DNA from: Pirellulales bacterium
GTDB taxonomy: Bacteria > Planctomycetota > Planctomycetia > Pirellulales > JAEUIK01
DNA length: 64,000 nucleotides
NCBI GenBank assembly: GCA_019745975.1
Contig: JAIESQ010000062.1
Location: 1-64,000 of the forward strand
Reading direction: 5' to 3'
Every line of letters starts with the position of its first letter. The first letter of the stretch is position 1. The notes under the pieces were generated by a model that worked only from the letters and a program-made list of their open reading frames with translations, was not told the origin of the DNA and ran no database searches. The position numbers and the translations under genes are program-made. Below are positions 1 through 64,000 of the stretch, piece after piece.

Positions 1-88
1 TCTCGCAACCGCAGCTTGAGGGAAGAGCCGTTTTTCATGGAATACCAGTTACCGACGATTTCTCAGAAAGTGCAGGACCAAACTGGGC

Positions 89-244
89 TTGAAAATATAC
101 ATTGGTCCCAATCCGCAACTCGCGTGGCCAGTGTTCGCCTTGCTTTCATTCCTCGCCTGGAAAGCCGCGTGGGCTTTGGTCGAACGTCGGCGCGCTCGGC
201 GAGCAACACTTAGGCAAGACACCACCCATCCGCCACTCGGTTGA
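89..244 (+). CDS. possible small single-span membrane protein
   Basis: This is a weak candidate of about 51 codons from a TTG start to the TGA at 242-244. The reading frame contains one hydrophobic segment ([20 protein letters not shown]) followed by an Arg-rich tail, which is the layout of a small membrane-anchored peptide. An AGGA lies 11 nt before the TTG. The frame is open upstream to a stop at 17-19, so the start is uncertain. I do not recognise the family. It could be chance coding potential in high-GC DNA. The rest of 1-441 shows no other supported gene. Confidence 0.25.
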
Positions 245-441
245 GGGATCGTACGCCGTCTCCTACAATATCCTTTGGCGGCGTTGGTCGGCTCGATTCC
301 CCCGTTCTGAAAGTCCTTTCCGCGATCGCGCGCGCTTGCCAGGGCAGAATACCCGGCAAGCGGCGGTTGCGACGAAGGGATTTCGCGCCGCCAGGCCCAC
401 CTGAGTTGCCCCCCCTCCCGACGCATCGCCGAAAGGGCGCA

Positions 442-2019
442 ATGAGCGAGCTGATGCACGAATGTGGGGTCGCTGCCCTCTACCATTTGCCAGGGCGCGA
501 CCCGAGCCCGCTTTGCACGCCCGACGGTCCCGAGCAGATTTCCAGGCTGATGCCCCGGATGCTCTTGGACATCCAGAACCGCGGCCAACTGTCGGCTGGC
601 ATGACGACCTACAGCGATCAGCGGCGCCAACTGCTGCTCACCTACAAGGAACTGGGCAACGTCAGCGAAGTGTTTCGCCTGAGCCATCGCGGTAAATTCG
701 AAAGCCTGATGCGCGAATTCGCCGGCCGGGCCGCCATCGGCCACACGCGCTACGCCACCTGCGGCGACGACGACCTCAGCTACGCCCAGCCCTTCGAGCG
801 GCACCATTTGCAAAAGTACAAGTGGTTCAGCTTTGCCTTTAACGGGCAGTTGGCCAACTACCTGGAACTGCGCGACGAGCTCTTGGCCGACGGCGAGAAC
901 TACCTCGCCCGCGAGAACGACACCGAAATCATCATGCACGCGATCAGCCGCGAGCTCTCGACGGCCGACCGGCCGACGCTCGTCGAGGCGCTCGAGCGGA
1001 TCTGCGGCCGCTTTGACGGCGCGTACTGTCTCGTGGTCCTCAGTGCGCTGGGCGACATGCTCGTGGCTCGCGATCCCCTCGGGCTGCGACCATTGTGCTT
1101 TGCCTTCGACGGGGCGCTGTTTGCCGCCGCCAGCGAGAGCGTCGCCCTGCTGAACCTTGGCTTCCCCGCCGAGCAGATCAAGTCGCTGCTGCCCGGCCAG
1201 GCCGCCACAATCGTCGACGGCCGCTTCGAGGTGGTGCGCTTCACTCCCAGCACACGGCGGGCGCATTGCTTCTTCGAGTGGATTTATTTCGCCAACGTGG
1301 CCAGCACGCTCGACGGCCGCAGTGTGTACGTCTCGCGCACGGCGCTCGGCGAGGAGCTGGCCCGGCTCGAGACCGTGCCGGTCGACGATGACACAATCGT
1401 CGTGCCCGTGCCCGACACGAGCAAAGCGGCGGCCGACGCCATGGCATTCCGCCTCAAGGTGCCGGCGCGCGAAGGCTTGATCCGCAACCGCTACACAGGG
1501 CGCACCTTCATCGAAGGGACCGACAATCGCAAGAGCAAGGTGGAGACCAAGTACACCCCCTTGCGCGAAGTGCTCGCCGGCAAGCGCGTGTTTCTGGTCG
1601 AAGATTCGATCGTCCGCTCCACCACGATGAAGGCCCTGCTCACGCGTATTCGCGACCTCGGCGGTGCCCGCGAGATCCATGTTCGCGTCGCCTGCCCGCC
1701 GATCGTGGCGCCCTGCTTCTACGGCATCGACATGTCGACGATCGGCGAGCTGTTCGCTCCGCGATTCATGGGCGACGGTCCGCTCACCGACGAAGTGCAG
1801 GCGCGAATGGCGGCCGCGCTGGGGGCCGACTCACTGCGCTATCTGCCAGTCGAATCGATCGCCCGCGCCATCAACCTCGACAGCGATCAGCTCTGCCAGG
1901 CCTGCATCACCGGTGAGTACCCCACCGCGTGCGGACACGAGCTCTACCAGGTGGCGCTGGGCAACGCACGGCGCAACGTGCAAGAGCGAACCTACGAAGT
2001 CGCCCGCGCCCCGCGGTAG
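442..2019 (+). CDS. purF: amidophosphoribosyltransferase (PurF)
   Basis: Catalyses the first committed step of purine synthesis: PRPP plus glutamine to 5-phosphoribosylamine. The 525-residue protein has an N-terminal class II glutamine amidotransferase domain. Its nucleophile is Cys8, in HECGVAAL, after a seven-residue leader that is probably cleaved, as in Bacillus PurF. HTRYAT and NGQLAN follow. The C-terminal phosphoribosyltransferase domain has the PRPP loop [13 protein letters not shown] at about 383-395. Cys276, Cys425, Cys485 and Cys488 fit the four [4Fe-4S] ligands of the Bacillus-type enzyme. The frame is open back to 241, but the ATG at 442 puts the Cys at the expected distance. The gene stands alone and converges with the next one. 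Confidence 0.95.
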
Positions 2020-2100
2020 CGAAACTGGGACTGGCTCCGAGTGACGCACACCTCGGCGGTGGCAACCAACCCCATCGCGAGGTGCCTGTCCCACTTTCGC
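2019..2100. repeat. palindromic intergenic repeat between convergent genes
   Basis: The 13-mers at 2019-2031 (gcgaaactgggac) and 2088-2100 (gtcccactttcgc) are inverted repeats matching at 12 of 13 positions. Shorter complementary stretches (ccgag/ctcgg, cctcg/cgagg) lie inside. The element fills the gap between the convergent purF and the cytochrome-like gene. It could act as a bidirectional terminator. There is no T-tract, so this role is inferred. Confidence 0.6.
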
Positions 2101-2112
2101 CGCGAGGCTGCG

Positions 2113-5100
2113 CTACTTCTGCTCACCCCGCAGCGCCTCTTGCGCCGCGCGGTTCTTCAAGAACGCCACCAGGTCAATGAACTCCTGGAAGCTCAGTTGC
2201 GCCACGACCCCCTCGGGCATCAGGCTCGTGCGGCTTTCGACCAGCTCGTCGATCTCGTCGAGGGGGATCGTGATGTCCTTGGCCTGGGCATCGCGCAGCA
2301 CGACTTCACGCTCGTTGGCCGAGATTTTCAGCCCCGTGTAGACCTGCCCGCCGTTGGTCGTGGCGGTGAAGGCCGCGTACCCTTCCTTGATCTCTTTTGA
2401 CGGATCGAGCAGGGCTTCGAGCAGCTTGGCCACGCTTTGCGTCTCCCACACCTTGGTGAGATCGGGCCCGACCTGGCCGCCGGTCCCTTCGAGCTTGTGG
2501 CAGGTGACGCATTGCCCCTTCTGCGTGTTTAGAAACACGACGCGCCCTGCCTGCGGATCTCCGGTCGTCGTCACCAGCGATTCGACGCGCGCCGCATCCG
2601 CCGCTTCGGCCGAGCCGAGCAAGCTCCCCTTGTAGGCCTGGGCCAACAGCGCCGCGAGCTTGCCGCCATGGTCCTTTTCGAGATGCTGTTTGAGCGCGGC
2701 GGCCACTTGCGGCAGAAACTGCCGATCGATCTTGCCGGCGGCGAACCGCTCGCCGAGCTCCTTGGCGGTGTCGGCGCTGGAGCCCAAGGCCGCGATCGCG
2801 GCGCGCACACAACCAGCGTCGTCGCTATCGAGCAGTTTTTCGGCGACAGGGCGCGCCCGACCGAAATCGACTGCCGAGAGCATCTGCACCAGGTCGCCGC
2901 GCACATCGGCGGCCGCGGCATCGTCGACCAGTGCAAATAGCGGATCGAGCACCGTCTCAACACCCGGCGGAGTCTTGCCTCCCCAGGGCAACGACTCTTG
3001 CCGCAGTTTGCCGAGCGCCGCCACGGCGGCCTGTCGTTCGGACAAATCGCGCGAACCATCCTTGAGCAGTTCAACGAGCCGCGCCGACGCGCCAACGAGG
3101 TGGTTGTCGCCGATCACGCGGATCGCGGCCAACCGCATCGCCGGATCGTCGCTGGCCACCAGACCAAGCACCACGGGGAGCGTCTTTTCGGCGTGCGCGC
3201 CGCCGACCTTGGCCAAAGTTTCGAGCGCGGCCAATTTGACCGCCGGGTCAGCATCGGGATGCGCCACCAACCAATCGCCAACCGGCGTAGCATCAACCGG
3301 CGGCTCGACCTGAATCTGCCGGTAGGCCACTAGCAGGCGAATCCGCTGATCGTTAGTGAGCTGATTATCCTCGTCGAGCAATTCCTGGTACGCGAAGACC
3401 GCGGCCGGCGTGCGCAGGCATTCGAGCCCGGCGATGCCTGCCTCGCGATCGGCGGCGTCGGACGATTCGGCCCAGCCGATCAAGGCCGCAACTAGCACGG
3501 CTGGCGTTTGCTCCGCGCCGCGAAACAGCCCGTCGCGCAGATAAGGATCACTCGGGTCCGCCGCTCGCCAGTTCTTTAGCAGATGGACAATCCGCAGCTG
3601 GTCCGACAGAGCATCGTCGGGCTCAAGTTCACCTTCAAGTTCAAAAAAGGCCGACACCTGTCCTAGAGCCATCCCCGCGGCACGGCGTACTGCCGGATGA
3701 GGATCGTCAAGGTACCCACGCAGCGCAGAGCATACTCGCGCACGATCTGGTTGTTTGCCGACTAAGCCGCGAGCAGAATCAATCAGCGTGGGGGTGCGAC
3801 CGATCAACTCGGCCGCCAGCCTCCGCATTTCAAATGATGGGTCCGAAAGTACCTTGGTTAACGCTTCGCAAGCTCTTCGCGCCGCGAATTGGCTTCCGAA
3901 ATCACTTCTAAAATGGCACAGCGCCGCCGCGGCCATTGCCCGCGCCGGCTCCGGCCGCTTCGTGTCGAGCGTCACCAAGATGAACATCTCGCAGCACGCC
4001 TTGAGATTGTTCTTGCCGCGCGCGAGCAGTTCGCGCTGCACGCGCCGCCGAATCTCATAATCCGGCGTGTCGAGCAACTTCCACAGCGCGTCGTCGCTAA
4101 GCTTGGCAATTCGCTGCCAAGAATCGATCGGCTGCCGCGCGATCGCCGGCACGTCGGGCGTGCCCCCCCACGTCAGGCGATAGATGCGGCCGTGCTTGCC
4201 GTCTCCCCACAACCGCCCCGCGCCGCCGCTGTCGGTTCGCCAGTCGGCGATGTAGATCGCGCCGTCGGGCCCTTGCACGGCATGACACGGCCGGAACAGC
4301 CCGTCGTCCGACTTCATCAGTTCGAACTGCTCGGTGACGGTGAACGTGCTCCCCGCCCGCTCAATCCGATAGGCCCGCACCATCTTGCGGAACACGTCAG
4401 GATAAATGAGCAGCCCGCGGAAGAACTCGGGAAACGCCGTCCCTTGATAGATCAACAACCCGGCCGGCGAACCGCGCCCCGTTTTCAGCATCGAGGGCAA
4501 CCGACCGGGCCGCTCGCCAAACACCGAGCCGCGATCAAAATCGGTGCGGCAGCAGATCGTGCCGCCCGCCAGCCGCCAGCCGTAGTCGGCCCCTTCGGCC
4601 ACGTGCATCAAGCGCACGCCCTGGAACTTCGAGCCATCCTCCTGGTCATTGTCGACGTGAAACACGTTGCCCAAGTGGTCAAAGGCCACGTCGCGATACG
4701 GATTGCGAAAGCCGCGCGCCACCTCATGCAAGTCGCTGCCATCGGGCCGACAGCGAAACACCGCCCCCGTGCGCAGCACAATCGCGCGGCTACCGTCGGA
4801 GCCTTCGCCCCGGTTGTCATCGTCGCCCGAAGTGATGTACAGCCAACCGTCAGGCGAGACCGTCATGCCCGAGGCCTGGTGATGATGAAACCCGCACAGC
4901 CCGCGCACCAGCTCTTGCTCTTCCCAACCCCCTTGTCCGTTGGGGCGGCGGCGCACGATATGTCCCAAGCTAGACAGGTAGACCCAACCATCGTGCAAGA
5001 GCAGGCTCGAAGGGATCTCCAGGTCGTCCATCACGACCTTGGCCTGGTCGTAGCCTCCGTCGCCGTTGGTATCGGCCAGCGTTTTGAGCTCGTCGCGCTC

Positions 5101-5496
5101 GCTTTTCTTCATCCGGTTGACGATGCCGGTCGTGCCGTCGCGAAACTTGACTTCGTAAGTCGTGTGCTCCGACTCGCGGGCGAAGCGCCACTCGAGCACG
5201 TACGGCGTGCCATCGTCGGCGAAGGCCAGCCCCACCGGGTTCACCACCGCCGGCTCTTCAGCGACGATTTCGACGCGGACCCCCGCGGGCGTATGAATGC
5301 CGGCGAGCCGCGGGTCGAGCGACCCTTGATCGATCAAGCGCACCCAACCGGGCGCGGGGCGCGCTTCGGTCTCGTCGCGGTTGTAGTCGACCGGAGCCGG
5401 TGGCGGGCTCGGAGACGTCGTTTCCGCGTGAACTTCTAGAGCACTCGTCACCAGAAGCGCGACGACAAAACAGGCGGGCAATTTGACTGCTGGCAT
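2113..5496 (-). CDS. PVC-type membrane-bound dehydrogenase-like protein with HEAT repeats and cytochrome c domain
   Basis: A large exported protein of about 1127 residues. It starts with a signal peptide (MPAVKLPACFVVALLVTSA). Next is a beta-propeller resembling soluble glucose/sorbosone dehydrogenases (about 40-440, with VGLAFADDG, DGWLYITSGD and GAIYIADW). HEAT-like helical repeats follow (about 450-960), then a C-terminal c-type haem domain with CVTCH at 996-1000 and a possible axial Met in SLMPEG (about 1093). This order matches the planctomycete/Verrucomicrobia family called putative membrane-bound dehydrogenase. A periplasmic sugar-oxidation role is inferred. An upstream in-frame ATG at 5538 would add 14 residues and bury the signal peptide, so 5496 is preferred. 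Confidence 0.9.
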   Translation of the reverse strand: MPAVKLPACFVVALLVTSALEVHAETTSPSPPPAPVDYNRDETEARPAPGWVRLIDQGSLDPRLAGIHTPAGVRVEIVAEEPAVVNPVGLAFADDGTPYVLEWRFARESEHTTYEVKFRDGTTGIVNRMKKSERDELKTLADTNGDGGYDQAKVVMDDLEIPSSLLLHDGWVYLSSLGHIVRRRPNGQGGWEEQELVRGLCGFHHHQASGMTVSPDGWLYITSGDDDNRGEGSDGSRAIVLRTGAVFRCRPDGSDLHEVARGFRNPYRDVAFDHLGNVFHVDNDQEDGSKFQGVRLMHVAEGADYGWRLAGGTICCRTDFDRGSVFGERPGRLPSMLKTGRGSPAGLLIYQGTAFPEFFRGLLIYPDVFRKMVRAYRIERAGSTFTVTEQFELMKSDDGLFRPCHAVQGPDGAIYIADWRTDSGGAGRLWGDGKHGRIYRLTWGGTPDVPAIARQPIDSWQRIAKLSDDALWKLLDTPDYEIRRRVQRELLARGKNNLKACCEMFILVTLDTKRPEPARAMAAAALCHFRSDFGSQFAARRACEALTKVLSDPSFEMRRLAAELIGRTPTLIDSARGLVGKQPDRARVCSALRGYLDDPHPAVRRAAGMALGQVSAFFELEGELEPDDALSDQLRIVHLLKNWRAADPSDPYLRDGLFRGAEQTPAVLVAALIGWAESSDAADREAGIAGLECLRTPAAVFAYQELLDEDNQLTNDQRIRLLVAYRQIQVEPPVDATPVGDWLVAHPDADPAVKLAALETLAKVGGAHAEKTLPVVLGLVASDDPAMRLAAIRVIGDNHLVGASARLVELLKDGSRDLSERQAAVAALGKLRQESLPWGGKTPPGVETVLDPLFALVDDAAAADVRGDLVQMLSAVDFGRARPVAEKLLDSDDAGCVRAAIAALGSSADTAKELGERFAAGKIDRQFLPQVAAALKQHLEKDHGGKLAALLAQAYKGSLLGSAEAADAARVESLVTTTGDPQAGRVVFLNTQKGQCVTCHKLEGTGGQVGPDLTKVWETQSVAKLLEALLDPSKEIKEGYAAFTATTNGGQVYTGLKISANEREVVLRDAQAKDITIPLDEIDELVESRTSLMPEGVVAQLSFQEFIDLVAFLKNRAAQEALRGEQK

Positions 5497-5714
5497 GAAC
5501 CGTTCGTGGGCAAGAGCGTGTGGCGATCCACTGGCCAAGACGAGCCTCGACCAGCCGAAGTTTGAGCTAACCAGATAACGACTTCGGTTGATTAAAGGCT
5601 GCCGCGCCCCGCAGGGTCAAGCGGCCGACCGACCTAGCTGGGGCGCCCGTCGACTGATAAAATCCGGCGTCACCATAACTTCGACGTGCACCCCTCTTTC
5701 GACTGCAAGGTACC

Positions 5715-5813
5715 ATGGCCAAACCACATCGAGTTTTGAAGAAAGCCAACCACGGCGCCCGGCCCGCCAGCAGCAAGGCCCGTCGTCTGAAGCGCAAGCC
5801 CGTGCGAACGTAG
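5715..5813 (+). CDS. very small basic protein (32 aa)
   Basis: An ATG at 5715 opens a 32-codon frame ending at TAG 5811-5813. The predicted peptide starts MAKPHRVLKKANHGARPASS and ends KARRLKRKPVRT. About a third of its residues are Lys or Arg, with no hydrophobic segment. That composition suggests nucleic-acid or ribosome binding, but the function is unknown. It lies 169 bp before the FabZ-type gene and runs the same way. No strong ribosome-binding site is visible. I favour a real gene because the composition is coherent, but conservation must decide. Confidence 0.5.
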   Translation: MAKPHRVLKKANHGARPASSKARRLKRKPVRT

Positions 5814-5969
5814 CGTGTGGCCGCGCGATTCCGTCCGGCGTTTGCCGCGTCGGTCAGTCTGAGTTGAACCGGCGACCGAGGTCGCGGCGCGACTCCCAGG
5901 GCTCGGCACGCGCCCAGCCGAGACGGTCCCAACACCGGGTGCGGCGCCACTGGCAGGCCGTATATCCGT

Positions 5970-5977
5970 GGAGGTGG
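5970..5977 (+). promoter_or_regulatory. ribosome binding site that decides the FabZ-type start
   Basis: GGAGGTGG sits 5 nt before the GTG at 5983 and overlaps the alternative in-frame GTG at 5968. It therefore favours the downstream start. Confidence 0.7.
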
Positions 5978-5982
5978 TTATC

Positions 5983-6507
5983 GTGTCGAACAAGGAACGG
6001 ATCTTCGAGTTCTGCGAACTCGACTTCAATTCCATCATCGCCGATCAAGACGAGATTCGCCGCCACAATCCGCAGCGATTCGAAGTCGAGCAGTTGACCG
6101 GCATCGTCTTCGAAGACGACGTCCGCAAACGCTGCGTCGGCTACAAAGACGTGACCGACCGCGAATTCTGGGTCCGCGGCCATATGCCCGGCATGCCGAT
6201 CATGCCCGGCGTGATCATCCTCGAAGCCGCCGCCCAGCTCTGCAGCTACTACGTACACAAGTTCAAGCTGATGGGCCCCGGCGTGATCCTCGGCCTGGGT
6301 GGGCTCGAGGAAGTCCGCTTTCGCGACCCCGTCCGCCCTGGCGATCGCTTGATCGTGGGCGCCGAGCTGCTCAAGATGCGCTCCGGCGCGATGTGCGTTT
6401 GCCGTTTCCAGGCCTACGTCGGCCAGTCGCTCGTGGCCGAAGGCAAGATCAAAGGGGTCGCGCTACCGATCGACGCGCTGGCCCACGTGTCTGGTACGGT
6501 CACCTGA
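5983..6507 (+). CDS. FabZ-type 3-hydroxyacyl-ACP dehydratase
   Basis: A hot-dog-fold protein of 174 residues from the GTG at 5983. The dehydratase signature GHMPGMPIMPGVIILEAAAQ is intact, with catalytic His67 and Glu81. FabZ enzymes dehydrate 3-hydroxyacyl-ACP to enoyl-ACP in fatty-acid or lipid A synthesis. The protein is longer than typical FabZ (about 145-150 aa) because of an N-terminal extension of about 30 residues. It could be a specialised paralogue, so no symbol is assigned. An upstream GTG at 5968 would add five residues, but the Shine-Dalgarno position argues against it. Confidence 0.85.
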   Translation: MSNKERIFEFCELDFNSIIADQDEIRRHNPQRFEVEQLTGIVFEDDVRKRCVGYKDVTDREFWVRGHMPGMPIMPGVIILEAAAQLCSYYVHKFKLMGPGVILGLGGLEEVRFRDPVRPGDRLIVGAELLKMRSGAMCVCRFQAYVGQSLVAEGKIKGVALPIDALAHVSGTVT

Positions 6508-6599
6508 CCCGCGCCGCTCGTCGCCGCCGGCCATGACGAGTCGATCCGAGAACCGCTCGCGAGCGGCGTTTGGCCGACAACGGACCACGCGACCGTACC

Positions 6600-7460
6600 A
6601 TGCCCTTCTTCCCCATCCGCGACGACAATCCCAGCCATCGGTTGCCCGTGGTCACCTTGGGCATCATCGGGGTGAACGTCGTCATGCTGGTTTGGCTGGC
6701 GCGGCTCCCCCCCTTGCAACAGCAGTTGGTCGTTTACGAGCGCGGATTCGTCCCCGCGCGCATCGGCGCCATGCTGCGCGGCCAGGCGCTCGACGTCAAA
6801 ATCGGCCAAACGTTCCGCCACCCGCGCTTCGGCGTGCCACTGCAGGTGGTGCGCACCTACGAATTGGGTGCCAGCCCTCGCCGCGTCTTCGCGTCGCTCC
6901 TCACCACGATGTTCTTGCACGCCGGCTGGCAGCACCTGGTCGGCAACATGTGGTTTCTCTTGATCTTCGGTAACAACGTCGAAGACCGGTTAGGCCACAT
7001 CGCCTACTTGGGCTTCTATCTCTTGGGAGGACTGCTCGCGACCGCCGGACACTGGGTGCAAGATCCCGCGAGCATGACGCCTGTCGTCGGCGCCTCGGGC
7101 GCGGTCGCGGCCGTGCTCGGCGCCTACGCCGTGACCTGGCCCTGGGCGCGCATTCATACGCTGCTGCTCTTGGGCTGCATTCCCCTGTTCCTCGACTTTC
7201 CCTCGCTGGTCGTGCTGGGGGTCTGGTTCGTCGTGCAATTGCTGTCGGCCCGCGCCGCGATCGGCGTCGAAATGACCGGCGGCGTGGCCTTTCTCGCGCA
7301 CGCCTGCGGATTCGTCGCCGGCGCGGTCCTCATGCCACTGGCCTGTCGCCTGATTCCCGACCATTCGCCGCGCCCGGCCCCGCGCTGGGACGACGACGAT
7401 GACGACGACGAGCCCTCCTACATCGACGAAGACGTCTGGGACCGCCGCCCCTATCCGTGA
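6600..7460 (+). CDS. rhomboid family intramembrane serine protease
   Basis: A polytopic membrane protein of 286 residues. It has the rhomboid hallmarks: HxxxxHxxxN in FLHAGWQHLVGNMWF (His107, His112, Asn116), the catalytic Ser in GASG (Ser166), and a late His in FLAHACGF (His234). These fit the Ser-His dyad for cleaving single-pass proteins within the membrane. A cytoplasmic or periplasmic tail after the last helix contains a run of seven Asp and further acidic residues. The ATG at 6600 is preferred to the in-frame codon at 6570 because homologues begin close to the first membrane segment. trmB starts 13 bp after its stop, suggesting co-transcription. The natural substrate is unknown. Confidence 0.9.
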   Translation: MPFFPIRDDNPSHRLPVVTLGIIGVNVVMLVWLARLPPLQQQLVVYERGFVPARIGAMLRGQALDVKIGQTFRHPRFGVPLQVVRTYELGASPRRVFASLLTTMFLHAGWQHLVGNMWFLLIFGNNVEDRLGHIAYLGFYLLGGLLATAGHWVQDPASMTPVVGASGAVAAVLGAYAVTWPWARIHTLLLLGCIPLFLDFPSLVVLGVWFVVQLLSARAAIGVEMTGGVAFLAHACGFVAGAVLMPLACRLIPDHSPRPAPRWDDDDDDDEPSYIDEDVWDRRPYP

Positions 7461-7473
7461 GTGTGCCACGCCG

Positions 7474-8118
7474 ATGCCGCGACGCGCTCCCCGCCGCGTA
7501 GACCCCGCGCTCGATCTGGGGCGCCATCTGCTCGCGCCCGACGATCTGCCGCGCCCCTGGGACGCCGCGCGCTTGTTCGGCCGCACCGCCCTTCTGGAAA
7601 TCGAAGTCGGCTCCGGCAAGGGGCTCTTTCTCACGGCCGCCGCCCAGGCCCGCCCCGACGTCAACTTTCTGGGCATCGAGATCGCCCGCAAGTTCGCCGA
7701 GGCCGTGGCGGCGCGGCTCGCTCGCTCCGGCGTGACCAATGCGCGGGTGCTTAACGGCGACGCGCAGCGGCTATTTGCCGAGCTGCTCCCCGACGCTTCG
7801 CTGGCCGCCGTGCATGTCTATTTTCCCGATCCGTGGTGGAAAAAGCGGCATCACAAGCGCCGCCTGATGAACGACCGCTTCGTGCGCGATGTCGAGCGCA
7901 CGCTGTCCCCCGGCGGAGTGCTGCAATTCTGGACCGATGTCGCAGAGTACTTCACCGCTTCGTTGGAACTGATCGCGCGATCGACTTCGCTCGGCCCGCC
8001 GCGCCCGGTCGCCGAGCGCGCCGCCGAGCACGATCTCGACTACCGCACGCACTTCGAGCGGCGCATGCGGTTGCACGGCCAGCCGGTCTACCGCGCCGAG
8101 TTCGTCAAACCCGGCTGA
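7474..8118 (+). CDS. trmB: tRNA (guanine-N7-)-methyltransferase
   Basis: A class I SAM-dependent methyltransferase of 214 residues that makes m7G46 in the variable loop of tRNAs. The SAM-binding motif LEIEVGSGKG is at 41-50. The family signature VHVYFPDPWWKKRHHKRR is at about 113-130 and carries the Asp/Pro and basic residues used for tRNA and catalysis. The frame is open upstream into the rhomboid gene. The ATG at 7474, 13 bp after the rhomboid stop, gives the usual N-terminus and length. Confidence 0.94.
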   Translation: MPRRAPRRVDPALDLGRHLLAPDDLPRPWDAARLFGRTALLEIEVGSGKGLFLTAAAQARPDVNFLGIEIARKFAEAVAARLARSGVTNARVLNGDAQRLFAELLPDASLAAVHVYFPDPWWKKRHHKRRLMNDRFVRDVERTLSPGGVLQFWTDVAEYFTASLELIARSTSLGPPRPVAERAAEHDLDYRTHFERRMRLHGQPVYRAEFVKPG

Positions 8119-8163
8119 CGCCAGCGGACTGGTACATCGTTCGGTCTCCGGCTCTGCGCCCGG

Positions 8164-8323
8164 TGTGCCACTGCTTGGTCGTCGGCCGATGTCGCGTCGT
8201 ACTATCGATTTGGTGTCCGCCGACGAACAAGCAGTGCAAGTCACACGCAAGATACTCGGCACTGCTTGCCGGTGCGGCATGTCTACGAGACTCACTCTGG
8301 ATCGACCGGCAAGCAGTGGCACA
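8164..8323. repeat. four-arm palindromic intergenic repeat, copy 1
   Basis: Perfect 14-bp outer arms lie at 8164-8177 (tgtgccactgcttg) and 8310-8323. Inner arms lie at 8228-8237 and 8259-8268 (10 bp, perfect). An alternative 14-bp hairpin pairs 8260-8273 with 8305-8318. The same motif (gtgccactgc...gcagtggcac) recurs in the element at 8441-8571. The open frames crossing this element are artefacts of the repeat. Confidence 0.8.
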
Positions 8324-8440
8324 CGAACCGTGCCGGGGACTGTCCCGTTTTTTGGTGCGCGATATCGCCCCAATGGCAGTAGCGCCGGCCTGGAATGCAG
8401 CGATGACGATGAGCGGCAGCTACAATGTCACGGTTCGCTA

Positions 8441-8571
8441 GAAGCGGTTTCAAAACCTGGTTTGGGTGCCACTGCTGGCTTGCCCAGCAGTGCAAAGTTC
8501 GACACGGCACTGCTAGACGTTTCTTGCAGTGGCACCCGACGTCGGTTCATCGCCGGTTTTGAAACTGCTTC
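8441..8571. repeat. nested palindromic repeat, copy 2, upstream of esterase
   Basis: Three nested inverted-repeat layers are present. The outer arms gaagcggtttcaaaacc (8441-8457) and ggttttgaaactgcttc (8555-8571) match at 16 of 17 positions. The middle arms at 8464-8475 and 8526-8537 are 12 bp and perfect. A 9-bp hairpin is formed by 8470-8478 and 8484-8492. It ends 20 bp before the esterase start, so it lies in that gene's leader. It may affect expression of that gene; this is an inference. Confidence 0.8.
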
Positions 8572-8590
8572 TACTCACAGGAGATTCCCC

Positions 8591-9568
8591 ATGCGCCCCA
8601 CCGGCTGTTCCGTCGCTTCCCGTTCGACCCATTTCCTTGTGGCGCTGGCGACTATCGCGGCGCTGGCGTTGGCTTGCAGCGGCATCGCACCCGCCCGTGC
8701 CAACGAACCCAACAACCGGTGCCCCACGTTCGAGAGCGTCTCCTACGGTCCGCACGAGCGCAACGTGCTCGATTTCTTCCAGGCCGAGTCGCCGCAGCCC
8801 ACGCCTGTGCTCGTGTTCATCCACGGCGGCGGCTTCGTGCAAGGCGATAAGTCAGGCATTCACAAGAACCCGGCTGTGCGCAAGGCCCTCGACGCCGGCG
8901 TTTCGTTCGCGACGATCAACTATCGCTTTCGCGATCAGGCGCCGTTGCAGGACATCCTCCGCGACGCGGCCCGCGCGATTCAGTTCCTCCGCAGCCGCGC
9001 GGCGGAGTGGAATATCGACCCGGCGCGGATCGCCTCGTACGGTTCGTCGGCCGGCGCCGGCACCAGCATGTGGCTGGCCTTTCACGACGATCTGGCCGAT
9101 CCCGCTTCCGCCGATCCCGTGCTGCGGCAATCATCGCGGTTGGCCGCCGCCGGCTCGCTCGACGGCCAGGCCTCGTACGACTTGCGCGACTGGGAAGCGC
9201 TCGTCGGCGCCTCCCCCTTCCAGCGCGGCGCCGCCGAACAAATGCAGTTCTATGGCTTCAAATCCGCTGAGGAGGCCGCGTCGCCCGAGGCCGATCGCGT
9301 CATGAAAGATTGCGGTATGATCCACCTGATCAGCCGCGACGATCCGCCGGTGGTGATCGCCTGTGCGGTTCCCAACGATGAGCCGGGCACGCGCGGCGAC
9401 TATGTGCATCACCCCAAACACTCGATCGCGCTGGCCGAACGCTGCAAGGCCAACGACGTCGAGTGCCGGCTGATCCTGCGCGACGAAACGGCCGGCGACC
9501 GCCCCCAGCAAGCCGCCCTGGCCGTGGAGTTCCTGCTCGAGAAACTCAAGCGCCCGGCCTCCCAATAG
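8591..9568 (+). CDS. secreted alpha/beta-hydrolase (esterase/lipase-like)
   Basis: A 325-residue protein with a signal peptide to about residue 37 (hydrophobic core HFLVALATIAALALA). The oxyanion-hole motif HGGG is at 78-81 and the nucleophile elbow GSSAG at 151-155 (Ser153). This places it with the HSL/BD-FAE-like hydrolases, which cleave short esters or remove acyl groups from polysaccharides. The acid and base residues probably lie in the region of DDPPVVIA and YVHHPKHS. CAGGAGA upstream of the ATG supports this start over the open frame running back to 8165. It is probably co-transcribed with the NTF2-like gene 31 bp downstream. Confidence 0.85.
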   Translation: MRPTGCSVASRSTHFLVALATIAALALACSGIAPARANEPNNRCPTFESVSYGPHERNVLDFFQAESPQPTPVLVFIHGGGFVQGDKSGIHKNPAVRKALDAGVSFATINYRFRDQAPLQDILRDAARAIQFLRSRAAEWNIDPARIASYGSSAGAGTSMWLAFHDDLADPASADPVLRQSSRLAAAGSLDGQASYDLRDWEALVGASPFQRGAAEQMQFYGFKSAEEAASPEADRVMKDCGMIHLISRDDPPVVIACAVPNDEPGTRGDYVHHPKHSIALAERCKANDVECRLILRDETAGDRPQQAALAVEFLLEKLKRPASQ

Positions 9569-9599
9569 CCACACACCACGAGATCACAGGGAGGTCCCC

Positions 9600-10172
9600 A
9601 TGTTCGACGTCGACCTCGAAAAACTCTCCGCCGACCAGCGGGCGATGCTTGATCTGTGGGAAAAACACCTGCAAGCCGAGTTCCGCGACAAGGATGCCCG
9701 CGCATCGTGCGACACCATGGTCGAGACGCCCTACGTCAATCATGTGCCCGTACTCACCGGCGGGCTGGGACGACGACAGCTCGAGAACTTCTACGGCAAG
9801 TATTTCATTCCCAGCATGCCGGCCGACGTGGAGCTGGCGCCAATCTCGCGCACGATCGGCTACAACCGCATCGTCGACGAGTTCGTCTTTTGCTTCACGC
9901 ACACGACACGGCTCGATTGGCTCCTGCCTGGCGTGCCGCCGACCGGCCGGCGGCTGCGAATTCCAATGGTGGTCGTCGTCGCATTCGAGCAGGGCAAGAT
10001 TTGCAGCGAGCACATCCATTGGGACCAGGCCACGGCCCTGGTGCAACTGGGGCTGCTCGATCCGGCTGGCCTGCCTGTTGCCGGCGCCGAGACCGCCGAG
10101 AAGCTGCTCGACCCCTCGTCGCGGCCGTCGAATCAGATGATGAAACGCGCGATCGACGACCCGCTCTTGTAA
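9600..10172 (+). CDS. NTF2-like (SnoaL-type) protein
   Basis: A 190-residue cytoplasmic protein without a signal peptide. The fold resembles the nuclear transport factor 2/SnoaL superfamily of polyketide cyclase-like proteins. Evidence is the early helix ending FRDKDARASCDTMVETPYVNHVP, a central segment with FYGKYFIPSMPAD, and a sheet ending KICSEHIHWDQATALVQLGL. Similar proteins are found beside hydrolases and dienelactone-hydrolase-like genes, so a small-molecule binding or isomerase role is possible. The substrate is unknown. GGGAGGT lies 6-7 nt before the ATG. It probably shares a transcript with the secreted esterase. Confidence 0.7.
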   Translation: MFDVDLEKLSADQRAMLDLWEKHLQAEFRDKDARASCDTMVETPYVNHVPVLTGGLGRRQLENFYGKYFIPSMPADVELAPISRTIGYNRIVDEFVFCFTHTTRLDWLLPGVPPTGRRLRIPMVVVVAFEQGKICSEHIHWDQATALVQLGLLDPAGLPVAGAETAEKLLDPSSRPSNQMMKRAIDDPLL

Positions 10173-10436
10173 CGCGGCCGGAAATCGCTTGCTGCCGGCG
10201 CAACCTACGACCTGGTGACGACCAACAAGCTAACGGGACTCGTTTCCGAGCAAAGACCAAGCGCACGGGGCGACGCGGGCCGGAAACGACTCCCGTCCCC
10301 CTCCGCGCGGCATCGGCCAGGGCGCTGTCCCAACAATCGCCGCCTGATCGAGTTACACCCCTCAGGCGACTACGGCTTCGCGGAAGCTCAGCGTGCGCTC
10401 CGCGCGCGTGTCGCAACCAGCAATCAAGAATCGTAT
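10173..10436. other. intergenic, no supported gene
   Basis: I see no coding sequence with recognisable homology here. Frames that cross it have no plausible start site and continue into repeats. Confidence 0.5.
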
Positions 10437-10438
10437 TG

Positions 10439-10507
10439 AACCGCGGAGGCCGCGGAGTAAACCGCAGAGGCGTTTCTCTCTCCGCGATCCTCGGCGCCCT
10501 CGGCGGT
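10439..10507. repeat. accgcagagg-type palindromic repeat
   Basis: aaccgcggaggccgcggag at 10439-10457 is followed by accgcagagg (10461-10470), whose near-complement cctcggcggt is at 10498-10507 (9 of 10). This resembles the dispersed accgcagagg...cctctgcggt repeats seen in many planctomycete and other genomes. Confidence 0.6.
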
Positions 10508-10553
10508 GAAGATATTTGCTCTCGGATACGGACTGATAGGAGAGGTCGGGCAC

Positions 10554-10780
10554 ACCCGGACGCAAACGTCGCGGTGTTACATTCGCCCCAAGTTGTGCCC
10601 TCTATTTGAGTTCGGGTCCAATACCAAAATACCCGGACGCAAACCGGACGATCACCCGGACGCAAATCGCTCGGTGTTACATTCGCCCCAAGTTGTGCCC
10701 TCAATTCGAGTTCGGGTCCAATATCAACACACCCGGACGCACCCGGACGCAAATTCCCGGACAATCTTATTCTGGGGGGG
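10554..10780 (+). repeat. 100-bp-period tandem repeat, copy A
   Basis: Two units start with acccggacgcaaa at 10554 and 10654, exactly 100 bp apart. Each contains gtgttacattcgccccaagt and ttcgggtccaata. Two adjacent acccggacgc decamers follow (10731 and 10741), then a tail acaatcttattctggg. An inverted copy with the same order lies at 55311-55537. The element sits directly upstream of the ABC transporter ATPase gene. Confidence 0.85.
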
Positions 10781-10876
10781 GCCGGCGCGGCCTGCGGCCT
10801 CCGGCCGAGAAAGTTGATTCACAAGCGAGTAGAAAGTGGTCCTGTCAATGAATTCGACATTGCGAGCTCGCAGCAA

Positions 10877-12400
<1,524 letters not shown>

Positions 12401-12428
12401 CACGAGATCCGCGGGAGCTGGTTCAACT

Positions 12429-13451
12429 TTGTCGCTCGCGCCTGCTGATTCATCGACATCCGAGTTGCCGACGCCGCGCGCGATGCGCGCCGGGCCCTGG
12501 CTGTGGTCGCTCGTGGCGCCATTCGTTGGCCTGGTGGTGGTCGCGGGCATCTTCTCGGCCCAAAAGCCGCTCGACAAGCCCACTCGGTTCTTAACGTCCA
12601 CTCGGATGGCTCTCGTCGCGAAACAATCGGCCATCGTCGGGGTGGGTGCACTGGGGATGACAATCGTGATCATCGCCGGCGGCATCGACCTGTCGGCTGG
12701 ATCGGTGCTGGCACTTTGCTCAGTCACTCTGGCGGTCAGCCTGAAGCAGGGCTGGCCTGCGCCGATTGCCGTGTTGCTCGTGTTGGGTGTTGGCCTCTTG
12801 GCCGGCGTTGTGAACGGGCTGTTGGTGACGGGCCTGCGGCTGGTGCCGTTTATCGCCACGTTGGGCACCATGCTCGCCTTTCGCGGAGTGGCGGAATGGG
12901 TTTCCGAGCAAAAGAAGATTCAGGCCGATGCGCCCGCCTGGCTCAGCACACTGTTGGATCGTCCGCCTTCCGACAGCCATCAATTGTTGCCCACTGGCGT
13001 TTGGCTCGTGCTGGTGCTCGGCGCGGTGTTGGCGATCGTGCTGTCGCGCACGGTTTTCGGACGCTACGTGTTCGCGATTGGATCGAACGAAGCCACCGCG
13101 CGGCTCTGCGGCATTCGCGTGCCGGTGGTCAAGGTAGCAGTCTACGGACTGGTCGGGCTGTTCATGGCCTTGGCAGGCATCTTCGATTTCAACGATCTCA
13201 ACAGCCAGGGGAGCCCGACCGCGGGGCTCGGGCTCGAGCTGTCGATGATCGCCGCCGTGGTGATCGGCGGCGGCAGCCTGAGCGGCGGCCGCGGCAGCGT
13301 GTTAGGGTCGTTGATCGGCGCCGTGACGATGACGCTGTTGCGTAACGGCTGCGTCTATGCCGGCGTCAGCGATCCGATGCAGAAGGTGATCATCGGCGGC
13401 ATTATCCTGGCCGCCGTGACGATCGATCGCGCACTAGCCAGCGCGCGATAA
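12429..13451 (+). CDS. sugar ABC transporter permease (RbsC type)
   Basis: An inner-membrane permease of about 340 residues, the partner of the preceding ATPase. It has the family's conserved segments: GMTIVIIAGGIDLSAGSVLAL near residue 90, FIATLGTMLAFRG, FAIGSNEATARLCGI (the loop contacting the ATPase) and a C-terminal IAAVVIGGGSLSGGRGS. About eight to ten transmembrane helices are expected. The TTG at 12429 follows a GGGAG 13 nt upstream. The ATG at 12483 would give 322 residues, closer to E. coli RbsC, and is a fair alternative. Confidence 0.88.
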   Translation: MSLAPADSSTSELPTPRAMRAGPWLWSLVAPFVGLVVVAGIFSAQKPLDKPTRFLTSTRMALVAKQSAIVGVGALGMTIVIIAGGIDLSAGSVLALCSVTLAVSLKQGWPAPIAVLLVLGVGLLAGVVNGLLVTGLRLVPFIATLGTMLAFRGVAEWVSEQKKIQADAPAWLSTLLDRPPSDSHQLLPTGVWLVLVLGAVLAIVLSRTVFGRYVFAIGSNEATARLCGIRVPVVKVAVYGLVGLFMALAGIFDFNDLNSQGSPTAGLGLELSMIAAVVIGGGSLSGGRGSVLGSLIGAVTMTLLRNGCVYAGVSDPMQKVIIGGIILAAVTIDRALASAR

Positions 13452-13472
13452 GCGGCGCGACCAAACCGCGCC
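13450..13472. terminator. GC-rich hairpin after the ABC operon
   Basis: gcggcgcg (13450-13457) and cgcgccgc (13465-13472) form a perfect 8-bp stem with a 7-nt loop. It begins 2 nt before the permease stop's final base and lies between convergent genes. No U-tract follows, so termination is inferred. Confidence 0.5.
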
Positions 13473-13484
13473 GCGCGACTCGCC

Positions 13485-14978
13485 TCAACCGCCCGACGAG
13501 CGCCCGCGGCCACCACCCCGGCCGCCGCGCCCCGATCGCCCGCCGCCCCGGCCGCGGCCGCCGTCGCTTCCGCGAGGATTACGTGCCCGCGCCTCCATAT
13601 TGTTGGCGATCATGACATCAATTGTCTCCTGCCACGAGGGAATGCCACGATGCGTGGGGCGTGCGACCAGCTCTCCGTCGTCCTCGAGCTCGTCACCAAA
13701 CCCGCCATCGTCGCCGGCGTCGGCGGCAGTTCGCCCTGGCTCGGCCCCGTTCGGAGTACGACCATATTCGACGACTTCATCGAGGTCGTCGCCCTCTTCG
13801 CTTTCGCGATCCTCCGACACGAGCGGCTTGTCAACGCCTTCCTCGGACGTGCGTCCCCGACCTCGTCGACGCCCGCGGCGGCGGCGACCGCGGCGTTCGG
13901 AGTCACCTTCGCGTGGAGTGGTTTCTTCACGCGGGCCCGCGTCGCTTCTGCCGGAAGCGGTCGCATTCTCGGCTGGTTCGTCGTCGAACTCGGCGTCAAG
14001 ATCTCCCCGCAGATCGGCGCCGGCGCTGGCTTCATCGAGGTCGAACTCTGCATAGGGAGACGCGAACTCATCGCGCTCAGTCGGGGCAGGACCGCGCCCT
14101 TCGCGCGATGGGCCGCGCTCGCCCCTGCGCTCGCGTCCACGTCCACCTCGCCGTCGGCGCCGCCTTCGGCCAGTTTGTTCGCCCGCTTCAGATCCTGACT
14201 CCGATTGCACATCGCGCCCTCGCGACATCTCGGAATCGATGAGATCACCAGGCTCATCGGCAAACCCGGCTTCGGCTACTTCCTGACTCGATTCGACGAC
14301 CTCGATATCCCACGGTTCTTCATCCCAGCCCGCCGGCGAAGTGGTTTCGCGCGTCGCTGGCTCGGTTGCTGGGCTGCGGTCGTCTTCGTACCGTCGCGGC
14401 GGTCGGTCGCGCTGCGCGTCTTCGTCACTATGAGTAGCGCCTCGACCGCGCTCGCGACCGCGACCTTCCGATCGACGCTCGTCGCCACGTCCACGACCGC
14501 CCCGCCCGCGGCCTTCGCCGCCACGACGTTGGCGCCCGCGACCACGCTCCTGGCCACCGTGCCCCTGGCCACCACGGCCACGCCCGCGAGACTCGCTACG
14601 CCCCGAGGGCGCGTCGGAGTCTGCGTGTCCAGATTCCGTATCGCCACTCGATGGCCGGACACCACCGCCTTGCGCGAGTCGTTCGCGAACCGAATCGCGG
14701 AAGACCGGCTTGGACGTAGCACTCTCGGTAGTCTCGGTGACCGACCGTACGGCGGAACTGCTGACTTCTGGCTCGGGCGGCGGCGTAATCCCCAGCTCCG
14801 AGGCTAGCGAACCCCAATCGGAGGCTGGCTGCGCCGAGGGCGCCGATTCAACGCGGCGGCGACGCGGTTCGCTGGGCGGGGCTGGCGATTGAGCCGGCAC
14901 GGCGGCAGGCGGGGCCGGTTCGGCTCCCAATTCGGAAGCAAGGTTTGACCAAGGGTCGGCCGGATTGTTGTCAGACAT
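13485..14978 (-). CDS. Arg/Gly/Glu-rich disordered protein, possible RNA-binding
   Basis: A 497-residue protein of very low complexity. An N-terminal motif is repeated: NLASELG at 12-18 and SLASELG at 57-63, each preceded by Trp. The centre alternates Arg/Gly blocks with Asp/Glu-rich stretches. A short ordered-looking segment (HRGIPSWQETIDVMIANNME, 443-462) precedes a terminal RGG-type tail. RGG tails and mixed-charge disorder are common in RNA-binding and condensate-forming proteins, so an RNA role is inferred. There is no enzyme domain. The ATG at 14978 is chosen over 15020 because the protein then starts with the conserved-looking SDNNPADPWSNL. The opposite-strand frames here are shadows. 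Confidence 0.8.
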   Translation of the reverse strand: MSDNNPADPWSNLASELGAEPAPPAAVPAQSPAPPSEPRRRRVESAPSAQPASDWGSLASELGITPPPEPEVSSSAVRSVTETTESATSKPVFRDSVRERLAQGGGVRPSSGDTESGHADSDAPSGRSESRGRGRGGQGHGGQERGRGRQRRGGEGRGRGGRGRGDERRSEGRGRERGRGATHSDEDAQRDRPPRRYEDDRSPATEPATRETTSPAGWDEEPWDIEVVESSQEVAEAGFADEPGDLIDSEMSRGRDVQSESGSEAGEQTGRRRRRRRGGRGRERRGERGPSREGRGPAPTERDEFASPYAEFDLDEASAGADLRGDLDAEFDDEPAENATASGRSDAGPREETTPREGDSERRGRRRRGRRRGRGRTSEEGVDKPLVSEDRESEEGDDLDEVVEYGRTPNGAEPGRTAADAGDDGGFGDELEDDGELVARPTHRGIPSWQETIDVMIANNMEARARNPRGSDGGRGRGGGRSGRGGRGGGRGRSSGG

Positions 14979-15229
14979 GGGTCGGTACAGACTTCTCTCA
15001 GGTTGGCGGAATTCTGGCACTGGCGATGGGCACGAGCATCGTGCGCAACCCCTAACACTCCAGAAGTATAGAGCCTCGGCGAGATGCGTGAAAGTGCCGA
15101 CTGATGCGGGCTTTACGCAACACTGAACCTCCGCCTGCCGAATGCCGCTGGGGGCCTCCTTCCCAATCGCCTCGTAGAATAGACGTGGCGCGCCGCAGTC
15201 GCACGGGCGCGCCCGCTCGGGAGCTCTCC

Positions 15230-16498
15230 ATGAACTGGAAATCGTTGTCCGCCGGGTCGCAGCGGCAGGTCATGCGCGACGAGCCACTCGTCGAAGATGT
15301 CGAAATCCGCGGTCACATTATTGACAGCCTGATCTTGCCCAAGGTGCTCGATCAGATCACCAGCCGTGGCGGATCATTTCGCGTCAAGGACATCTCGATC
15401 GGCCAGGGCCGGCACGATCCGAGTTACGCGCTGATCGAAGTGCAGGCCTGCGATCGTGGGCAGCTTCGCGAGATCCTTGCGGAAATCGCCGATCACGGAG
15501 CGGTCCCCACCGCACTGCATGACTGTCGCCTTGCCACGGCCGACATGGATGGCGCCTTTCCCGAAGGCTTCTACAGCAGCACCAACCAGCGCACCGAAGT
15601 GCGGCTCGAGGGCGCCTGGATCGAAGTCGACAAGCAGGAAATGGATTGTGGCATCGTCGTCGACACGGCAACGCGTACGGCCTGTTGTGTGCCGATGTGC
15701 GACGAGCGCCGCGGCCAGCAGGTGGTCATCGGCCACGCTGGCGTGCGCGTCCTTCCTCCCGAGCTAACCAGCGAGCGACAGGCGTTCGAGTTCATGGGCT
15801 CGGCAGTTTCGACTGAGAAGCCCAAGGGAGCGGCCATCCGCGAGATCGCCGCCGAAATGCGCCGCCAGAAGGCGACGGGCGGTAAGATGCTGCTGGTCGG
15901 CGGCCCGGCAATTATTCACACCGGCAGCGGCGAACACGTCTGCCGATTGATTCGTGCGGGCTTTGTCGACGTACTGTTCGCCGGCAACGCCCTGGCCACA
16001 CACGATATCGAGCAATCGCTGTTCGGCACGAGCTTGGGAGTGCGGCTCGATCACGGCGGTTCGGTCGAAGGGGGGCACGAGCACCACCTGCGGGCCATCA
16101 ATCGCATCCGCCGCATTGGCAGCATCCGCCGCGCCGTCGAAACGGGACAACTCACCGCGGGTGTGATGTACGAATGCGTGAAACACGACATCCCGTTTGT
16201 GCTGGCTGGCAGCATCCGCGACGACGGTCCGTTGCCCGACGTGATCACCGACGTGCTGGCCGCGCAGCAGGCGATGCGCGACCACCTCCCGGGAGTCACC
16301 TTCGCGCTGATGATCGCCAGCACGCTTCATTCGGTGGCAGTCGGGAACTTGCTGCCGGCCTGGGTGAAGGTGGTCTGTGTCGACATCAATCCGTCGACGG
16401 TGATCAAGCTCAGCGACCGCGGCACGTTCCAGACCGTGGGGCTGGTGACCGACGTCGAGCCGTTCCTGCGGGCACTCATGCAAGAACTGAATCTATAA
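15230..16498 (+). CDS. ornithine cyclodeaminase, LOR/SDH-like (TIGR00300 family)
   Basis: A 422-residue protein matching the TIGR00300 family, which includes the archaeal ornithine cyclodeaminase and the C-terminal half of cyanobacterial ArgZ/AgrE. That activity converts ornithine to proline and ammonia with NAD. Visible features are an N-terminal LOR-type domain (VEIRGHIIDSLILPKVLDQI, then YALIEVQ), a Cys-rich strand DTATRTACCVPMCDERRG, a nucleotide-binding core KMLLVGGPAIIHTGSG, and the late conserved VCVDINPSTVIKLSDRGTFQ. GGAG lies 7 nt before the ATG. The next gene, 37 bp on, encodes the matching arginine dihydrolase half. Function is inferred from homology and context. Confidence 0.85.
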   Translation: MNWKSLSAGSQRQVMRDEPLVEDVEIRGHIIDSLILPKVLDQITSRGGSFRVKDISIGQGRHDPSYALIEVQACDRGQLREILAEIADHGAVPTALHDCRLATADMDGAFPEGFYSSTNQRTEVRLEGAWIEVDKQEMDCGIVVDTATRTACCVPMCDERRGQQVVIGHAGVRVLPPELTSERQAFEFMGSAVSTEKPKGAAIREIAAEMRRQKATGGKMLLVGGPAIIHTGSGEHVCRLIRAGFVDVLFAGNALATHDIEQSLFGTSLGVRLDHGGSVEGGHEHHLRAINRIRRIGSIRRAVETGQLTAGVMYECVKHDIPFVLAGSIRDDGPLPDVITDVLAAQQAMRDHLPGVTFALMIASTLHSVAVGNLLPAWVKVVCVDINPSTVIKLSDRGTFQTVGLVTDVEPFLRALMQELNL

Positions 16499-16535
16499 AT
16501 CGTGCGAGCAAGCACACCTGGCAGGAACGTAGTCG

Positions 16536-17369
16536 ATGGCCGCGCCACAGCCCTGGATCTTGATGTGCCGGCCCGACCACTACGGCATCGAGTACGAGAT
16601 CAACGCCTGGATGAGCCGCGAACGGCCCGCCAATCGCGAACTGGCCGCGATCCAGTGGCAAGCCTTGCACGACTTGCTCTTGGCCGCCGGCGCGCGGATC
16701 TCGCTGTTGGAGCCGGCGCTTGGTCTGCCCGACCTGGTCTTCACGGCCAACGCGGCGATGATCTACCGCCGCACGGCGGTCCTCGCGCGTTTTCGCCATG
16801 AAGTCCGCCAGCGCGAAGTTCCCAGCAACGAGGCCTGGCTGGCCGCCGCCGGTTTCGACATCGCGCACGTTCCGCCCGACACTTACTTTGAAGGGGCCGG
16901 CGACGCGCTGTTTTGCGGCGACACGCTATTTGCTGGTTACCGACTGCGGAGCGACGCCCTCGGGCACCAGCAAGTCGGGGCGCGGCTAGGCGTGCGCGTG
17001 ATCCCGCTTGAGCTGATCGATCCCTACTACTACCACCTCGATACGTGTTTCTGTCCGCTGTCACCAGGCGAGGCCATCTGGTATCCCGGTGCCTTCGACG
17101 AGTACGGTCACCGCGCCATTACTCAGCTCGTAGAGCATTTGATCGAAGTGCAGCGCGACGAGGCGGAGCACTTCGCCTGCAACGCAGTGGTGGTCGGCCG
17201 CGAGGTAATCACGAATATCGGCTGCCCACGGCTGCACGCCGCGCTTGCGGCAGCCGGCTATACGCCGCGCGAAACCGAGTTGTCGGAGTTCGTCAAAGCG
17301 GGCGGCAGCGCGAAGTGCCTGACGTTGCGGCTCGACGGCGAGGAAGCGGCCGCGTGGCGAGACCGGTAG
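16536..17369 (+). CDS. arginine dihydrolase/amidinotransferase-family protein (ArgZ N-domain-like)
   Basis: A 277-residue guanidine-modifying enzyme of the pentein fold. CRPDHYGIEYEINAWM, FTANAA, FEGAGD, YYHLDTCF and GGSAKCLTL align with the arginine dihydrolase half of ArgZ/AgrE. Asn23, Asn72, His167 and Cys261 fall where I recall ArgZ Asn22, Asn71, His168 and Cys264. The Asn at the FTAN position is the one linked to dihydrolase rather than deiminase chemistry. The predicted reaction is arginine to ornithine, two NH3 and CO2, which would feed the adjacent ornithine cyclodeaminase. Dimethylargininase or plain arginine deiminase activity cannot be excluded. Confidence 0.82.
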   Translation: MAAPQPWILMCRPDHYGIEYEINAWMSRERPANRELAAIQWQALHDLLLAAGARISLLEPALGLPDLVFTANAAMIYRRTAVLARFRHEVRQREVPSNEAWLAAAGFDIAHVPPDTYFEGAGDALFCGDTLFAGYRLRSDALGHQQVGARLGVRVIPLELIDPYYYHLDTCFCPLSPGEAIWYPGAFDEYGHRAITQLVEHLIEVQRDEAEHFACNAVVVGREVITNIGCPRLHAALAAAGYTPRETELSEFVKAGGSAKCLTLRLDGEEAAAWRDR

Positions 17370-17380
17370 CCCGATGCTGC

Positions 17381-17890
17381 CTACCCCTTCCCCGCCATCT
17401 TCTTACGCAGCTCTTCGATCACGTCCCAGGGGACGAACCGCGCCAACTCATCGTCGCCGGCGATCGGCGTGATCTGCTTGATCAGTGAGCTCGAGATGTG
17501 ATTGAACTCCTCGTCGGCCATCAGGAACACCGTCTCGATGCCGGGGTCCAACTGCCGGTTGGCCATCGTCATCGTGAACTCGGCCGCGATGTCGGTCAGC
17601 GGCCGCACCCCACGGATCATCACGCGGGCCTGGCACTCTTCGCGTACGAACTTCACGGCCAGCCCGTCGAACGTCCGCACTTCGACGTTGGGGAACTTTC
17701 GTGTCGTGCGGCGCACCAGTTCCACGCGTTCCTCAGGTGTGAACATCGGCTCCTTGCCGGCGTGCAAACCAATGCCCACGATCAGCCGATCAACCAGGCG
17801 GCTGCTGCGCTCGATCACGTTCAAGTGGCCGAGCGTGATCGGATCGAACGATCCGGTGTAAACGGCGATGCGTGAGTCGAATTGCGACAT
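17381..17890 (-). CDS. coaD: phosphopantetheine adenylyltransferase
   Basis: A 169-residue nucleotidyltransferase for the fourth step of CoA synthesis: 4'-phosphopantetheine plus ATP to dephospho-CoA. The TGSFDPITLGH motif (12-22) is the family T/HxGH signature. RGVRPLTDIAAEF and a late ISSSLIK correspond to the usual RGLR...D and ISST motifs. Length is close to the bacterial norm (about 160). The ATG at 17890 is preferred over 17929, which would add 13 non-homologous residues. The 115-bp gap to the next minus-strand gene shows nothing notable. Confidence 0.95.
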   Translation of the reverse strand: MSQFDSRIAVYTGSFDPITLGHLNVIERSSRLVDRLIVGIGLHAGKEPMFTPEERVELVRRTTRKFPNVEVRTFDGLAVKFVREECQARVMIRGVRPLTDIAAEFTMTMANRQLDPGIETVFLMADEEFNHISSSLIKQITPIAGDDELARFVPWDVIEELRKKMAGKG

Positions 17891-18005
17891 GCTTTTCCGC
17901 CTGGGTGCCGAACGGGCATATCCGGACAACGCCCACGTGCGATCGCGTCGCCAGATGTCGGCACCATGATGCCGCCTGCCGGCGGGGTTTGCAAATTCGC
18001 GCGCC

Positions 18006-19166
18006 TCAGACGCCCTGCAGGACGCTTACCAGCCGGATCATATCCTGCTCGTCGTTGTATGCATGCGGGCTCACGCGGACGCGACCGCCGCGGCAGTTGA
18101 CCACAACGTCAGCCGCCAGGCATCGTTGGCGCACCGCTGCGGGACTCTCTCCCGGCCACTCGAACGACACAATCGCGCTGGCGTGCGCGGGCCGGCGGTC
18201 GCTGGCGATCACGGCCCCCAGCGCCGCGAGCCGCGCGCACAATTCGTCGGAGTAGGCGATCAAGCGTTCGGCGATCCGCGCCGGTTCGCAGGCGACCAAC
18301 AGTTCGAGGCTGGCCGCCAACGCGCCAAAACCCGCCAGATTCAGAGAGCCGCCTTCAAAGCGGGCAGCCGAGTCCTTCAAATCCAACTCGATGTGGGAGA
18401 AGTCGCCCGAGTGGCGCATGCTGTTCCAACCGATGCCCCAAGGGCGCAGCCGACCAAGCCACTCGCGGCGAATGTAGAGCACGCCGGCTCCTTCGGGCCC
18501 AAGCAGCCACTTGTGCCCGTCAGCGGCCAGAAAGTCGATCGGCGTGCGCGATATATCGAGCGGATTGACCCCTAGGCCCTGGATGCCATCGACCACCAGC
18601 GCCGCGCCATAGCCATGAGCGACATCGGCAAGTGCATCCAGGTCAGCCCTCCAGCCTGTCGCGTAGCCGACCCAACTGACGGTCACAGCGCGCGTGCGCT
18701 GGTCGCAAGCGGCCGCCACAAGCTGGGGCTCGAGCCGTTCCAACGGGCACTCGATGCGGCGCACCTCGACGCCCCGACTCGCCAGAGTCATCCAAGGATA
18801 TTGATTCGAGGGAAAGTCGCTGACCGGCACCACGACGTTGTCTCCCGGTTGCCAGTCAAGCCCTTCGGCAACCAGCGAAAGTCCCGTCGTGGTGTTGGGC
18901 ACTAAGGCGATTTCGGCGGCCGACGCGCCGAGCAACTGGGCGGCGAGCTGCCGGGCACGCTCGGCCCGCTCGCGCCATTGGTTCCAGTTGGCCGCGCCGT
19001 TGGCCGCCGCATCCGCCGACCAATCGGCCAGGTACGTTGCGGCCGGCGCGGGGAGCGGCGCGACCGCCGCATGATCGAAATACGCCCAACGCTTGGCCAC
19101 CGGCATCTGGGCGCGCAGTGTCTGCCACGGCTGCGTGCTTTCGGCTTGGCTCTCGGTCGACGACAT
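18006..19166 (-). CDS. class V aminotransferase-fold PLP enzyme
   Basis: A 386-residue PLP enzyme of the NifS/isopenicillin-N-epimerase/cysteine-desulfurase superfamily. The Schiff-base Lys lies in AADGHKWLLGPEG. YFDHAAVAPLP near the N-terminus, VPNTTTGLSLVAEG and LVVDGIQGLG are typical cofactor-site segments. It lacks the conserved Cys loop expected near residue 325 of a true IscS/SufS: the C-terminal part reads VVVNCRGGRVRVSPHAYN. It is therefore more likely a lyase, epimerase or kynureninase-like enzyme than an Fe-S desulfurase. The substrate is not predictable from neighbours. The ATG at 19166 is preferred to 19226. Confidence 0.82.
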   Translation of the reverse strand: MSSTESQAESTQPWQTLRAQMPVAKRWAYFDHAAVAPLPAPAATYLADWSADAAANGAANWNQWRERAERARQLAAQLLGASAAEIALVPNTTTGLSLVAEGLDWQPGDNVVVPVSDFPSNQYPWMTLASRGVEVRRIECPLERLEPQLVAAACDQRTRAVTVSWVGYATGWRADLDALADVAHGYGAALVVDGIQGLGVNPLDISRTPIDFLAADGHKWLLGPEGAGVLYIRREWLGRLRPWGIGWNSMRHSGDFSHIELDLKDSAARFEGGSLNLAGFGALAASLELLVACEPARIAERLIAYSDELCARLAALGAVIASDRRPAHASAIVSFEWPGESPAAVRQRCLAADVVVNCRGGRVRVSPHAYNDEQDMIRLVSVLQGV

Positions 19167-19281
19167 GTCGCGCAGGTCAAGGATTGTAGGGAAAGGGTCG
19201 GGCAGATGACAGCCGCGCGACGCCAACTATACTAGGGACCAGGTCTCCAGAGTAACGCGCCGCGCCAAGTAGAGTTGGTTG

Positions 19282-19464
19282 ATGCCCAAAGCCCTCGCCA
19301 TCTCAGGACTCGTCGTTGCCGTCTTGCTATTGCTGATATCCGGGATGGATCTAGCGGTCGGCGTTCCGCTGGGGGGCGTCAGCAAGGCGATGGATATTAC
19401 CTTCCTAATCGCCGCCGCGATCATGGCCTACGTCGGCTGGATGACGTTTCGTGAGCAGGCCTGA
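19282..19464 (+). CDS. small two-helix membrane protein
   Basis: A 60-residue protein with two hydrophobic segments: AISGLVVAVLLLLISGMDLA at about 6-25 and ITFLIAAAIMAYVGWMTF at about 39-56. They are separated by a short polar loop with VPLGGVSKAMD. No family is recognised beyond similarity to small planctomycete membrane proteins. It is divergently oriented from the PLP enzyme. A TTG directly precedes the ATG. The even hydrophobic pattern makes chance coding unlikely. Confidence 0.7.
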   Translation: MPKALAISGLVVAVLLLLISGMDLAVGVPLGGVSKAMDITFLIAAAIMAYVGWMTFREQA

Positions 19465-19526
19465 AGCTATGTTGCGCTCGAGCTAGAGTTCGCCGTTGAT
19501 GCGGCGATGCGATGTTGCGCACCATA

Positions 19527-20837
19527 TCACGAGGCCTGGGCTTCCAGCCGATCGAGTGACTCTTGCGCGCGTGGAAAGTTGGGTTGCAAACGCAGCGCTT
19601 CGCGGAAGCATGCGGCAGCGGCTACCGGATCCTTCTGCTCGAGTCGCACCAAGCCAAGGTAGTAGTGGGCCGCAGCAAAACGGGGGGCTTGCTCGATGGC
19701 CGCTGTCAGGTGATTGGCCGCTTCGGGCAGCAACCCTGCCTGCAGAAAAATGGCACCGAGTCGGGCGTGAGCTTCGGCATTGTTGTTGTCGAGGGCGAGC
19801 ACGACTTCATACTCGCGCTGAGCGTCATCGATTCGATTCTGACGCAGGTAAAGCCCTGCCATTCTCAGGAAGACCGCGATCTGATTGGGGACAATCGCAA
19901 GGGACTCTTGATAGCGAGCAATAGCTGAATCGGGATCGCCGGCGCGCTGACGCGCGTCGCCGGCGCGCAGCGCGGTCACGGCACGGAGCATTGGTTCGGG
20001 GTCGATCGCCGACCGCGCCAATCCGAGCAGGAGGGGCACGCCTGGCACCGCGACGCATAGTCCCAAGACGAGCGCGAATCGATGAGTCATCGGCACGCGC
20101 AAGGCTCGCCAAACTTGAACCGCCAATACGAGATAGGCGATCTCAATCAGGCATTCGTTCGTTTCGCCGACATCATGAGCACCGGGATAGTCGCCAGCGA
20201 CCACTTTGCGATTCGTAAGTGCGAAGTACAGGCTGGTCGCCACCAGCACAGCCACGGCCAAGTGCCCAGATGCCAGAGGCAGCCTGAGTCGAGCTAAATA
20301 CCGATCGACAGTGGGAACCGCAATCGCCAACAGCGGCAATGCGCCAAGATATGCAGCGGACAACAATAACCACACGAACTTGAGTCGGTTCTCGTCAAGC
20401 TGGGCGTGGACGAATCGATTGTTGTGCAGGTTGAACTCGTGCTGAATGTTGGCGTCGAGCCACTGCTCGGGAACGTGGAATCCCAACAGACGCTCTCCCC
20501 AATTGATCTCCTCACCGAACATGATGACGAGCATCGCCGCGAGCAGCAGGCACCAAATGCTCCGATTCCCGCCTGGCCGTGCAACGCGATCATTACTGTG
20601 GCCGAGTCCATCCGAATCGGTGGAGGGTTTGGGTTGGAAGAATGCAGCGAAAAAGAGTACCGCTCCCGCCAGGCAGCTTAGAGCGCCGAGGGTTTCGAGC
20701 GGCCCGTCTTCGTGGACCAGCCAGACGACCGCGCGCATGTATTCCAATCGCGATAGGAGCGGGATGGTCAGGACTGCCGCGACAACCGACCCAGCGGCCA
20801 GCGCGGGACGCCAAAGCGTGTGATGGGGCATGCGCAT
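19527..20837 (-). CDS. membrane protein with C-terminal TPR repeats
   Basis: A 436-residue protein. The first 275 residues contain about seven hydrophobic segments and the motif FGEEINWGERLLGF, with NIQHEFNLHN shortly after. A conserved GEExxWG element of this kind occurs in an uncharacterised family of bacterial membrane proteins. Residues about 295-430 form four TPR-like helical pairs (DSAIARYQESLAIVPN, DAQREYEVVLALDNNN, EAANHLTAAIEQAPR, AAACFREALRLQPN). The soluble repeats probably bind a partner. The start is uncertain: the TTG at 20870 would add 11 residues. It may relate to the adjacent glycan locus but runs the other way. Confidence 0.7.
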   Translation of the reverse strand: MRMPHHTLWRPALAAGSVVAAVLTIPLLSRLEYMRAVVWLVHEDGPLETLGALSCLAGAVLFFAAFFQPKPSTDSDGLGHSNDRVARPGGNRSIWCLLLAAMLVIMFGEEINWGERLLGFHVPEQWLDANIQHEFNLHNNRFVHAQLDENRLKFVWLLLSAAYLGALPLLAIAVPTVDRYLARLRLPLASGHLAVAVLVATSLYFALTNRKVVAGDYPGAHDVGETNECLIEIAYLVLAVQVWRALRVPMTHRFALVLGLCVAVPGVPLLLGLARSAIDPEPMLRAVTALRAGDARQRAGDPDSAIARYQESLAIVPNQIAVFLRMAGLYLRQNRIDDAQREYEVVLALDNNNAEAHARLGAIFLQAGLLPEAANHLTAAIEQAPRFAAAHYYLGLVRLEQKDPVAAAACFREALRLQPNFPRAQESLDRLEAQAS

Positions 20838-21476
20838 CGTGTCGATTTGAGCGAATTTCCGTTGTGACAAGCGGTTACGTCAGCGGCCAGCCGCTTGACA
20901 GGGTCGCCACCCAGATCATAATCGAGATTCCCATTCGACGGGGGGCGGTCCACCGACAGCCACGTGCGTTGGACGAACCAATCACCGTCTCGGCGAAAGT
21001 TCTCGCCTTGTCTGGTGAATGGAAAAGAGGAGTCTCCATTCCAGGAACTCAATTCGAGTTGCCTATTTGGCACGGAACACGAAAAGGCAAGAATCTCACA
21101 GCTTTCGGTGTCGTCGTAGCCGAATTCCGAAATGCTCAGGGGTGGAAACAGAGTTGAGTGGTGGTCGCGAGTTGCGACCCCTAGGTAATCGCACATCATT
21201 TCATGTCATGGATTACTTGCCGGTTCAGCTTGCCCCAAGGCGTATCTAGTTACAACGCCTGGGAGACGGCATCTCCTGAGTGAGAGTCGGCGAAGCTGAA
21301 TGGAGCGCAAGGTCGCGCGCCGCGAGCAGTCCAGATTCGGGTGAAGCACTTCGCAGCACTGCCAGCCGGAACCCTCGGCCCAGTAGCAGTTGTGCGCCAC
21401 CCATGGGGACGGAGTCTGCGCAGTATTCCGCAACCATAGTATCCCGTAGCGACGATCGGATTAAGTTTAGGTTGAA
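20838..21476. other. long intergenic region before the exosortase locus
   Basis: About 640 bp between divergent genes contains no reading frame I can assign. An open frame on the minus strand (20768-21199) overlaps the start of the TPR membrane protein and has no recognisable features. The region must carry the promoter of the polysaccharide locus, but I cannot place a convincing -35/-10 pair. Confidence 0.5.
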
Positions 21477-22409
21477 ATGGCTTCAACAATAGCCGCAACC
21501 CCGAATTGCACGCCTGCCGAAACACAGCGGCGGATTGAACCATCATGGGTTGCAGCCGCTTTGGTGCTCGGCGGATCATTCCTCTGGGCTTACTGGCCAA
21601 CGCTAACCAACATGGTGACGACCTGGAGCCGTGAGCCGGACTATTCGCACGGATTTCTTGTCGTACCCTTTGCGGCGTATTTGCTATGGGCAAGGCGTGA
21701 TCGTATGCCCACCGCGGCGGGCAAGCTCTCCTGGCTGGGCCTGCTTCCCATAGCACTGGCGGCGGTCGTTCGCGTAGTCGCTAGCTATCTGTCGTTTGAG
21801 CCCTTGGACGGCTACACGATCCCGCTTTGGGTGGCGGGCGTGGTGTGGTTTTTGTGGGGACCGCGCGTGATGTTATGGGCGCTGCCTGTAACATTGTTTC
21901 TGGCGTTCATGGTTCCCTTGCCGTGGCGCATCGAGTATCAGCTTAGTGAACCGATGCAGCGAATTGCGACCGCGGCCAGTTGCTGGCTGTTGCAACTTCT
22001 GGGACAGCCGGCTGTTGCTCGCGGACTGACGATCGTCGTCGACGAAGCAAAGCTTGAAGTCGAACAGGCTTGCAGCGGCTTGCGGCTGTTCATGGGCTTC
22101 TTTGCCGTGTCGGCCGCTTATGTGCTGATCGTCCGTAGGCCACTGTGGCAGTCGATTGTGATCATGTTAGCGGCGGCACCGATCGCGATCGTGTCGAATA
22201 TCTTGCGGATCACCGCGACAGGTTTGGTTTATCGCTACTCCGGTGGCGAATGGGCTCGCAAGGTCTCTCACGATGTCGCGGGCTGGGCGATGATTTTGCT
22301 TGCTAGCGCTTTACTTACATCGCTACTATGGTACTTGAATCGGCTTGTCGTTGAGGTGCGGGCGGTGCGCACTTACGGGTTATCGGAGGGGGATCGCGCC
22401 CCCCGGTAG
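21477..22409 (+). CDS. exosortase (EpsH/XrtA-like membrane transpeptidase)
   Basis: A polytopic membrane protein of 310 residues with about eight helices. It carries the exosortase/archaeosortase active-site set: Cys199 in EVEQACSGLRLFMGFF, Arg244 in SNILRITATGL and His265 in KVSHDVAGWA. An early PDYSHGFLVVPFAAYLLWARR is also typical. Exosortases cut C-terminal sorting signals (PEP-CTERM or similar) and are thought to link proteins to surface glycan. EpsI is encoded separately downstream (29397). No target with a visible PEP-CTERM tail occurs in the window. It is the first gene of the locus, and the ATG at 21477 has only a weak upstream purine stretch. Confidence 0.93.
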   Translation: MASTIAATPNCTPAETQRRIEPSWVAAALVLGGSFLWAYWPTLTNMVTTWSREPDYSHGFLVVPFAAYLLWARRDRMPTAAGKLSWLGLLPIALAAVVRVVASYLSFEPLDGYTIPLWVAGVVWFLWGPRVMLWALPVTLFLAFMVPLPWRIEYQLSEPMQRIATAASCWLLQLLGQPAVARGLTIVVDEAKLEVEQACSGLRLFMGFFAVSAAYVLIVRRPLWQSIVIMLAAAPIAIVSNILRITATGLVYRYSGGEWARKVSHDVAGWAMILLASALLTSLLWYLNRLVVEVRAVRTYGLSEGDRAPR

Positions 22410-22493
22410 CAGGTGGCTGGTGACGCTAGCTTTTGCTGAGTTTTACAACTTTGTTTCTCCGCTCCTCTGGCCAGTATGACGGTTAAATAGCCG

Positions 22494-24773
22494 ATGTTTG
22501 GAAACCACCACGCATCGCATCTGGGGGCAGGCAGCGCGCCACCTGGAATCGACGCTCCGGTCACAAAGCCGAAGTTTGGTCCGCAAGTAGTCTGGCACGC
22601 CATCCGCAATTGGTGGCTCTTGGCGACACCGCCGGGATTGATCTTGGCGCTGTTGGCGGTCGGTGCCATCTGGTTGCTTTTCGAGCCCGTGTATCGCGCG
22701 ACGGGCCTGTTGCGCATTACTGCGCGGGAGTACGTCGCGTTTCCGACGCAAGAGGAGTTGCATCGCTTCGTCAAGTCGCAGGTCGAGTTCATCCGCAGCC
22801 GGGTCGTGCTCAATCAAGTGCTGACGGAACCGGCCATCGCGCGACTTCCAGAAGTCTCCGAGGAGGAGGATCCGCTCGAGTACCTGGCCAAGAATATTGC
22901 CGTGCAGTCGCTCGGCGGCTCCGATCTGTTCGAGATCCGCTTCGACTCGCCTTCGGCGGAGGCATCGACTCGCATCGTCAACGCGGTACTCGATGCTTAC
23001 TTACGCACGCAGCGCACTGAGAATGATGATCAGGCTGTGCGCCTGATCAGCATTCTCGAAGACGAACTCGCGGCGCGGCGCGGCACGTTAAATCAGCTCA
23101 AGGCTCGAGTTCGCGACCTGGCCAAGAATCTCGGGCCGCAGGATTCACTGGTGCAGACTAACAAGCGCCAGCAAGAAGTCGAATCGGCTGCCTTGACTAC
23201 ATTAGGTGAGATTCACCGGCAACTGCTCAACTCCGAAGTTAGTCGCGGCGTGCTCGAGGTTCAACTTAGAATTGCCAAGTCGCGACTTGAAGGCAAGCGG
23301 GAGGACGAAGTCCCCGAGTACATGATCGACCAGGCGCTGGCCGAGCTGCCCGAAGCCAAGAGTCTGGAGGAAGCGATCGCGCTAAAGCGAATCAACTTAC
23401 ACGAGCATAGCGCGGCTGGGGGTGAAGACGTTGCTACGGTTCGCATCTTACAGGAACAGATCGGCGCCTTCGAGAAGAAGCTTGCCGAACTGAAGGAGTC
23501 GAGCCGCGAACGGGTAGCTGCCGACATGCAAGAACGCTTACGCCGGTTGCGGAAGAGTGAGTTGTTCGACCTCGAGACGCAAATCACCAACGCACAACTG
23601 CTTGAAGAACACTTGCGGAAGAAGCTTGAAGAGGAGCGCAACAAACTCACGGAGGTTGGCGGCGAGTCGGTGGACCTGGAGTTCGCTAAGGAAGAACTGA
23701 ATCGAGCAGAAGAGGTTCACGACAAGATCGCCACGCGCATCGAAGAGTTGCGCACGGAAATGAGCGCGCCAGAGCGCATCAAGCTCGTGGATAAGGCTGC
23801 GTTGCCGAAAAAACCCTTGGAAGCGGCCCCCTACAAGAACTTGATTGCGGCGGGTCTAGGTGGTTTCTTATTCCCATTTTTCCTGGCGCTGCTTTGGGAA
23901 ATGCGGATTCGCCGGATCGCCGATCCCGAGCAGATCTCGCAGGAGACGAATCTCTGCGTGCTGGGTGAAATCACCACGTTGCCAATGCAACCGTTGGGCG
24001 CGGCGCGCGGCCATGGCAAACGCTTTGAGCTCTATCGCGATACCTTCGAGGAGAGCATCGACTATTTGCGCACGAGCTTACTGCTCTCGCATTCGCTCGA
24101 CTCGTCGCAAGTAATCGCCGTCGCCAGTGCCACGAGCAACGAAGGCAAGTCGAGCCTGGCCTCGCACCTGGCGGTCAGCCTGGCGCGCGCCAGTCAAGAG
24201 CCAGTGCTGTTGATTGACGCCGACATGCGGGCGCCGGACGTGCATCGTATGTTCGGTATTGCTGGTGAGCCTGGTCTGGCCGAGGTGCTCGATAAGCGCG
24301 CCCGGTGGAGCGACGCGCTAGTTAGTGAAACTGGCGGCAATCTGCACTTCCTGCCTGCTGGCCGCCTGAGCAAGAGTCCCCATATCACGCTGGGTGAGGG
24401 GCGTTTTGCCTCGTTGCTGAACGAACTTCGGCCCGCGTATCGGCACATCGTGGTCGACGCTCCACCGGTGTTGCCGGCCGGCGATGCTCTAATCATCGCG
24501 CAGGCTGCCGACGGCACCTTGATCTGCACGATGCGCGATGTAAGCCGAGGTCCGCAAATCAAGCTCGCCTGCGAGCGTCTGGCCCGCGCCGGGGCGCGTC
24601 TGTTGGGTGCCGTGCTAAGTGGCGTCCCGCCGCAAACGTACGTTTATCGTTACGGGAGCTATCGGTATTCATATCCCCGCGTCGAATCGAACGGGAATGG
24701 CAACGGTTCGTCGCACGCCGAGGAATCAATCGACTCGCTGGCGCAGACCGACGGTTCGAGCCAATTGATTTGA
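22494..24773 (+). CDS. polysaccharide chain-length/co-polymerase protein with bacterial tyrosine-kinase domain
   Basis: A 759-residue Wzc/CpsD-like fusion. A Wzz-type N-terminus has a membrane helix at about 46-64. A long coiled-coil periplasmic arm spans about 180-440, and a second helix lies at about 449-468. The cytosolic BY-kinase domain has Walker A VASATSNEGKSS (543-554), Walker A' LLIDADMR (572-579) and Walker B HIVVDAPP (651-658). The tail carries six Tyr within 12 residues (716-727, YVYRYGSYRYSY), the expected autophosphorylation cluster. It probably controls export and length of the locus's polysaccharide. No outer-membrane Wza partner is nearby. Confidence 0.92.
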   Translation: MFGNHHASHLGAGSAPPGIDAPVTKPKFGPQVVWHAIRNWWLLATPPGLILALLAVGAIWLLFEPVYRATGLLRITAREYVAFPTQEELHRFVKSQVEFIRSRVVLNQVLTEPAIARLPEVSEEEDPLEYLAKNIAVQSLGGSDLFEIRFDSPSAEASTRIVNAVLDAYLRTQRTENDDQAVRLISILEDELAARRGTLNQLKARVRDLAKNLGPQDSLVQTNKRQQEVESAALTTLGEIHRQLLNSEVSRGVLEVQLRIAKSRLEGKREDEVPEYMIDQALAELPEAKSLEEAIALKRINLHEHSAAGGEDVATVRILQEQIGAFEKKLAELKESSRERVAADMQERLRRLRKSELFDLETQITNAQLLEEHLRKKLEEERNKLTEVGGESVDLEFAKEELNRAEEVHDKIATRIEELRTEMSAPERIKLVDKAALPKKPLEAAPYKNLIAAGLGGFLFPFFLALLWEMRIRRIADPEQISQETNLCVLGEITTLPMQPLGAARGHGKRFELYRDTFEESIDYLRTSLLLSHSLDSSQVIAVASATSNEGKSSLASHLAVSLARASQEPVLLIDADMRAPDVHRMFGIAGEPGLAEVLDKRARWSDALVSETGGNLHFLPAGRLSKSPHITLGEGRFASLLNELRPAYRHIVVDAPPVLPAGDALIIAQAADGTLICTMRDVSRGPQIKLACERLARAGARLLGAVLSGVPPQTYVYRYGSYRYSYPRVESNGNGNGSSHAEESIDSLAQTDGSSQLI

Positions 24774-24940
24774 CACGCTTGCCTTGTCTCTATCGGGCTG
24801 CGTCGCGTGTTTCTCAATGTAGGGATCTTGTCAGCACAGGCGGCTAAGCTGAGTGACGGCAAGACGATGCATCAATTAGAGATTGCAGCAAAACTTCTCC
24901 CCCAAATCGGGTGATCGGAGCAAGATCTGCTGACCTGCCA

Positions 24941-27900
24941 ATGGCGTCGATGAGCGATAAGCCTACACAGACACCCCTTGTGCGTTCGGCCGTAGTTGGC
25001 ACAGTTCAGCGGCCAACGTCGGGCGCTGATCCGGCGGAGCCGATGCGCTATGCCGTCAACCATCGGTTGCTAGTCGGCACCATCGTGTTGTTGGCCGTGC
25101 TGGCGCCCGCGGCGTACGCACTGCACGCGTATCAGGTACAGCGGAACGCTGCGATGCTGTTGGCCTATGCGCAGCGCGCTCAGAAGAACGCAGAATCGCT
25201 CCAAGCCAAGAACGCGACGCGCGACGAGATTCGACAGCAATGGATGACCGCCGCCGACTATTTCCAGCGGTATGCGAAATTGCGACCCGAAGATCTGACC
25301 GGCCGCATTGGCGTCGCGAAGTGCCGTGATCGTCTTGCGCTTACGCCACGCCAAAAGAACCTGGCGAGCGAGCTCTATACCCAGGCGCTGGGGTTGGCAC
25401 CCGACAATCTTGAACTGCGTGGCCGCAACGCCGAGCTGTTGCTCGAATTGGGCGCGTTGCAGCGCGCCGATGCGGAGGCAGCCCGTGTGCTTGCCGCACA
25501 ACCGCATAACACCGCCTGCCTGCGGGTGCGTGCCTTAGTCGCGTACAACGGAGCGCGGGCTGAAGGTCGACAGGCGGACTGGACGAAGGTAGCGGACTCC
25601 TTTGAAAATGCTCTGGCACAGCAACCCGCCGACATCCAACTAGCCTTGGGTTTGGCCGATCTCTATCGCCGGATCCTGGGTGAAAACCAACCAGCGGAGT
25701 ACGCAACGCGTGCTGACGCGGTGATTGATCGTATGGTGCGCGCCGCCCCAGATCGGCCCGATGTGTTGGTTGCACGCTGTCGCTATCGCATCCGTTTTTC
25801 GTTGCCTGGGGCTGACGACGACCTCGATCACGCCCTGCAATTGGCGCCACGCGACCCTGGCGTGCTCTTTGCCGCTGGTGAACGCGCGCGCCGCGCTGGC
25901 AAGCTAGAAGACGCACGCCAGTACTTCGAACAACTTGTTGAAGTCAGCCCGTACGACCGCGACGGTTATATCAACTTGGGCAAAGTACTCGTGGCTGCGG
26001 GCGCGCTGGACGAGGCCCAGCGTCTTTGGGAACGTGGTTTGGAGAAGGTAGGCCGCGACGACGCGGCGCTTAACCTTGAAGCCGCGGTATCGCTATTGGC
26101 CGCGGGCCGCCTGTCCGAAGCCGAATCGCGCTTGATTAAGCTCACGGCCATCGCTCGCGGCCTGGCCCCACGGTTGCCGCAAGTCGAACGGACCAAATTG
26201 GCCGCTACGCTCGACTATTTGCAGGGCTACTTGCACACGGCGCGGGGGAGGTATCTCGAGGCGGTACCGCTGCTTGAACGCGTCCTCGTCACGTTCCAAG
26301 GCGCCGAACCTGGTAGCGTCGAGGCGACACGCCGCATTCAAGTGTTGTCCAGGTTAGGGTTGTGTTATTCGGAGCTCGAGCAGTGGGACCGCGCCGCGGC
26401 GGCTTACCAGGAAGCAGCCACGCTCGAGCCGGATTCGACCGAACTGGTCCTGGCGACAGCGAAGGTGTGGGCCCGCGCCAATCGCTTTGATCTGGCTCGC
26501 GAGCGCTACGAGCAAGCTGGCCAGTACGGCCTACCCGCCGACGAATGGGTTTTTTGGGCCTTCACTCGTCTGCGTCAGCAACTCGAACTGCCGGCCGCGG
26601 AGCGAGACGTGACGGCTTGCCGGACAATCCTCTCCGAAGCCAAGGCGAAAGCCCCACAATCCGCGCGGTTGAAGCTGCTCGAGGCCGAGTTCGAGGCCAC
26701 GGTCGATAACCTCGACGAAGCCATCAAGCTCGCCGACGCGGCCGCCAAGGAACATCCCACTGATCCAGAGCTCTGGCGGTTCCTCTGCGTTGCCTATCAG
26801 ACCTGGGGAGAATCTGCTCGCGCCGAAGAGGCGCTCGCGCATTTCCAGACGCTACCGGGCATCACGCCGAGCGAAGTCCTGCGGGCTCAAGTTGACGTCG
26901 CGCAACGCCGTCCGGAATTCGCCGAGGTCGAGCGACTCCTGCGTCTGGGTTTGGAAACCGGAGAGCATGCGGATCAGATTCAGGCCGGTTCGCTCCTGGC
27001 TGATTTTCTGATCGAACGCGGCCGCCGCGACGAAGCGGTCCAAGTGCTCGACTCGCTCGGTGCCCGCTTCAGCGACGACACCGCGCTATTGCGCCGACTG
27101 GCGGACCTCGCCTGGGAGGCGCGCGACTTGAAGCAGTTGGAGCACTGCGAGGTTCGCTTACAGAAGCTCGAAGGGCCCTCGGGAACGTGGTGGCGCTACT
27201 TGCGGGCGCGGCGCCTGATGGAGCAAGCGAAGTCGCCGAGCGATCCGGGTTTCCTCGAGGCTGTTAAGCTTGCCGCGGAACTTGATGCCCAACGTCCGAA
27301 TTGGTCGGGCACCTACGTTCTCAAGGGGGAAATCGCGCGATACCAGAATCGCACAGTCGACGCCATAGCGGCCTACGAGCATGCCTTGCACTACGGCGAA
27401 CAGAACTACAGCGTGCTCACGACGTTGCTCGTGCTGCTGTACGGCGAGCGGCGCTATGCGGAGGCCGAGAAGTGGCTCGCCGAATATGGGCGGCCCCTCG
27501 CACAGTCGCAAGATCTCTCGCGATTGGCGATCTCGTTGTCGCTCGAACGGGGTCAGCATACCGAAGCCGTGCGGCTGGCCAGGGAAGCAGTCGCACAATG
27601 GCCCGACGATGCGATGCAAAAGGTGTGGCTTGGGCAAGCGCTCGCATTGGCGGGCAATCGGTCCGAGGCTGAAGAGCAGTTGCGCTCCGCCGTGCGGCAA
27701 GCACCTGACGATTTTCGTACCTGGGCCGGTTTGTTGACATTTCTGGTGCGCAACAATCAGGTAGATGACGCGCGCGGAGTACTTCAGCGCCTGGCAGACG
27801 ATGATCGACCGATGGTTGCCCAGCGCGCACTGGTGCTAGGACAAGGTTTTCAATTGTTAGGTGACCTTGGACAGGCGTACAAGTACTTTCAGCGCGCCGC

Positions 27901-29338
27901 GCAACTTGGCGTTAGTGATGCATCGATTCAAGTTCAAGCGGCGAGATTCTTCGTACAAGCGGATCCTGGTCAAGCCGAGGTGTGCCTGAGGCAAGCTCTC
28001 GCGCTGTCGCCAGCCGAGTCCGAGGCTCGGCAACTGCTTGCTCGGCTGCTGACGTCACGTGGAGGTCAATCCAGTTGGCAAGAAGTCAAGAAACTAGTTG
28101 GCAACCCTGGAGGGCCGGTCGCTGAGCGTCGCACCTGGGTTGCCTTGCTTTTGGCGCGTGGCGGCTTGGAAAACCGCAATCTGGCGACGCGGATGCTTGA
28201 GGAGTTGGCGCGCGACAGTCGAGACGCGTTGCCCAGCGACCGCCGCTTGTTGGCAATGCTCTTCGAAAGCGAGGGTCGCATCGAACGTGCCAAGGAGCAC
28301 TTGCGAGTATTGGCCGACCGCGACGACGCCGAGCCCGAGCAACTGGTCGACTATGCGGCTTTTTTGTTGCGTCAGAAACTGAACGACGAAGCTGCGCCCT
28401 GGATCGCGCGCCTGGAACGCAAGGATCCCGATAACTTCTCTGTGGTCGCGCTGCGAGCCACCTGGCTCAAGCAAGTCGATCGCCCAGGAGAAATCCCCGG
28501 ACTCATCGAAGGGTACCGCGATCGTCAGTTGCAACGCTCCTCGTCGCCCCCGGCGCAGAGCGAGATTTGGACAAGAGTCGGCGACCTCTATGCCGGATTG
28601 GAACTCGACGTTCCGGCGGAGTCGGCCTACCGCGAAGCGCTCAAACTCGATTCCACACAGTATCGACCGTTGGCTGCCTGGCTGGCTGCGCATCAATGCC
28701 ATCGTGAAGCTATCGAACTGTGCGATGGACCTCTTAAGTTGGATGAGAACCTGCCACACTTCATGTTTTTGGCTAGCTTGTTGGGAACCGGTCAGCCGTC
28801 GGCCGAAGATTACGCGGCTGCCGAACCGCTGATTGATCGAGCACTTCGACAGCACCGTCGTCGCCCCGATGTGCTCCATGCTGTGGCGACGTTGCGCTAT
28901 TTGGCAGGTCGCGACGACGAAGCAATTGCGCTCTATCGGGAAGCCCTCGATCTGAGCCCCGATCGAGCTTTGACGCTCAATAACTTGGGCATGTTGCTGG
29001 GCGAGCGCTCCGATCACTATCAGGAAGCGCTGACCTGTGTCCAGAAGGCAATCGATCTGGCGGGACCACGAACCGATTTTCTTGATTCACTTGGCATGGT
29101 GTACCTGGCGCAAGATCGTGTCAACGACGCGCTGCGAGTGCTGAAAGACGCCACGGCAGACCCTGCCGCGGATTCGCGCTCGTTCTTCCACTTGGCAGTC
29201 GCCTATCAGCGAACGAGCGCCAAGCGCGAAGCGCGCGAAGCACTTGCCCGCGCTGAAGCCAAGGACTTTGACAAGCAGCCGCTCTCGAAACACGAACGAC
29301 AGCTATTAAGTGAACTCAAGCGAGATCTCAGGCAATAG
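24941..29338 (+). CDS. giant TPR-repeat protein with N-terminal membrane anchor
   Basis: A protein of about 1465 residues. One hydrophobic segment (about 43-62, LLVGTIVLLAVLAPAAYALH) follows a short N-terminal tail. The rest is a long array of TPR-like helical pairs (for example EAQRLWERGLEKVGRDDAAL, AAAYQEAATLEPDSTELVLA, EAIALYREALDLSPDRALTL). It is probably anchored in the inner membrane with the repeats in the periplasm. In exosortase A loci the TPR protein PrsT has a comparable position, but this one is longer than the about 900 residues usual there. It could scaffold the synthase complex. The start may instead be the GTG at 24911. Confidence 0.85.
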   Translation: MASMSDKPTQTPLVRSAVVGTVQRPTSGADPAEPMRYAVNHRLLVGTIVLLAVLAPAAYALHAYQVQRNAAMLLAYAQRAQKNAESLQAKNATRDEIRQQWMTAADYFQRYAKLRPEDLTGRIGVAKCRDRLALTPRQKNLASELYTQALGLAPDNLELRGRNAELLLELGALQRADAEAARVLAAQPHNTACLRVRALVAYNGARAEGRQADWTKVADSFENALAQQPADIQLALGLADLYRRILGENQPAEYATRADAVIDRMVRAAPDRPDVLVARCRYRIRFSLPGADDDLDHALQLAPRDPGVLFAAGERARRAGKLEDARQYFEQLVEVSPYDRDGYINLGKVLVAAGALDEAQRLWERGLEKVGRDDAALNLEAAVSLLAAGRLSEAESRLIKLTAIARGLAPRLPQVERTKLAATLDYLQGYLHTARGRYLEAVPLLERVLVTFQGAEPGSVEATRRIQVLSRLGLCYSELEQWDRAAAAYQEAATLEPDSTELVLATAKVWARANRFDLARERYEQAGQYGLPADEWVFWAFTRLRQQLELPAAERDVTACRTILSEAKAKAPQSARLKLLEAEFEATVDNLDEAIKLADAAAKEHPTDPELWRFLCVAYQTWGESARAEEALAHFQTLPGITPSEVLRAQVDVAQRRPEFAEVERLLRLGLETGEHADQIQAGSLLADFLIERGRRDEAVQVLDSLGARFSDDTALLRRLADLAWEARDLKQLEHCEVRLQKLEGPSGTWWRYLRARRLMEQAKSPSDPGFLEAVKLAAELDAQRPNWSGTYVLKGEIARYQNRTVDAIAAYEHALHYGEQNYSVLTTLLVLLYGERRYAEAEKWLAEYGRPLAQSQDLSRLAISLSLERGQHTEAVRLAREAVAQWPDDAMQKVWLGQALALAGNRSEAEEQLRSAVRQAPDDFRTWAGLLTFLVRNNQVDDARGVLQRLADDDRPMVAQRALVLGQGFQLLGDLGQAYKYFQRAAQLGVSDASIQVQAARFFVQADPGQAEVCLRQALALSPAESEARQLLARLLTSRGGQSSWQEVKKLVGNPGGPVAERRTWVALLLARGGLENRNLATRMLEELARDSRDALPSDRRLLAMLFESEGRIERAKEHLRVLADRDDAEPEQLVDYAAFLLRQKLNDEAAPWIARLERKDPDNFSVVALRATWLKQVDRPGEIPGLIEGYRDRQLQRSSSPPAQSEIWTRVGDLYAGLELDVPAESAYREALKLDSTQYRPLAAWLAAHQCHREAIELCDGPLKLDENLPHFMFLASLLGTGQPSAEDYAAAEPLIDRALRQHRRRPDVLHAVATLRYLAGRDDEAIALYREALDLSPDRALTLNNLGMLLGERSDHYQEALTCVQKAIDLAGPRTDFLDSLGMVYLAQDRVNDALRVLKDATADPAADSRSFFHLAVAYQRTSAKREAREALARAEAKDFDKQPLSKHERQLLSELKRDLRQ

Positions 29339-29396
29339 TCCACTTCGGCCCGTCGATCGCCGCAGCCGTGTTGCACTCGACCCGCGAGGAAATCTG

Positions 29397-30116
29397 ATGC
29401 AGCGTTCTACCTTGCTTCTGGGGGTCACTCTGATCGCACTGACAACCGTGGCCACGGGGGTCGTGACCGGCACGCTTGGCAACCGTTGGCAGCGGCCGCA
29501 CGATCTTGGCGCGGCCGCCAAGTCGCTCGATCTCATCGCCAAGACGTCGGAAGTCGGCCCGTGGAAATTGAAAGACTCGTCCCGTCTGTCTCCCGAGATC
29601 GTCAAGCTGTTGCACACTAGTGGCGACGTGAGTTGTAAATACCAGAACGATCAAACGGGAGATATTGTCGAGTTAGTCGTGTTGGTTGGCGAGACGGGTC
29701 CGCTTTCGACGCATAGTCCTGAAGTGTGCTACTCAAGCCGGGACTACCAGGTTGTTAGTGAGCCGACATCGCAGCAGGTCGAAGCGCGCGGCGTGCCGGC
29801 AAACTTTTTAAGCATGACGTTATCCAGTGACGGGTTCGATGGCAGCCTGCTACGCGTCTGGTATGCCTGGCACAACGGCCAACAATGGTTCGCCCCGCGC
29901 AATGCGCGGATTTCGTTGAGGGCCGAGCCGTTCTTGTACAAGATTCAAATCTCGACCTACCTGACGGGGCTGGAAGACGAACGCCGGCCATCCACTCAAA
30001 AGGCAGCAACTAATACGGCTGACGAGGCTGTGCGGCAGCGGGAAGTATGTCGCACTTTCTTGATGGATTTCCTGCCTCTGCTCAACCGGGCCCTGGGTCA
30101 ACATTCGACGACGTAA
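29397..30116 (+). CDS. EpsI-family exosortase-associated protein
   Basis: A 239-residue protein with an N-terminal membrane or signal segment (LLLGVTLIALTTVATGVVTG, about 7-26). A periplasmic domain contains HSPEVCYSSRDYQV; its Cys111 lies in the His/Pro-Glu-Val-Cys motif typical of EpsI. In many systems EpsI is encoded beside, or fused to, the exosortase; here it is separated by two genes. The role is unproven but linked to exosortase-dependent polysaccharide production. GAGGA lies about 8 nt before the ATG. The start at 29397 is preferred to an in-frame ORF running back to 29310. Confidence 0.85.
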   Translation: MQRSTLLLGVTLIALTTVATGVVTGTLGNRWQRPHDLGAAAKSLDLIAKTSEVGPWKLKDSSRLSPEIVKLLHTSGDVSCKYQNDQTGDIVELVVLVGETGPLSTHSPEVCYSSRDYQVVSEPTSQQVEARGVPANFLSMTLSSDGFDGSLLRVWYAWHNGQQWFAPRNARISLRAEPFLYKIQISTYLTGLEDERRPSTQKAATNTADEAVRQREVCRTFLMDFLPLLNRALGQHSTT

Positions 30117-30172
30117 GCTGGCCACGTACTAGTCCGCGCATTGCAACTTCGACGAGCTACGAGGAGCGCCGA

Positions 30173-31021
30173 ATGTCGTTTGCAGTCGATCGTGTGGAGG
30201 TGATCTCGAATTCTGGGGTTCGCGCTGTCCGCCACGAATGCGTGGTTCCCGGCGCTGGCCTGCCGGAGGCTGTTACGGTTCGGGCCGAGGAGATGCGACC
30301 CTATTTCCGCCTTAAGTATGCAGCCGGGCGGGTCATGGCGGCGCTATTACTTGTTCCGGCGCTGCCCCTCATCGGAGTCTTGGTCTTGCTGGTTCGCGCG
30401 ACGTCGCGTGGACCGGGCATCTATCGCCAAGTCCGCGTCGGCGCGGGTGGACGTTCTTACGTGATGTACAAGATTCGCACCATGCGTCACGACGCCGAGG
30501 CCAGCTCTGGTCCCGTGTGGGCGGCTCCCAATGACGCGCGCATGACGCGGCTGGGGCACTTTCTTCGCAAGGTGCATCTCGACGAGTTTCCGCAGTTGTT
30601 TAACGTCGTCAAGGGAGAGATGGCTCTCATCGGGCCGCGCCCCGAGCGCCCGGAGTTTACCGAGATCTTGACACAACAGTTGCCAGGGTATCTGGATCGA
30701 TTGCAGGTGAAGCCAGGCATTACGGGTTTGGCGCAGATCAACTTGCCACCCGACACCGATCTCGACAGCGTGCGCCGCAAGCTGGTGCTCGACTTGGAGT
30801 ACATCCGGCAGGCGGGGGTGACTCTCGACCTGCGGATCTTAGCCTGCACGTCGTTGCGGTTGGTCGGTTGCTCTGGGCAACTGGCCAGTCGCTTGACGCG
30901 TCTTGATCGCTACATGATCTACGTTGGTCGACTGTTTCGCGATCAGGAGGCAGCCGCTCGCCTGCGTGCAAAAACCGCACAGCAGAGTGCCGAGCGCGCC
31001 AGCCAGGCTACTCGAATCTAA
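30173..31021 (+). CDS. undecaprenyl-phosphate sugar-1-phosphate transferase
   Basis: A bacterial sugar transferase of 282 residues that starts the lipid-linked repeat unit by moving a sugar-1-phosphate to undecaprenyl phosphate. A re-entrant/membrane helix (AALLLVPALPLIGVLVLLV, about 55-73) is followed by the catalytic domain with YRQVRVGAGGRSYVMYKIRT, DEFPQLFNVVKGEMALIGPR and PGITGLAQI. It lacks the extra N-terminal helices of WbaP/PglC-fused forms, so it is a short PglC/TIGR03013-like type. GAGGAG lies 6 nt before the ATG. The first sugar is not predictable. Confidence 0.92.
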   Translation: MSFAVDRVEVISNSGVRAVRHECVVPGAGLPEAVTVRAEEMRPYFRLKYAAGRVMAALLLVPALPLIGVLVLLVRATSRGPGIYRQVRVGAGGRSYVMYKIRTMRHDAEASSGPVWAAPNDARMTRLGHFLRKVHLDEFPQLFNVVKGEMALIGPRPERPEFTEILTQQLPGYLDRLQVKPGITGLAQINLPPDTDLDSVRRKLVLDLEYIRQAGVTLDLRILACTSLRLVGCSGQLASRLTRLDRYMIYVGRLFRDQEAAARLRAKTAQQSAERASQATRI

Positions 31022-31036
31022 ACGTCGCGGTCCGCC

Positions 31037-31921
31037 GTGCTGAATGCGTTTACGGTTGACGTCGAGGATTACTTTCAAGTCTCGGCTTTCGAGCAATACG
31101 TCGACCGCGCGCATTGGCCACACTTCGAAGGTCGCGTCGTCGACAACACGCACCGCTTGCTAAACCTCCTCGAGCGACGGCAGGTGCGCGGCACCTTTTT
31201 CGTGTTGGGTTGGGTCGCCACGCGCTACCCGGAGTTAGTCCGTACGATCCATGCTGCCGGGCACGAACTCGCGTCGCACGGCTATTGGCACCAACTGGTT
31301 TACGAGCAGACTCCCGACGAGTTTCGCCGCGACTTGAAAGACGCGCGAGCGGCGATCGCCGAAGCGTCCGGAGTCGAAACGACGATGTACCGCGCGCCAA
31401 GTTTTTCGATCACGTCAGCCTCGTTGTGGGCGCTCGACGTGCTCATCGAAGAAGGCTTCACGCTCGACGCGAGTGTATTTCCCATTCGACACGACCGCTA
31501 TGGCTTGCCCGACGCCTGCCGAACACTGCACCGAGTCAACTCTCCAGCCGGTGCGTCGATCTGGGAGTTTCCGGCGTCGACGGTGCAATTGGCGGGGTGG
31601 AACGTTCCAGTTGGCGGCGGTGGTTACTTTCGCCTCTATCCATGGACGTTGACGCGGCGATTGTTGTCGCGGTTCAACCGCGAAGAGCGACAGCCCTTCG
31701 TTTTCTATACGCATCCCTGGGAAATCGACCCGGCCCAGCCGCGGATTGCCGGGCCAGGGTTGCGATCGCAGTTTCGGCACTATGTCAATCTGGCGAGCAC
31801 CGCCGGCAAACTCGAACAGTTGCTCGACGCCTTCGAGTTTACGACCCTGGGGAACTTGTTGAACCAGGCGACCGCCGCGTCGTTATCGCCGCAGGCATCC
31901 GAGGCATCGTGCCCGGCGTGA
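31037..31921 (+). CDS. polysaccharide deacetylase, exosortase-associated type
   Basis: A 294-residue NodB-homology enzyme. It begins MLNAFTVDVEDYFQVSAF, characteristic of the XrtA-associated deacetylase group (TIGR03006) with a DUF3473-like C-terminus. Metal-binding residues are in TVDVEDY and ASHGYWH, and the catalytic-site region is YRAPSFSIT. It probably removes N-acetyl groups from the locus's amino-sugar polymer. The GTG start follows the sugar transferase by 15 bp. Its stop overlaps the next gene's GTG by 4 bp. Confidence 0.92.
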   Translation: MLNAFTVDVEDYFQVSAFEQYVDRAHWPHFEGRVVDNTHRLLNLLERRQVRGTFFVLGWVATRYPELVRTIHAAGHELASHGYWHQLVYEQTPDEFRRDLKDARAAIAEASGVETTMYRAPSFSITSASLWALDVLIEEGFTLDASVFPIRHDRYGLPDACRTLHRVNSPAGASIWEFPASTVQLAGWNVPVGGGGYFRLYPWTLTRRLLSRFNREERQPFVFYTHPWEIDPAQPRIAGPGLRSQFRHYVNLASTAGKLEQLLDAFEFTTLGNLLNQATAASLSPQASEASCPA

Positions 31922-33186
31922 TACCAAGTCTCCGTCCGCGCGTATTAATGCTGGTGCATCGAGTGCCGTTAGCGCCTGATCGCGGCGACCGCATTCGGTC
32001 TTATCATTTGCTGCGGTTCCTCGCCGAGCGCGCGGATGTGTGGCTCGCGACGTTGGCCGATGAACCCTGCAATCCCCAGCTCGTTGCGGGGCTCGAGCAG
32101 CTCTGTCCTCGACTGGCGATCGTGCCGCTCTCGACGATGCGCTGGCTGCGTGGGGGCGTGCGGTTGGCTCGAGGAAGGTCGGCCACGAGTGGACTATTTG
32201 AATCGCCAGACCTTCATCGTACCGTGGCCCAGTGGCATCGCGAGACCAAGTTTGACGCGGTGTTGGTGTTTTGTTCGAGCATGGTAGCCTATGCTCCCTG
32301 GCCGCGGCCCGACTGTCCGGTTGTTGTTGATCTTGTGGACGTCGACAGCCAGAAGTGGTCGGACTACGCGGCGCATGCGCGAGGATTGACGCGGTGGCTC
32401 TTTGCGCTCGAGTCGCGACGGTTGCGATTCCTGGAGCAATCGCTGGCTCAACGGAGCTCGGCGGTGGCGCTGGTCAGCCAGGCGGAGGCCGCGATATATC
32501 GTCAGATTGCCCCCACTGCCCGCGTCATCGCCATTCCCAACGGCGTGAATCTCGACTTTTTCAACCCGCCAGCAGCGGTCAATTCGCGCGAGATACCCGA
32601 CTCGTGCGTCTTTGTCGGCGCGCTCGACTATCGGGCAAACGTCGACGGCCTTACCTGGTTCGTCCGGAAAGTTTGGCCGAGCGTGCGTGCGCAGGTACCA
32701 CAGGCGCGATTGAAGCTTGTCGGGCGTTCCCCATCACCCGCCATCGAGCGCCTCGCGCAGCATCCTGGCATCGACGTTGTAGGAACCGTAGCCGATGTAC
32801 GGCCCTATCTGGAACGTGCCGCAGTCGCAATTGTGCCGCTCCGGATCGCGCGCGGGATACAGAACAAGGTGTTAGAAGCGGCCGCCATGCGCAAGGCGAT
32901 GATCGTTTCGCCGGCAGCCCTGGAAGGATTGGCGATGGTGGCGGACCGCGACGTCCTGGTTGCCAGCGACGCGCAGGCCTGGTGCGATCATCTGAAGCGA
33001 CTCTTCGGCGACGGCGCAGAGCGGCGGCGTTTGGCGTCAGCCGCCCGCGACTATGTCGAACGGCAGCACTCGTGGACGGCGTGCCTGCAACCCTTCGCGG
33101 AACTACTGCAGTTGCCTGGTGTAACGTCGGAACCGCTTCAGCCGCGATTGGCTGAACAGACCTCGCTGGCGGAGACGCCGACGTGA
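31918..33186 (+). CDS. glycosyltransferase, exosortase-associated (Daro_2409-like)
   Basis: A 422-residue GT-B glycosyltransferase. The opening RPRVLMLVHRVPLAPDRGDR matches the TIGR03087 group found next to exosortases. VDLVDVDSQKWSDYA and the donor-site region VPLRIARGIQNKVLEAAAM are family-like. The GTG at 31918 overlaps the deacetylase stop (GTGA), and the stop overlaps the next GTG in the same way. Translational coupling is therefore expected. The sugar donor and acceptor are unknown. Confidence 0.88.
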   Translation: MIPSLRPRVLMLVHRVPLAPDRGDRIRSYHLLRFLAERADVWLATLADEPCNPQLVAGLEQLCPRLAIVPLSTMRWLRGGVRLARGRSATSGLFESPDLHRTVAQWHRETKFDAVLVFCSSMVAYAPWPRPDCPVVVDLVDVDSQKWSDYAAHARGLTRWLFALESRRLRFLEQSLAQRSSAVALVSQAEAAIYRQIAPTARVIAIPNGVNLDFFNPPAAVNSREIPDSCVFVGALDYRANVDGLTWFVRKVWPSVRAQVPQARLKLVGRSPSPAIERLAQHPGIDVVGTVADVRPYLERAAVAIVPLRIARGIQNKVLEAAAMRKAMIVSPAALEGLAMVADRDVLVASDAQAWCDHLKRLFGDGAERRRLASAARDYVERQHSWTACLQPFAELLQLPGVTSEPLQPRLAEQTSLAETPT

Positions 33187-34643
33187 ACCGCGGAGGCTCC
33201 GCAAACTTTAATGAATCGCCACCGCGACGTTGGCACTTCGTCGTGGCGGCAGTCGGCTACCTGACGTTGGCTGTTTACGGAAGTTTGGTGCCGCTGGCGT
33301 ATCGAGCGCTCGGTTGGAACGAAGCACTCACTCGCTTCGCGGAAATCCGCTACCTGAATCTCGGCATCGAGTCGCGCTCCGATTGGGTTGCCAACATCTT
33401 GTTGTTCGTGCCATTGGCCTGGCTGACGATGGGGGCCCTCTGCGTCGATCGCTCGCTAATCTGGGCCGCACTGTGCGCGATCGTCGTGGCGGTCACCTGC
33501 CACCTGTTAAGCTGGTCGATCGAATTCGTGCAGTTGTACTTTCCAGCGCGTACGGCGTCGGTCAACGACGTCGTAGCAGAATCCATCGGCGGGACGATCG
33601 GCTGTGTCGCCTGGCTGGTCAGCGGTCAAGCGATTAGCAATTGGTGCCGGCGGGTCTGGTCGCTAAATCGCGCCGCGAGCGCGCTGCCAGCCTTGGTGCT
33701 GCTGGGGTATCTGTTTGTGTTGGTGTTGATCCACTTGATGCCGATGGACCTGACGATCAGTCCAGCGGAGGTTTATCGCAAATTCAAAGCCGGCCGCATC
33801 CTGCCGATTCCCTTTTCACAGGTGGACCGTGGCCGGGAATTCGCGCAGGGTACGATCTGGAACATGATCTACTTTTGCCCGCTGGGTTGGCTGTTAGCGG
33901 CCCTGCGGAAGGCCGACGGAAGCTTCAGATTCGGTCTGCTGGCAATTGGAGGAGTCGGCGTGCTGACAACGTCGGCAATTGAAGCCATGCAACTGTTCGT
34001 ATATTCGCTTCGCAGTGACACGACCGACATCGTGACCGGCACGGCAGCGATCGTTGCGGGTGCCGCTGCGGCGCGCTCTTGGCCGGCACCCGCCGTGATG
34101 CCAGACTTGGCCGACCCGCCGGATAGGGACGCAACTCTAGGTCGGCGTGCGGTCCTGCCGACGCTAGGGCGGCGAGGCAATTTGAGCGCAGCGAAAGCGC
34201 TAGTGTGGTTGTTGCCCGTCGCCTGGTGTGGCGCTCTTGCCGTGCTGAATTGGTGGCCATTTCGCTTTACGACCGCGCCACTTCCCGAGGCCCACGGTGT
34301 GCCGCTGCCGCTCTGGCGAGCGCGACGAATCTATTGGCTCCCTTTCAAAGACTATTATTGGCGAGGCGAGTTTGCGTCGTTTGGCCAGGCATTGGAAAGA
34401 GGAGTCGCCTTCGCAGCTTTAGGAGCAATATTGGCAATGGCCTGGCACGTGCGCTCCATTTGGCTGGCTGTCGGGTTCGCTTTGTTCGTGGCAAGCGTGT
34501 TGGAATTCGGCCAGTTCTTCATCGTCGCGCGCTATCCGAGCGTGAGCGATGTTTTGGTTGAATCGCTGGGTGCGTGGTGTGGATTTGTGCTTTGGCAGCG
34601 CTGGCAGCGGCCGGAGATCGCGGCCATAGCTATTTCGAAATGA
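33183..34643 (+). CDS. three-module VanZ-like membrane protein
   Basis: A polytopic protein of 486 residues that contains the VanZ signature three times: EFVQLYFPARTASVNDVVAE (114-133), EAMQLFVYSLRSDTTDIVTG (267-286) and EFGQFFIVARYPSVSDVLVE (about 441-460). Each pattern is ExxQ, then Arg, then (N/T/S)D(V/I) at the end of a membrane helix. VanZ domains are linked to teicoplanin resistance and occur in exosortase loci, but their chemistry is unknown. Single-module proteins are about 130-200 residues, so this triplication is notable. The GTG overlaps the upstream stop by 4 bp. Confidence 0.85.
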   Translation: MNRGGSANFNESPPRRWHFVVAAVGYLTLAVYGSLVPLAYRALGWNEALTRFAEIRYLNLGIESRSDWVANILLFVPLAWLTMGALCVDRSLIWAALCAIVVAVTCHLLSWSIEFVQLYFPARTASVNDVVAESIGGTIGCVAWLVSGQAISNWCRRVWSLNRAASALPALVLLGYLFVLVLIHLMPMDLTISPAEVYRKFKAGRILPIPFSQVDRGREFAQGTIWNMIYFCPLGWLLAALRKADGSFRFGLLAIGGVGVLTTSAIEAMQLFVYSLRSDTTDIVTGTAAIVAGAAAARSWPAPAVMPDLADPPDRDATLGRRAVLPTLGRRGNLSAAKALVWLLPVAWCGALAVLNWWPFRFTTAPLPEAHGVPLPLWRARRIYWLPFKDYYWRGEFASFGQALERGVAFAALGAILAMAWHVRSIWLAVGFALFVASVLEFGQFFIVARYPSVSDVLVESLGAWCGFVLWQRWQRPEIAAIAISK

Positions 34644-34668
34644 TCAATCGTAGGCGGCACAGCACACG

Positions 34669-35967
34669 ATGAAGGGCCTGATCTTTACGTTGATGCTTAC
34701 GGCCGGCGGCGCCGTCGGGTCGCTCTTCGATCCCTTCCTGGGACTGTTGGTCTACGTCAGCTTTGCCATCATTAAGCCCGAGTCGATGTGGTTCTATTCC
34801 GTGCCCCTAGGGGGCAACTACAGTCGAATAGTCGCGCTGGCGCTCTTGGCCGGTTGGGCAATTCATGGTTTTGGGAACTGGGACTTCGGCCGCGGAAATC
34901 GCGTAGTCAAGATTTTCGTTGGTTTTCTGATCTGGGCGATGCTCTCGGCGGTACTTGCCCCCGATCAGAGCTTGGCATGGGTCTTCATTCGCGAGATGGC
35001 CAAGATCGTGCTTCCGTTCGTCGCTGGAGTCACGCTGCTGACAAGCGTCGCGCGCCTCAAGCAACTTGCCTGGACCATTGTCTTGAGCCAGGGCTTCGTG
35101 GCGCTGGAACTCAATCGAGCCTACTACAACGGCTTCAATCAAATGCAAGAGATTGGATTCGCAGGCCTTGACAACAATAGTGTCGCAATTGCCATGGTCA
35201 CGGGGTTCGGTTTAGCCTGCTTCCTTGGTATCTTCGCCGAGAGCATCTGGCTGCGGGGCATCGCCTTGGTCTTGGCCGTGTTGATGGCCCACAGTGTGAT
35301 GTTCGCGTTTTCACGGGGCGGCATGCTCGGGCTAATCTCCATTGGCGTCGTGTCCTTCGTGCTCTTCGTGCGCGAGCCAAAGCACTTAGTCTACGCGGTC
35401 GTTATCCTGCTCTTCATGTTGCGCCTGGCTGGGCCCGAGGTTCGCGAGCGTTTTTCGACCGCGTTCGTTGAGAAGGAGCAGCGCGACAGTTCAGCCGCCA
35501 CGCGGATTGAGCAATGGGGGTATTGCTGGGACACGATGCTCACGCATCCACTGTTTGGTGTTGGCCCTGATCACTGGATGCAAACGTCGGCAAAATATAG
35601 CGAAGGCAAGCGCATGGAAGCCCACTCACTATGGTTTCAGACTGGGGCCGAGTTGGGCTTTATCGGCGGCGGACTCTTGGTTGCGTTCTACGCTGTGGCC
35701 ATCGTCAACCTGTGGCCCATCGCCCGCTCCTGGCGTAGCCAAGGAACCTGGTCGGAATCTGGTCTGCGCTACCTGGCCGGTGGGGTCATCGCGGGATTGA
35801 TGGGCTTCTGTGTGTCGGGGAGCTTTGTCACGCTCGAGGGTTTGGAAATCCCCTACTACACCGTGCTCTTAGGGGCGGGGATAATCAAGTTAGCGGGTCG
35901 CACGGCCGATCAACCGACTTGGCGTCCCGCAGCGACGGTCGGCACGCGTTGGGCCATCCCGGCTTAA
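34669..35967 (+). CDS. O-antigen ligase-like membrane protein, exosortase-associated
   Basis: A 432-residue membrane protein with about ten helices. It resembles the putative O-glycosylation ligase of exosortase A systems (TIGR03097), a relative of the WaaL/Wzy family. The long periplasmic loop contains ATRIEQWGYCWDTMLTHPLFGVG and PDHWMQTSAKY. The Arg-rich RIEQW region followed by HPLFGVGP is typical of Wzy/WaaL proteins. It may polymerise the glycan or ligate it to protein or lipid. A 90-bp gap follows before the sulfotransferase. Confidence 0.87.
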   Translation: MKGLIFTLMLTAGGAVGSLFDPFLGLLVYVSFAIIKPESMWFYSVPLGGNYSRIVALALLAGWAIHGFGNWDFGRGNRVVKIFVGFLIWAMLSAVLAPDQSLAWVFIREMAKIVLPFVAGVTLLTSVARLKQLAWTIVLSQGFVALELNRAYYNGFNQMQEIGFAGLDNNSVAIAMVTGFGLACFLGIFAESIWLRGIALVLAVLMAHSVMFAFSRGGMLGLISIGVVSFVLFVREPKHLVYAVVILLFMLRLAGPEVRERFSTAFVEKEQRDSSAATRIEQWGYCWDTMLTHPLFGVGPDHWMQTSAKYSEGKRMEAHSLWFQTGAELGFIGGGLLVAFYAVAIVNLWPIARSWRSQGTWSESGLRYLAGGVIAGLMGFCVSGSFVTLEGLEIPYYTVLLGAGIIKLAGRTADQPTWRPAATVGTRWAIPA

Positions 35968-36058
35968 CCCACCTGCACTTGCGCGCCGCTACCGACTGGA
36001 CTCGCGAGCCAGTTTTTGTTGAGATTCTGCGTCGCAAGATTGATTTCCCGGAGCACAC

Positions 36059-37099
36059 GTGAGTCGCGCCGCTGTCGATAGCAGGAACAAACCGACGCTT
36101 TCTAGCGCCGGCGAACGAGGCACTGGGACACAAACCGACGACGACCTCGGGCGCAATAAACCCTATCACCGCCGCGGCAGGGGGCGCGTGCGCCTAGCCG
36201 TCATCAGCACCCCGCGATCAGGCAATACCTGGTTTCGCCTGCTGTTGCACTCGGCATTCGGCCTCGAGGAGCGCGGCGTTCATAATCCGTCGGACCTTGA
36301 ATGGTCGCGTCTGCCCGAGCGCTTTGTTCTGCAACTGCATTGGCCGCCTACCGAAGCGCTGCGCCAGCAACTGACTGCCCACGGGTTTCAACCGATCACC
36401 CTAGCGCGGCATCCGCTGGGTGTCCTGATCTCGATTCTGCATTACGTGCCGAATCACCCAAAATCAGCGCGCTGGCTCGAGGGGACTGGCGGCGACGAGC
36501 GATCAATCGTGGGGGCACTGCCGCGTAGCGGCGCCTTTCTAAAGTATGCGACGGGTTCGCGGGCGGCGGCCCTGCTGAACGTCAGCCGCGACTGGTGGAT
36601 GGTGCCCGGAACGTGCCAGGTACGCTACGAAGACTTGGTGGCCGACCCAGTGGTGACGCTGGAGCGGCTGTCCAACGATCTAGGCATCGAGCCTGTCGTG
36701 CCACTCGCGGAAGCGGTCGAGGCGTTCAGCATTGGTCGGCTTCGCGACGCCCGCCGCGATCAACACGCGTGGCGCGGTGATCCCGATTTGTGGAAGACGT
36801 TGCTTCCGGCGGCCGAAGCCCGACAGATTTGTCAGACACACGACGCTTGCATGCGAACTCTTGGCTACCAATGCGACGCCGACGCCACGCTCGAGCCGGC
36901 GCAGGCCGACTTGAACTGGCTGAATGCCGAGTTTGCCACGCTCTGGGACCATGTCAATCGCGTCAAGGATCGGCTGGCAGCGCTCGTCGAGGCCGAAGAG
37001 CGGCGACAGCTTGGTGTGCTCGGGCGGCTAAAGCGAAGTCTTTCGGCGCGCTTTCCGCGTGCCGTCGGCTGGCTCAAAATGCGGTTACTACGACCTTGA
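36059..37099 (+). CDS. PAPS-dependent sulfotransferase family protein
   Basis: A 346-residue cytosolic protein. STPRSGNTWFRLLLHSAF (from 50) is the 5'-phosphosulfate-binding loop of the PAPS sulfotransferase fold. ARHPLGVLISILHY (116-129) fits the 3'-phosphate-binding strand. RYEDLVADPVVTLERL is a further conserved segment. It probably sulfates a sugar hydroxyl of the locus's polysaccharide before export. The N-terminal 45 residues are polar and may be disordered. The GTG has GGAG about 7 nt upstream. No PAPS synthesis genes are in the window. Confidence 0.85.
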   Translation: MSRAAVDSRNKPTLSSAGERGTGTQTDDDLGRNKPYHRRGRGRVRLAVISTPRSGNTWFRLLLHSAFGLEERGVHNPSDLEWSRLPERFVLQLHWPPTEALRQQLTAHGFQPITLARHPLGVLISILHYVPNHPKSARWLEGTGGDERSIVGALPRSGAFLKYATGSRAAALLNVSRDWWMVPGTCQVRYEDLVADPVVTLERLSNDLGIEPVVPLAEAVEAFSIGRLRDARRDQHAWRGDPDLWKTLLPAAEARQICQTHDACMRTLGYQCDADATLEPAQADLNWLNAEFATLWDHVNRVKDRLAALVEAEERRQLGVLGRLKRSLSARFPRAVGWLKMRLLRP

Positions 37100-37941
37100 C
37101 GCTGCAGTCCGCGGTGGTTACGCAGCTCACTTCAAGCGACGAGGTTGAACAAAGGTTGTCGTTCAAAGAGCGGTTGTTAGCAGCTTGCAACGGGCCTTTG
37201 GGCGTCGTGGGCGTCGAGTTGGTACCGGCCTGGCGGCGGCGTTGGTGGATGTGCCAGCGTTCGTTTCGATTCGGTGGTCGTGAGCTGCCCTATTTCTACC
37301 ATTCGTACAACTGCGGTTGGCCTCCTTATACGAGTGAGCGCACGGTAGAGCTGGCCCTGGCCGATGATTGGCTCGAGCAGCATTCAACCGACCGTGTAGT
37401 CGAGATTGGTGCCGTTACGCCCTATTATTGGCCGGGACGCATCCGCGAAATGGTCGATCCGTTTGATCCGCATCCTCGGGTAACATGCCGCCGTTCGTTG
37501 CTCGAAGTTGACTTGCGCGGCGCCAGCGTATTGTCGATCTCGACGTTTGAGCACATCGGCACCAGCGACTATGCAAGCCAGGAATCTCCCGAGTGCGTGA
37601 ACGACGCAATCGAAAAACTGCTGGCCGAATCACCGGGGTTCTTGGTCACGATGCCGACCGGCTACAACCGTCGTGTTGACGAACTACTGTTTGAATCGGC
37701 GGCCTGGCCGGCGGATGTGTCGGTCGACTTTCTCGTTCGCATCGCGGGCGGCGAGTGGGCGCAGGCCGAGCACGCTGAGCAAGCACGGCGTCCCTATGGA
37801 GATGCACGACTCCAGCAGCGTTTTCCCGATACTTGCATTGGTCGCTGGGCCAACGCCGTCGCGGTACTCCAGCGGTCCGCGTCGCGCGCTGTCGATTCGC
37901 GCGGACGCGATTCAGCAGTACAGAAAGTCGGCACCCTGTAA
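37096..37941 (+). CDS. methyltransferase-like protein of glycan loci
   Basis: A protein of about 281 residues whose TTG start overlaps the sulfotransferase stop (TTGA). A GTG at 37114 is an alternative. DRVVEIGAVTPYYWPG followed by VDLRGASVLSISTFEHIGTS resembles a family of SAM-methyltransferase-like proteins in glycan clusters (VLEVGNVLSHY...ISISTLEHVG). The glycine loop reads EIGAVTPYY instead of ExGxGxG, so cofactor binding is doubtful. It may be a catalytically altered homologue. I give the family, not a reaction. Confidence 0.6.
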   Translation: MTLQSAVVTQLTSSDEVEQRLSFKERLLAACNGPLGVVGVELVPAWRRRWWMCQRSFRFGGRELPYFYHSYNCGWPPYTSERTVELALADDWLEQHSTDRVVEIGAVTPYYWPGRIREMVDPFDPHPRVTCRRSLLEVDLRGASVLSISTFEHIGTSDYASQESPECVNDAIEKLLAESPGFLVTMPTGYNRRVDELLFESAAWPADVSVDFLVRIAGGEWAQAEHAEQARRPYGDARLQQRFPDTCIGRWANAVAVLQRSASRAVDSRGRDSAVQKVGTL

Positions 37942-37955
37942 CGCGTGGCACCACG

Positions 37956-39152
37956 GTGAAGGTCGGCATCTATCAATACTATTGGGGGGGCGTAGGCGGG
38001 GCGCAGCGCTACGTGGCTGTTGTCGCCGAGTTGCTTGCCCATCACCATGATGTCGAAATCGTTCATCACCGCCGCGATTTCGATCCCGCGCGAGTGGCCG
38101 AAGCCCTCGATGTTGATCTTTCACGCGTGCGCTTTCGCTTTGAACCGGAACGACTGCATGGCCGTTGGGGAACGAACAACCCCTGGAAGCGGCTGCGTTG
38201 CGAGGCGGAGTGGTGCGCCGACTTGAGCGCGCCGTACGAAGTATTCATCGATTCCAGCGACCGCATTCCGTATTTCTGCCATGCCCCTCGTGGCGTGTTG
38301 CTGACGCATTTTCCGTTGGTGACGTTCGAGGAATACCACGGTCGCCTCGCTCCGACATGGACGCACCGGCCGTGGCCGCTGCGGGCGGCGAGGGCCGCGT
38401 TCCAACGCTTGGAATGGCGCCGACGATTCGCTACCTACGATCTTTGCCTCGTGAACTCACAATACACAAAGTATTGGTTCGAACGCCTGTGGGGGCCACC
38501 TGCGCAAGTGTTGTATCCCCCGCTACGCGAGGGCTTCGCGCCTCAAGCCAAGCAACCACTGATTCTCGCGATCGGGGCGTTCCATCATTCGTCGCACAAA
38601 CGCCAGGATGTCTTGGTGCAGAACTTCGCCGAACTGTGCCGCGCCGGCCTGGCCGATTGGAGGCTGGTGCTGGTGGGTGCTGTCGGGCCAAGGCCAGAGG
38701 ACCGAGCCTATGTCGAACGACTGCGCTCCGAGGGCAGTGATCTTCCCATGGAAATCCGCACCGACGTCAGCGCCCGCGAACTGAGGGATCTGCTTGCACA
38801 TGCGGCAATTCTGTGGCACGCCATGGGCTACGGGGTTGACGCCCAACGTGATCCAAGCCGACTGGAACATTTCGGAATGGTGATCACCGAAGCGATGGCG
38901 GCCGGTGCGGTGCCCATTGCCTTTCGCGGTGGTGGCATCCCAGAAATGATCGCCCAGGGGGAAAATGGTGTCCTTTGGTCGAGTTTCGACGAGTTGCGCC
39001 AGGCCACGCTCGAGGTTGCTGGCGACGTCGCCTTGCGCACGCGAATGGCTGCGGCCGCGGTCGAGCGCTCGCGAGACTTTTCAGCCGCGAGATTCCAAGC
39101 CCGCCTGTTTGAGTTGCTCGCGGCCGTACTCCGGCAACCAGTAGCGGCATGA
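37956..39152 (+). CDS. glycosyltransferase, family 4-like
   Basis: A 398-residue GT-B fold protein. The N-terminus VKVGIYQYYWGGVGGAQRYV is a nucleotide-fold strand plus Gly loop. The C-terminal donor site HFGMVITEAMAAGAVPIAFR contains the conserved E-x7-E region of retaining GT4 enzymes. The GTG at 37956 is the only sensible start, 14 bp after the preceding stop. The sugar specificity is unknown. An insertion with FHHSSHKRQDVLVQNFAEL precedes the donor site. Confidence 0.82.
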   Translation: MKVGIYQYYWGGVGGAQRYVAVVAELLAHHHDVEIVHHRRDFDPARVAEALDVDLSRVRFRFEPERLHGRWGTNNPWKRLRCEAEWCADLSAPYEVFIDSSDRIPYFCHAPRGVLLTHFPLVTFEEYHGRLAPTWTHRPWPLRAARAAFQRLEWRRRFATYDLCLVNSQYTKYWFERLWGPPAQVLYPPLREGFAPQAKQPLILAIGAFHHSSHKRQDVLVQNFAELCRAGLADWRLVLVGAVGPRPEDRAYVERLRSEGSDLPMEIRTDVSARELRDLLAHAAILWHAMGYGVDAQRDPSRLEHFGMVITEAMAAGAVPIAFRGGGIPEMIAQGENGVLWSSFDELRQATLEVAGDVALRTRMAAAAVERSRDFSAARFQARLFELLAAVLRQPVAA

Positions 39153-39195
39153 CCACCAGATTCCAGTTGAAGCCGCTCGACGATTCAGCTCCCTG

Positions 39196-40419
39196 ATGAC
39201 TGCCACCTGCGAAGTCGTTCGGATGACGGGTGACATGATGGCAAGCCGGCGCACGCGCGTGCTGTTTGTCGCACACTCCGGTTTCCAGGGAGGCGCCGAG
39301 CTGTGCCTCGACACAACCCTCGCTCACCTCGATCAGGCCTGCTTCGAGCCGTTCGTAGTGTTTGCGGGAGACGGCCCGCTCGTTGCCAGGGCTCGTGACT
39401 ATGGTTGCCATGTCGAAATCTGGCCGCTGAGCTGGTGGCTCTGCTTTGAACCCGGCTGGTGGCATTACAAGAACTTGTTGGGCACGGTACCACGTGTCGC
39501 GCGCCTGGTTCGCTTCTTGCGATATCACCAAATCGACCTGGTTTACACGAACACGGCCGTGCTGTTCGAAGGGGCCCTCGCGGCCCGCCGCGCTCGACTG
39601 CCCCATGTGTGGCACGTTCACGAGGTGCTCACAGCCGAACACATGCGTCCGCGCATGCTCCCACTGTCAGTGATCGCGGGACTCATTGACGGGTTATCCA
39701 ACCGGGTAATTTTTGAGTCGGAATCGAGCCGCCGCATCGCGTCCCGGTGGATTGCCCTGGAAAAATCGACGGCCATCCATAACTCGGTGCGGCTCGTTCC
39801 AACGGGCGCCATCGATCGTACCGCGGCGCGGCGGCGAATTGGTGTTCCGGCTGGTGCCACGGTATTTGCCTTCCTAGGTCGGTTTTCCGATCGCAAGAAT
39901 CCGTTATTGTTGGCCGAGGCCTTGGCGCAACTGCCGCGCGACACCCCGTTGCACGTGATGTTTGTGGGTGAAGGGCCCTTGGAAACGCAACTACGAGATC
40001 GGCTGGCCGCCCTTGGATTGAACAATCGAACGACCATCGTACCCTTCCAATCCGACGTGAGCGAAGTCCTGGCGGCCAGCGACGTGGTGGTCCTGCCATC
40101 GAATGAAGAGTCGTTTGGCCTCGTATTGGTCGAAGCGGCCGCGTTTGCCCGCCCTGTCATCGCCACGCGGACTCAGGGTCCAAGCGAGATTGTGGTTGAC
40201 GGAGTCACGGGGTTGTTAGTGCCGCCGCGTGACGTGGCCGCCCTGGCCAGCGCGATGCGAACGCTTGTAGACGACGCTGAACTTCGAGATAGGCTAGGGC
40301 AAGCCGGCGCCGCGCGTGCCGCCGAATGGTTTTCGGCCCCCCGCAACACGCAACTCATCGAGCAGACGCTTGTCGATGTCTTGGACAACGCGCGATCCGC
40401 GAAGGGTCGACCACAGTGA
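39196..40419 (+). CDS. glycosyltransferase, family 4
   Basis: A 407-residue GT4-type protein. RVLFVAHSGFQGGAELCLDT forms the first nucleotide-fold loop. FAFLGRFSDRKNPLLLAEAL and NEESFGLVLVEAAAFARPVI form the C-terminal donor-binding half with the E-x7-E pattern. The next gene starts at a GTG that overlaps this stop by 4 bp. ATG codons at 39223, 39235 and 39238 are possible alternative starts, since homologues usually begin near RTRVLFV. Confidence 0.88.
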   Translation: MTATCEVVRMTGDMMASRRTRVLFVAHSGFQGGAELCLDTTLAHLDQACFEPFVVFAGDGPLVARARDYGCHVEIWPLSWWLCFEPGWWHYKNLLGTVPRVARLVRFLRYHQIDLVYTNTAVLFEGALAARRARLPHVWHVHEVLTAEHMRPRMLPLSVIAGLIDGLSNRVIFESESSRRIASRWIALEKSTAIHNSVRLVPTGAIDRTAARRRIGVPAGATVFAFLGRFSDRKNPLLLAEALAQLPRDTPLHVMFVGEGPLETQLRDRLAALGLNNRTTIVPFQSDVSEVLAASDVVVLPSNEESFGLVLVEAAAFARPVIATRTQGPSEIVVDGVTGLLVPPRDVAALASAMRTLVDDAELRDRLGQAGAARAAEWFSAPRNTQLIEQTLVDVLDNARSAKGRPQ

Positions 40420-41351
40420 ATCAGCTGCTCGTCAGCGTGGTGATTCCCGTCTTCAATGGCGCCGACTTCCTGCCGACCGCGCTTGACCACGTTTTCAATC
40501 AGACCTATCAACGTTTGCAGGTGATCATTGTCGACGATGGCTCGACGGATCGCACGCCCGAGGTACTCGCACGGTACGCGACACAGATCGAGGTTCAGCG
40601 TCAGCCAAACCGGGGCGTGGGCCACGCGCGCAACACGGGGATTGCCGCATCTCGCGGTGATTATGTGGCCTTCCTCGATCAGGACGACTGGTGGCATCGC
40701 GACAAGATTTCCCGACAAGTCGCTTGCTTCGAACAGGACGGAGGTGTCGGGCTCGTGCATACGGGCGTCGACTATTTCGACCAACGCTCACGAGCGATTA
40801 CCAAGCCGCTTAATCCGGTCGCTCGTCCCGAACTGTTGCAAGGCGACTGCTTTCGACGACTGCTCGAAGAAAACCACGTCCGCAATTCGAGCGTGATGGT
40901 TCGCCGCCGGTTGTTAGCCGAGGTCGGGGCCTGCGACCAGGCGATCTCGGGGAACACGGTCCAGGATTACGACCTGTGGCTGCGTTTGGCGCGTGTCAGC
41001 CGCTTTGCGTATTTGCCAGAATCGTTAACAGTGATTCGCCTGCACCAGCAACAAGGAACCTGGGATCGCCGACAGATGCTCGGCGAGGAGGCGCGATTGC
41101 TAGAGCGCCTGCGGGCTCGCGAGCCCAGCCTGACGCAGGGCTTACGCCGCCGCATGGCAGGGCTCTATGACTCGCTGGGAGTTGCCCATCTCGACGCCGG
41201 CGAAGCGCGTGCCGCGCGCCGCGCCTTCAGACGTTCGTTGAGCGAACAGTTCACGCCGCGCGGGGCAATGCTCTATCTATCCACGCTCCTGCCAGCCAGC
41301 CTGCGAGAGACGTTGCGTCAGAACCGACGCCAACTGGGAGACGCCTTGTGA
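40416..41351 (+). CDS. glycosyltransferase, family 2
   Basis: A 311-residue GT-A enzyme. LVSVVIPVFNGADFLPTALD opens the fold. VIIVDDGSTDRTPEVL gives the nucleotide-binding Asp pair, and AFLDQDDWW contains the DxD-like metal motif. NTVQDYDLWLRLARVS carries the acceptor-side catalytic region. The C-terminus (from about 230) is an Arg-rich helical stretch ending in TPR-like AHLDAGEARAARRAFRRSL. The start and stop both overlap neighbours by 4 bp (GTGA). Confidence 0.9.
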   Translation: MNQLLVSVVIPVFNGADFLPTALDHVFNQTYQRLQVIIVDDGSTDRTPEVLARYATQIEVQRQPNRGVGHARNTGIAASRGDYVAFLDQDDWWHRDKISRQVACFEQDGGVGLVHTGVDYFDQRSRAITKPLNPVARPELLQGDCFRRLLEENHVRNSSVMVRRRLLAEVGACDQAISGNTVQDYDLWLRLARVSRFAYLPESLTVIRLHQQQGTWDRRQMLGEEARLLERLRAREPSLTQGLRRRMAGLYDSLGVAHLDAGEARAARRAFRRSLSEQFTPRGAMLYLSTLLPASLRETLRQNRRQLGDAL

Positions 41352-42052
41352 GCGCATCACTACCGACGGCGGAGCGAGCGCCGCTTGAGCCATCGCAGCG
41401 CCGCGCGCAGCCGCCCGCGGAGCGCTCGCCACTGAAGAGTGCCGCAAAGCGCATCGTGGGCTTCGTCGCGCTGTGTGTGGTGATTCCGGCATTCGTGGTC
41501 TACTTGATCGGTCGCGCCATCGTCGGTCCGGTAAGAGCTTTTGCCACATGGTCGCAAGCGTTTAGCCTCGTGCCAGGGCTGCCTGGCGAATACCTGCGCA
41601 GGGCGTTTTGCAAACTAACGCTCGCCCATTGTGGCGACGACGTATGCATCACCTTTGGTACGTTGATCTCGCACCCGACCGCCAGTCTGGGAGACCGCAC
41701 GTATGTCGGCGCGTATTGCATGCTTGGCGATGTGACACTCGAAGAAGACGTGCTGCTCGGCTCGCACGTTTCGATCATCAACGGCGGCGCTCAGCATGGC
41801 ACCGAGCGGCTCGACTTGCCGATTCGTGAACAGCGAGGTCGGTGGCGACGGATCACAATTGGGCGCGATACCTGGATCGGCGATCGCTCGGTGGTGCTCG
41901 CCGACGTGGGACGGCATTGTGTCGTAGGCGCAGGCTCGGTAGTGGTCTCGCCCTTGGCCGACTACGCCGTCGCCGTGGGCAACCCAGCTCGCGTGTTGCG
42001 CTACCGGAACGAAGAAGCTCTCGGACCAATCAACGCGTCAGGCGAGTCGTGA
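41348..42052 (+). CDS. hexapeptide-repeat acyltransferase with membrane anchor
   Basis: A 234-residue protein. A hydrophobic segment (about 36-56, FVALCVVIPAFVVYLIGRA) precedes a left-handed beta-helix with imperfect hexapeptide repeats (SLGDRTYVGAYCMLGDVTLE, then ITIGRDTWIGDRSVVLADVG). The motif ISHPTASLGD and the final GNPARVLRYRN are typical of the maltose/galactoside acetyltransferase group. It probably acetylates a sugar of the polysaccharide. The GTG overlaps the GT2 stop by 4 bp. Its own stop overlaps the GTG of an asparagine-synthase remnant. Confidence 0.85.
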   Translation: MSASLPTAERAPLEPSQRRAQPPAERSPLKSAAKRIVGFVALCVVIPAFVVYLIGRAIVGPVRAFATWSQAFSLVPGLPGEYLRRAFCKLTLAHCGDDVCITFGTLISHPTASLGDRTYVGAYCMLGDVTLEEDVLLGSHVSIINGGAQHGTERLDLPIREQRGRWRRITIGRDTWIGDRSVVLADVGRHCVVGAGSVVVSPLADYAVAVGNPARVLRYRNEEALGPINASGES

Positions 42053-42294
42053 CCGAACGCCGGAGCAAAGACCCAATGGGCGGCATTGCCGGAGGTCTGT
42101 ACGCTGAGCTAACTCGGCCCGTCGACCCCGCCGTGTCGCGCGCGATGGGAGACGCGATTGCTCATCGCGGTCCAGATGGCGGAAGCTATTGGCAAGCGCC
42201 AGGCGTGGGATTGGTGCGTCGCCGGCAGTCGATCATCGACCTGGCAGTTGGCGAACAGCGACTGCGTAACGAATTCCGAACGTTAATCGGGTAA
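42049..42294 (+). pseudogene. truncated asparagine synthase-like remnant
   Basis: A GTG overlaps the preceding stop (GTGA), as for the other genes. From the ATG at 42076 the frame reads MGGIAGGLYAELTRPVDPAV, then DAIAHRGPDGGSYW and VRRRQSIIDLAVGEQRLRNE. This is the first about 72 residues of an asparagine synthase (exosortase-associated amidotransferase type). The rest, about 500-600 residues, is absent, and TAA occurs at 42292. The residue after Met is Gly instead of the catalytic Cys2. This is probably a decayed gene, although translation of a short peptide cannot be ruled out. The 118 bp to the next gene shows no continuing homology. Confidence 0.8.
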
Positions 42295-42412
42295 TTAATC
42301 CGGTCGTGGAGGAGATCGCCTCCATTCCCCTAGAGAGTTCGACACCTCAGGCCGCTAGCGGCGTAAGTAAGGTTGTGCCAATGGACCCAAGCCGCATGGC
42401 GAGTAAGAAGAT

Positions 42413-42958
42413 ATGCTTGGCTGGGTAGTTCCGCACTTGCGTGTCGACAGCGTGCTCGATCTAACGGTCGAAGAACTGTCGCGATTTCGCTTGCGCGGAT
42501 TGCTACTCGATGTGGACTGCACCCTGAAGGATCATGGCGCCGCGGAATTCCGCCCGGAGATCGCGGCTTGGATCGACAATTTGCGCACAGCCGAGATGCG
42601 CATGTGTTTGTTGTCCAACGGCCGACCGCGGCGCATCGAACGGCTGGCCAGTTCGCTGGGCGTGCCATTCGTTGCGCAAGCGATGAAGCCCTGGCCGAGC
42701 GGCTGCCATGTCGCGGTGCAACGTTGTGGTTTACCGTCGCACGAGGTCGCTGTCGTGGGGGATCAACTTTTCGCCGACGTGCTGGCAGGGCGCTTGGCGG
42801 GGCTATTCACGATCCTGGTGAATCCGACGTCAAAGGTCGAGCCCTGGTTCACGAAATTGAAGCGACCGTTGGAACGCCCCGTACTATCCTGGCTCGATCG
42901 CCGTGATCGTCGTCGTGCCGCACGTCAAACCAAATCCAGTGAGAATCAGACGTCGTGA
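42413..42958 (+). CDS. HAD-family phosphatase, YqeG-like
   Basis: A 181-residue HAD phosphatase. The nucleophile motif LLLDVDCTL (Asp33, Asp35) corresponds to the DxDxT signature. LLSNGRPRR supplies the Ser/Asn of motif II, Lys92 follows in QAMKPWP, and VVGDQLFADVLAG is the motif IV sequence of the YqeG group (HAD-IIIA). YqeG relatives act on phosphoglycolipid- or phosphate-monoester substrates. The UbiA prenyltransferase gene overlaps its stop by 4 bp. This pairing resembles mycobacterial decaprenyl-phosphate ribosylation, where a phosphatase follows the transferase. That role here is inferred. Confidence 0.8.
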   Translation: MLGWVVPHLRVDSVLDLTVEELSRFRLRGLLLDVDCTLKDHGAAEFRPEIAAWIDNLRTAEMRMCLLSNGRPRRIERLASSLGVPFVAQAMKPWPSGCHVAVQRCGLPSHEVAVVGDQLFADVLAGRLAGLFTILVNPTSKVEPWFTKLKRPLERPVLSWLDRRDRRRAARQTKSSENQTS

Positions 42959-43992
42959 GCCGCCTGGCAGAACCTACTGACCCGCAACTCTCCGATAGCG
43001 CTGCAACGGCGCCGCATGTCGTGGCTCGCACAGGCACGTGGCACAAGCTGCTACCGTACCTGTCGATTGCACGCCCCGACCACTGGATTAAGAACTCCTT
43101 CATGGGGCTAGGGGTGCTGTTGGCGTTCTTTTATTACCCCAACTTGCTGGATTGGGAAGCAGCGGGTCGGGTGCTTTGGGCACTGATGACGACCTGCCTT
43201 GCAGCGTCGAGCAACTATGTTCTCAACGAGATTCTCGACGCCCCCAAGGATCGGCATCACCCTGTCAAGCACGCGCGGCCGATCCCTTCGGGACAAATCA
43301 GGCTGCCGATCGCCTACATCGAATGGCTCTTGTTGGGCGGACTGGCGATGGCGGCCGCCTGGCAGTTGAACGTTGCATTCGCCGCGTCGGCGGCGGCGCT
43401 GCTCTTCATGGGGCTCGTTTACAACGTGCCCCCGGTGCGCTCAAAAGAGCTGCCCTACGTCGATGTGCTAAGCGAGTCAGTCAACAATCCCTTGCGGCTG
43501 TTGTTAGGCTGGTTCGCCGTCACCGCGGCCACGGTACCGCCCGTCACGTTGATGGTCTTTTACTGGATGATCGGTGCTTTCTTCATGGCCAGCAAGCGCT
43601 TTGCCGAATACCGCTCCATCGGCGATCCGGTTGTGGCGGCCAGCTATCGCGGTTCGTTCCGTCACTGCAACGATCAGCAACTGCTCATTAGCATGTTCTT
43701 TTATGCCACCGCGGCGGCGCTGTTCTTGGGCATGTTCATCATCCGCTATCACCTGGAACTGATTCTAAGCGTGCCACTGATCGCCGGCTTCTTCAGCATG
43801 TACATGCGGCTCGCGCTCAAGAAGGACAGTGCCGCGCAGAGCCCCGAACGTCTCTACCGCGAAGCGGGCCTGATGATCTATCTAGTGGTCTGCGTGGTCG
43901 TCTTCGTCTGGTTGATGTTTGTGGAAGTACGGTACTTGCACGAACTATTCAACGTGCCTAAGTCGGATATGCCGACGTTGTGGCAACTCTGA
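42955..43992 (+). CDS. UbiA-family prenyltransferase (DPPR-synthase-like)
   Basis: A membrane protein of 345 residues. The first active-site motif is NEILDAPKDR (Asn91, Asp95, Asp99), followed by HHPVKHARPIPSG. That close D-pair with the HPxKxxRPI run resembles decaprenyl-phosphate 5-phosphoribosyltransferase (Rv3806c) more than UbiA for quinones. The second Asp motif is in YVDVLSESVNNPLR. An RPDHWIKN N-terminal motif is also family-like. It may transfer phosphoribose from PRPP to polyprenyl phosphate. Quinone or haem prenylation is the alternative. GTG start, overlapping the HAD gene by 4 bp. Confidence 0.82.
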   Translation: MSRLAEPTDPQLSDSAATAPHVVARTGTWHKLLPYLSIARPDHWIKNSFMGLGVLLAFFYYPNLLDWEAAGRVLWALMTTCLAASSNYVLNEILDAPKDRHHPVKHARPIPSGQIRLPIAYIEWLLLGGLAMAAAWQLNVAFAASAAALLFMGLVYNVPPVRSKELPYVDVLSESVNNPLRLLLGWFAVTAATVPPVTLMVFYWMIGAFFMASKRFAEYRSIGDPVVAASYRGSFRHCNDQQLLISMFFYATAAALFLGMFIIRYHLELILSVPLIAGFFSMYMRLALKKDSAAQSPERLYREAGLMIYLVVCVVVFVWLMFVEVRYLHELFNVPKSDMPTLWQL

Positions 43993-45482
43993 TGGCGACG
44001 GCTGCCGAAACCGTGCGGCTCGCCGCGCAGGACTCAACGGCCGCGAACGTTGTGGGTCCGGCCAAGTCCGTGCGTAAGGACTGCGCGCCGCCAGCAACAC
44101 TAACGGGGCTTCTTGTCATTCTGCTCGTCGGCCTGCTCGTACGCGCGCTGCTTTGGAGCTGGTTTGCCGGGATCGAAATCCACGACGACGAGCGCGACTA
44201 CGACGCTTTGGCGGTCAGCCTGGCACTAGACAATTGTTATCGCCTGCAGGGGCAGACCACGTCGATCCGCCCGCCGCTCTATCCCTTCGCGGTGTCGTTG
44301 GTGTATCGCGTCGTGGGCGTTGACGAGCCCACAGACCTTGCACGAGCGCGGCACATCGTCCGGGCGCTGCAGGCGGTTCTGAGTCTGGCCACGGTTTGCG
44401 TGGTCTATCGACTTGGAATCGATCTGTTTGACGGGCGCGTCGGATTGTGGGCGGCGGCGATCATCTGCTTCTATCCATCGCTGATGGCATACAACAATTT
44501 GATACTTACCGAAGTGCTATTCACCTTTTGGTTGACGCTGGCCGTCTGGCTGGCGGTTAAGTACCTGAAGTGCGGCGATTGGCGCTGGGCGCCCGCGACC
44601 GGAGCCGTGATCGGACTGGGGTCGCTCGCCCGCAGCGCCTTGTGGATGTTCCCGCCGGTATTAGGCCTATTCTGGTTGGTGCTTGGTCCGGGCGGACTGC
44701 GATCGCGCCTGGCTGGGCCTGTCTTGATGATCGGCAGTTTCGCCGTTGTCATTGGTCCATGGGCGGTGCGGAACACGCGGCTCGAAAGCACCTTCATCAC
44801 GATCGACTCGATGGGCGGACGTAACATAATGATGGGCAACTACGAGTACACACCGCTGTGGCGCGCCTGGGACGCGATCAGCATCGGGGGGGAGCAGGCT
44901 TGGTATCGAGTGCTCGCGCGCCGCTACGAGAACTTCCGCGATCTGACGCAAGGACAGCGTGACAAGCTCGCCATGCGCGAAGGTGTTCGCTTTGTGTTGG
45001 CCAATCCGGGACTAACGGCTCGGCGCGACGCGGTCAAGTTCTTCAATTTCTGGCAGCTCGAGCGCGAAGTTGTCGCCGCTGCAGGGCGAGGACTCTTTGG
45101 TGACTTGCCTACGGTTGTCGTGCTACTGATTACCCTGCTGGTATTTGGCTCGTACGCGCTACTCCTGGTGGGGGCGATCATCGGTGCAATCGCGGCCCCG
45201 CCATCCGACTGGCGCGCGCACCTGATGTGCGCGCTGGTTATCGCTTTCTTATGCGCGCTGCACACCGTCGTGTTCGCGCATTCGCGATATCATTTGCCGC
45301 TGGTGCCGATTCTGGCGTGCTACGCGGCGCAAGCGCTCGTCGCGCGGCGGGAGATTTGGGCTCGGCGCCGGCGCCGACTCTGGGTCGCGGTGGTTGTTGT
45401 CGGGGTATTCGTGGCCGGTTGGCTATTTGAGATCGCCTACGTCGACTTCGACAAGTTTGCCGAAATTTTGCGGAGCACATGA
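43992..45482 (+). CDS. GT-C family membrane glycosyltransferase (ArnT/PMT-like)
   Basis: A 496-residue polytopic protein of the dolichyl/polyprenyl-phosphate-sugar glycosyltransferase type (GT39/GT83-like). The first periplasmic loop contains EIHDDERDYDALAVSLALDN, with acidic catalytic candidates, and later RPPLYPF. Such enzymes take sugar from a polyprenyl-phosphate donor. That fits the upstream HAD/UbiA pair as producers of a lipid-linked pentose. The ATG at 43992 overlaps the UbiA stop by one base (TGATG). An in-frame GTG at 43980 is possible. Confidence 0.8.
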   Translation: MATAAETVRLAAQDSTAANVVGPAKSVRKDCAPPATLTGLLVILLVGLLVRALLWSWFAGIEIHDDERDYDALAVSLALDNCYRLQGQTTSIRPPLYPFAVSLVYRVVGVDEPTDLARARHIVRALQAVLSLATVCVVYRLGIDLFDGRVGLWAAAIICFYPSLMAYNNLILTEVLFTFWLTLAVWLAVKYLKCGDWRWAPATGAVIGLGSLARSALWMFPPVLGLFWLVLGPGGLRSRLAGPVLMIGSFAVVIGPWAVRNTRLESTFITIDSMGGRNIMMGNYEYTPLWRAWDAISIGGEQAWYRVLARRYENFRDLTQGQRDKLAMREGVRFVLANPGLTARRDAVKFFNFWQLEREVVAAAGRGLFGDLPTVVVLLITLLVFGSYALLLVGAIIGAIAAPPSDWRAHLMCALVIAFLCALHTVVFAHSRYHLPLVPILACYAAQALVARREIWARRRRRLWVAVVVVGVFVAGWLFEIAYVDFDKFAEILRST

Positions 45483-45487
45483 GCTGA

Positions 45488-47395
45488 ATGCCGGGGATTT
45501 GCGGATTTCTAGCTAGCCAGGCACCAAGCGACGCGACCGAACGCTTGGCCCAATTCGTTAAGCCGCTCGAGCTGTACGATTGGTACCGCAGCGAATCGCA
45601 CGCAGACGACGTCGCGGGGTGGGGTCTTGCTCGCGTGTCGCTCGGCCTTGTGAACACAGCGTCGCAGCCTGTTGCCAGCGACGACCGCACCCGCTGGTGC
45701 GTGCTCGATGGCGAGATCTTCGACACGGCTCCGCTACGCGCCCAACTGCACGCCGATGGCTGCCAGCTACGGACCGACAGCGATGCCGAATTGCTTTTGC
45801 AAGGCTACCAGGCTCACGGTTTAGCGTTCTTGCGGCAATTGAATGGCAAATTCGCCGCGGCCATTGTCGATGTACAGGCACGCCAGGTAACGCTCCTCAA
45901 CGACCGTTTTGGCATGAAGCCACTGTATTTTGCCACCACACCCGATGGGGTGTTGTTTGCGTCGGAGATCAAGTCGCTCTTGGCAGACAGGCAAACTCCA
46001 AGGCGGCTCAATCTGCGCGGCGTCGCGCAGTTCTTCAGCTTTGGCCAATTGTTCGGGCAGGACACACTCGTCGAAAATATCGTCGGACTGCCGGCGGCGG
46101 CGTGCGTCACGATCGACGCTTCCAGCGGTCAAATGGAGGCCGCACGGTATTGGCAGTCGGCAGAAGCCCCGTTAGCCCCCCGCAGCGAAAGCGAATGGCT
46201 CGACGAAGTGGATCGCCGCTTGGCGGTCGCCGTCGAGCGGCAGTCGCACGATACTCCCGGTCTGGGGATTTCGCTATCGGGTGGGCTCGACTCGCGTCTG
46301 ATTTTGGCGCTTATCGATCACTCGCGGGTGCCGGTCACTTCGCTCAGCCTTGGCATGGCTGGTTCGCTCGATCATCGGTGTGCCGAGCGCATGGCGGCGC
46401 TGACCAACCGCCGGCATTATAGTCACGTGCTTAGTCACGATTTTTTGCACGAATTTGCCGGCCACATGCGACACATGGTCCACCTGACTGACGGACATTA
46501 TCTCTCGCAGTGCATTGTCATCCCCACACTTCCCATCTATCGGCAACTGGGGATCGGAGTATTGCTGCGCGGTCACGCGGGCGAGCTGCTGCACATGGGT
46601 AAGGCGTACAACTTTTCGCTCGATGACGCGGCCCTAGGCATCTCGACCGCCAGTGAACTGGAAGGCTGGCTCTGGAAGCACCTGCGCGCTTACATGCTCG
46701 AAGCGGTCGACAGTCCACTGCTGGCCGCGGCCGACACGGCTGAAGTCGAATGCCTGGCGCGCGAATCGCTGCATAGTGCGCTCGAACCGTTGTCGACGGT
46801 CGACCCGGTCCTACAGCGCGTGTGGCACCTGTTCGTGAGCGAGCGATTGCGGCGCGAGACGGCGCTGTCGATGGTCGAATTCGGTTCGGTCGTCGAAACG
46901 CGGCTGCCGTATCTTGATAATGACTTGGTCGATTCGCTCCTGGCCGCCCCACCGCATCTCAAGCTCGGAGAGACTCTGCAGCAATACATGCTCGCGCGGC
47001 GCAAGCCCGAGTTTCTCGATATCCCCAACGCCAACACGGGCACGCGGATCGGAGCGGGGAAGCTCGCGCAAAGACTGGCCACCCTGCGGATGAGAGTATT
47101 CGCCAAGGTCGGCGTACCGGGCTATCAACCGTACGAGCGGCTGGGGTTGTGGCTGCGGCGTGAGCTGGCCCCCTGGGTGTGTGAGCTGCTGTTGGCCGAC
47201 CGCACACTGCAGCGCGGTGTCTTTCGACCCGACACGTTGCGATCCGTCGTACGCCAGCACCTCGATCACCAGCGGAATCACACGTTCTTGCTCTTGGCAC
47301 TGATGATCTTCGAGCTTGGACAACGCGAATTCTTGGATGGTGAAGCTTACGAGCCGGCCCAATTGGCCGCCATCGTGGCGACCAATCAGCCATGA
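45488..47395 (+). CDS. asparagine synthase-like protein with degenerate glutaminase site
   Basis: A 635-residue homologue of glutamine-hydrolysing asparagine synthase (exosortase-associated type). The C-terminal ATP site is intact: GISLSGGLDSRLIL (SGGLDS at 264-269), then DHRCAERMAALTNRR. The N-terminal glutaminase domain is altered. It begins MPGICGF instead of MCGIxG, so the nucleophile position is Pro and the nearest Cys is residue 5. The usual NGE oxyanion motif is DGEIFD (Asp74). It may use ammonia, or another nitrogen or acyl donor, to amidate uronic acids. The gene starts 5 bp after the GT-C gene. Its stop overlaps the next ATG (ATGA). Confidence 0.85.
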   Translation: MPGICGFLASQAPSDATERLAQFVKPLELYDWYRSESHADDVAGWGLARVSLGLVNTASQPVASDDRTRWCVLDGEIFDTAPLRAQLHADGCQLRTDSDAELLLQGYQAHGLAFLRQLNGKFAAAIVDVQARQVTLLNDRFGMKPLYFATTPDGVLFASEIKSLLADRQTPRRLNLRGVAQFFSFGQLFGQDTLVENIVGLPAAACVTIDASSGQMEAARYWQSAEAPLAPRSESEWLDEVDRRLAVAVERQSHDTPGLGISLSGGLDSRLILALIDHSRVPVTSLSLGMAGSLDHRCAERMAALTNRRHYSHVLSHDFLHEFAGHMRHMVHLTDGHYLSQCIVIPTLPIYRQLGIGVLLRGHAGELLHMGKAYNFSLDDAALGISTASELEGWLWKHLRAYMLEAVDSPLLAAADTAEVECLARESLHSALEPLSTVDPVLQRVWHLFVSERLRRETALSMVEFGSVVETRLPYLDNDLVDSLLAAPPHLKLGETLQQYMLARRKPEFLDIPNANTGTRIGAGKLAQRLATLRMRVFAKVGVPGYQPYERLGLWLRRELAPWVCELLLADRTLQRGVFRPDTLRSVVRQHLDHQRNHTFLLLALMIFELGQREFLDGEAYEPAQLAAIVATNQP

Positions 47396-48609
47396 GTAGC
47401 GTGCCGACACAAGCCGCTCACGAGGCAATGCGCCTTGCCAGCGCCCCACGTGTGCCGTCCGGCCGGCGCCCTCATGCGCCGCGTGTGCCTCACATTTGCC
47501 ACCTAGTCCACGGTTTGACTGTCGGAGGCGCCGAACGCTTGGCGCTGCGCATGGGCGAGCACCTGCCGGCTGATCAATACCGCGTTAGCTACCTCTGTCT
47601 CGATGAGCTCGGAACGTGGGGCACCGAGTTGCGCGCCGTCGGAGGCCATGTGCATCTGCTCGGGCGCCGCCCTGGTCTCGATTGGCGCTGCGCCAGGCGG
47701 TTGGGGGCGCACTTGCGGCGCGAAGGCATCGACCTCGTTCACGCGCATCAGTACACCCCCTTCTTTTATGTGGTAGCCGCGCGACATTTCCATCGTCGCC
47801 CGCCGATTCTGTTTACCGAGCACGGGCGATGGTTTCCCGACTTTCCGCGTCCCAAGCGCATGCTGTTCAATCGCCTGTTCATGGGAAGCCGCGACCGCGC
47901 CGTTGGCGTGGGTGAAGCGGTTCGCCGCGCGCTCGTCGACAACGAAGGCTTGCCCCCCGACCGCGTAAGCGTGATCTACAACGGAGTCGATCTCGCGCCC
48001 TACCGCGCTTGCCTGAGCGACCGGCAAGGCATTCGGACCAGAGTGCGGGCGGATCTAGGTGTCAGCGAATCGGAACTTGTGCTCGCGCAAATCGCTCGTC
48101 TCGACGACTTAAAGGACCACGCCACGGCGGTGCGAGCCATGTCGCGGATCGCTGCTGCAGTGCCAAGCTCACTGTTATTAATCGTCGGCGACGGCCCCGA
48201 GCGCGCCATCATTCAAAAGCTAATCGGCGAGTTGGGCGTGGGGCGAAACGTGCGACTAATCGGTACCCGCTGTGACGTGCCTGAGATCCTCCAAGCAGCG
48301 GATTTGTTTCTACTTTCCAGCAAAAGCGAGGGGATTCCTCTCACGGTGATCGAGGCCATGGCCGCCAAATTGCCAGTGGTTGCGACCGACGTAGGTGGCC
48401 TAAGTGAGATCGTCGTGCCTGGCGTCACGGGGTGGCTTATGCCGGCCGGCAATGACGCCGCCTTGGCCGCGGCAGCGATCGAGCTGTTGCAGAACGCATC
48501 GCAGCGCGCAGCCTTCGGCGAACAGGGATTTGCTCGCGCCTGCGAGAGGTTCGACGAGAATCGCATGCACCGTGAATACCAGGCCTTGTACGCCGAGTTG
48601 CTGGCATGA
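47392..48609 (+). CDS. glycosyltransferase, family 4
   Basis: A 405-residue GT4 enzyme. HICHLVHGLTVGGAERLALR begins the nucleotide fold. FTEHGRWFPDF is a typical acceptor-side loop, and SSKSEGIPLTVIEAMAAKLP holds the E-x7-E donor-site pattern. A 30-residue polar N-terminal extension is present. ATG starts overlap the previous stop and the next start by 4 bp. Donor and acceptor are unknown. Confidence 0.88.
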   Translation: MSSVPTQAAHEAMRLASAPRVPSGRRPHAPRVPHICHLVHGLTVGGAERLALRMGEHLPADQYRVSYLCLDELGTWGTELRAVGGHVHLLGRRPGLDWRCARRLGAHLRREGIDLVHAHQYTPFFYVVAARHFHRRPPILFTEHGRWFPDFPRPKRMLFNRLFMGSRDRAVGVGEAVRRALVDNEGLPPDRVSVIYNGVDLAPYRACLSDRQGIRTRVRADLGVSESELVLAQIARLDDLKDHATAVRAMSRIAAAVPSSLLLIVGDGPERAIIQKLIGELGVGRNVRLIGTRCDVPEILQAADLFLLSSKSEGIPLTVIEAMAAKLPVVATDVGGLSEIVVPGVTGWLMPAGNDAALAAAAIELLQNASQRAAFGEQGFARACERFDENRMHREYQALYAELLA

Positions 48610-49847
48610 CGCGAGCGGTAGCGACGTCAGCAGACGGTCCGAATCTTACGGCGTCTGGCGCCGTCACGTCCGGCGTGAAAGCTAGCGGCGTCGGTCGCGA
48701 ATTGCTGGTTTTCGCCGACGATTGGGGGCGGCACCCTTCGAGCTGCCAGCATCTCGTGCGACGCTTGCGGGATGAATACCGCGTGCTGTGGGCAAACACG
48801 ATCGGCACACGTAGCCCCAAGGCCGATGGATTTACGCTGCGCCGTGGTATCGAGAAACTCAATCAATGGCGGCGTGGACTACAGCAGGAAACGCCGACAA
48901 TGGCAGTGCTCGATCTGCCGATGCTACCGCGCGTGGGCGGCCGCATCGCCGAAGCTGCCAACCGGACGCTCGTAGGGACTCGGTTGCGCGTGGCTCTGCG
49001 GCAATGCGGCATGTCGCGTCCAGTAGTTCTGACGACGCTGCCATTCGTGGCCAACCTGGTGCGCAGAGTGCCTCGGAGTGGTCTGGTGTACTATTGCACC
49101 GACGATTTCAGCCAATGGCCGGGTGCCGACCGCGAATCACTCTTGGCGGCCGAGCGAGAAACGCTAGCGCAGGCCGATTTAGTGTTGGCCGTATCGCGTG
49201 CCCTGGAAGAGCGACTCAACGCAGCGACTCCGACCCGCACACGCGTGCACTACTTCCTGCATGGAGTTGACTGTGCGCATTTTGAACAAGCGCGACACGC
49301 TGTGCCAGCGACGCACGTTGCTAGATTATCGGGCCCTCGCATCGGCTATTTCGGATTGATCTACGAAAAGATCGATTTCGAGCTGTTGACGGCCGTCGCA
49401 AAGCAATGGTCCACGGGTAGCCTGGTAATGATCGGCCCTGTCGACTCTTGCCCCGACGAGTTTCGCCGTCTGCCGAATGTGCATCTGATGGGCGCTCAAC
49501 CGTATGAGGATCTGCCAGCGTGGCTGGCAGGACTCGACGTGCTGCTGTTGCCGTACGTGCGCGACGAAATGATCCGACAAAGTTCGCCGCTCAAATTGCG
49601 CGAATGCCTCGCCACGGGAAAACCGACCGTCAGCGTCGACATCGCCGAAGTGCGTCGCTTCGAACCCCACGTGCGGGTGGCGTCCAATTGCGACGAATTT
49701 GTCGCCGCCGTACGGCAATCGCTCGAACCCCAGTCTGCCAGCGCCGCGCGCGAGCGGCAACTCGCGGTAGCCGGCGACGATTGGAACTGTCGTGCAGTCG
49801 AGTTACGGCAGTTGATTGAATCGCTGCCGGCGCGCGAAGTATATTGA
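48606..49847 (+). CDS. glycosyltransferase, TuaH-like
   Basis: A 413-residue GT-B protein. LLVFADDWGRHPSSCQHL and GLVYYCTDDFSQWPG resemble the teichuronic-acid glycosyltransferase TuaH group. A later GYFGLIYEKIDFELLTAVAK and LPYVRDEMIRQSSPLKLREC form the donor-binding half. It begins in a 4-bp overlap and is followed by a 57-bp gap, one of the larger gaps in this part of the locus. Specificity is unknown. Confidence 0.82.
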   Translation: MTRAVATSADGPNLTASGAVTSGVKASGVGRELLVFADDWGRHPSSCQHLVRRLRDEYRVLWANTIGTRSPKADGFTLRRGIEKLNQWRRGLQQETPTMAVLDLPMLPRVGGRIAEAANRTLVGTRLRVALRQCGMSRPVVLTTLPFVANLVRRVPRSGLVYYCTDDFSQWPGADRESLLAAERETLAQADLVLAVSRALEERLNAATPTRTRVHYFLHGVDCAHFEQARHAVPATHVARLSGPRIGYFGLIYEKIDFELLTAVAKQWSTGSLVMIGPVDSCPDEFRRLPNVHLMGAQPYEDLPAWLAGLDVLLLPYVRDEMIRQSSPLKLRECLATGKPTVSVDIAEVRRFEPHVRVASNCDEFVAAVRQSLEPQSASAARERQLAVAGDDWNCRAVELRQLIESLPAREVY

Positions 49848-49904
49848 AGTTCGTACCTTAAGCACCGGCGCTTTGCGCCCGCTGCGTTTGGCCGGGAGTC
49901 GTCA

Positions 49905-51116
49905 GTGCCACGCGTCTTGCATCTGCGCACCGTGACTGGTCATGGCGGCGGTCCCGAGAAGACGCTGCTCAACAGCCCGCGCTTTATCGACTCCGAGTAT
50001 GAGCTGCGACTGGCCTATATCCGCCCCGCCGGCGACCGCAAGTACGATCTGCCAGAGCGGGCAGCACGGTTGGGCGTGCGGTTGATTGACGTGCCCGAGC
50101 GCGGCCCGGCCGACCCCCGCACCTTGTGGCGCTTGGCGGCCGCGGTGCGGGGTTTTCGACCGGACATCCTACATCCGCACGATTACAAGACCAACGTGCT
50201 GGCGGTGCTGCTGGCCAAGATGTTCCGGCTGAAGGTTGTCACTACGCTGCATGGCTATGTGACGGTCGGTGGCCGGCTCGATTGGTATTATCGCATCGAT
50301 CGCTCGGCGATTCGTCGGATGGACCACGTCGTCGTGGTGAGCGATGACCTATTGGAGGTGGTTCGCCAGATTGGCGTGCCCGACCAGCGCGTGACCTTGA
50401 TCGAGAATGCCATTGATGCCGGCGAGTATCGTCGTCGCGGCCCCGTCGCGGCTGCTAAGACTCGGCTCGGTGTCCCGTCAGGTCGGTTTGTGATCGGAGC
50501 CGTGGGACGGCTGGCCCCCGAAAAGGGCTTCGAGGCGTCCATCCAGGCTCTGGTGCGCCTGGTGCGCGACGGTTGGAATGCCGAACTGTGGATCGCCGGC
50601 GACGGCGACGAGCGCGAGCACCTTGCGCGGCTTGCGGCCGAGTTGAATCTCAGCGAGCGCGTGCGCTTGCTGGGTCACCGCACGGACCTGATCGACTTGT
50701 ACCAGGCTTTTGACGTTTTCGTGCTCAGCAGCCTGCGCGAAGGGTTACCCAACGTATTGCTCGAGGCGCTCGCCACGGAAGTACCTGTTGTGGCTACTAA
50801 TGTGGCCGGCGTTCCTCGGCTCATCGAGAATGGCCAGAGCGGTTTTATCGTGCGCTCGGGCAAACCCGAGGAACTGTCCGCGGCAATTAGCCTACTGTTG
50901 GGCGACGAACCGCTGCGGCTGCGGTTCGCCAAGGCGGGCCGGGAGACCATCGAGCAGCGCTACAATTTTCGAGTGCGCATGGAGAAAGAAAAACGCGTCT
51001 ACGACGCCGTGCTGGGGCGTACCATCTCGCAGCCGCGCGAGCTGCCAAGTCAGAGCGTTGAGCCCGAGCCCCCGCGTCCACCCCGGCCTCAGCCCGACCG
51101 AACCGGCACGGAATAA
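49905..51116 (+). CDS. glycosyltransferase, family 4
   Basis: A 403-residue GT4 enzyme. RVLHLRTVTGHGGGPEKTLL has the N-terminal Gly loop. IGAVGRLAPEKGFEASIQAL and SSLREGLPNVLLEALATEVP give the donor-binding half with E-x7-E. The last about 30 residues are Pro/Arg-rich and probably disordered. The GTG start has GGGAG about 8 nt upstream. The FemAB gene follows after 13 bp. Confidence 0.88.
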   Translation: MPRVLHLRTVTGHGGGPEKTLLNSPRFIDSEYELRLAYIRPAGDRKYDLPERAARLGVRLIDVPERGPADPRTLWRLAAAVRGFRPDILHPHDYKTNVLAVLLAKMFRLKVVTTLHGYVTVGGRLDWYYRIDRSAIRRMDHVVVVSDDLLEVVRQIGVPDQRVTLIENAIDAGEYRRRGPVAAAKTRLGVPSGRFVIGAVGRLAPEKGFEASIQALVRLVRDGWNAELWIAGDGDEREHLARLAAELNLSERVRLLGHRTDLIDLYQAFDVFVLSSLREGLPNVLLEALATEVPVVATNVAGVPRLIENGQSGFIVRSGKPEELSAAISLLLGDEPLRLRFAKAGRETIEQRYNFRVRMEKEKRVYDAVLGRTISQPRELPSQSVEPEPPRPPRPQPDRTGTE

Positions 51117-51129
51117 CTCCGAGCGCTTC

Positions 51130-52236
51130 ATGTCACTGGGGCGCGATCCTGCATCGTTGAAATTGCCCGCCAGCCCTTCGGCCATGCTCGACCAGTTCGA
51201 TCAATCCGAGATCGTCATTCGCGACGACGCGTCGGACACGGCTTGCAGTGAGTTCCTCACGCGGCGTGACGGATCAATTTATTTGTACCCGCAATGGGAC
51301 AGAGTCTTTGCCGTATATGGGCTCGAAACGCTCAGGCTCACCGCCTGGCGGCGCGATTCGCCGGTTGGACTCCTCCCCCTAGTCTGGCAGATGAGCACAT
51401 TGCTAGGAACTCGCTTAATCAGTCTGCCATGGTTTGATTCCGCTGGCGTGGTCGCCAACGACGAACCCGCTGCCAATCGCCTGGTGATGGCCGCACGCGA
51501 GGCAGCGATGCGGCGGCGCGTGCCGACCGTTGAGCTGCGGCAAGCACGGCCCGTCGACGGGTGGCCCCTTGGCGATACCGATAAGGCGCTGTTGCGGTTG
51601 CGATTGACGGCGGATCCCGACGAGCTGTGGCACAAGCTGCCTTCCAAAGTGCGCAATCAGGTGCGCAAGGGTGAGAAGTCGGGGCTCTCGGTCGAAGTAT
51701 CGCACGATGCACAATCATCGCAGCGACTTGTGCCGGAGTTCCACCGCGTTTACGCCACGAATATGCGCGACATGGGGAGCCCGTCGCACAGCTTGCGATT
51801 TCTGGAAACCGTGGTCGACTCGTTCCCCGACAAATGCCGTTTGGCGATTGTCAGACTCAACGGAAATGCAGTCGGTGGCGGCCTTACGCTCGCCAGCGGC
51901 CGTGCCCTAGAAATCCCGTGGGCGTCGAGCTCGCGCCAGTTTGGTTCGTTATGTGTCAATCATGTCATGTACTGGCAGTTGCTCCGCACTGCCTGTGTCG
52001 GGCGGTTTGAGTGGTTTCACTTTGGACGTAGCACGATCGACAGTGGTCCTTATCACTTCAAGAAGCAATGGGGTGCCGAAGCCGTGCCGCTGGCGTGGCA
52101 CGTCTGGTGCCAGCAAGCAACCGGCGGATCACCGCGTCACGACCGACGCTTGCAATTGGCGGCCAGGCTTTGGCGTCGGTTGCCGCTGTCCGTGGCACGT
52201 CGGCTTGGACCTCGAGTGATACGGCATTTACCCTGA
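51130..52236 (+). CDS. FemAB/GNAT-fold protein, exosortase-associated
   Basis: A 368-residue protein of the FemAB family (TIGR03019-like, found in exosortase A loci). RLRLTADPDELWHKLPSKVR and VRKGEKSGLSVEVSHD are the first GNAT-like half. MRDMGSPSHSLRFLETVVDS and FEWFHFGRSTIDSGPYHFKKQWG are the conserved C-terminal half. FemAB proteins use aminoacyl-tRNA or acyl-CoA to add groups to a cell-envelope acceptor. Here it may decorate the polysaccharide. It is the last gene of the locus. The upstream frame is open, so the start is chosen by the ATG and by gene overlap. Confidence 0.85.
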   Translation: MSLGRDPASLKLPASPSAMLDQFDQSEIVIRDDASDTACSEFLTRRDGSIYLYPQWDRVFAVYGLETLRLTAWRRDSPVGLLPLVWQMSTLLGTRLISLPWFDSAGVVANDEPAANRLVMAAREAAMRRRVPTVELRQARPVDGWPLGDTDKALLRLRLTADPDELWHKLPSKVRNQVRKGEKSGLSVEVSHDAQSSQRLVPEFHRVYATNMRDMGSPSHSLRFLETVVDSFPDKCRLAIVRLNGNAVGGGLTLASGRALEIPWASSSRQFGSLCVNHVMYWQLLRTACVGRFEWFHFGRSTIDSGPYHFKKQWGAEAVPLAWHVWCQQATGGSPRHDRRLQLAARLWRRLPLSVARRLGPRVIRHLP

Positions 52237-52278
52237 TCGCTAGCGTGAACGCAGTAGAACTCGCTGCAGTCATTGCAA

Positions 52279-52300
52279 CCGACTTTTACCGCAAAGTCGG
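52279..52300 (+). terminator. hairpin after the polysaccharide locus
   Basis: ccgacttt (52279-52286) and aaagtcgg (52293-52300) form a perfect 8-bp stem with a 6-nt loop, 42 bp after the FemAB stop. There is no T-tract. It may end the long transcript. Confidence 0.45.
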
Positions 52301-52474
52301 CGGCAGGCTCGTGCCGATAGCATAATGGCACCGCGCAACCTTTTGGGCCGCTGCTAGTTCCGGTGAAATGGCGAGCCTACGCAAAACCTGATTTCCGCCA
52401 AGTAGCTAGTCGGATAGAATGATAGTTAGATCTTGCCTGCGGGCAGAGCCGCGGTTGCCCTGGAGGTTTTGGCG

Positions 52475-53026
52475 ATGCTTCGAACTGCTGTCCTGACTGT
52501 CGCCTTGGCTGCTATCGTTCTGACACCCGAGGTCGTCTGTGCACAGAATACCTACCGCGGCGGCGGCATGAACCGCTTGCAGTACCCCTACATGAACAAG
52601 CCTGCCGTTACCCCCTGGCTTGAGCTGTTCCGGCTCGCTCCGATGGAATTGAACTACTACAACCTGATCAAGCCACAGCTTGATCAGTTGGATGTCAATC
52701 GCCGCACGGGGGTAGAGCTATTTCAATTGAATCGCGGTCTCGATCGGCTGGATCAGAAGCAGGACCTGCACGGTGGCAATGACCGCGGGATCAAGACCGG
52801 GCATAGCGGATCGCACGGCAATCATTCGCACTTCTACAGTGGAGTCGCACCGGCTGGCGGGCCTACCACGGGCGCCGTGGGTGGCCGAGGGATGTCACGA
52901 CGATCGAGCACGCAGGGCCGCGCTCCCAACTACGGCCAGTTGCTCTCTGGCCAGTTTGGCGCGAATTATAGTGCGCGCGGCGCCGCTGCATCGGCCACGG
53001 GCGGAGCGATCGGCACCGGCAGCTAA
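52475..53026 (+). CDS. secreted planctomycete-type protein of unknown function
   Basis: A 183-residue protein with a signal peptide (MLRTAVLTVALAAIVLTPEV, cleaved near VCAQ-N). The mature N-terminal part contains NRLQYPYMNKPAVTPWLELF and LAPMELNYYNLIKPQLDQLD. This PAVTP...NYYN...KPQ pattern resembles short exported proteins seen in planctomycetes. The C-terminal 60 residues are Gly/Ser/Arg-rich. The function is unknown. TGGAGG lies 10 nt before the ATG. It has no obvious sorting signal, but its position after FemAB suggests a tie to the surface locus. Confidence 0.65.
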   Translation: MLRTAVLTVALAAIVLTPEVVCAQNTYRGGGMNRLQYPYMNKPAVTPWLELFRLAPMELNYYNLIKPQLDQLDVNRRTGVELFQLNRGLDRLDQKQDLHGGNDRGIKTGHSGSHGNHSHFYSGVAPAGGPTTGAVGGRGMSRRSSTQGRAPNYGQLLSGQFGANYSARGAAASATGGAIGTGS

Positions 53027-53122
53027 AGTGCTGGGGCGCTGCTGCCGCAAGCGTCGTACCTTGAGCGCGAGCTTGTCCTAGCTATCCATGCATCACGCCA
53101 ATTCTCTCTCGGCGCTGCCGGC

Positions 53123-55267
53123 GTGAGCGTCTCCACGAGGCACGTGGAATCCTCCGAGTCTAAACCGGACTCGCCGCGCGCATCGGTTAACAACCGATGG
53201 CGGCATTTCGGGCCGCTGCTGCTCGTGTTGGCCGCTTGGCTCTGGTTCGTTGGCGCGTTGGTCAGAGAACCAGGTAATCTGTTTCTCATCGATACGTCGC
53301 TGATCGATGTGCCGTTTCGCGTAACTGCCGCGCGCATGATCCGGCAAGGGGACTTTCCCTTCTGGATATCGCAAGTCGAGTGTGGCTTTCCACTCTTCGC
53401 CGATGGACAAACGGGAATTCTCTATCCGCCGTTCGCGCTCTACCTGATTAGCCCGACCCCTGCCATGCACGACTTTTTCATGGCGCTGCATTACCTGGGC
53501 GCAGGGTTGGCAATGTACCTGTACCTGATGGGTCGACGGGTGCAGCCCCTTGCTGGGGCGTTGGGTGCTGCGATCTTTCTCGGTGGCCCCGTGTTGTTGG
53601 CCGCCCACGTCGTACCAGGTATCGTCTGCACGATCGCTTGGATCCCCTTGGCGTTGTGGTGCATCGACCGAGGCGCACAAGGGCACCCCGCCGCGCTATG
53701 GTGGTGCGCTGCCGTCAATGGATTGGTGTTGCTGGCAGGCGTGCCAAACACGGCGCTTTTCTGCATACTCGTCGAGGCCGTCTATCTAATCAGTGTGTTG
53801 TGGCGCCGCGGCATCTGGGCAACGGCCCGATCGGGGCTGCTCCTGCTCGGCGTGGGGGCAAGCTTGGCCGCGGTCCAACTTCTTCCGACGTACGACTATT
53901 ATCGGCAGTCTCACCGCGAAGCCGGGATCGATTGGGCGACCATCGAGACTAACTGCGTGAGGACACCTCGCGAGATTGCCACGATGGGAGTCTGTCGTGC
54001 TGTCGACATTCCCGGCAGTTGGCCGGGCTACGCCCTCGTGGCAAGTGTCGGAACCGCGATTGCGCTCACGAATCGGTCGCGGCGCGCGGAGTCCTGCTTC
54101 TGGCTGGCGCTGGCCATCTTTGGATTGCTGATCGCCACGGGTACTCCGCTGTTGCGGCTATGGTACTTGCTACCAGTTGTCTCGTGGTTTCGTTGGCCGA
54201 TGCTCTATGTCCTGATCACGCATCTGGCCGCGTGCGTACTGATCGGCCTCGGAGCGGATGTCGCCTTGCATTGGGCAGCCTGGCTCTTGCCACGTGCTCG
54301 TTCGTTGGGCCGACTGGTCTTCGTTTATGGCGCATGTTCAGCGGCCATCCTCGCGGCCTGCTGGAATACACTCGGGGAGTGCCAGTCACCGCCTGGGTTC
54401 TACGAGCTGGGATCCGCGGCCATCCTCAAGGCGGCTCACGACTCGCCCGACTTTCGACTACTTCCTCTCTTGCACGGCTCCATCGAGGGGCGCGAGCTCC
54501 CCTACGAACAGCGGTTCTGGTCGCTGCGACGGCAACTCGACAGTGCCATCGTACTGGCACCCGATTATTCGTTACTGCATGGAGTGTCGGCGGCGGTTCT
54601 CAAGAATCAGATCGACGCCGTGACGCCACGTGCCTTCACCGAATTGATCACGGCCGTGCCGCGGCTGACCGCGGCCTTCCTGCGTGTGGCCGCCATCACG
54701 CACGTCTCCGATATCGAGCCCGTCTCGGGCTCGCTTGCACAAGCGCTTGAGGTGCAGTCAACCGATCCGGCCTTTCTCTACACGGTGCGCGAGCCGCAGC
54801 CTCGTGCGTGGCTGGTCGGCGAGACTAAGACAATACCGGACGCTGTCGCCAGGCTGCGGCACATCCTGGTTGGTGATTTCGATTGTCGGCAGACGGCCGT
54901 GGTCGAAACACCCGACGCGGCGCTCCCAGTTCGGCCTGAGGTTGCGAGCGAGCCGGCTCAGGCGGTCGACGGCGAGGTCGAGCTGACCGAGCCGAATCCC
55001 GGTCGTCTGGTCATCCGCGTGCGCGCCACGTCCGAGGCCATGCTCGTGGTGGCCGACCGCTACGCACCGGAGATCGCGGCGGAAGTCGATGGTCAGCCTG
55101 CGAAGCTCGTTCGCGTCAATCACGCCTTTCGCGGCGTGCGGCTGCCTGCCGGCGAGCATCTAGTGGAAATGCGTTATGTGCCGACGGCATTCTGGCTGGG
55201 CGCAGCCATTTCAGCGCTCGCCGCCGTCGTCACGGTTAGCGGCATCGTGGTTTCACGTCGTCGGTAG
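53123..55267 (+). CDS. YfhO-like membrane protein
   Basis: A protein of 714 residues with about ten to twelve membrane helices in the first 430 residues and a soluble C-terminal domain. FWISQVECGFPLFADGQTGI and LYPPFALYLISPTPAMHDFF are typical of the YfhO/GT-C group, relatives of PMT glycosyltransferases that decorate teichoic acids or glycans. The C-terminal ELTEPNPGRLVIRVRATSEA and GVRLPAGEHLVEMRYVP are the usual YfhO beta-domain end. It probably moves a sugar from a polyprenyl-phosphate donor. GTG start. It is transcribed with, or after, the exported protein gene. Confidence 0.82.
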   Translation: MSVSTRHVESSESKPDSPRASVNNRWRHFGPLLLVLAAWLWFVGALVREPGNLFLIDTSLIDVPFRVTAARMIRQGDFPFWISQVECGFPLFADGQTGILYPPFALYLISPTPAMHDFFMALHYLGAGLAMYLYLMGRRVQPLAGALGAAIFLGGPVLLAAHVVPGIVCTIAWIPLALWCIDRGAQGHPAALWWCAAVNGLVLLAGVPNTALFCILVEAVYLISVLWRRGIWATARSGLLLLGVGASLAAVQLLPTYDYYRQSHREAGIDWATIETNCVRTPREIATMGVCRAVDIPGSWPGYALVASVGTAIALTNRSRRAESCFWLALAIFGLLIATGTPLLRLWYLLPVVSWFRWPMLYVLITHLAACVLIGLGADVALHWAAWLLPRARSLGRLVFVYGACSAAILAACWNTLGECQSPPGFYELGSAAILKAAHDSPDFRLLPLLHGSIEGRELPYEQRFWSLRRQLDSAIVLAPDYSLLHGVSAAVLKNQIDAVTPRAFTELITAVPRLTAAFLRVAAITHVSDIEPVSGSLAQALEVQSTDPAFLYTVREPQPRAWLVGETKTIPDAVARLRHILVGDFDCRQTAVVETPDAALPVRPEVASEPAQAVDGEVELTEPNPGRLVIRVRATSEAMLVVADRYAPEIAAEVDGQPAKLVRVNHAFRGVRLPAGEHLVEMRYVPTAFWLGAAISALAAVVTVSGIVVSRRR

Positions 55268-55310
55268 CGAGCAACTCTCCCCCTCTGGCCTCTGGCCGCC
55301 ACTCGGGGGT

Positions 55311-55537
55311 CCCCCAGAATAAGATTGTCCGGGAATTTGCGTCCGGGTGCGTCCGGGTGTCTTCATATTGGACCGTAAATCGAATAGAGGGCACAGCTTG
55401 GGGCGAGTGTAACATCGCACATTTTGCGTCCGGGTGATCGTCCGGTTTGCGTCCGGGTGTTTTGACGTTGGACCCGAACTCGATTGGAGAGCACAACTTG
55501 GGGCGCGTGTAACACCGCGCAATTTGCGTCCGGGTGG
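55311..55537 (-). repeat. 100-bp-period tandem repeat, copy B (inverted relative to copy A)
   Basis: Read on the minus strand, it repeats the order of copy A: acccggacgcaaa, gttacacgcgccccaagttg, ttcgggtccaa, a second unit about 100 bp on, paired acccggacgc decamers and the tail acaatcttattctggg. By eye the copies differ at roughly one base in ten. It begins 43 bp after the YfhO stop. Confidence 0.85.
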
Positions 55538-55751
55538 GAAATGCGTACCAACCGCAAACCGACGGCGACGAACCCTCGGTTGGCGCAGGGGAATCTTGCG
55601 TAGAGCGTTTCCACAGCAGTCGCGCAGCGGGGTCGTTACGATCGCGTCAGAACTTCGAGTCGGTGACGCGTAGAATCTGGGGTGCGAGACCGCGTAACCA
55701 CTGCGTTGTCCGATGCCGGAAACGCGACTCGAGTATTTCAAGATTGATTCC
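55538..55751. other. intergenic, no supported gene
   Basis: About 215 bp follow the repeat and precede the secreted protein. No coding sequence or clear promoter is visible. Confidence 0.4.
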
Positions 55752-57311
55752 ATGAAAAATGGCGCACTTGCGGCCATCATCGCAGCATTCTCGCTGATTG
55801 CTACGGATTGCGTCATTGCGGACGACGCTCAACCGTCATTTGGCAAATCGGTGGCGGCACCGCCGCTGCACCATGGTGGCGCCGCAATCCTGAAGGACCA
55901 CGGAGCGTGGGATGACGCTTTCGCGCTGGACGCTGAGGATTATCTGGTGCTCAGGCGCGATGACGAGTGGTTCTCGTTATCGCTTACTGGGCAAACCGAG
56001 CTCAAGAAGCTGGCGACGACACCTGGCGCGAATGGATCGAGAATCATCGCCGGCGCGCACGCGAACGATCGCCTGTGGCTGTTTGTTCAATCAGCAACGG
56101 CGGCTCCGCGGGCCATCGACGCGCAAACTGGCAAGACGGTTGTCTTTGAGATACCAGGGTTGACCATTCCCGGAACCCACGCCCCGGTGATTCAGGCTTT
56201 CAGCATCGTGCCGCATCGCATGGCGGCTTTTCTCATGATCACTGGTGGTGATCGCGAAACCTGGCCACGCGACGGCAATCGACCAGTTTACTTCTGGTTC
56301 GATCTGAATTCAGCGAACGTGATTCGCTTTCCCATCGGCTGCGATCTTTGGTATTTCTCAGCGGATCAGCAGATCGCGGTATTGGGAAGGGAGCATAACG
56401 ACGCGGAAGGATTACGCATTTTTCAACAATGCGATGTCCAAACCGGTGAGTTTCTGGAAAAGGCGCCACACGTTACCGATGAGGCGCATTTTCCCTTCGA
56501 TTGGACTGAATTCACGGACAATCGACCGGTCCATGCTCTGTACCGAAGCCCAACCCGCCTCCGCCAGGACCTCTTCGCAGGCCTGACAGTCGATGGCCAG
56601 GTGGTGCGGCTGGATCTCAAGTTTCCTGGAACGTACTACCTGTCGAAAGCGAAGGAACGGAATGGGTTTGTCGGGTTAGAATTTCGCAGCACTGGCAACT
56701 ATGAAGCAATCAGTCCACTCTGGATGATGCCCTTCAAGCGGCCCGAGCAAGTTGAGAAACTCGAAGCTTCCGTCGTCGATTTTGCGATGCTTGGCGACGG
56801 TAACAGCTTGGTCGTTACAGCGGGGCATGGACGGGATGGCGACTCGATGGAGGCCTTCTTTCACAAGCGTAGCGACAAGTCGACTTGGAACCTACTCGAA
56901 GGCATCGAAAGGCTACCGCCGCTGAGCGCGGAATTCGCTGGTGTAAAATCGATTGATGACCGCATGACCGTACGACTCATCGATAGTTTCGGAAGTCATC
57001 CACAACGGTCGCAAGTGCTGTGCATAGCATCTCAGTTCCGACACGATCGCGACAGCGGGCCCAGGCTTGGAAAACGATTGGCGTTCGAGAAGTGGCAACG
57101 CGCTTTGTTGGTGACATCGGACGGTCAACGCCAGCTAACCAGTCTCTTTCGTGAGACCATGCTTACCACTCCCGGAGTACTACCTGAGTGGCTCTGGCTT
57201 CACGATTCGGGAAGGATCGTCGTCGGGAATCTGATTCGGGATGAATCCGGCCGCCCGGTGCGACATCCCGTGCAGCTCAGCACGATTGTTCACGAATCGA
57301 CACCTGAGTAG
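55752..57311 (+). CDS. exported protein of unknown function
   Basis: A 519-residue protein with a signal peptide (MKNGALAAIIAAFSLIATDC, cleavage likely around VIADD). The mature part is beta-rich, with repeated short hydrophobic strands (DDEWFSLSLTG, NDRLWLFVQSA, RPVYFWFDLNS). It looks like a beta-propeller or sandwich that I do not recognise. It has no catalytic signature. The ATG at 55752 is preferred over 55713 because the signal peptide is then intact. It may be a periplasmic binding or structural protein. Confidence 0.65.
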   Translation: MKNGALAAIIAAFSLIATDCVIADDAQPSFGKSVAAPPLHHGGAAILKDHGAWDDAFALDAEDYLVLRRDDEWFSLSLTGQTELKKLATTPGANGSRIIAGAHANDRLWLFVQSATAAPRAIDAQTGKTVVFEIPGLTIPGTHAPVIQAFSIVPHRMAAFLMITGGDRETWPRDGNRPVYFWFDLNSANVIRFPIGCDLWYFSADQQIAVLGREHNDAEGLRIFQQCDVQTGEFLEKAPHVTDEAHFPFDWTEFTDNRPVHALYRSPTRLRQDLFAGLTVDGQVVRLDLKFPGTYYLSKAKERNGFVGLEFRSTGNYEAISPLWMMPFKRPEQVEKLEASVVDFAMLGDGNSLVVTAGHGRDGDSMEAFFHKRSDKSTWNLLEGIERLPPLSAEFAGVKSIDDRMTVRLIDSFGSHPQRSQVLCIASQFRHDRDSGPRLGKRLAFEKWQRALLVTSDGQRQLTSLFRETMLTTPGVLPEWLWLHDSGRIVVGNLIRDESGRPVRHPVQLSTIVHESTPE

Positions 57312-57634
57312 CTGCCGAGCCAGGTTTTCCCAGTCACGACGCGAAGTCGCCATGTCTTGGCCACGGCCAGGAGCCGCATGGGACCTGGTCTGCGAGTTTA
57401 TTTGATAGCTGCGCAGTGAATGAGCCAACTGGATCGCTTTCGATCTAGGCTCTCGGCCTTCCGCTGGTCGGCCGGTGCTCATTTGTAGCGCAGCGAGGAA
57501 TAAGTACTGCGTACGTGGCGATGTGAACTCGATCGTAAGCATGTCCACACGGCAAGCGTAGATATGCCACCGGTTGCGGCTTGCGCGACAGGTGCTCGAT
57601 CGAGAGAGCGAAGTTCCAGAATCGACCGGTCCTG
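57312..57634. other. intergenic with an M13/lacZ-like 19-mer
   Basis: About 320 bp between convergent genes. I see no gene. ggttttcccagtcacgacg at 57323-57341 equals the universal M13 forward primer site in lacZ-alpha. Confidence 0.55.
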
Positions 57635-58669
57635 TTATGGATTGCCGACGTCGAATTTTTGAACACGGTGGTTGAAGGCGTCGACGACGTACAAGAATCC
57701 CTGGCTGTCGATCGCGAGGCCGTGCGGAGCATAGAACTCTCCGGCCTTGGTTCCCTCCTGGCCGAAGCCCTGCAAGTATTCACCGGCGACGGAAAACTGT
57801 TGAATCCGTCCACCGATCCCATTGACCCAGAGCCGACCACCGGCATCAAAGCAGAGGCCGGTCGGGCCGCGCATGTTTTGTTTCTCGAACGCCGTAAAGT
57901 AGTGGCCGAACCCGCCGGGTTTCGCTTCACTGCTTCCCCAATTGGCGAGTGGCTCTCCCTCGGAACTAAACTTCTGCACGCGACAGAGAATGGCTTCCGT
58001 GGTGTAGACATTGCCATGGCGATCGCAGGCCACAAATGTGGGGCCGGCAAAGAATGCCTTCGGGTGGGGGTCGCCACCGAACTCGCCCGGTCGAAAACCC
58101 TTCTGTCCCCACTTGGTTAGAAACGTCCCCTCGGCATCGAAGACTTGCAGGCGGCGATTGCACTGGTCGCACACGTAGACGCGGCCATCGCTACTGATCG
58201 CGAGCCCGCCTGGCATATCGAACTCGCCATCGCCGCTCCCGTACTTTCCCCACTCCCGCAAAAGTTTGCCCTGAGGAGAGAAGGTGGCGATCTTGTCGCG
58301 TTCGCGCGGCTTGTCGTATTTCGAGGGGGGAATGCCGGCGTGCGCGACGAAGACGTTTCCTTCACGATCGAGGGCCATCCCACCGGGGAAGGGCGACACC
58401 GCGAAGGCCGCGATGAACACCCCTTTGTCGGAGAACTTTTGCACGCGCGCATTGTAAAAATCGGTGACAAACACCTCGTCGGCGGAATTGATGGCAATGC
58501 CAATGGGAAAGTTGAACTGTCCCGGGGCGGATCCTTTCTGCCCCCACTCCAGCAGGAAACCCGCTGCGCGCTTCGGCCCGTCGTCGGCGGATGCGGCGGG
58601 CGCGCAGCAGAGGCAGATCAGTAGCACAACCGGCGCGATATTTCGTAGTGCAGAATGCCCGCAAGTCAT
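57635..58669 (-). CDS. exported NHL-repeat beta-propeller protein
   Basis: A 344-residue protein with an N-terminal signal segment (IAPVVLLICLCCAPAASADD). NHL-type blades repeat: FNFPIGIAINSADEVFVTDF, FDMPGGLAISSDGRVYVCDQ and FYAPHGLAIDSQGFLYVVDA. Each runs on into the NxRVQKF pattern. Six blades would fit the length. NHL propellers bind proteins or small ligands, and some are lyases. The substrate is unknown. It resembles the exported propeller proteins common in planctomycetes. Confidence 0.87.
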   Translation of the reverse strand: MTCGHSALRNIAPVVLLICLCCAPAASADDGPKRAAGFLLEWGQKGSAPGQFNFPIGIAINSADEVFVTDFYNARVQKFSDKGVFIAAFAVSPFPGGMALDREGNVFVAHAGIPPSKYDKPRERDKIATFSPQGKLLREWGKYGSGDGEFDMPGGLAISSDGRVYVCDQCNRRLQVFDAEGTFLTKWGQKGFRPGEFGGDPHPKAFFAGPTFVACDRHGNVYTTEAILCRVQKFSSEGEPLANWGSSEAKPGGFGHYFTAFEKQNMRGPTGLCFDAGGRLWVNGIGGRIQQFSVAGEYLQGFGQEGTKAGEFYAPHGLAIDSQGFLYVVDAFNHRVQKFDVGNP

Positions 58670-58944
58670 CGAGCGTCACGCTTTCGTCGACTTCCCATTC
58701 CAGTCGCCCCCAGCAACCTGGCAAGATTATCTTCACAGGCCAATTGAGCGACAAGCTGCTGACCTCCGTTGCCAGCGGGTGGGGCCGGGACGTCGCATCC
58801 ATGGATTGTTGAGAAAGGGCCGTCAGAACTTATATTGTGACGGCAGATCGATCCCGGGAACAGGTCGGGTCTGGGATCACACACATCGAAACCTTGCCGT
58901 GCCAAGCCCAGCGCCTTCGATTCACGCGAAGAGGCCAACTCACT

Positions 58945-59667
58945 ATGGGAAGAATCTTCGAGAAGCGCAAGCAGTCGATCTTCAAGACGGCGGCTCAGAA
59001 ATCGAAACTCTATGCCAAGTACGGCAGACAATTGTACATGGCGGCCAAGAATGGCGTGCCGGACCCGGAGGCCAATCCGGCACTACGTAGCATGGTCGAA
59101 AAAGCCAAGCGTGAGCAGGTTCCCAGCCATGTGATCGAAAAGGCGATTCAGAAGGCGAGCGGCACGGGAGGCGAGGACTTCCAGGCGGCGCGTTACGAAG
59201 GATTTGGTCCCGGCGGCACCTTGGTGATCGTCGATTGTTTGACGGACAACAATCAGCGCACGATCTCCGAAATCCGCAATTGTTTCACGAAGACCGGTTC
59301 CAAACTCGCGGCCAGCGGCTCCGTGGCGATATCGTTCGACCACGTGGCCGTTCTCTCATTCAAAGGAGACAACGAAGACCAAGTGCTTGAGGCGATGTTC
59401 GGCGCTGATGTCGCTGTGGAAGAGATCGAAAGCAAGGACGGCTACATTACAATCTTCGCCCCACCCGCCGAGTTCTACAAAGCCAAGAAAACTGTCCTCG
59501 ATTCGTTCCCAGACGTAGAGCTGGAAACCCAAGAGATTACTTTCCTCCCGCAGGCCACCAAGACGCTCAGCGCAGAGGACCTGCCCCAGTTCGAAAAGCT
59601 TCTCAATATGCTGGCGGACTGCGACGACGTGCAGGAGGTCTACCACAACGCCGCGCTTTCCAGCTAG
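58945..59667 (+). CDS. YebC/PmpR-family regulator or translation factor (YeeN-type)
   Basis: A 240-residue protein of the YebC/PmpR/TACO1 family. GRIFEKRKQSIFKTAAQKSK and LYAKYGRQLYMAAKNGVPDP identify the YeeN branch rather than standard YebC. RYEGFGPGGTLVIVDCLTDN and FTKTGSKLAASGSVAISFDH are conserved core segments. These proteins bind DNA or ribosomes; the YebC2 branch acts on stalled ribosomes. The ATG at 58945 has GAAGAGG upstream and gives the normal N-terminus; the open frame back to 58837 is ignored. Confidence 0.9.
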   Translation: MGRIFEKRKQSIFKTAAQKSKLYAKYGRQLYMAAKNGVPDPEANPALRSMVEKAKREQVPSHVIEKAIQKASGTGGEDFQAARYEGFGPGGTLVIVDCLTDNNQRTISEIRNCFTKTGSKLAASGSVAISFDHVAVLSFKGDNEDQVLEAMFGADVAVEEIESKDGYITIFAPPAEFYKAKKTVLDSFPDVELETQEITFLPQATKTLSAEDLPQFEKLLNMLADCDDVQEVYHNAALSS

Positions 59668-59789
59668 CAGGCCTCTGACGTCGTTCAAGCACCGCGTGAC
59701 CACGGCGACGACCGTCGACCGAGCACCGCGCATTCGCTTACCATTTTTTTCCGTGCATCGGTCCCGCAGGCTGCAGGAACTTCGGAAGA

Positions 59790-59879
59790 CCCCTCACCCG
59801 TCAGCGACAATGAATTGTCGCTGATACCCTGTGTTTCTGGGCTTGGACCCGCAAGCGGTCCAAGCAGTCTCACGAGGGG
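59790..59879. repeat. palindromic repeat with outer stem and two hairpins
   Basis: The outer arms cccctc (59790-59795) and gagggg (59874-59879) enclose two perfect hairpins: cagcgacaat/attgtcgctg (59802-59823) and cttggacc/ggtccaag (59842-59864). The element lies where the start of the following SRPBCC gene should be. Confidence 0.65.
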
Positions 59880-59887
59880 AGAGGAGT

Positions 59888-60318
59888 GTAAGTGCACCGC
59901 GAAGCTCGTGTGGCGCGCCTATACAGAGCCAGCGCTCATGCGTCGCTGGCTGCTCGGGCCGCCCGGTTGGTCGATGCCAGTTTGTGATATGGATGTGCGC
60001 GTGGGGGGTAAGTATCGCTGGCGCTGGCGCGCCGACGACGATGGCAAAGAGTTCGGTTTCAGCGGCGAGTTCGTGGAGGTCGCGCCGCACGCGAAGCTGG
60101 TGTATGCGCAAGACTACGACCCGGGGGACCTCAGCGATTCAATGGGGCAGGAGGGGGCGGTTGTGTCGGTCGCATTTGAGGAGCGGGGCGGGCTTACGCT
60201 GGTGACCACGACGATTCGGTTTGCCTCGAAAGCCGATCGCGACGCGGCGGCGTCGACCGGCATGACCGACGGCATGGAAATGAGCTATCAGTTGCTCGAC
60301 AGCGTGCTGGCCAGCTAG
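59888..60318 (+). pseudogene. SRPBCC/AHSA1-domain protein, 5' end lost
   Basis: The frame reads LVWRAYTEPALMRRWLLGPP, then GWSMPVCDMDVRVGGKYRWR, FSGEFVEVAPHAKLV and a C-terminal helix with TDGMEMSYQLLDSVLA. This is an activator-of-Hsp90 (AHSA1)-like START domain. The normal first 25-30 residues, including the first beta strand before FDAP-R-LVW, are missing. Upstream in this frame is a palindromic repeat without a good start codon (only a TTG at 59815 or an internal GTG at 59911). The gene is probably inactivated or its start rewired. Confidence 0.6.
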
Positions 60319-60365
60319 AAACTCGCGTGCTTCGTGAGGATGACAGCAAGTAAGACAGTTGGTCG

Positions 60366-60776
60366 ATGACCGACGAGGAATTTCTCGCGGCGTTCGAGCA
60401 GTGCACCTTGCCTGAGAAGGAGTGGACGCACCGCGCGCACGTTCGCATGGCGTGGATTTACCTGCGGAGGGGGTCGCTGGCGGCGATGCTGCCGGTCGTG
60501 CGGCGAGGAATTCAGCGCTACAACGCGACGCTCAACAAGCACCTGGGCTACCACGAGATGATTACGCGCGGATTTGTAATCTTGATCGCCGACCGGATCG
60601 GGCGCGGCGCTGGGGGCATGTCGTTTGAGTCGTTCTGTGCCGAGAACCCCGATTTGCTGGACAACAAGTTGACGGCGCTGTTGGCACATTACCGCCGGGA
60701 GACGCTGTTCTCGCCGGCCGCGCGCGAGGGTTTCGTCACGCCCGATCTGCGGCCGCTGCCAGGCGCCAACTTCTAG
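60366..60776 (+). CDS. uncharacterised 136-aa protein with EWTHRAHV motif
   Basis: A 136-residue helical protein without membrane segments. KEWTHRAHVRMAWIYLRRGS contains a WTHxxH motif, and YHEMITRGFVILIADRIGRG follows. The two His plus a nearby Glu and a later His in GYHE resemble a conserved set that could bind a metal or cofactor. I recall similar small bacterial proteins of unknown function but cannot name the family. It starts 47 bp after the SRPBCC remnant. Confidence 0.65.
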   Translation: MTDEEFLAAFEQCTLPEKEWTHRAHVRMAWIYLRRGSLAAMLPVVRRGIQRYNATLNKHLGYHEMITRGFVILIADRIGRGAGGMSFESFCAENPDLLDNKLTALLAHYRRETLFSPAAREGFVTPDLRPLPGANF

Positions 60777-60889
60777 CGGCGCGCCGGGGCCGAATGGCTT
60801 TCGCAAGTGTCTGGCGGCGACTATCCTTGGTCGATTCCAGAATTGGATCGGCGAATTCTGCCAGCGTCACTCGTGAGCGGGAACCTTTG

Positions 60890-62293
60890 ATGTCAGCGGA
60901 TGCAGGCAGGCGCCAGTTGCGGGCCTTGACCGGGGTTCGCTACCTGGCGGCCGCGCACGTCATGGTTTTCCATATCGTCGTGCTGTGGGTGATTGTTGCG
61001 CCCCAGAGCGCGGCGGGGGGGAAGCTCTTTCAGCCCTGGTGCGCCGAGGGAGTGGCCTTCTTCGATCGCTTCTGGCCGCTGCGCGGGATCGCGCTGTCTG
61101 GCTTTGTCTCGGTCGGGTTGTTCTTCGTCCTGTCGGGCTTCATTCTCAGCTACACGTCGATGGATGCCGACAACCGGGCGGCGGTCAATCGTCGGCAGTT
61201 TTGGGCCAATCGCTTTGCCCGCATCTATCCTGTTTATCTGCTGGGGCTGGTGTTCAATCTGCCGTTGTTCTTGGTTTGGCTGGCCGGGCTGAAACCACCG
61301 CTAGCGAGCGGCGCGGCCGTGGGCGTGGCGGCTTCGGCGATCGGGCTGGTGCAGTCGTGGTGGCCACTGGCGTCGGCAGCCTGGAACCCGCCGGGTTGGT
61401 CGCTATCGGTCGAGGCATTTTTCTATTTCGTATTTCCGTGGTTGATCTTGCTCGTCGACCGGTTGCCGCGCCGCGCGCTGTTGCCGTCGCTTGCCGTGGC
61501 CTGGGGCGCCACCTTGGTCGCGCCACTCTGCTACCTGGCACTCGGCGGAAAAGTGGACTGGGAGAGTGAAAGCGAAACCTGGCTGCGCTTCGTTGAGTTC
61601 AATCCCATCTTGCGCTTGCCCGAGTTCTTCGCGGGCATGGTGCTGGGCAAGTTGTTCGTCAACCGGCAAGAACGGCGCGGCGACGCACCCGGTGGCGGCG
61701 CGGCGCTCTCCATCGTGGCCACGATTGGATTGGCCGGCGTACTGGCGTACTCCGAGCAGTTCAACCGGCTGCTCTTGTATAACGGCCTGTTGTTGCCGCT
61801 GTTTCTGCTGTTGATCTACGGGTTGGCGCTCGAGGGTGGCCCGATCGCGTGGATTCTCTCGGGGCGGTTGTTCGTGCTGTTGGGCGATGCCAGCTATGCA
61901 CTTTATATCTTGCATCACGGGGTGATCTTTTACGGCGTCGTCTGGGTGTGGCTGGCCATCGGCGGAAGTGCCGAGCTCGAGCGACAACTAGGCAAGCAGC
62001 CGGCGACTGGCAACGCCGCGTCGCCCACGGTTGTCGAGGACGGCGATGAACCGGGCTCCGCCGGACAAAGCGGAAGCGTGACGGACTTTTCGAAGCCTGG
62101 TGGCGAGACGATCGAGCCGAACGAGCACCCGCCGACGCCGCTCGGCTTTCTCGTTGGCCTGGTGGCTCTGACGACCGTGGCTTCGATCGCCGTGTTCAAG
62201 TTCTTTGAAGTACCATGCCGGAAGTTCTTGCGTCGCACGCTGGGTGGTCGGCGCAGTGCTCGCGAACCGGAGCAGATGGCGCAATTGCCTTGA
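60890..62293 (+). CDS. acyltransferase family 3 (OafA-like) membrane protein
   Basis: A 467-residue membrane acyltransferase. RQLRALTGVRYLAAAHVMVF carries the first-helix conserved region including the His of HIVVL. VGLFFVLSGFILSYT and NRFARIYPVYLLGLVF are standard AT3 signatures, as is WSLSVEAFFYFVFPW. A polar insertion of about 60 residues (around 365-425) separates the last two helices. The protein probably acetylates or acylates surface sugars. The ATG at 60890 is preferred over the frame start at 60794. It may act with the DegT-type enzyme encoded next on the other strand. Confidence 0.9.
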   Translation: MSADAGRRQLRALTGVRYLAAAHVMVFHIVVLWVIVAPQSAAGGKLFQPWCAEGVAFFDRFWPLRGIALSGFVSVGLFFVLSGFILSYTSMDADNRAAVNRRQFWANRFARIYPVYLLGLVFNLPLFLVWLAGLKPPLASGAAVGVAASAIGLVQSWWPLASAAWNPPGWSLSVEAFFYFVFPWLILLVDRLPRRALLPSLAVAWGATLVAPLCYLALGGKVDWESESETWLRFVEFNPILRLPEFFAGMVLGKLFVNRQERRGDAPGGGAALSIVATIGLAGVLAYSEQFNRLLLYNGLLLPLFLLLIYGLALEGGPIAWILSGRLFVLLGDASYALYILHHGVIFYGVVWVWLAIGGSAELERQLGKQPATGNAASPTVVEDGDEPGSAGQSGSVTDFSKPGGETIEPNEHPPTPLGFLVGLVALTTVASIAVFKFFEVPCRKFLRRTLGGRRSAREPEQMAQLP

Positions 62294-62379
62294 GAACGCG
62301 CTATTTGGCCTGGCGATTCGAGCTAGCGCGCGGGATAAATCCCGCGGCTAACAAGGAAACTCGATTCTTGCGGTTCGTC

Positions 62380-63606
62380 TCACTGCAGCGCTTTGGCGTT
62401 CGCTTGAATCTTGCGGATCGCGGCGGCGACTTCGTGCATATCCTGTTCGTCGCCCAACAGCGCGTATTGTGGTAGCCAGTAGCATTGCCAGGCGGCGCGC
62501 TCGGTAACCGGATACGCGCGTTTCAAGAAGGCGTGTTCCTCGGCCGCGTGATCGGCGGCCAGCCGCTGGCGGTACGAACCGTTCTTGAACAGGTCGAGCG
62601 CGTGGATCGGCGGGTAGGCCGCCTGGTTGGGAATGCCCTCGGCGTTCATCGCTTCGATAAAGCGTTTGGTTGGCACGCCGGCGAACTCGGCCGCGTCGTA
62701 GTAGAAAATGTAGGCGTAATGTCCGTTGCGGGTGCAGCGCTCGTCGAGCCGCTGCGGGGTGATGCCGGGGATGTCGGCCAACAGCTTGTCGAGCAGTCGG
62801 GCGTTGGCGTGTCGGCGGGCCGTTTGTTCGTCGAGCCGCGAGAGCTGCACCCGTAGCACGGCCCCTTGCCATTCGCTGAGGCGGTAGTTCGACCCGTAGG
62901 CGAAGTGGCTATAAAACCACTCGCCCGGGAGCCGGCCGCAATCGTGAGCGCTGCGAGCCCGGCGTTCGAAGTCGTCGTCGTTGGTGATGATCATGCCCCC
63001 TTCGCCGGCGGTCATCAGCTTGCTCTGCTGAAAGCTGAAGGTGCCGGCGATGCCGAAGTTGCCTACGCCGCGGCCGCGCCACTGGCTGGCGTGGGCGTGG
63101 GCACAGTCTTCGATCAGGTGGAGCTTGTGCCGGCGGGCGATCTCGACGAGCCGATCCAAGTCGGCCGGATGCCCTCCCATGTGGACCGCCGCGATGGCCT
63201 TGGTGCGCGGGCCGATCGCCTGTTCGACCAATGCCGGGTCGATGCACTGGGTGGCGAGGTCGATATCAACCGTCACGGGCAAGGCCCCGGCAAAGAGCGC
63301 GGCGCTGGCCGTGGCGACAAAGGTACTGTCGGGGACGATCACCTCGTCGCCGTGGCCGATGCCCAGGGCGGCCATGACGACTTCCAGGGCGTGGGTGCCG
63401 TTGGTGATGGCGATGCCATGCCTGGCGCCATGGAATTTAGCGAACTCTTGCTCGAAGGCGAGTGTCTGGGTTCCTGGAGTGCGCCACCAGACGTTGCTTT
63501 CGAGCACGTCGAGCAGGGCCTGGCGCTCGCGCTCATCGTGTTGCGGCCAGGCGGGGAACGGCTTCGTTTTTGTCTTGGGACCGCCTAGAAGTGCTAACGC
63601 AGACAT
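62380..63606 (-). CDS. DegT/DnrJ/EryC1/StrS-type sugar aminotransferase
   Basis: A 408-residue PLP enzyme of the sugar aminotransferase/dehydratase family. Lys196 in FSFQQSKLMTAGEGG is the Schiff-base residue. GIAITNGTHALEVVMAALGI and IEDCAHAHASQWRGRGVG are cofactor-site segments. These enzymes aminate keto-sugars of nucleotide sugars. The ATG at 63606 is chosen over 63657, which adds 17 residues without homology. It may supply amino-sugar precursors to the polysaccharide locus, or be unrelated. Confidence 0.9.
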   Translation of the reverse strand: MSALALLGGPKTKTKPFPAWPQHDERERQALLDVLESNVWWRTPGTQTLAFEQEFAKFHGARHGIAITNGTHALEVVMAALGIGHGDEVIVPDSTFVATASAALFAGALPVTVDIDLATQCIDPALVEQAIGPRTKAIAAVHMGGHPADLDRLVEIARRHKLHLIEDCAHAHASQWRGRGVGNFGIAGTFSFQQSKLMTAGEGGMIITNDDDFERRARSAHDCGRLPGEWFYSHFAYGSNYRLSEWQGAVLRVQLSRLDEQTARRHANARLLDKLLADIPGITPQRLDERCTRNGHYAYIFYYDAAEFAGVPTKRFIEAMNAEGIPNQAAYPPIHALDLFKNGSYRQRLAADHAAEEHAFLKRAYPVTERAAWQCYWLPQYALLGDEQDMHEVAAAIRKIQANAKALQ

Positions 63607-63677
63607 GGGGATATCGCTTGCGGGTCGAGTCTCGTACTGATCTGAAACCGATTGCATGGGTCCGACGACGCATCGCT

Positions 63678-63730
63678 CGTGGCACGGCCATCCTGGCCGT
63701 GAAATACATGAGCTGGAAGCTCATGCCACG
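63678..63730. repeat. palindromic repeat with outer stem and two hairpins
   Basis: The outer arms cgtggca (63678-63684) and tgccacg (63724-63730) enclose the hairpins cacggcca/tggccgtg (63683-63701) and catgagct/agctcatg (63707-63725). The outer stem shares a few bases with both hairpins, so these are competing folds. The element lies between the divergent DegT-type and hflX genes. Many planctomycete genomes contain similar repeats. Confidence 0.7.
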
Positions 63731-63933
63731 GCGCATCCGGCACGCGGAGTTTAGCAGAACCGGGCGCGCGGTTTCAGGGGCCTGACAACCGGCAAACGCG
63801 GCCAAAACTTGCTTTCCCGCTTGGGGCGGGAAGCTAAAATGATACTGCCCAGCGCGGCGGACCCGGCGTGCGGCCCGAACGGTTGCCATCGCCAGGCGCC
63901 GTGCTGAATCAACCTGGGAGGACGCTCAAACAC

Positions 63934-64000
63934 GTGACAGAACTCAAACGCACCGAGGGCGTGGCTCGTGAGAACGCCATCCTCGTCGGAGTGGTGCTCC
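63934..64000 (+). CDS. hflX: start of GTPase HflX (partial)
   Basis: A GTG at 63934 after GGGAGGA (spacer about 12 nt) begins VTELKRTEGVARENAILVGV, then VL at the window edge. This N-terminus, with ELKRTE and AILVGV, matches HflX, a ribosome-associated GTPase that splits stalled ribosomes. Only the first 22 codons are in the window, so the call rests on the N-terminal match alone. Confidence 0.7.
   Translation, partial: MTELKRTEGVARENAILVGVVL

Follow-up and report, generated by a model that had tools for sequence, protein, structure and literature searches.

Background

The synthesis of lipid-phosphate-linked ribofuranose by a HAD-UbiA fusion protein, and its use by a GT-C glycosyltransferase, have been proven in Citrobacter (Kelly et al. 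2024, PMC11127046). The pentofuranose system of Citrobacter youngae O1/O2 has three components: ORF15, which combines a polyprenyl-phosphate phosphoribosyltransferase (PPPRS) with a HAD phosphatase; ORF14, a flippase; and ORF12, a GT-C enzyme of family GT136 (PMC11127046). The same paper describes PRPP-dependent ribofuranosyltransferases (gPRT with PRP), which also rely on a PRPP donor and a HAD phosphatase, but in which a cytoplasmic transferase works directly on the glycan without a lipid-linked donor. The mycobacterial DPA pathway consists of Rv3806c, Rv3807c, DprE1/DprE2 and GT-C arabinosyltransferases, and a structure paper on Rv3806c names the residues that contact PRPP, Mg and the lipid phosphate (PMC10994848). 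HAD and UbiA domains are also joined in a family of fusion proteins (NF006088/PRK08238). A plasmid search with a planctomycete HAD-UbiA fusion as the query returned further fusions, which we used as references; the one from Rhodovulum (L208) has a GT-C gene directly next to it, and the one from Burkholderia (L209) adjoins an FAD oxidoreductase and SDRs, in the fashion of DprE1/DprE2, as well as GtrA.

We analyzed three adjacent genes in a Pirellulales bacterium (GCA_019745975.1, contig JAIESQ010000062.1); “the window” refers to the whole 64,000-nucleotide stretch in which they lie. Among the papers listed by a literature search on UbiA proteins with exosortase or PEP-CTERM, none brings UbiA and exosortase together.

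A HAD-UbiA-GT-C module in an exosortase locus

The three open reading frames (Table 1) overlap, and the HAD, UbiA and GT-C families to which an earlier note on this DNA had assigned them are borne out by Pfam and NCBIfam. The HAD protein scores 119.7 bits against TIGR01668 (YqeG-type; cut-off 89.1) and, as read from its sequence, carries the motifs DVDCT, SNG, K and GDQLFAD. The UbiA protein matches PF01040 with an E value of 4.7e-25 and contains the motifs NEILDAPKDR and HHPVKHARPI, as the note had it; the GT-C protein matches PF13231 (PMT_2) at 6.3e-12. The HAD and UbiA genes overlap by four bases (GTGA at 42955). Since the UbiA stop shares TGATG with an in-frame ATG at 43992, that ATG is a likelier start for the GT-C gene than the GTG at 43980 of the listed open reading frame. 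The asparagine-synthase-like gene begins 5 bases past the GT-C stop, a position matched in five relatives (L039, L041-L044).

Table 1. Features of the module and its surroundings, in window coordinates
Feature	Position	Strand	Family matches and remarks
Exosortase EpsH, marks the locus	21477..22409	+	PF09721, E 4.9e-61
Hexapeptide acyltransferase, conserved neighbour	41348..42052	+	PF00132; L039-L044 have homologues upstream of their modules
Remnant of a second amidotransferase (asparagine-synthase-like) gene, upstream of HAD	42076..42294	+	61% identical (66 aa aligned) to the L039 gene, which is intact
YqeG-type HAD-IIIA phosphatase	42413..42958	+	TIGR01668, PF09419/PF00702; putative lipid-phosphoribose 5'-phosphatase
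UbiA-fold membrane enzyme	42955..43992	+	PF01040; putative PRPP:polyprenyl-phosphate phosphoribosyltransferase (PPPRS-like)
GT-C glycosyltransferase	43992..45482	+	PF13231/PF02366; putative user of lipid-linked pentose
Asparagine-synthase-like amidotransferase, follows GT-C in the operon	45488..47395	+	PF00733/PF13537, TIGR03108-like

The surroundings are those of a planctomycete exosortase locus, as the note had also held: besides EpsH there are an EpsI-type DUF3485 protein, an initiating sugar transferase (Bac_transf), a deacetylase, Wzy_C, several GT4s and a FemAB-like protein. Three other features of the locus deserve mention. In the amidotransferase remnant the catalytic Cys is replaced by Gly (MGGI for MCGI) before the gene breaks off, and the same slot holds an intact gene in L039 and L041-L044. 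A VanZ-family membrane protein is encoded at 33183-34643, and another occurs in L049 (13548-15119), directly after a DprE1-DprE2-UbiA operon. A large YfhO-like membrane protein at 53123-55267 is possibly a further lipid-dependent glycosyltransferase.

With the Citrobacter system the window shares a putative UbiA-type phosphoribosyltransferase, a HAD phosphatase and a GT-C enzyme in a surface-glycan locus, and with its O1 (ribose) version the absence of DprE1/E2 from the locus. The PPPRS and HAD components are present as a gene pair with intact motifs and putative activities; unlike in Citrobacter, the HAD, of YqeG type, has a gene of its own, the UbiA protein belongs to a different subfamily, and the genes stand in an exosortase EPS locus. 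For the 500-aa GT-C protein of the window, helices are predicted up to the end, and no beta-rich carbohydrate-binding domain at the C terminus. A dedicated flippase of the Citrobacter kind (small SMR/MATE-type or GtrA) was likewise missing: Pfam models for SMR (PF00893) and GtrA (PF04138) found no match in the window's genome, and no flippase candidate was recognized among the genes of the EPS locus.

We propose that the UbiA-fold protein would load a polyprenyl phosphate (probably undecaprenyl phosphate) with 5-phosphoribose from PRPP at the cytoplasmic face, that the HAD protein would remove the 5-phosphate, that the resulting polyprenyl-phosphate-ribofuranose would be flipped by some transporter, and that the GT-C enzyme would add the pentofuranose, most likely ribofuranose, to the exopolysaccharide of the exosortase locus or to another surface glycan. 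We put the probability of this lipid-linked pentofuranose route, taken as a whole, at about 0.7. The earlier note had suggested the same sequence of PRPP transfer, dephosphorylation and GT-C use by analogy with mycobacteria, and residues, profile, fold and gene order all favor it. The mycobacterial model comes second to the Citrobacter precedent, however, because Rv3807c, the phosphatase of mycobacteria, bears no relation to HAD proteins (PMC11127046). What the window appears to have in common with the DPA pathway is the phosphoribosyltransferase active site and fold and a lipid-linked pentose for a GT-C enzyme.

Which pentose the module would donate

The note had reported no DprE1/DprE2 here and had suggested that ribose may be kept. 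Neither epimerase component is found among the annotated genes of the window locus, and DprE1 is absent from all of the best 80 of 284 relatives' loci, with flanks of up to 10 kb on each side. Elsewhere in the window's genome (G000), however, another contig carries a DprE1 homologue (C152:8142-9539, L052) that matches M. smegmatis DprE1 (4aut) with an E value of 2.1e-65, the next non-DprE1 family following at 3e-12. Nothing resembling DprE2 or UbiA lies beside it, and the genome has no clear DprE2, the best match being a generic SDR at 31%; DprE1 and DprE2 were thus not found together in locus or genome.

This orphan is what keeps an arabinose product in consideration. The same lipid-phosphoribose pathway could operate, with the distant DprE1 homologue and an unrelated SDR in the role of DprE2 epimerizing the sugar to arabinofuranose. 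The DprE1 homologue is genuine, and among the four UbiA-family matches in the genome the window protein is the only one that is neither short nor more strongly matched by the general UbiA model and that has the phosphoribosyltransferase residues, in a residue table drawn up without C193. Against this stand the isolation of the DprE1 gene, the generic character of the best SDR and the absence of DprE1 from the 80 loci. Across the order, DprE1 occurs in only 2 of 10 genomes with the UbiA subfamily of the window protein and in 4 of 48 without it, counts by which co-occurrence of the two is not shown. We consider arabinose unlikely.

Other genomes of the order do have the two epimerase genes side by side: one (G032, L049) has a DprE1-DprE2-UbiA operon, a putative arabinose module, and two others (G010, G027) have DprE1 and DprE2 as a pair. 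The G032 operon was rejected as a model for the window, its UbiA protein being of another clade and 28% identical to the window protein. The simplest reading of the gene content is that ribose is kept; with an orphan DprE1 in the genome but no clear DprE2, it is likely, short of certain.

The UbiA protein resembles Rv3806c in its active site and forms a separate subfamily

In a phmmer search of the PDB with the window UbiA protein, two Rv3806c entries were the sole matches (best E 4.6e-13). A profile built from 57 relatives ranked Rv3806c (8j8j) first at 8.2e-24, followed by an Archaeoglobus UbiA protein at 3.8e-10 and an archaeal lipid synthase at 8.5e-6. The AlphaFold model of the protein (pLDDT 91.2) has donor-bound Rv3806c (8j8j) as its best fold match, with a TM score of 0.82 by target and an rmsd of 3.2 A; other UbiA families reach at most 0.75, with archaeal UbiA-family structures at 0.69-0.75.

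The residues agree with this picture. Of the PRPP, Mg and lipid-phosphate contacts named for Rv3806c (PMC10994848), R22, K28, Y70, N73, D77, K87, R90, Y138 and K191 are all found in the window protein, and none of these nine varies across the 57 aligned relatives; D81, R192, E195 and K143 (K164 in the window protein) are also conserved in it and its close relatives. Differences include Q135, Y157 and K208 of Rv3806c, replaced in the window protein by G, N and G, and D74, replaced by E; loop 2 carries a PPxRxKELPY insertion. The haem-type UbiA paralogue in the same genome is without K28, Y70 and K191.

The whole sequence is another matter. Identity to Rv3806c is 23% in the structural alignment, and the scores against the Rv3806c equivalogs NF008977 and NF008978 (84.7 and 73.4 bits) fall short of the cut-offs (234 and 207). 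NCBIfam models place HAD-UbiA first (5e-25), then decaprenyl-phosphate phosphoribosyltransferase (7e-24) and haem o synthase (3e-11). A tree with 81 rows puts the window subfamily on one side of a branch with weak support (33); Rv3806c and the HAD-UbiA fusions form a clade (support 97*) that leaves the subfamily outside, and the tree, in which long branches are flagged, does not resolve whether the two are sisters. The fusions differ from the window pair accordingly, being both fused and on the Rv3806c side. The window protein, judged by sequence, resembles Rv3806c in most residues testable yet is not filed as that family, and it forms its own subfamily apart from the equivalog. The description of its motifs as close to Rv3806c is therefore apt for the active site and too strong for the sequence as a whole, and a plain Rv3806c orthologue is ruled out by the equivalog cut-off and the tree. 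We know of no characterized member of this widespread branch.

Could the protein be a conventional prenyltransferase of the quinone, haem, chlorophyll or archaeal-lipid type, present in the locus incidentally? Its PF01040 fold, a second motif (PPxRxK..D..E) that resembles those of canonical enzymes, and weak matches to haem o synthase and chlorophyll synthase would allow it. In both profile and fold comparisons, however, Rv3806c is far ahead of those families, so that the earlier note's own worry about a quinone or haem prenyltransferase did not materialize; the PRPP-site residues are invariant; three other UbiA-family genes exist outside the locus; and the HAD and GT-C partners recur. We judge this explanation quite improbable, with a quinone or haem enzyme in particular ruled out by profile, fold and residues.

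HAD genes of several types recur beside the UbiA gene

Among nine close relatives of the same order, three have a HAD-UbiA pair (L040, L043, L046). More widely, a HAD gene lies within 300 bases of the UbiA gene on the same strand in 32 of 80 loci (an HMM count over the best 80 of 284 relatives), plus L175. HAD is not directly beside UbiA in 47-48 of these 80, a figure that is partly an artefact as some contigs end early, many of them less than 10 kb from the UbiA gene.

The HMM iteration had merged the YqeG and HAD_2 groups, and we therefore recounted adjacency with Pfam and control genes. HAD is the upstream neighbour of UbiA in 26 of 68 cases, compared with at most 1 of 60 controls (Fisher p 7e-8), and the downstream neighbour in 6 of 51. 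The controls were 60 genes 2.5-7 kb away; HAD and PMT_2 are both missing from the 25 families listed for them, hence at most one each. Clustering of neighbours over the 80 loci, with the window not used as a reference, gave three HAD groups near UbiA: 8 loci have the YqeG type, 20 a HAD_2-like group and 8 a PF12710 type, which is adjacent in 6 of them. By a simple pattern, 28 of the 32 adjacent HADs carry both motifs. The state of the HAD neighbour changes 14 times on the tree, and at least three types in one slot with this many changes are as expected if activity, not lineage, is maintained. That different HADs have repeatedly come to fill one slot speaks for a phosphatase step accompanying that of UbiA.

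The YqeG-type HAD could instead be a phosphatase for phosphatidylglycerophosphate that has no part in the UbiA step and is paired with it incidentally; its match to the mitochondrial enzyme family (PF09419, 3e-8) and its solitary occurrence in some other planctomycetes can be cited for this. That alternative is distinctly improbable: just 6 of 57 relatives have strong homologues (in 3 of the 6 beside a subfamily UbiA), so the protein is missing from most genomes of the order and is not a housekeeping phosphatase there, and other HAD types fill the same slot in other phyla.

In L039 (18477-19631, the same as L111 19246-20400), where no HAD adjoins the UbiA gene, a PRK08238/fusion-type HAD that has a C-terminal membrane region is encoded 8 kb away from it.

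GT-C enzymes and other neighbours

UbiA and GT-C genes are adjacent in 5 of the 9 close relatives (L039, L041-L044), and a GT-C gene lies within 3 kb of UbiA in 39 of the best 80 loci. PMT-type (PMT_2) GT-Cs make up 19 of 51 downstream neighbours and at most 1 of 60 controls (Fisher p 6e-7). The AlphaFold model of the window protein (pLDDT 89.6) is of a general GT-C type, in keeping with the PMT_2 match, and its fold matches are oligosaccharyltransferases, ArnT and Pmt4. The recurrence of HAD and a downstream GT-C would fit a two-step chemistry with a GT-C user, by analogy with the Citrobacter system.

In five relatives (L134, L162, L163, L165, L170) a methyltransferase, a Wzx-like flippase, a HAD and UbiA stand in a row, the HAD of L163 being recognized by HMM only; in L134 and L170 a GT-C gene follows. 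L170 belongs to the complete genome of Planctomycetes bacterium Poly30, and its row of genes is a candidate for a complete lipid-sugar system. In four loci (L041 6480-9152, L042 10086-12761, L046 6271-8910, L040 4684-7506) the module has beside it a conserved protein, about 880-940 aa long, that is missing from the module of the window; some of these proteins show weak similarity to PcRGLX (rhamnogalacturonan lyase-like) or GH127.

Distribution of the subfamily

Scanning genome contigs turned up 284 relatives of the UbiA protein. The best 80 are about 46-65% identical to the window protein and come from about ten phyla: Planctomycetota (42), Acidobacteriota, Thermodesulfobacteriota, Myxococcota, Nitrospirota, Pseudomonadota, Verrucomicrobiota, Chloroflexota, Calditrichota and others. 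Many of the records are metagenome bins, in which single taxonomic assignments may be wrong; named strains include Poly30, Candidatus Laterigemmans baculatus JC640 and Thermodesulfatator autotrophicus S606. A phage search with the window protein gave one short match. Some relatives (L114-L119, L125-L127) lie outside any recognizable glycan locus. In Thermoguttaceae bins, several of them from ruminants (L114, L116-L119), the UbiA gene adjoins a UvrA-like gene and very long antisense open reading frames, with neither HAD nor GT-C.

Discussion

Beyond the window, the data may describe a second, distinct group of PRPP:polyprenyl-phosphate phosphoribosyltransferases, present in about ten phyla and frequently linked to EPS loci, with separate HADs swapped time and again among at least three types and, in some lineages, a Wzx-type and not an SMR flippase. 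We regard this broader reading as evenly balanced. It singles out a UbiA subfamily that current annotation describes as a mere prenyltransferase, and the named strains (Poly30, JC640, S606) make the proposal testable.

If it is true, extracytoplasmic ribofuranosylation would be widespread and mostly unseen on the surfaces of environmental bacteria. Lipid-linked pentofuranose chemistry, known from mycobacteria and from some Gram-negative O antigens and pili, would extend to Planctomycetota, Acidobacteriota, Myxococcota and others, and exosortase EPS loci would gain a specific sugar prediction, namely ribofuranose.
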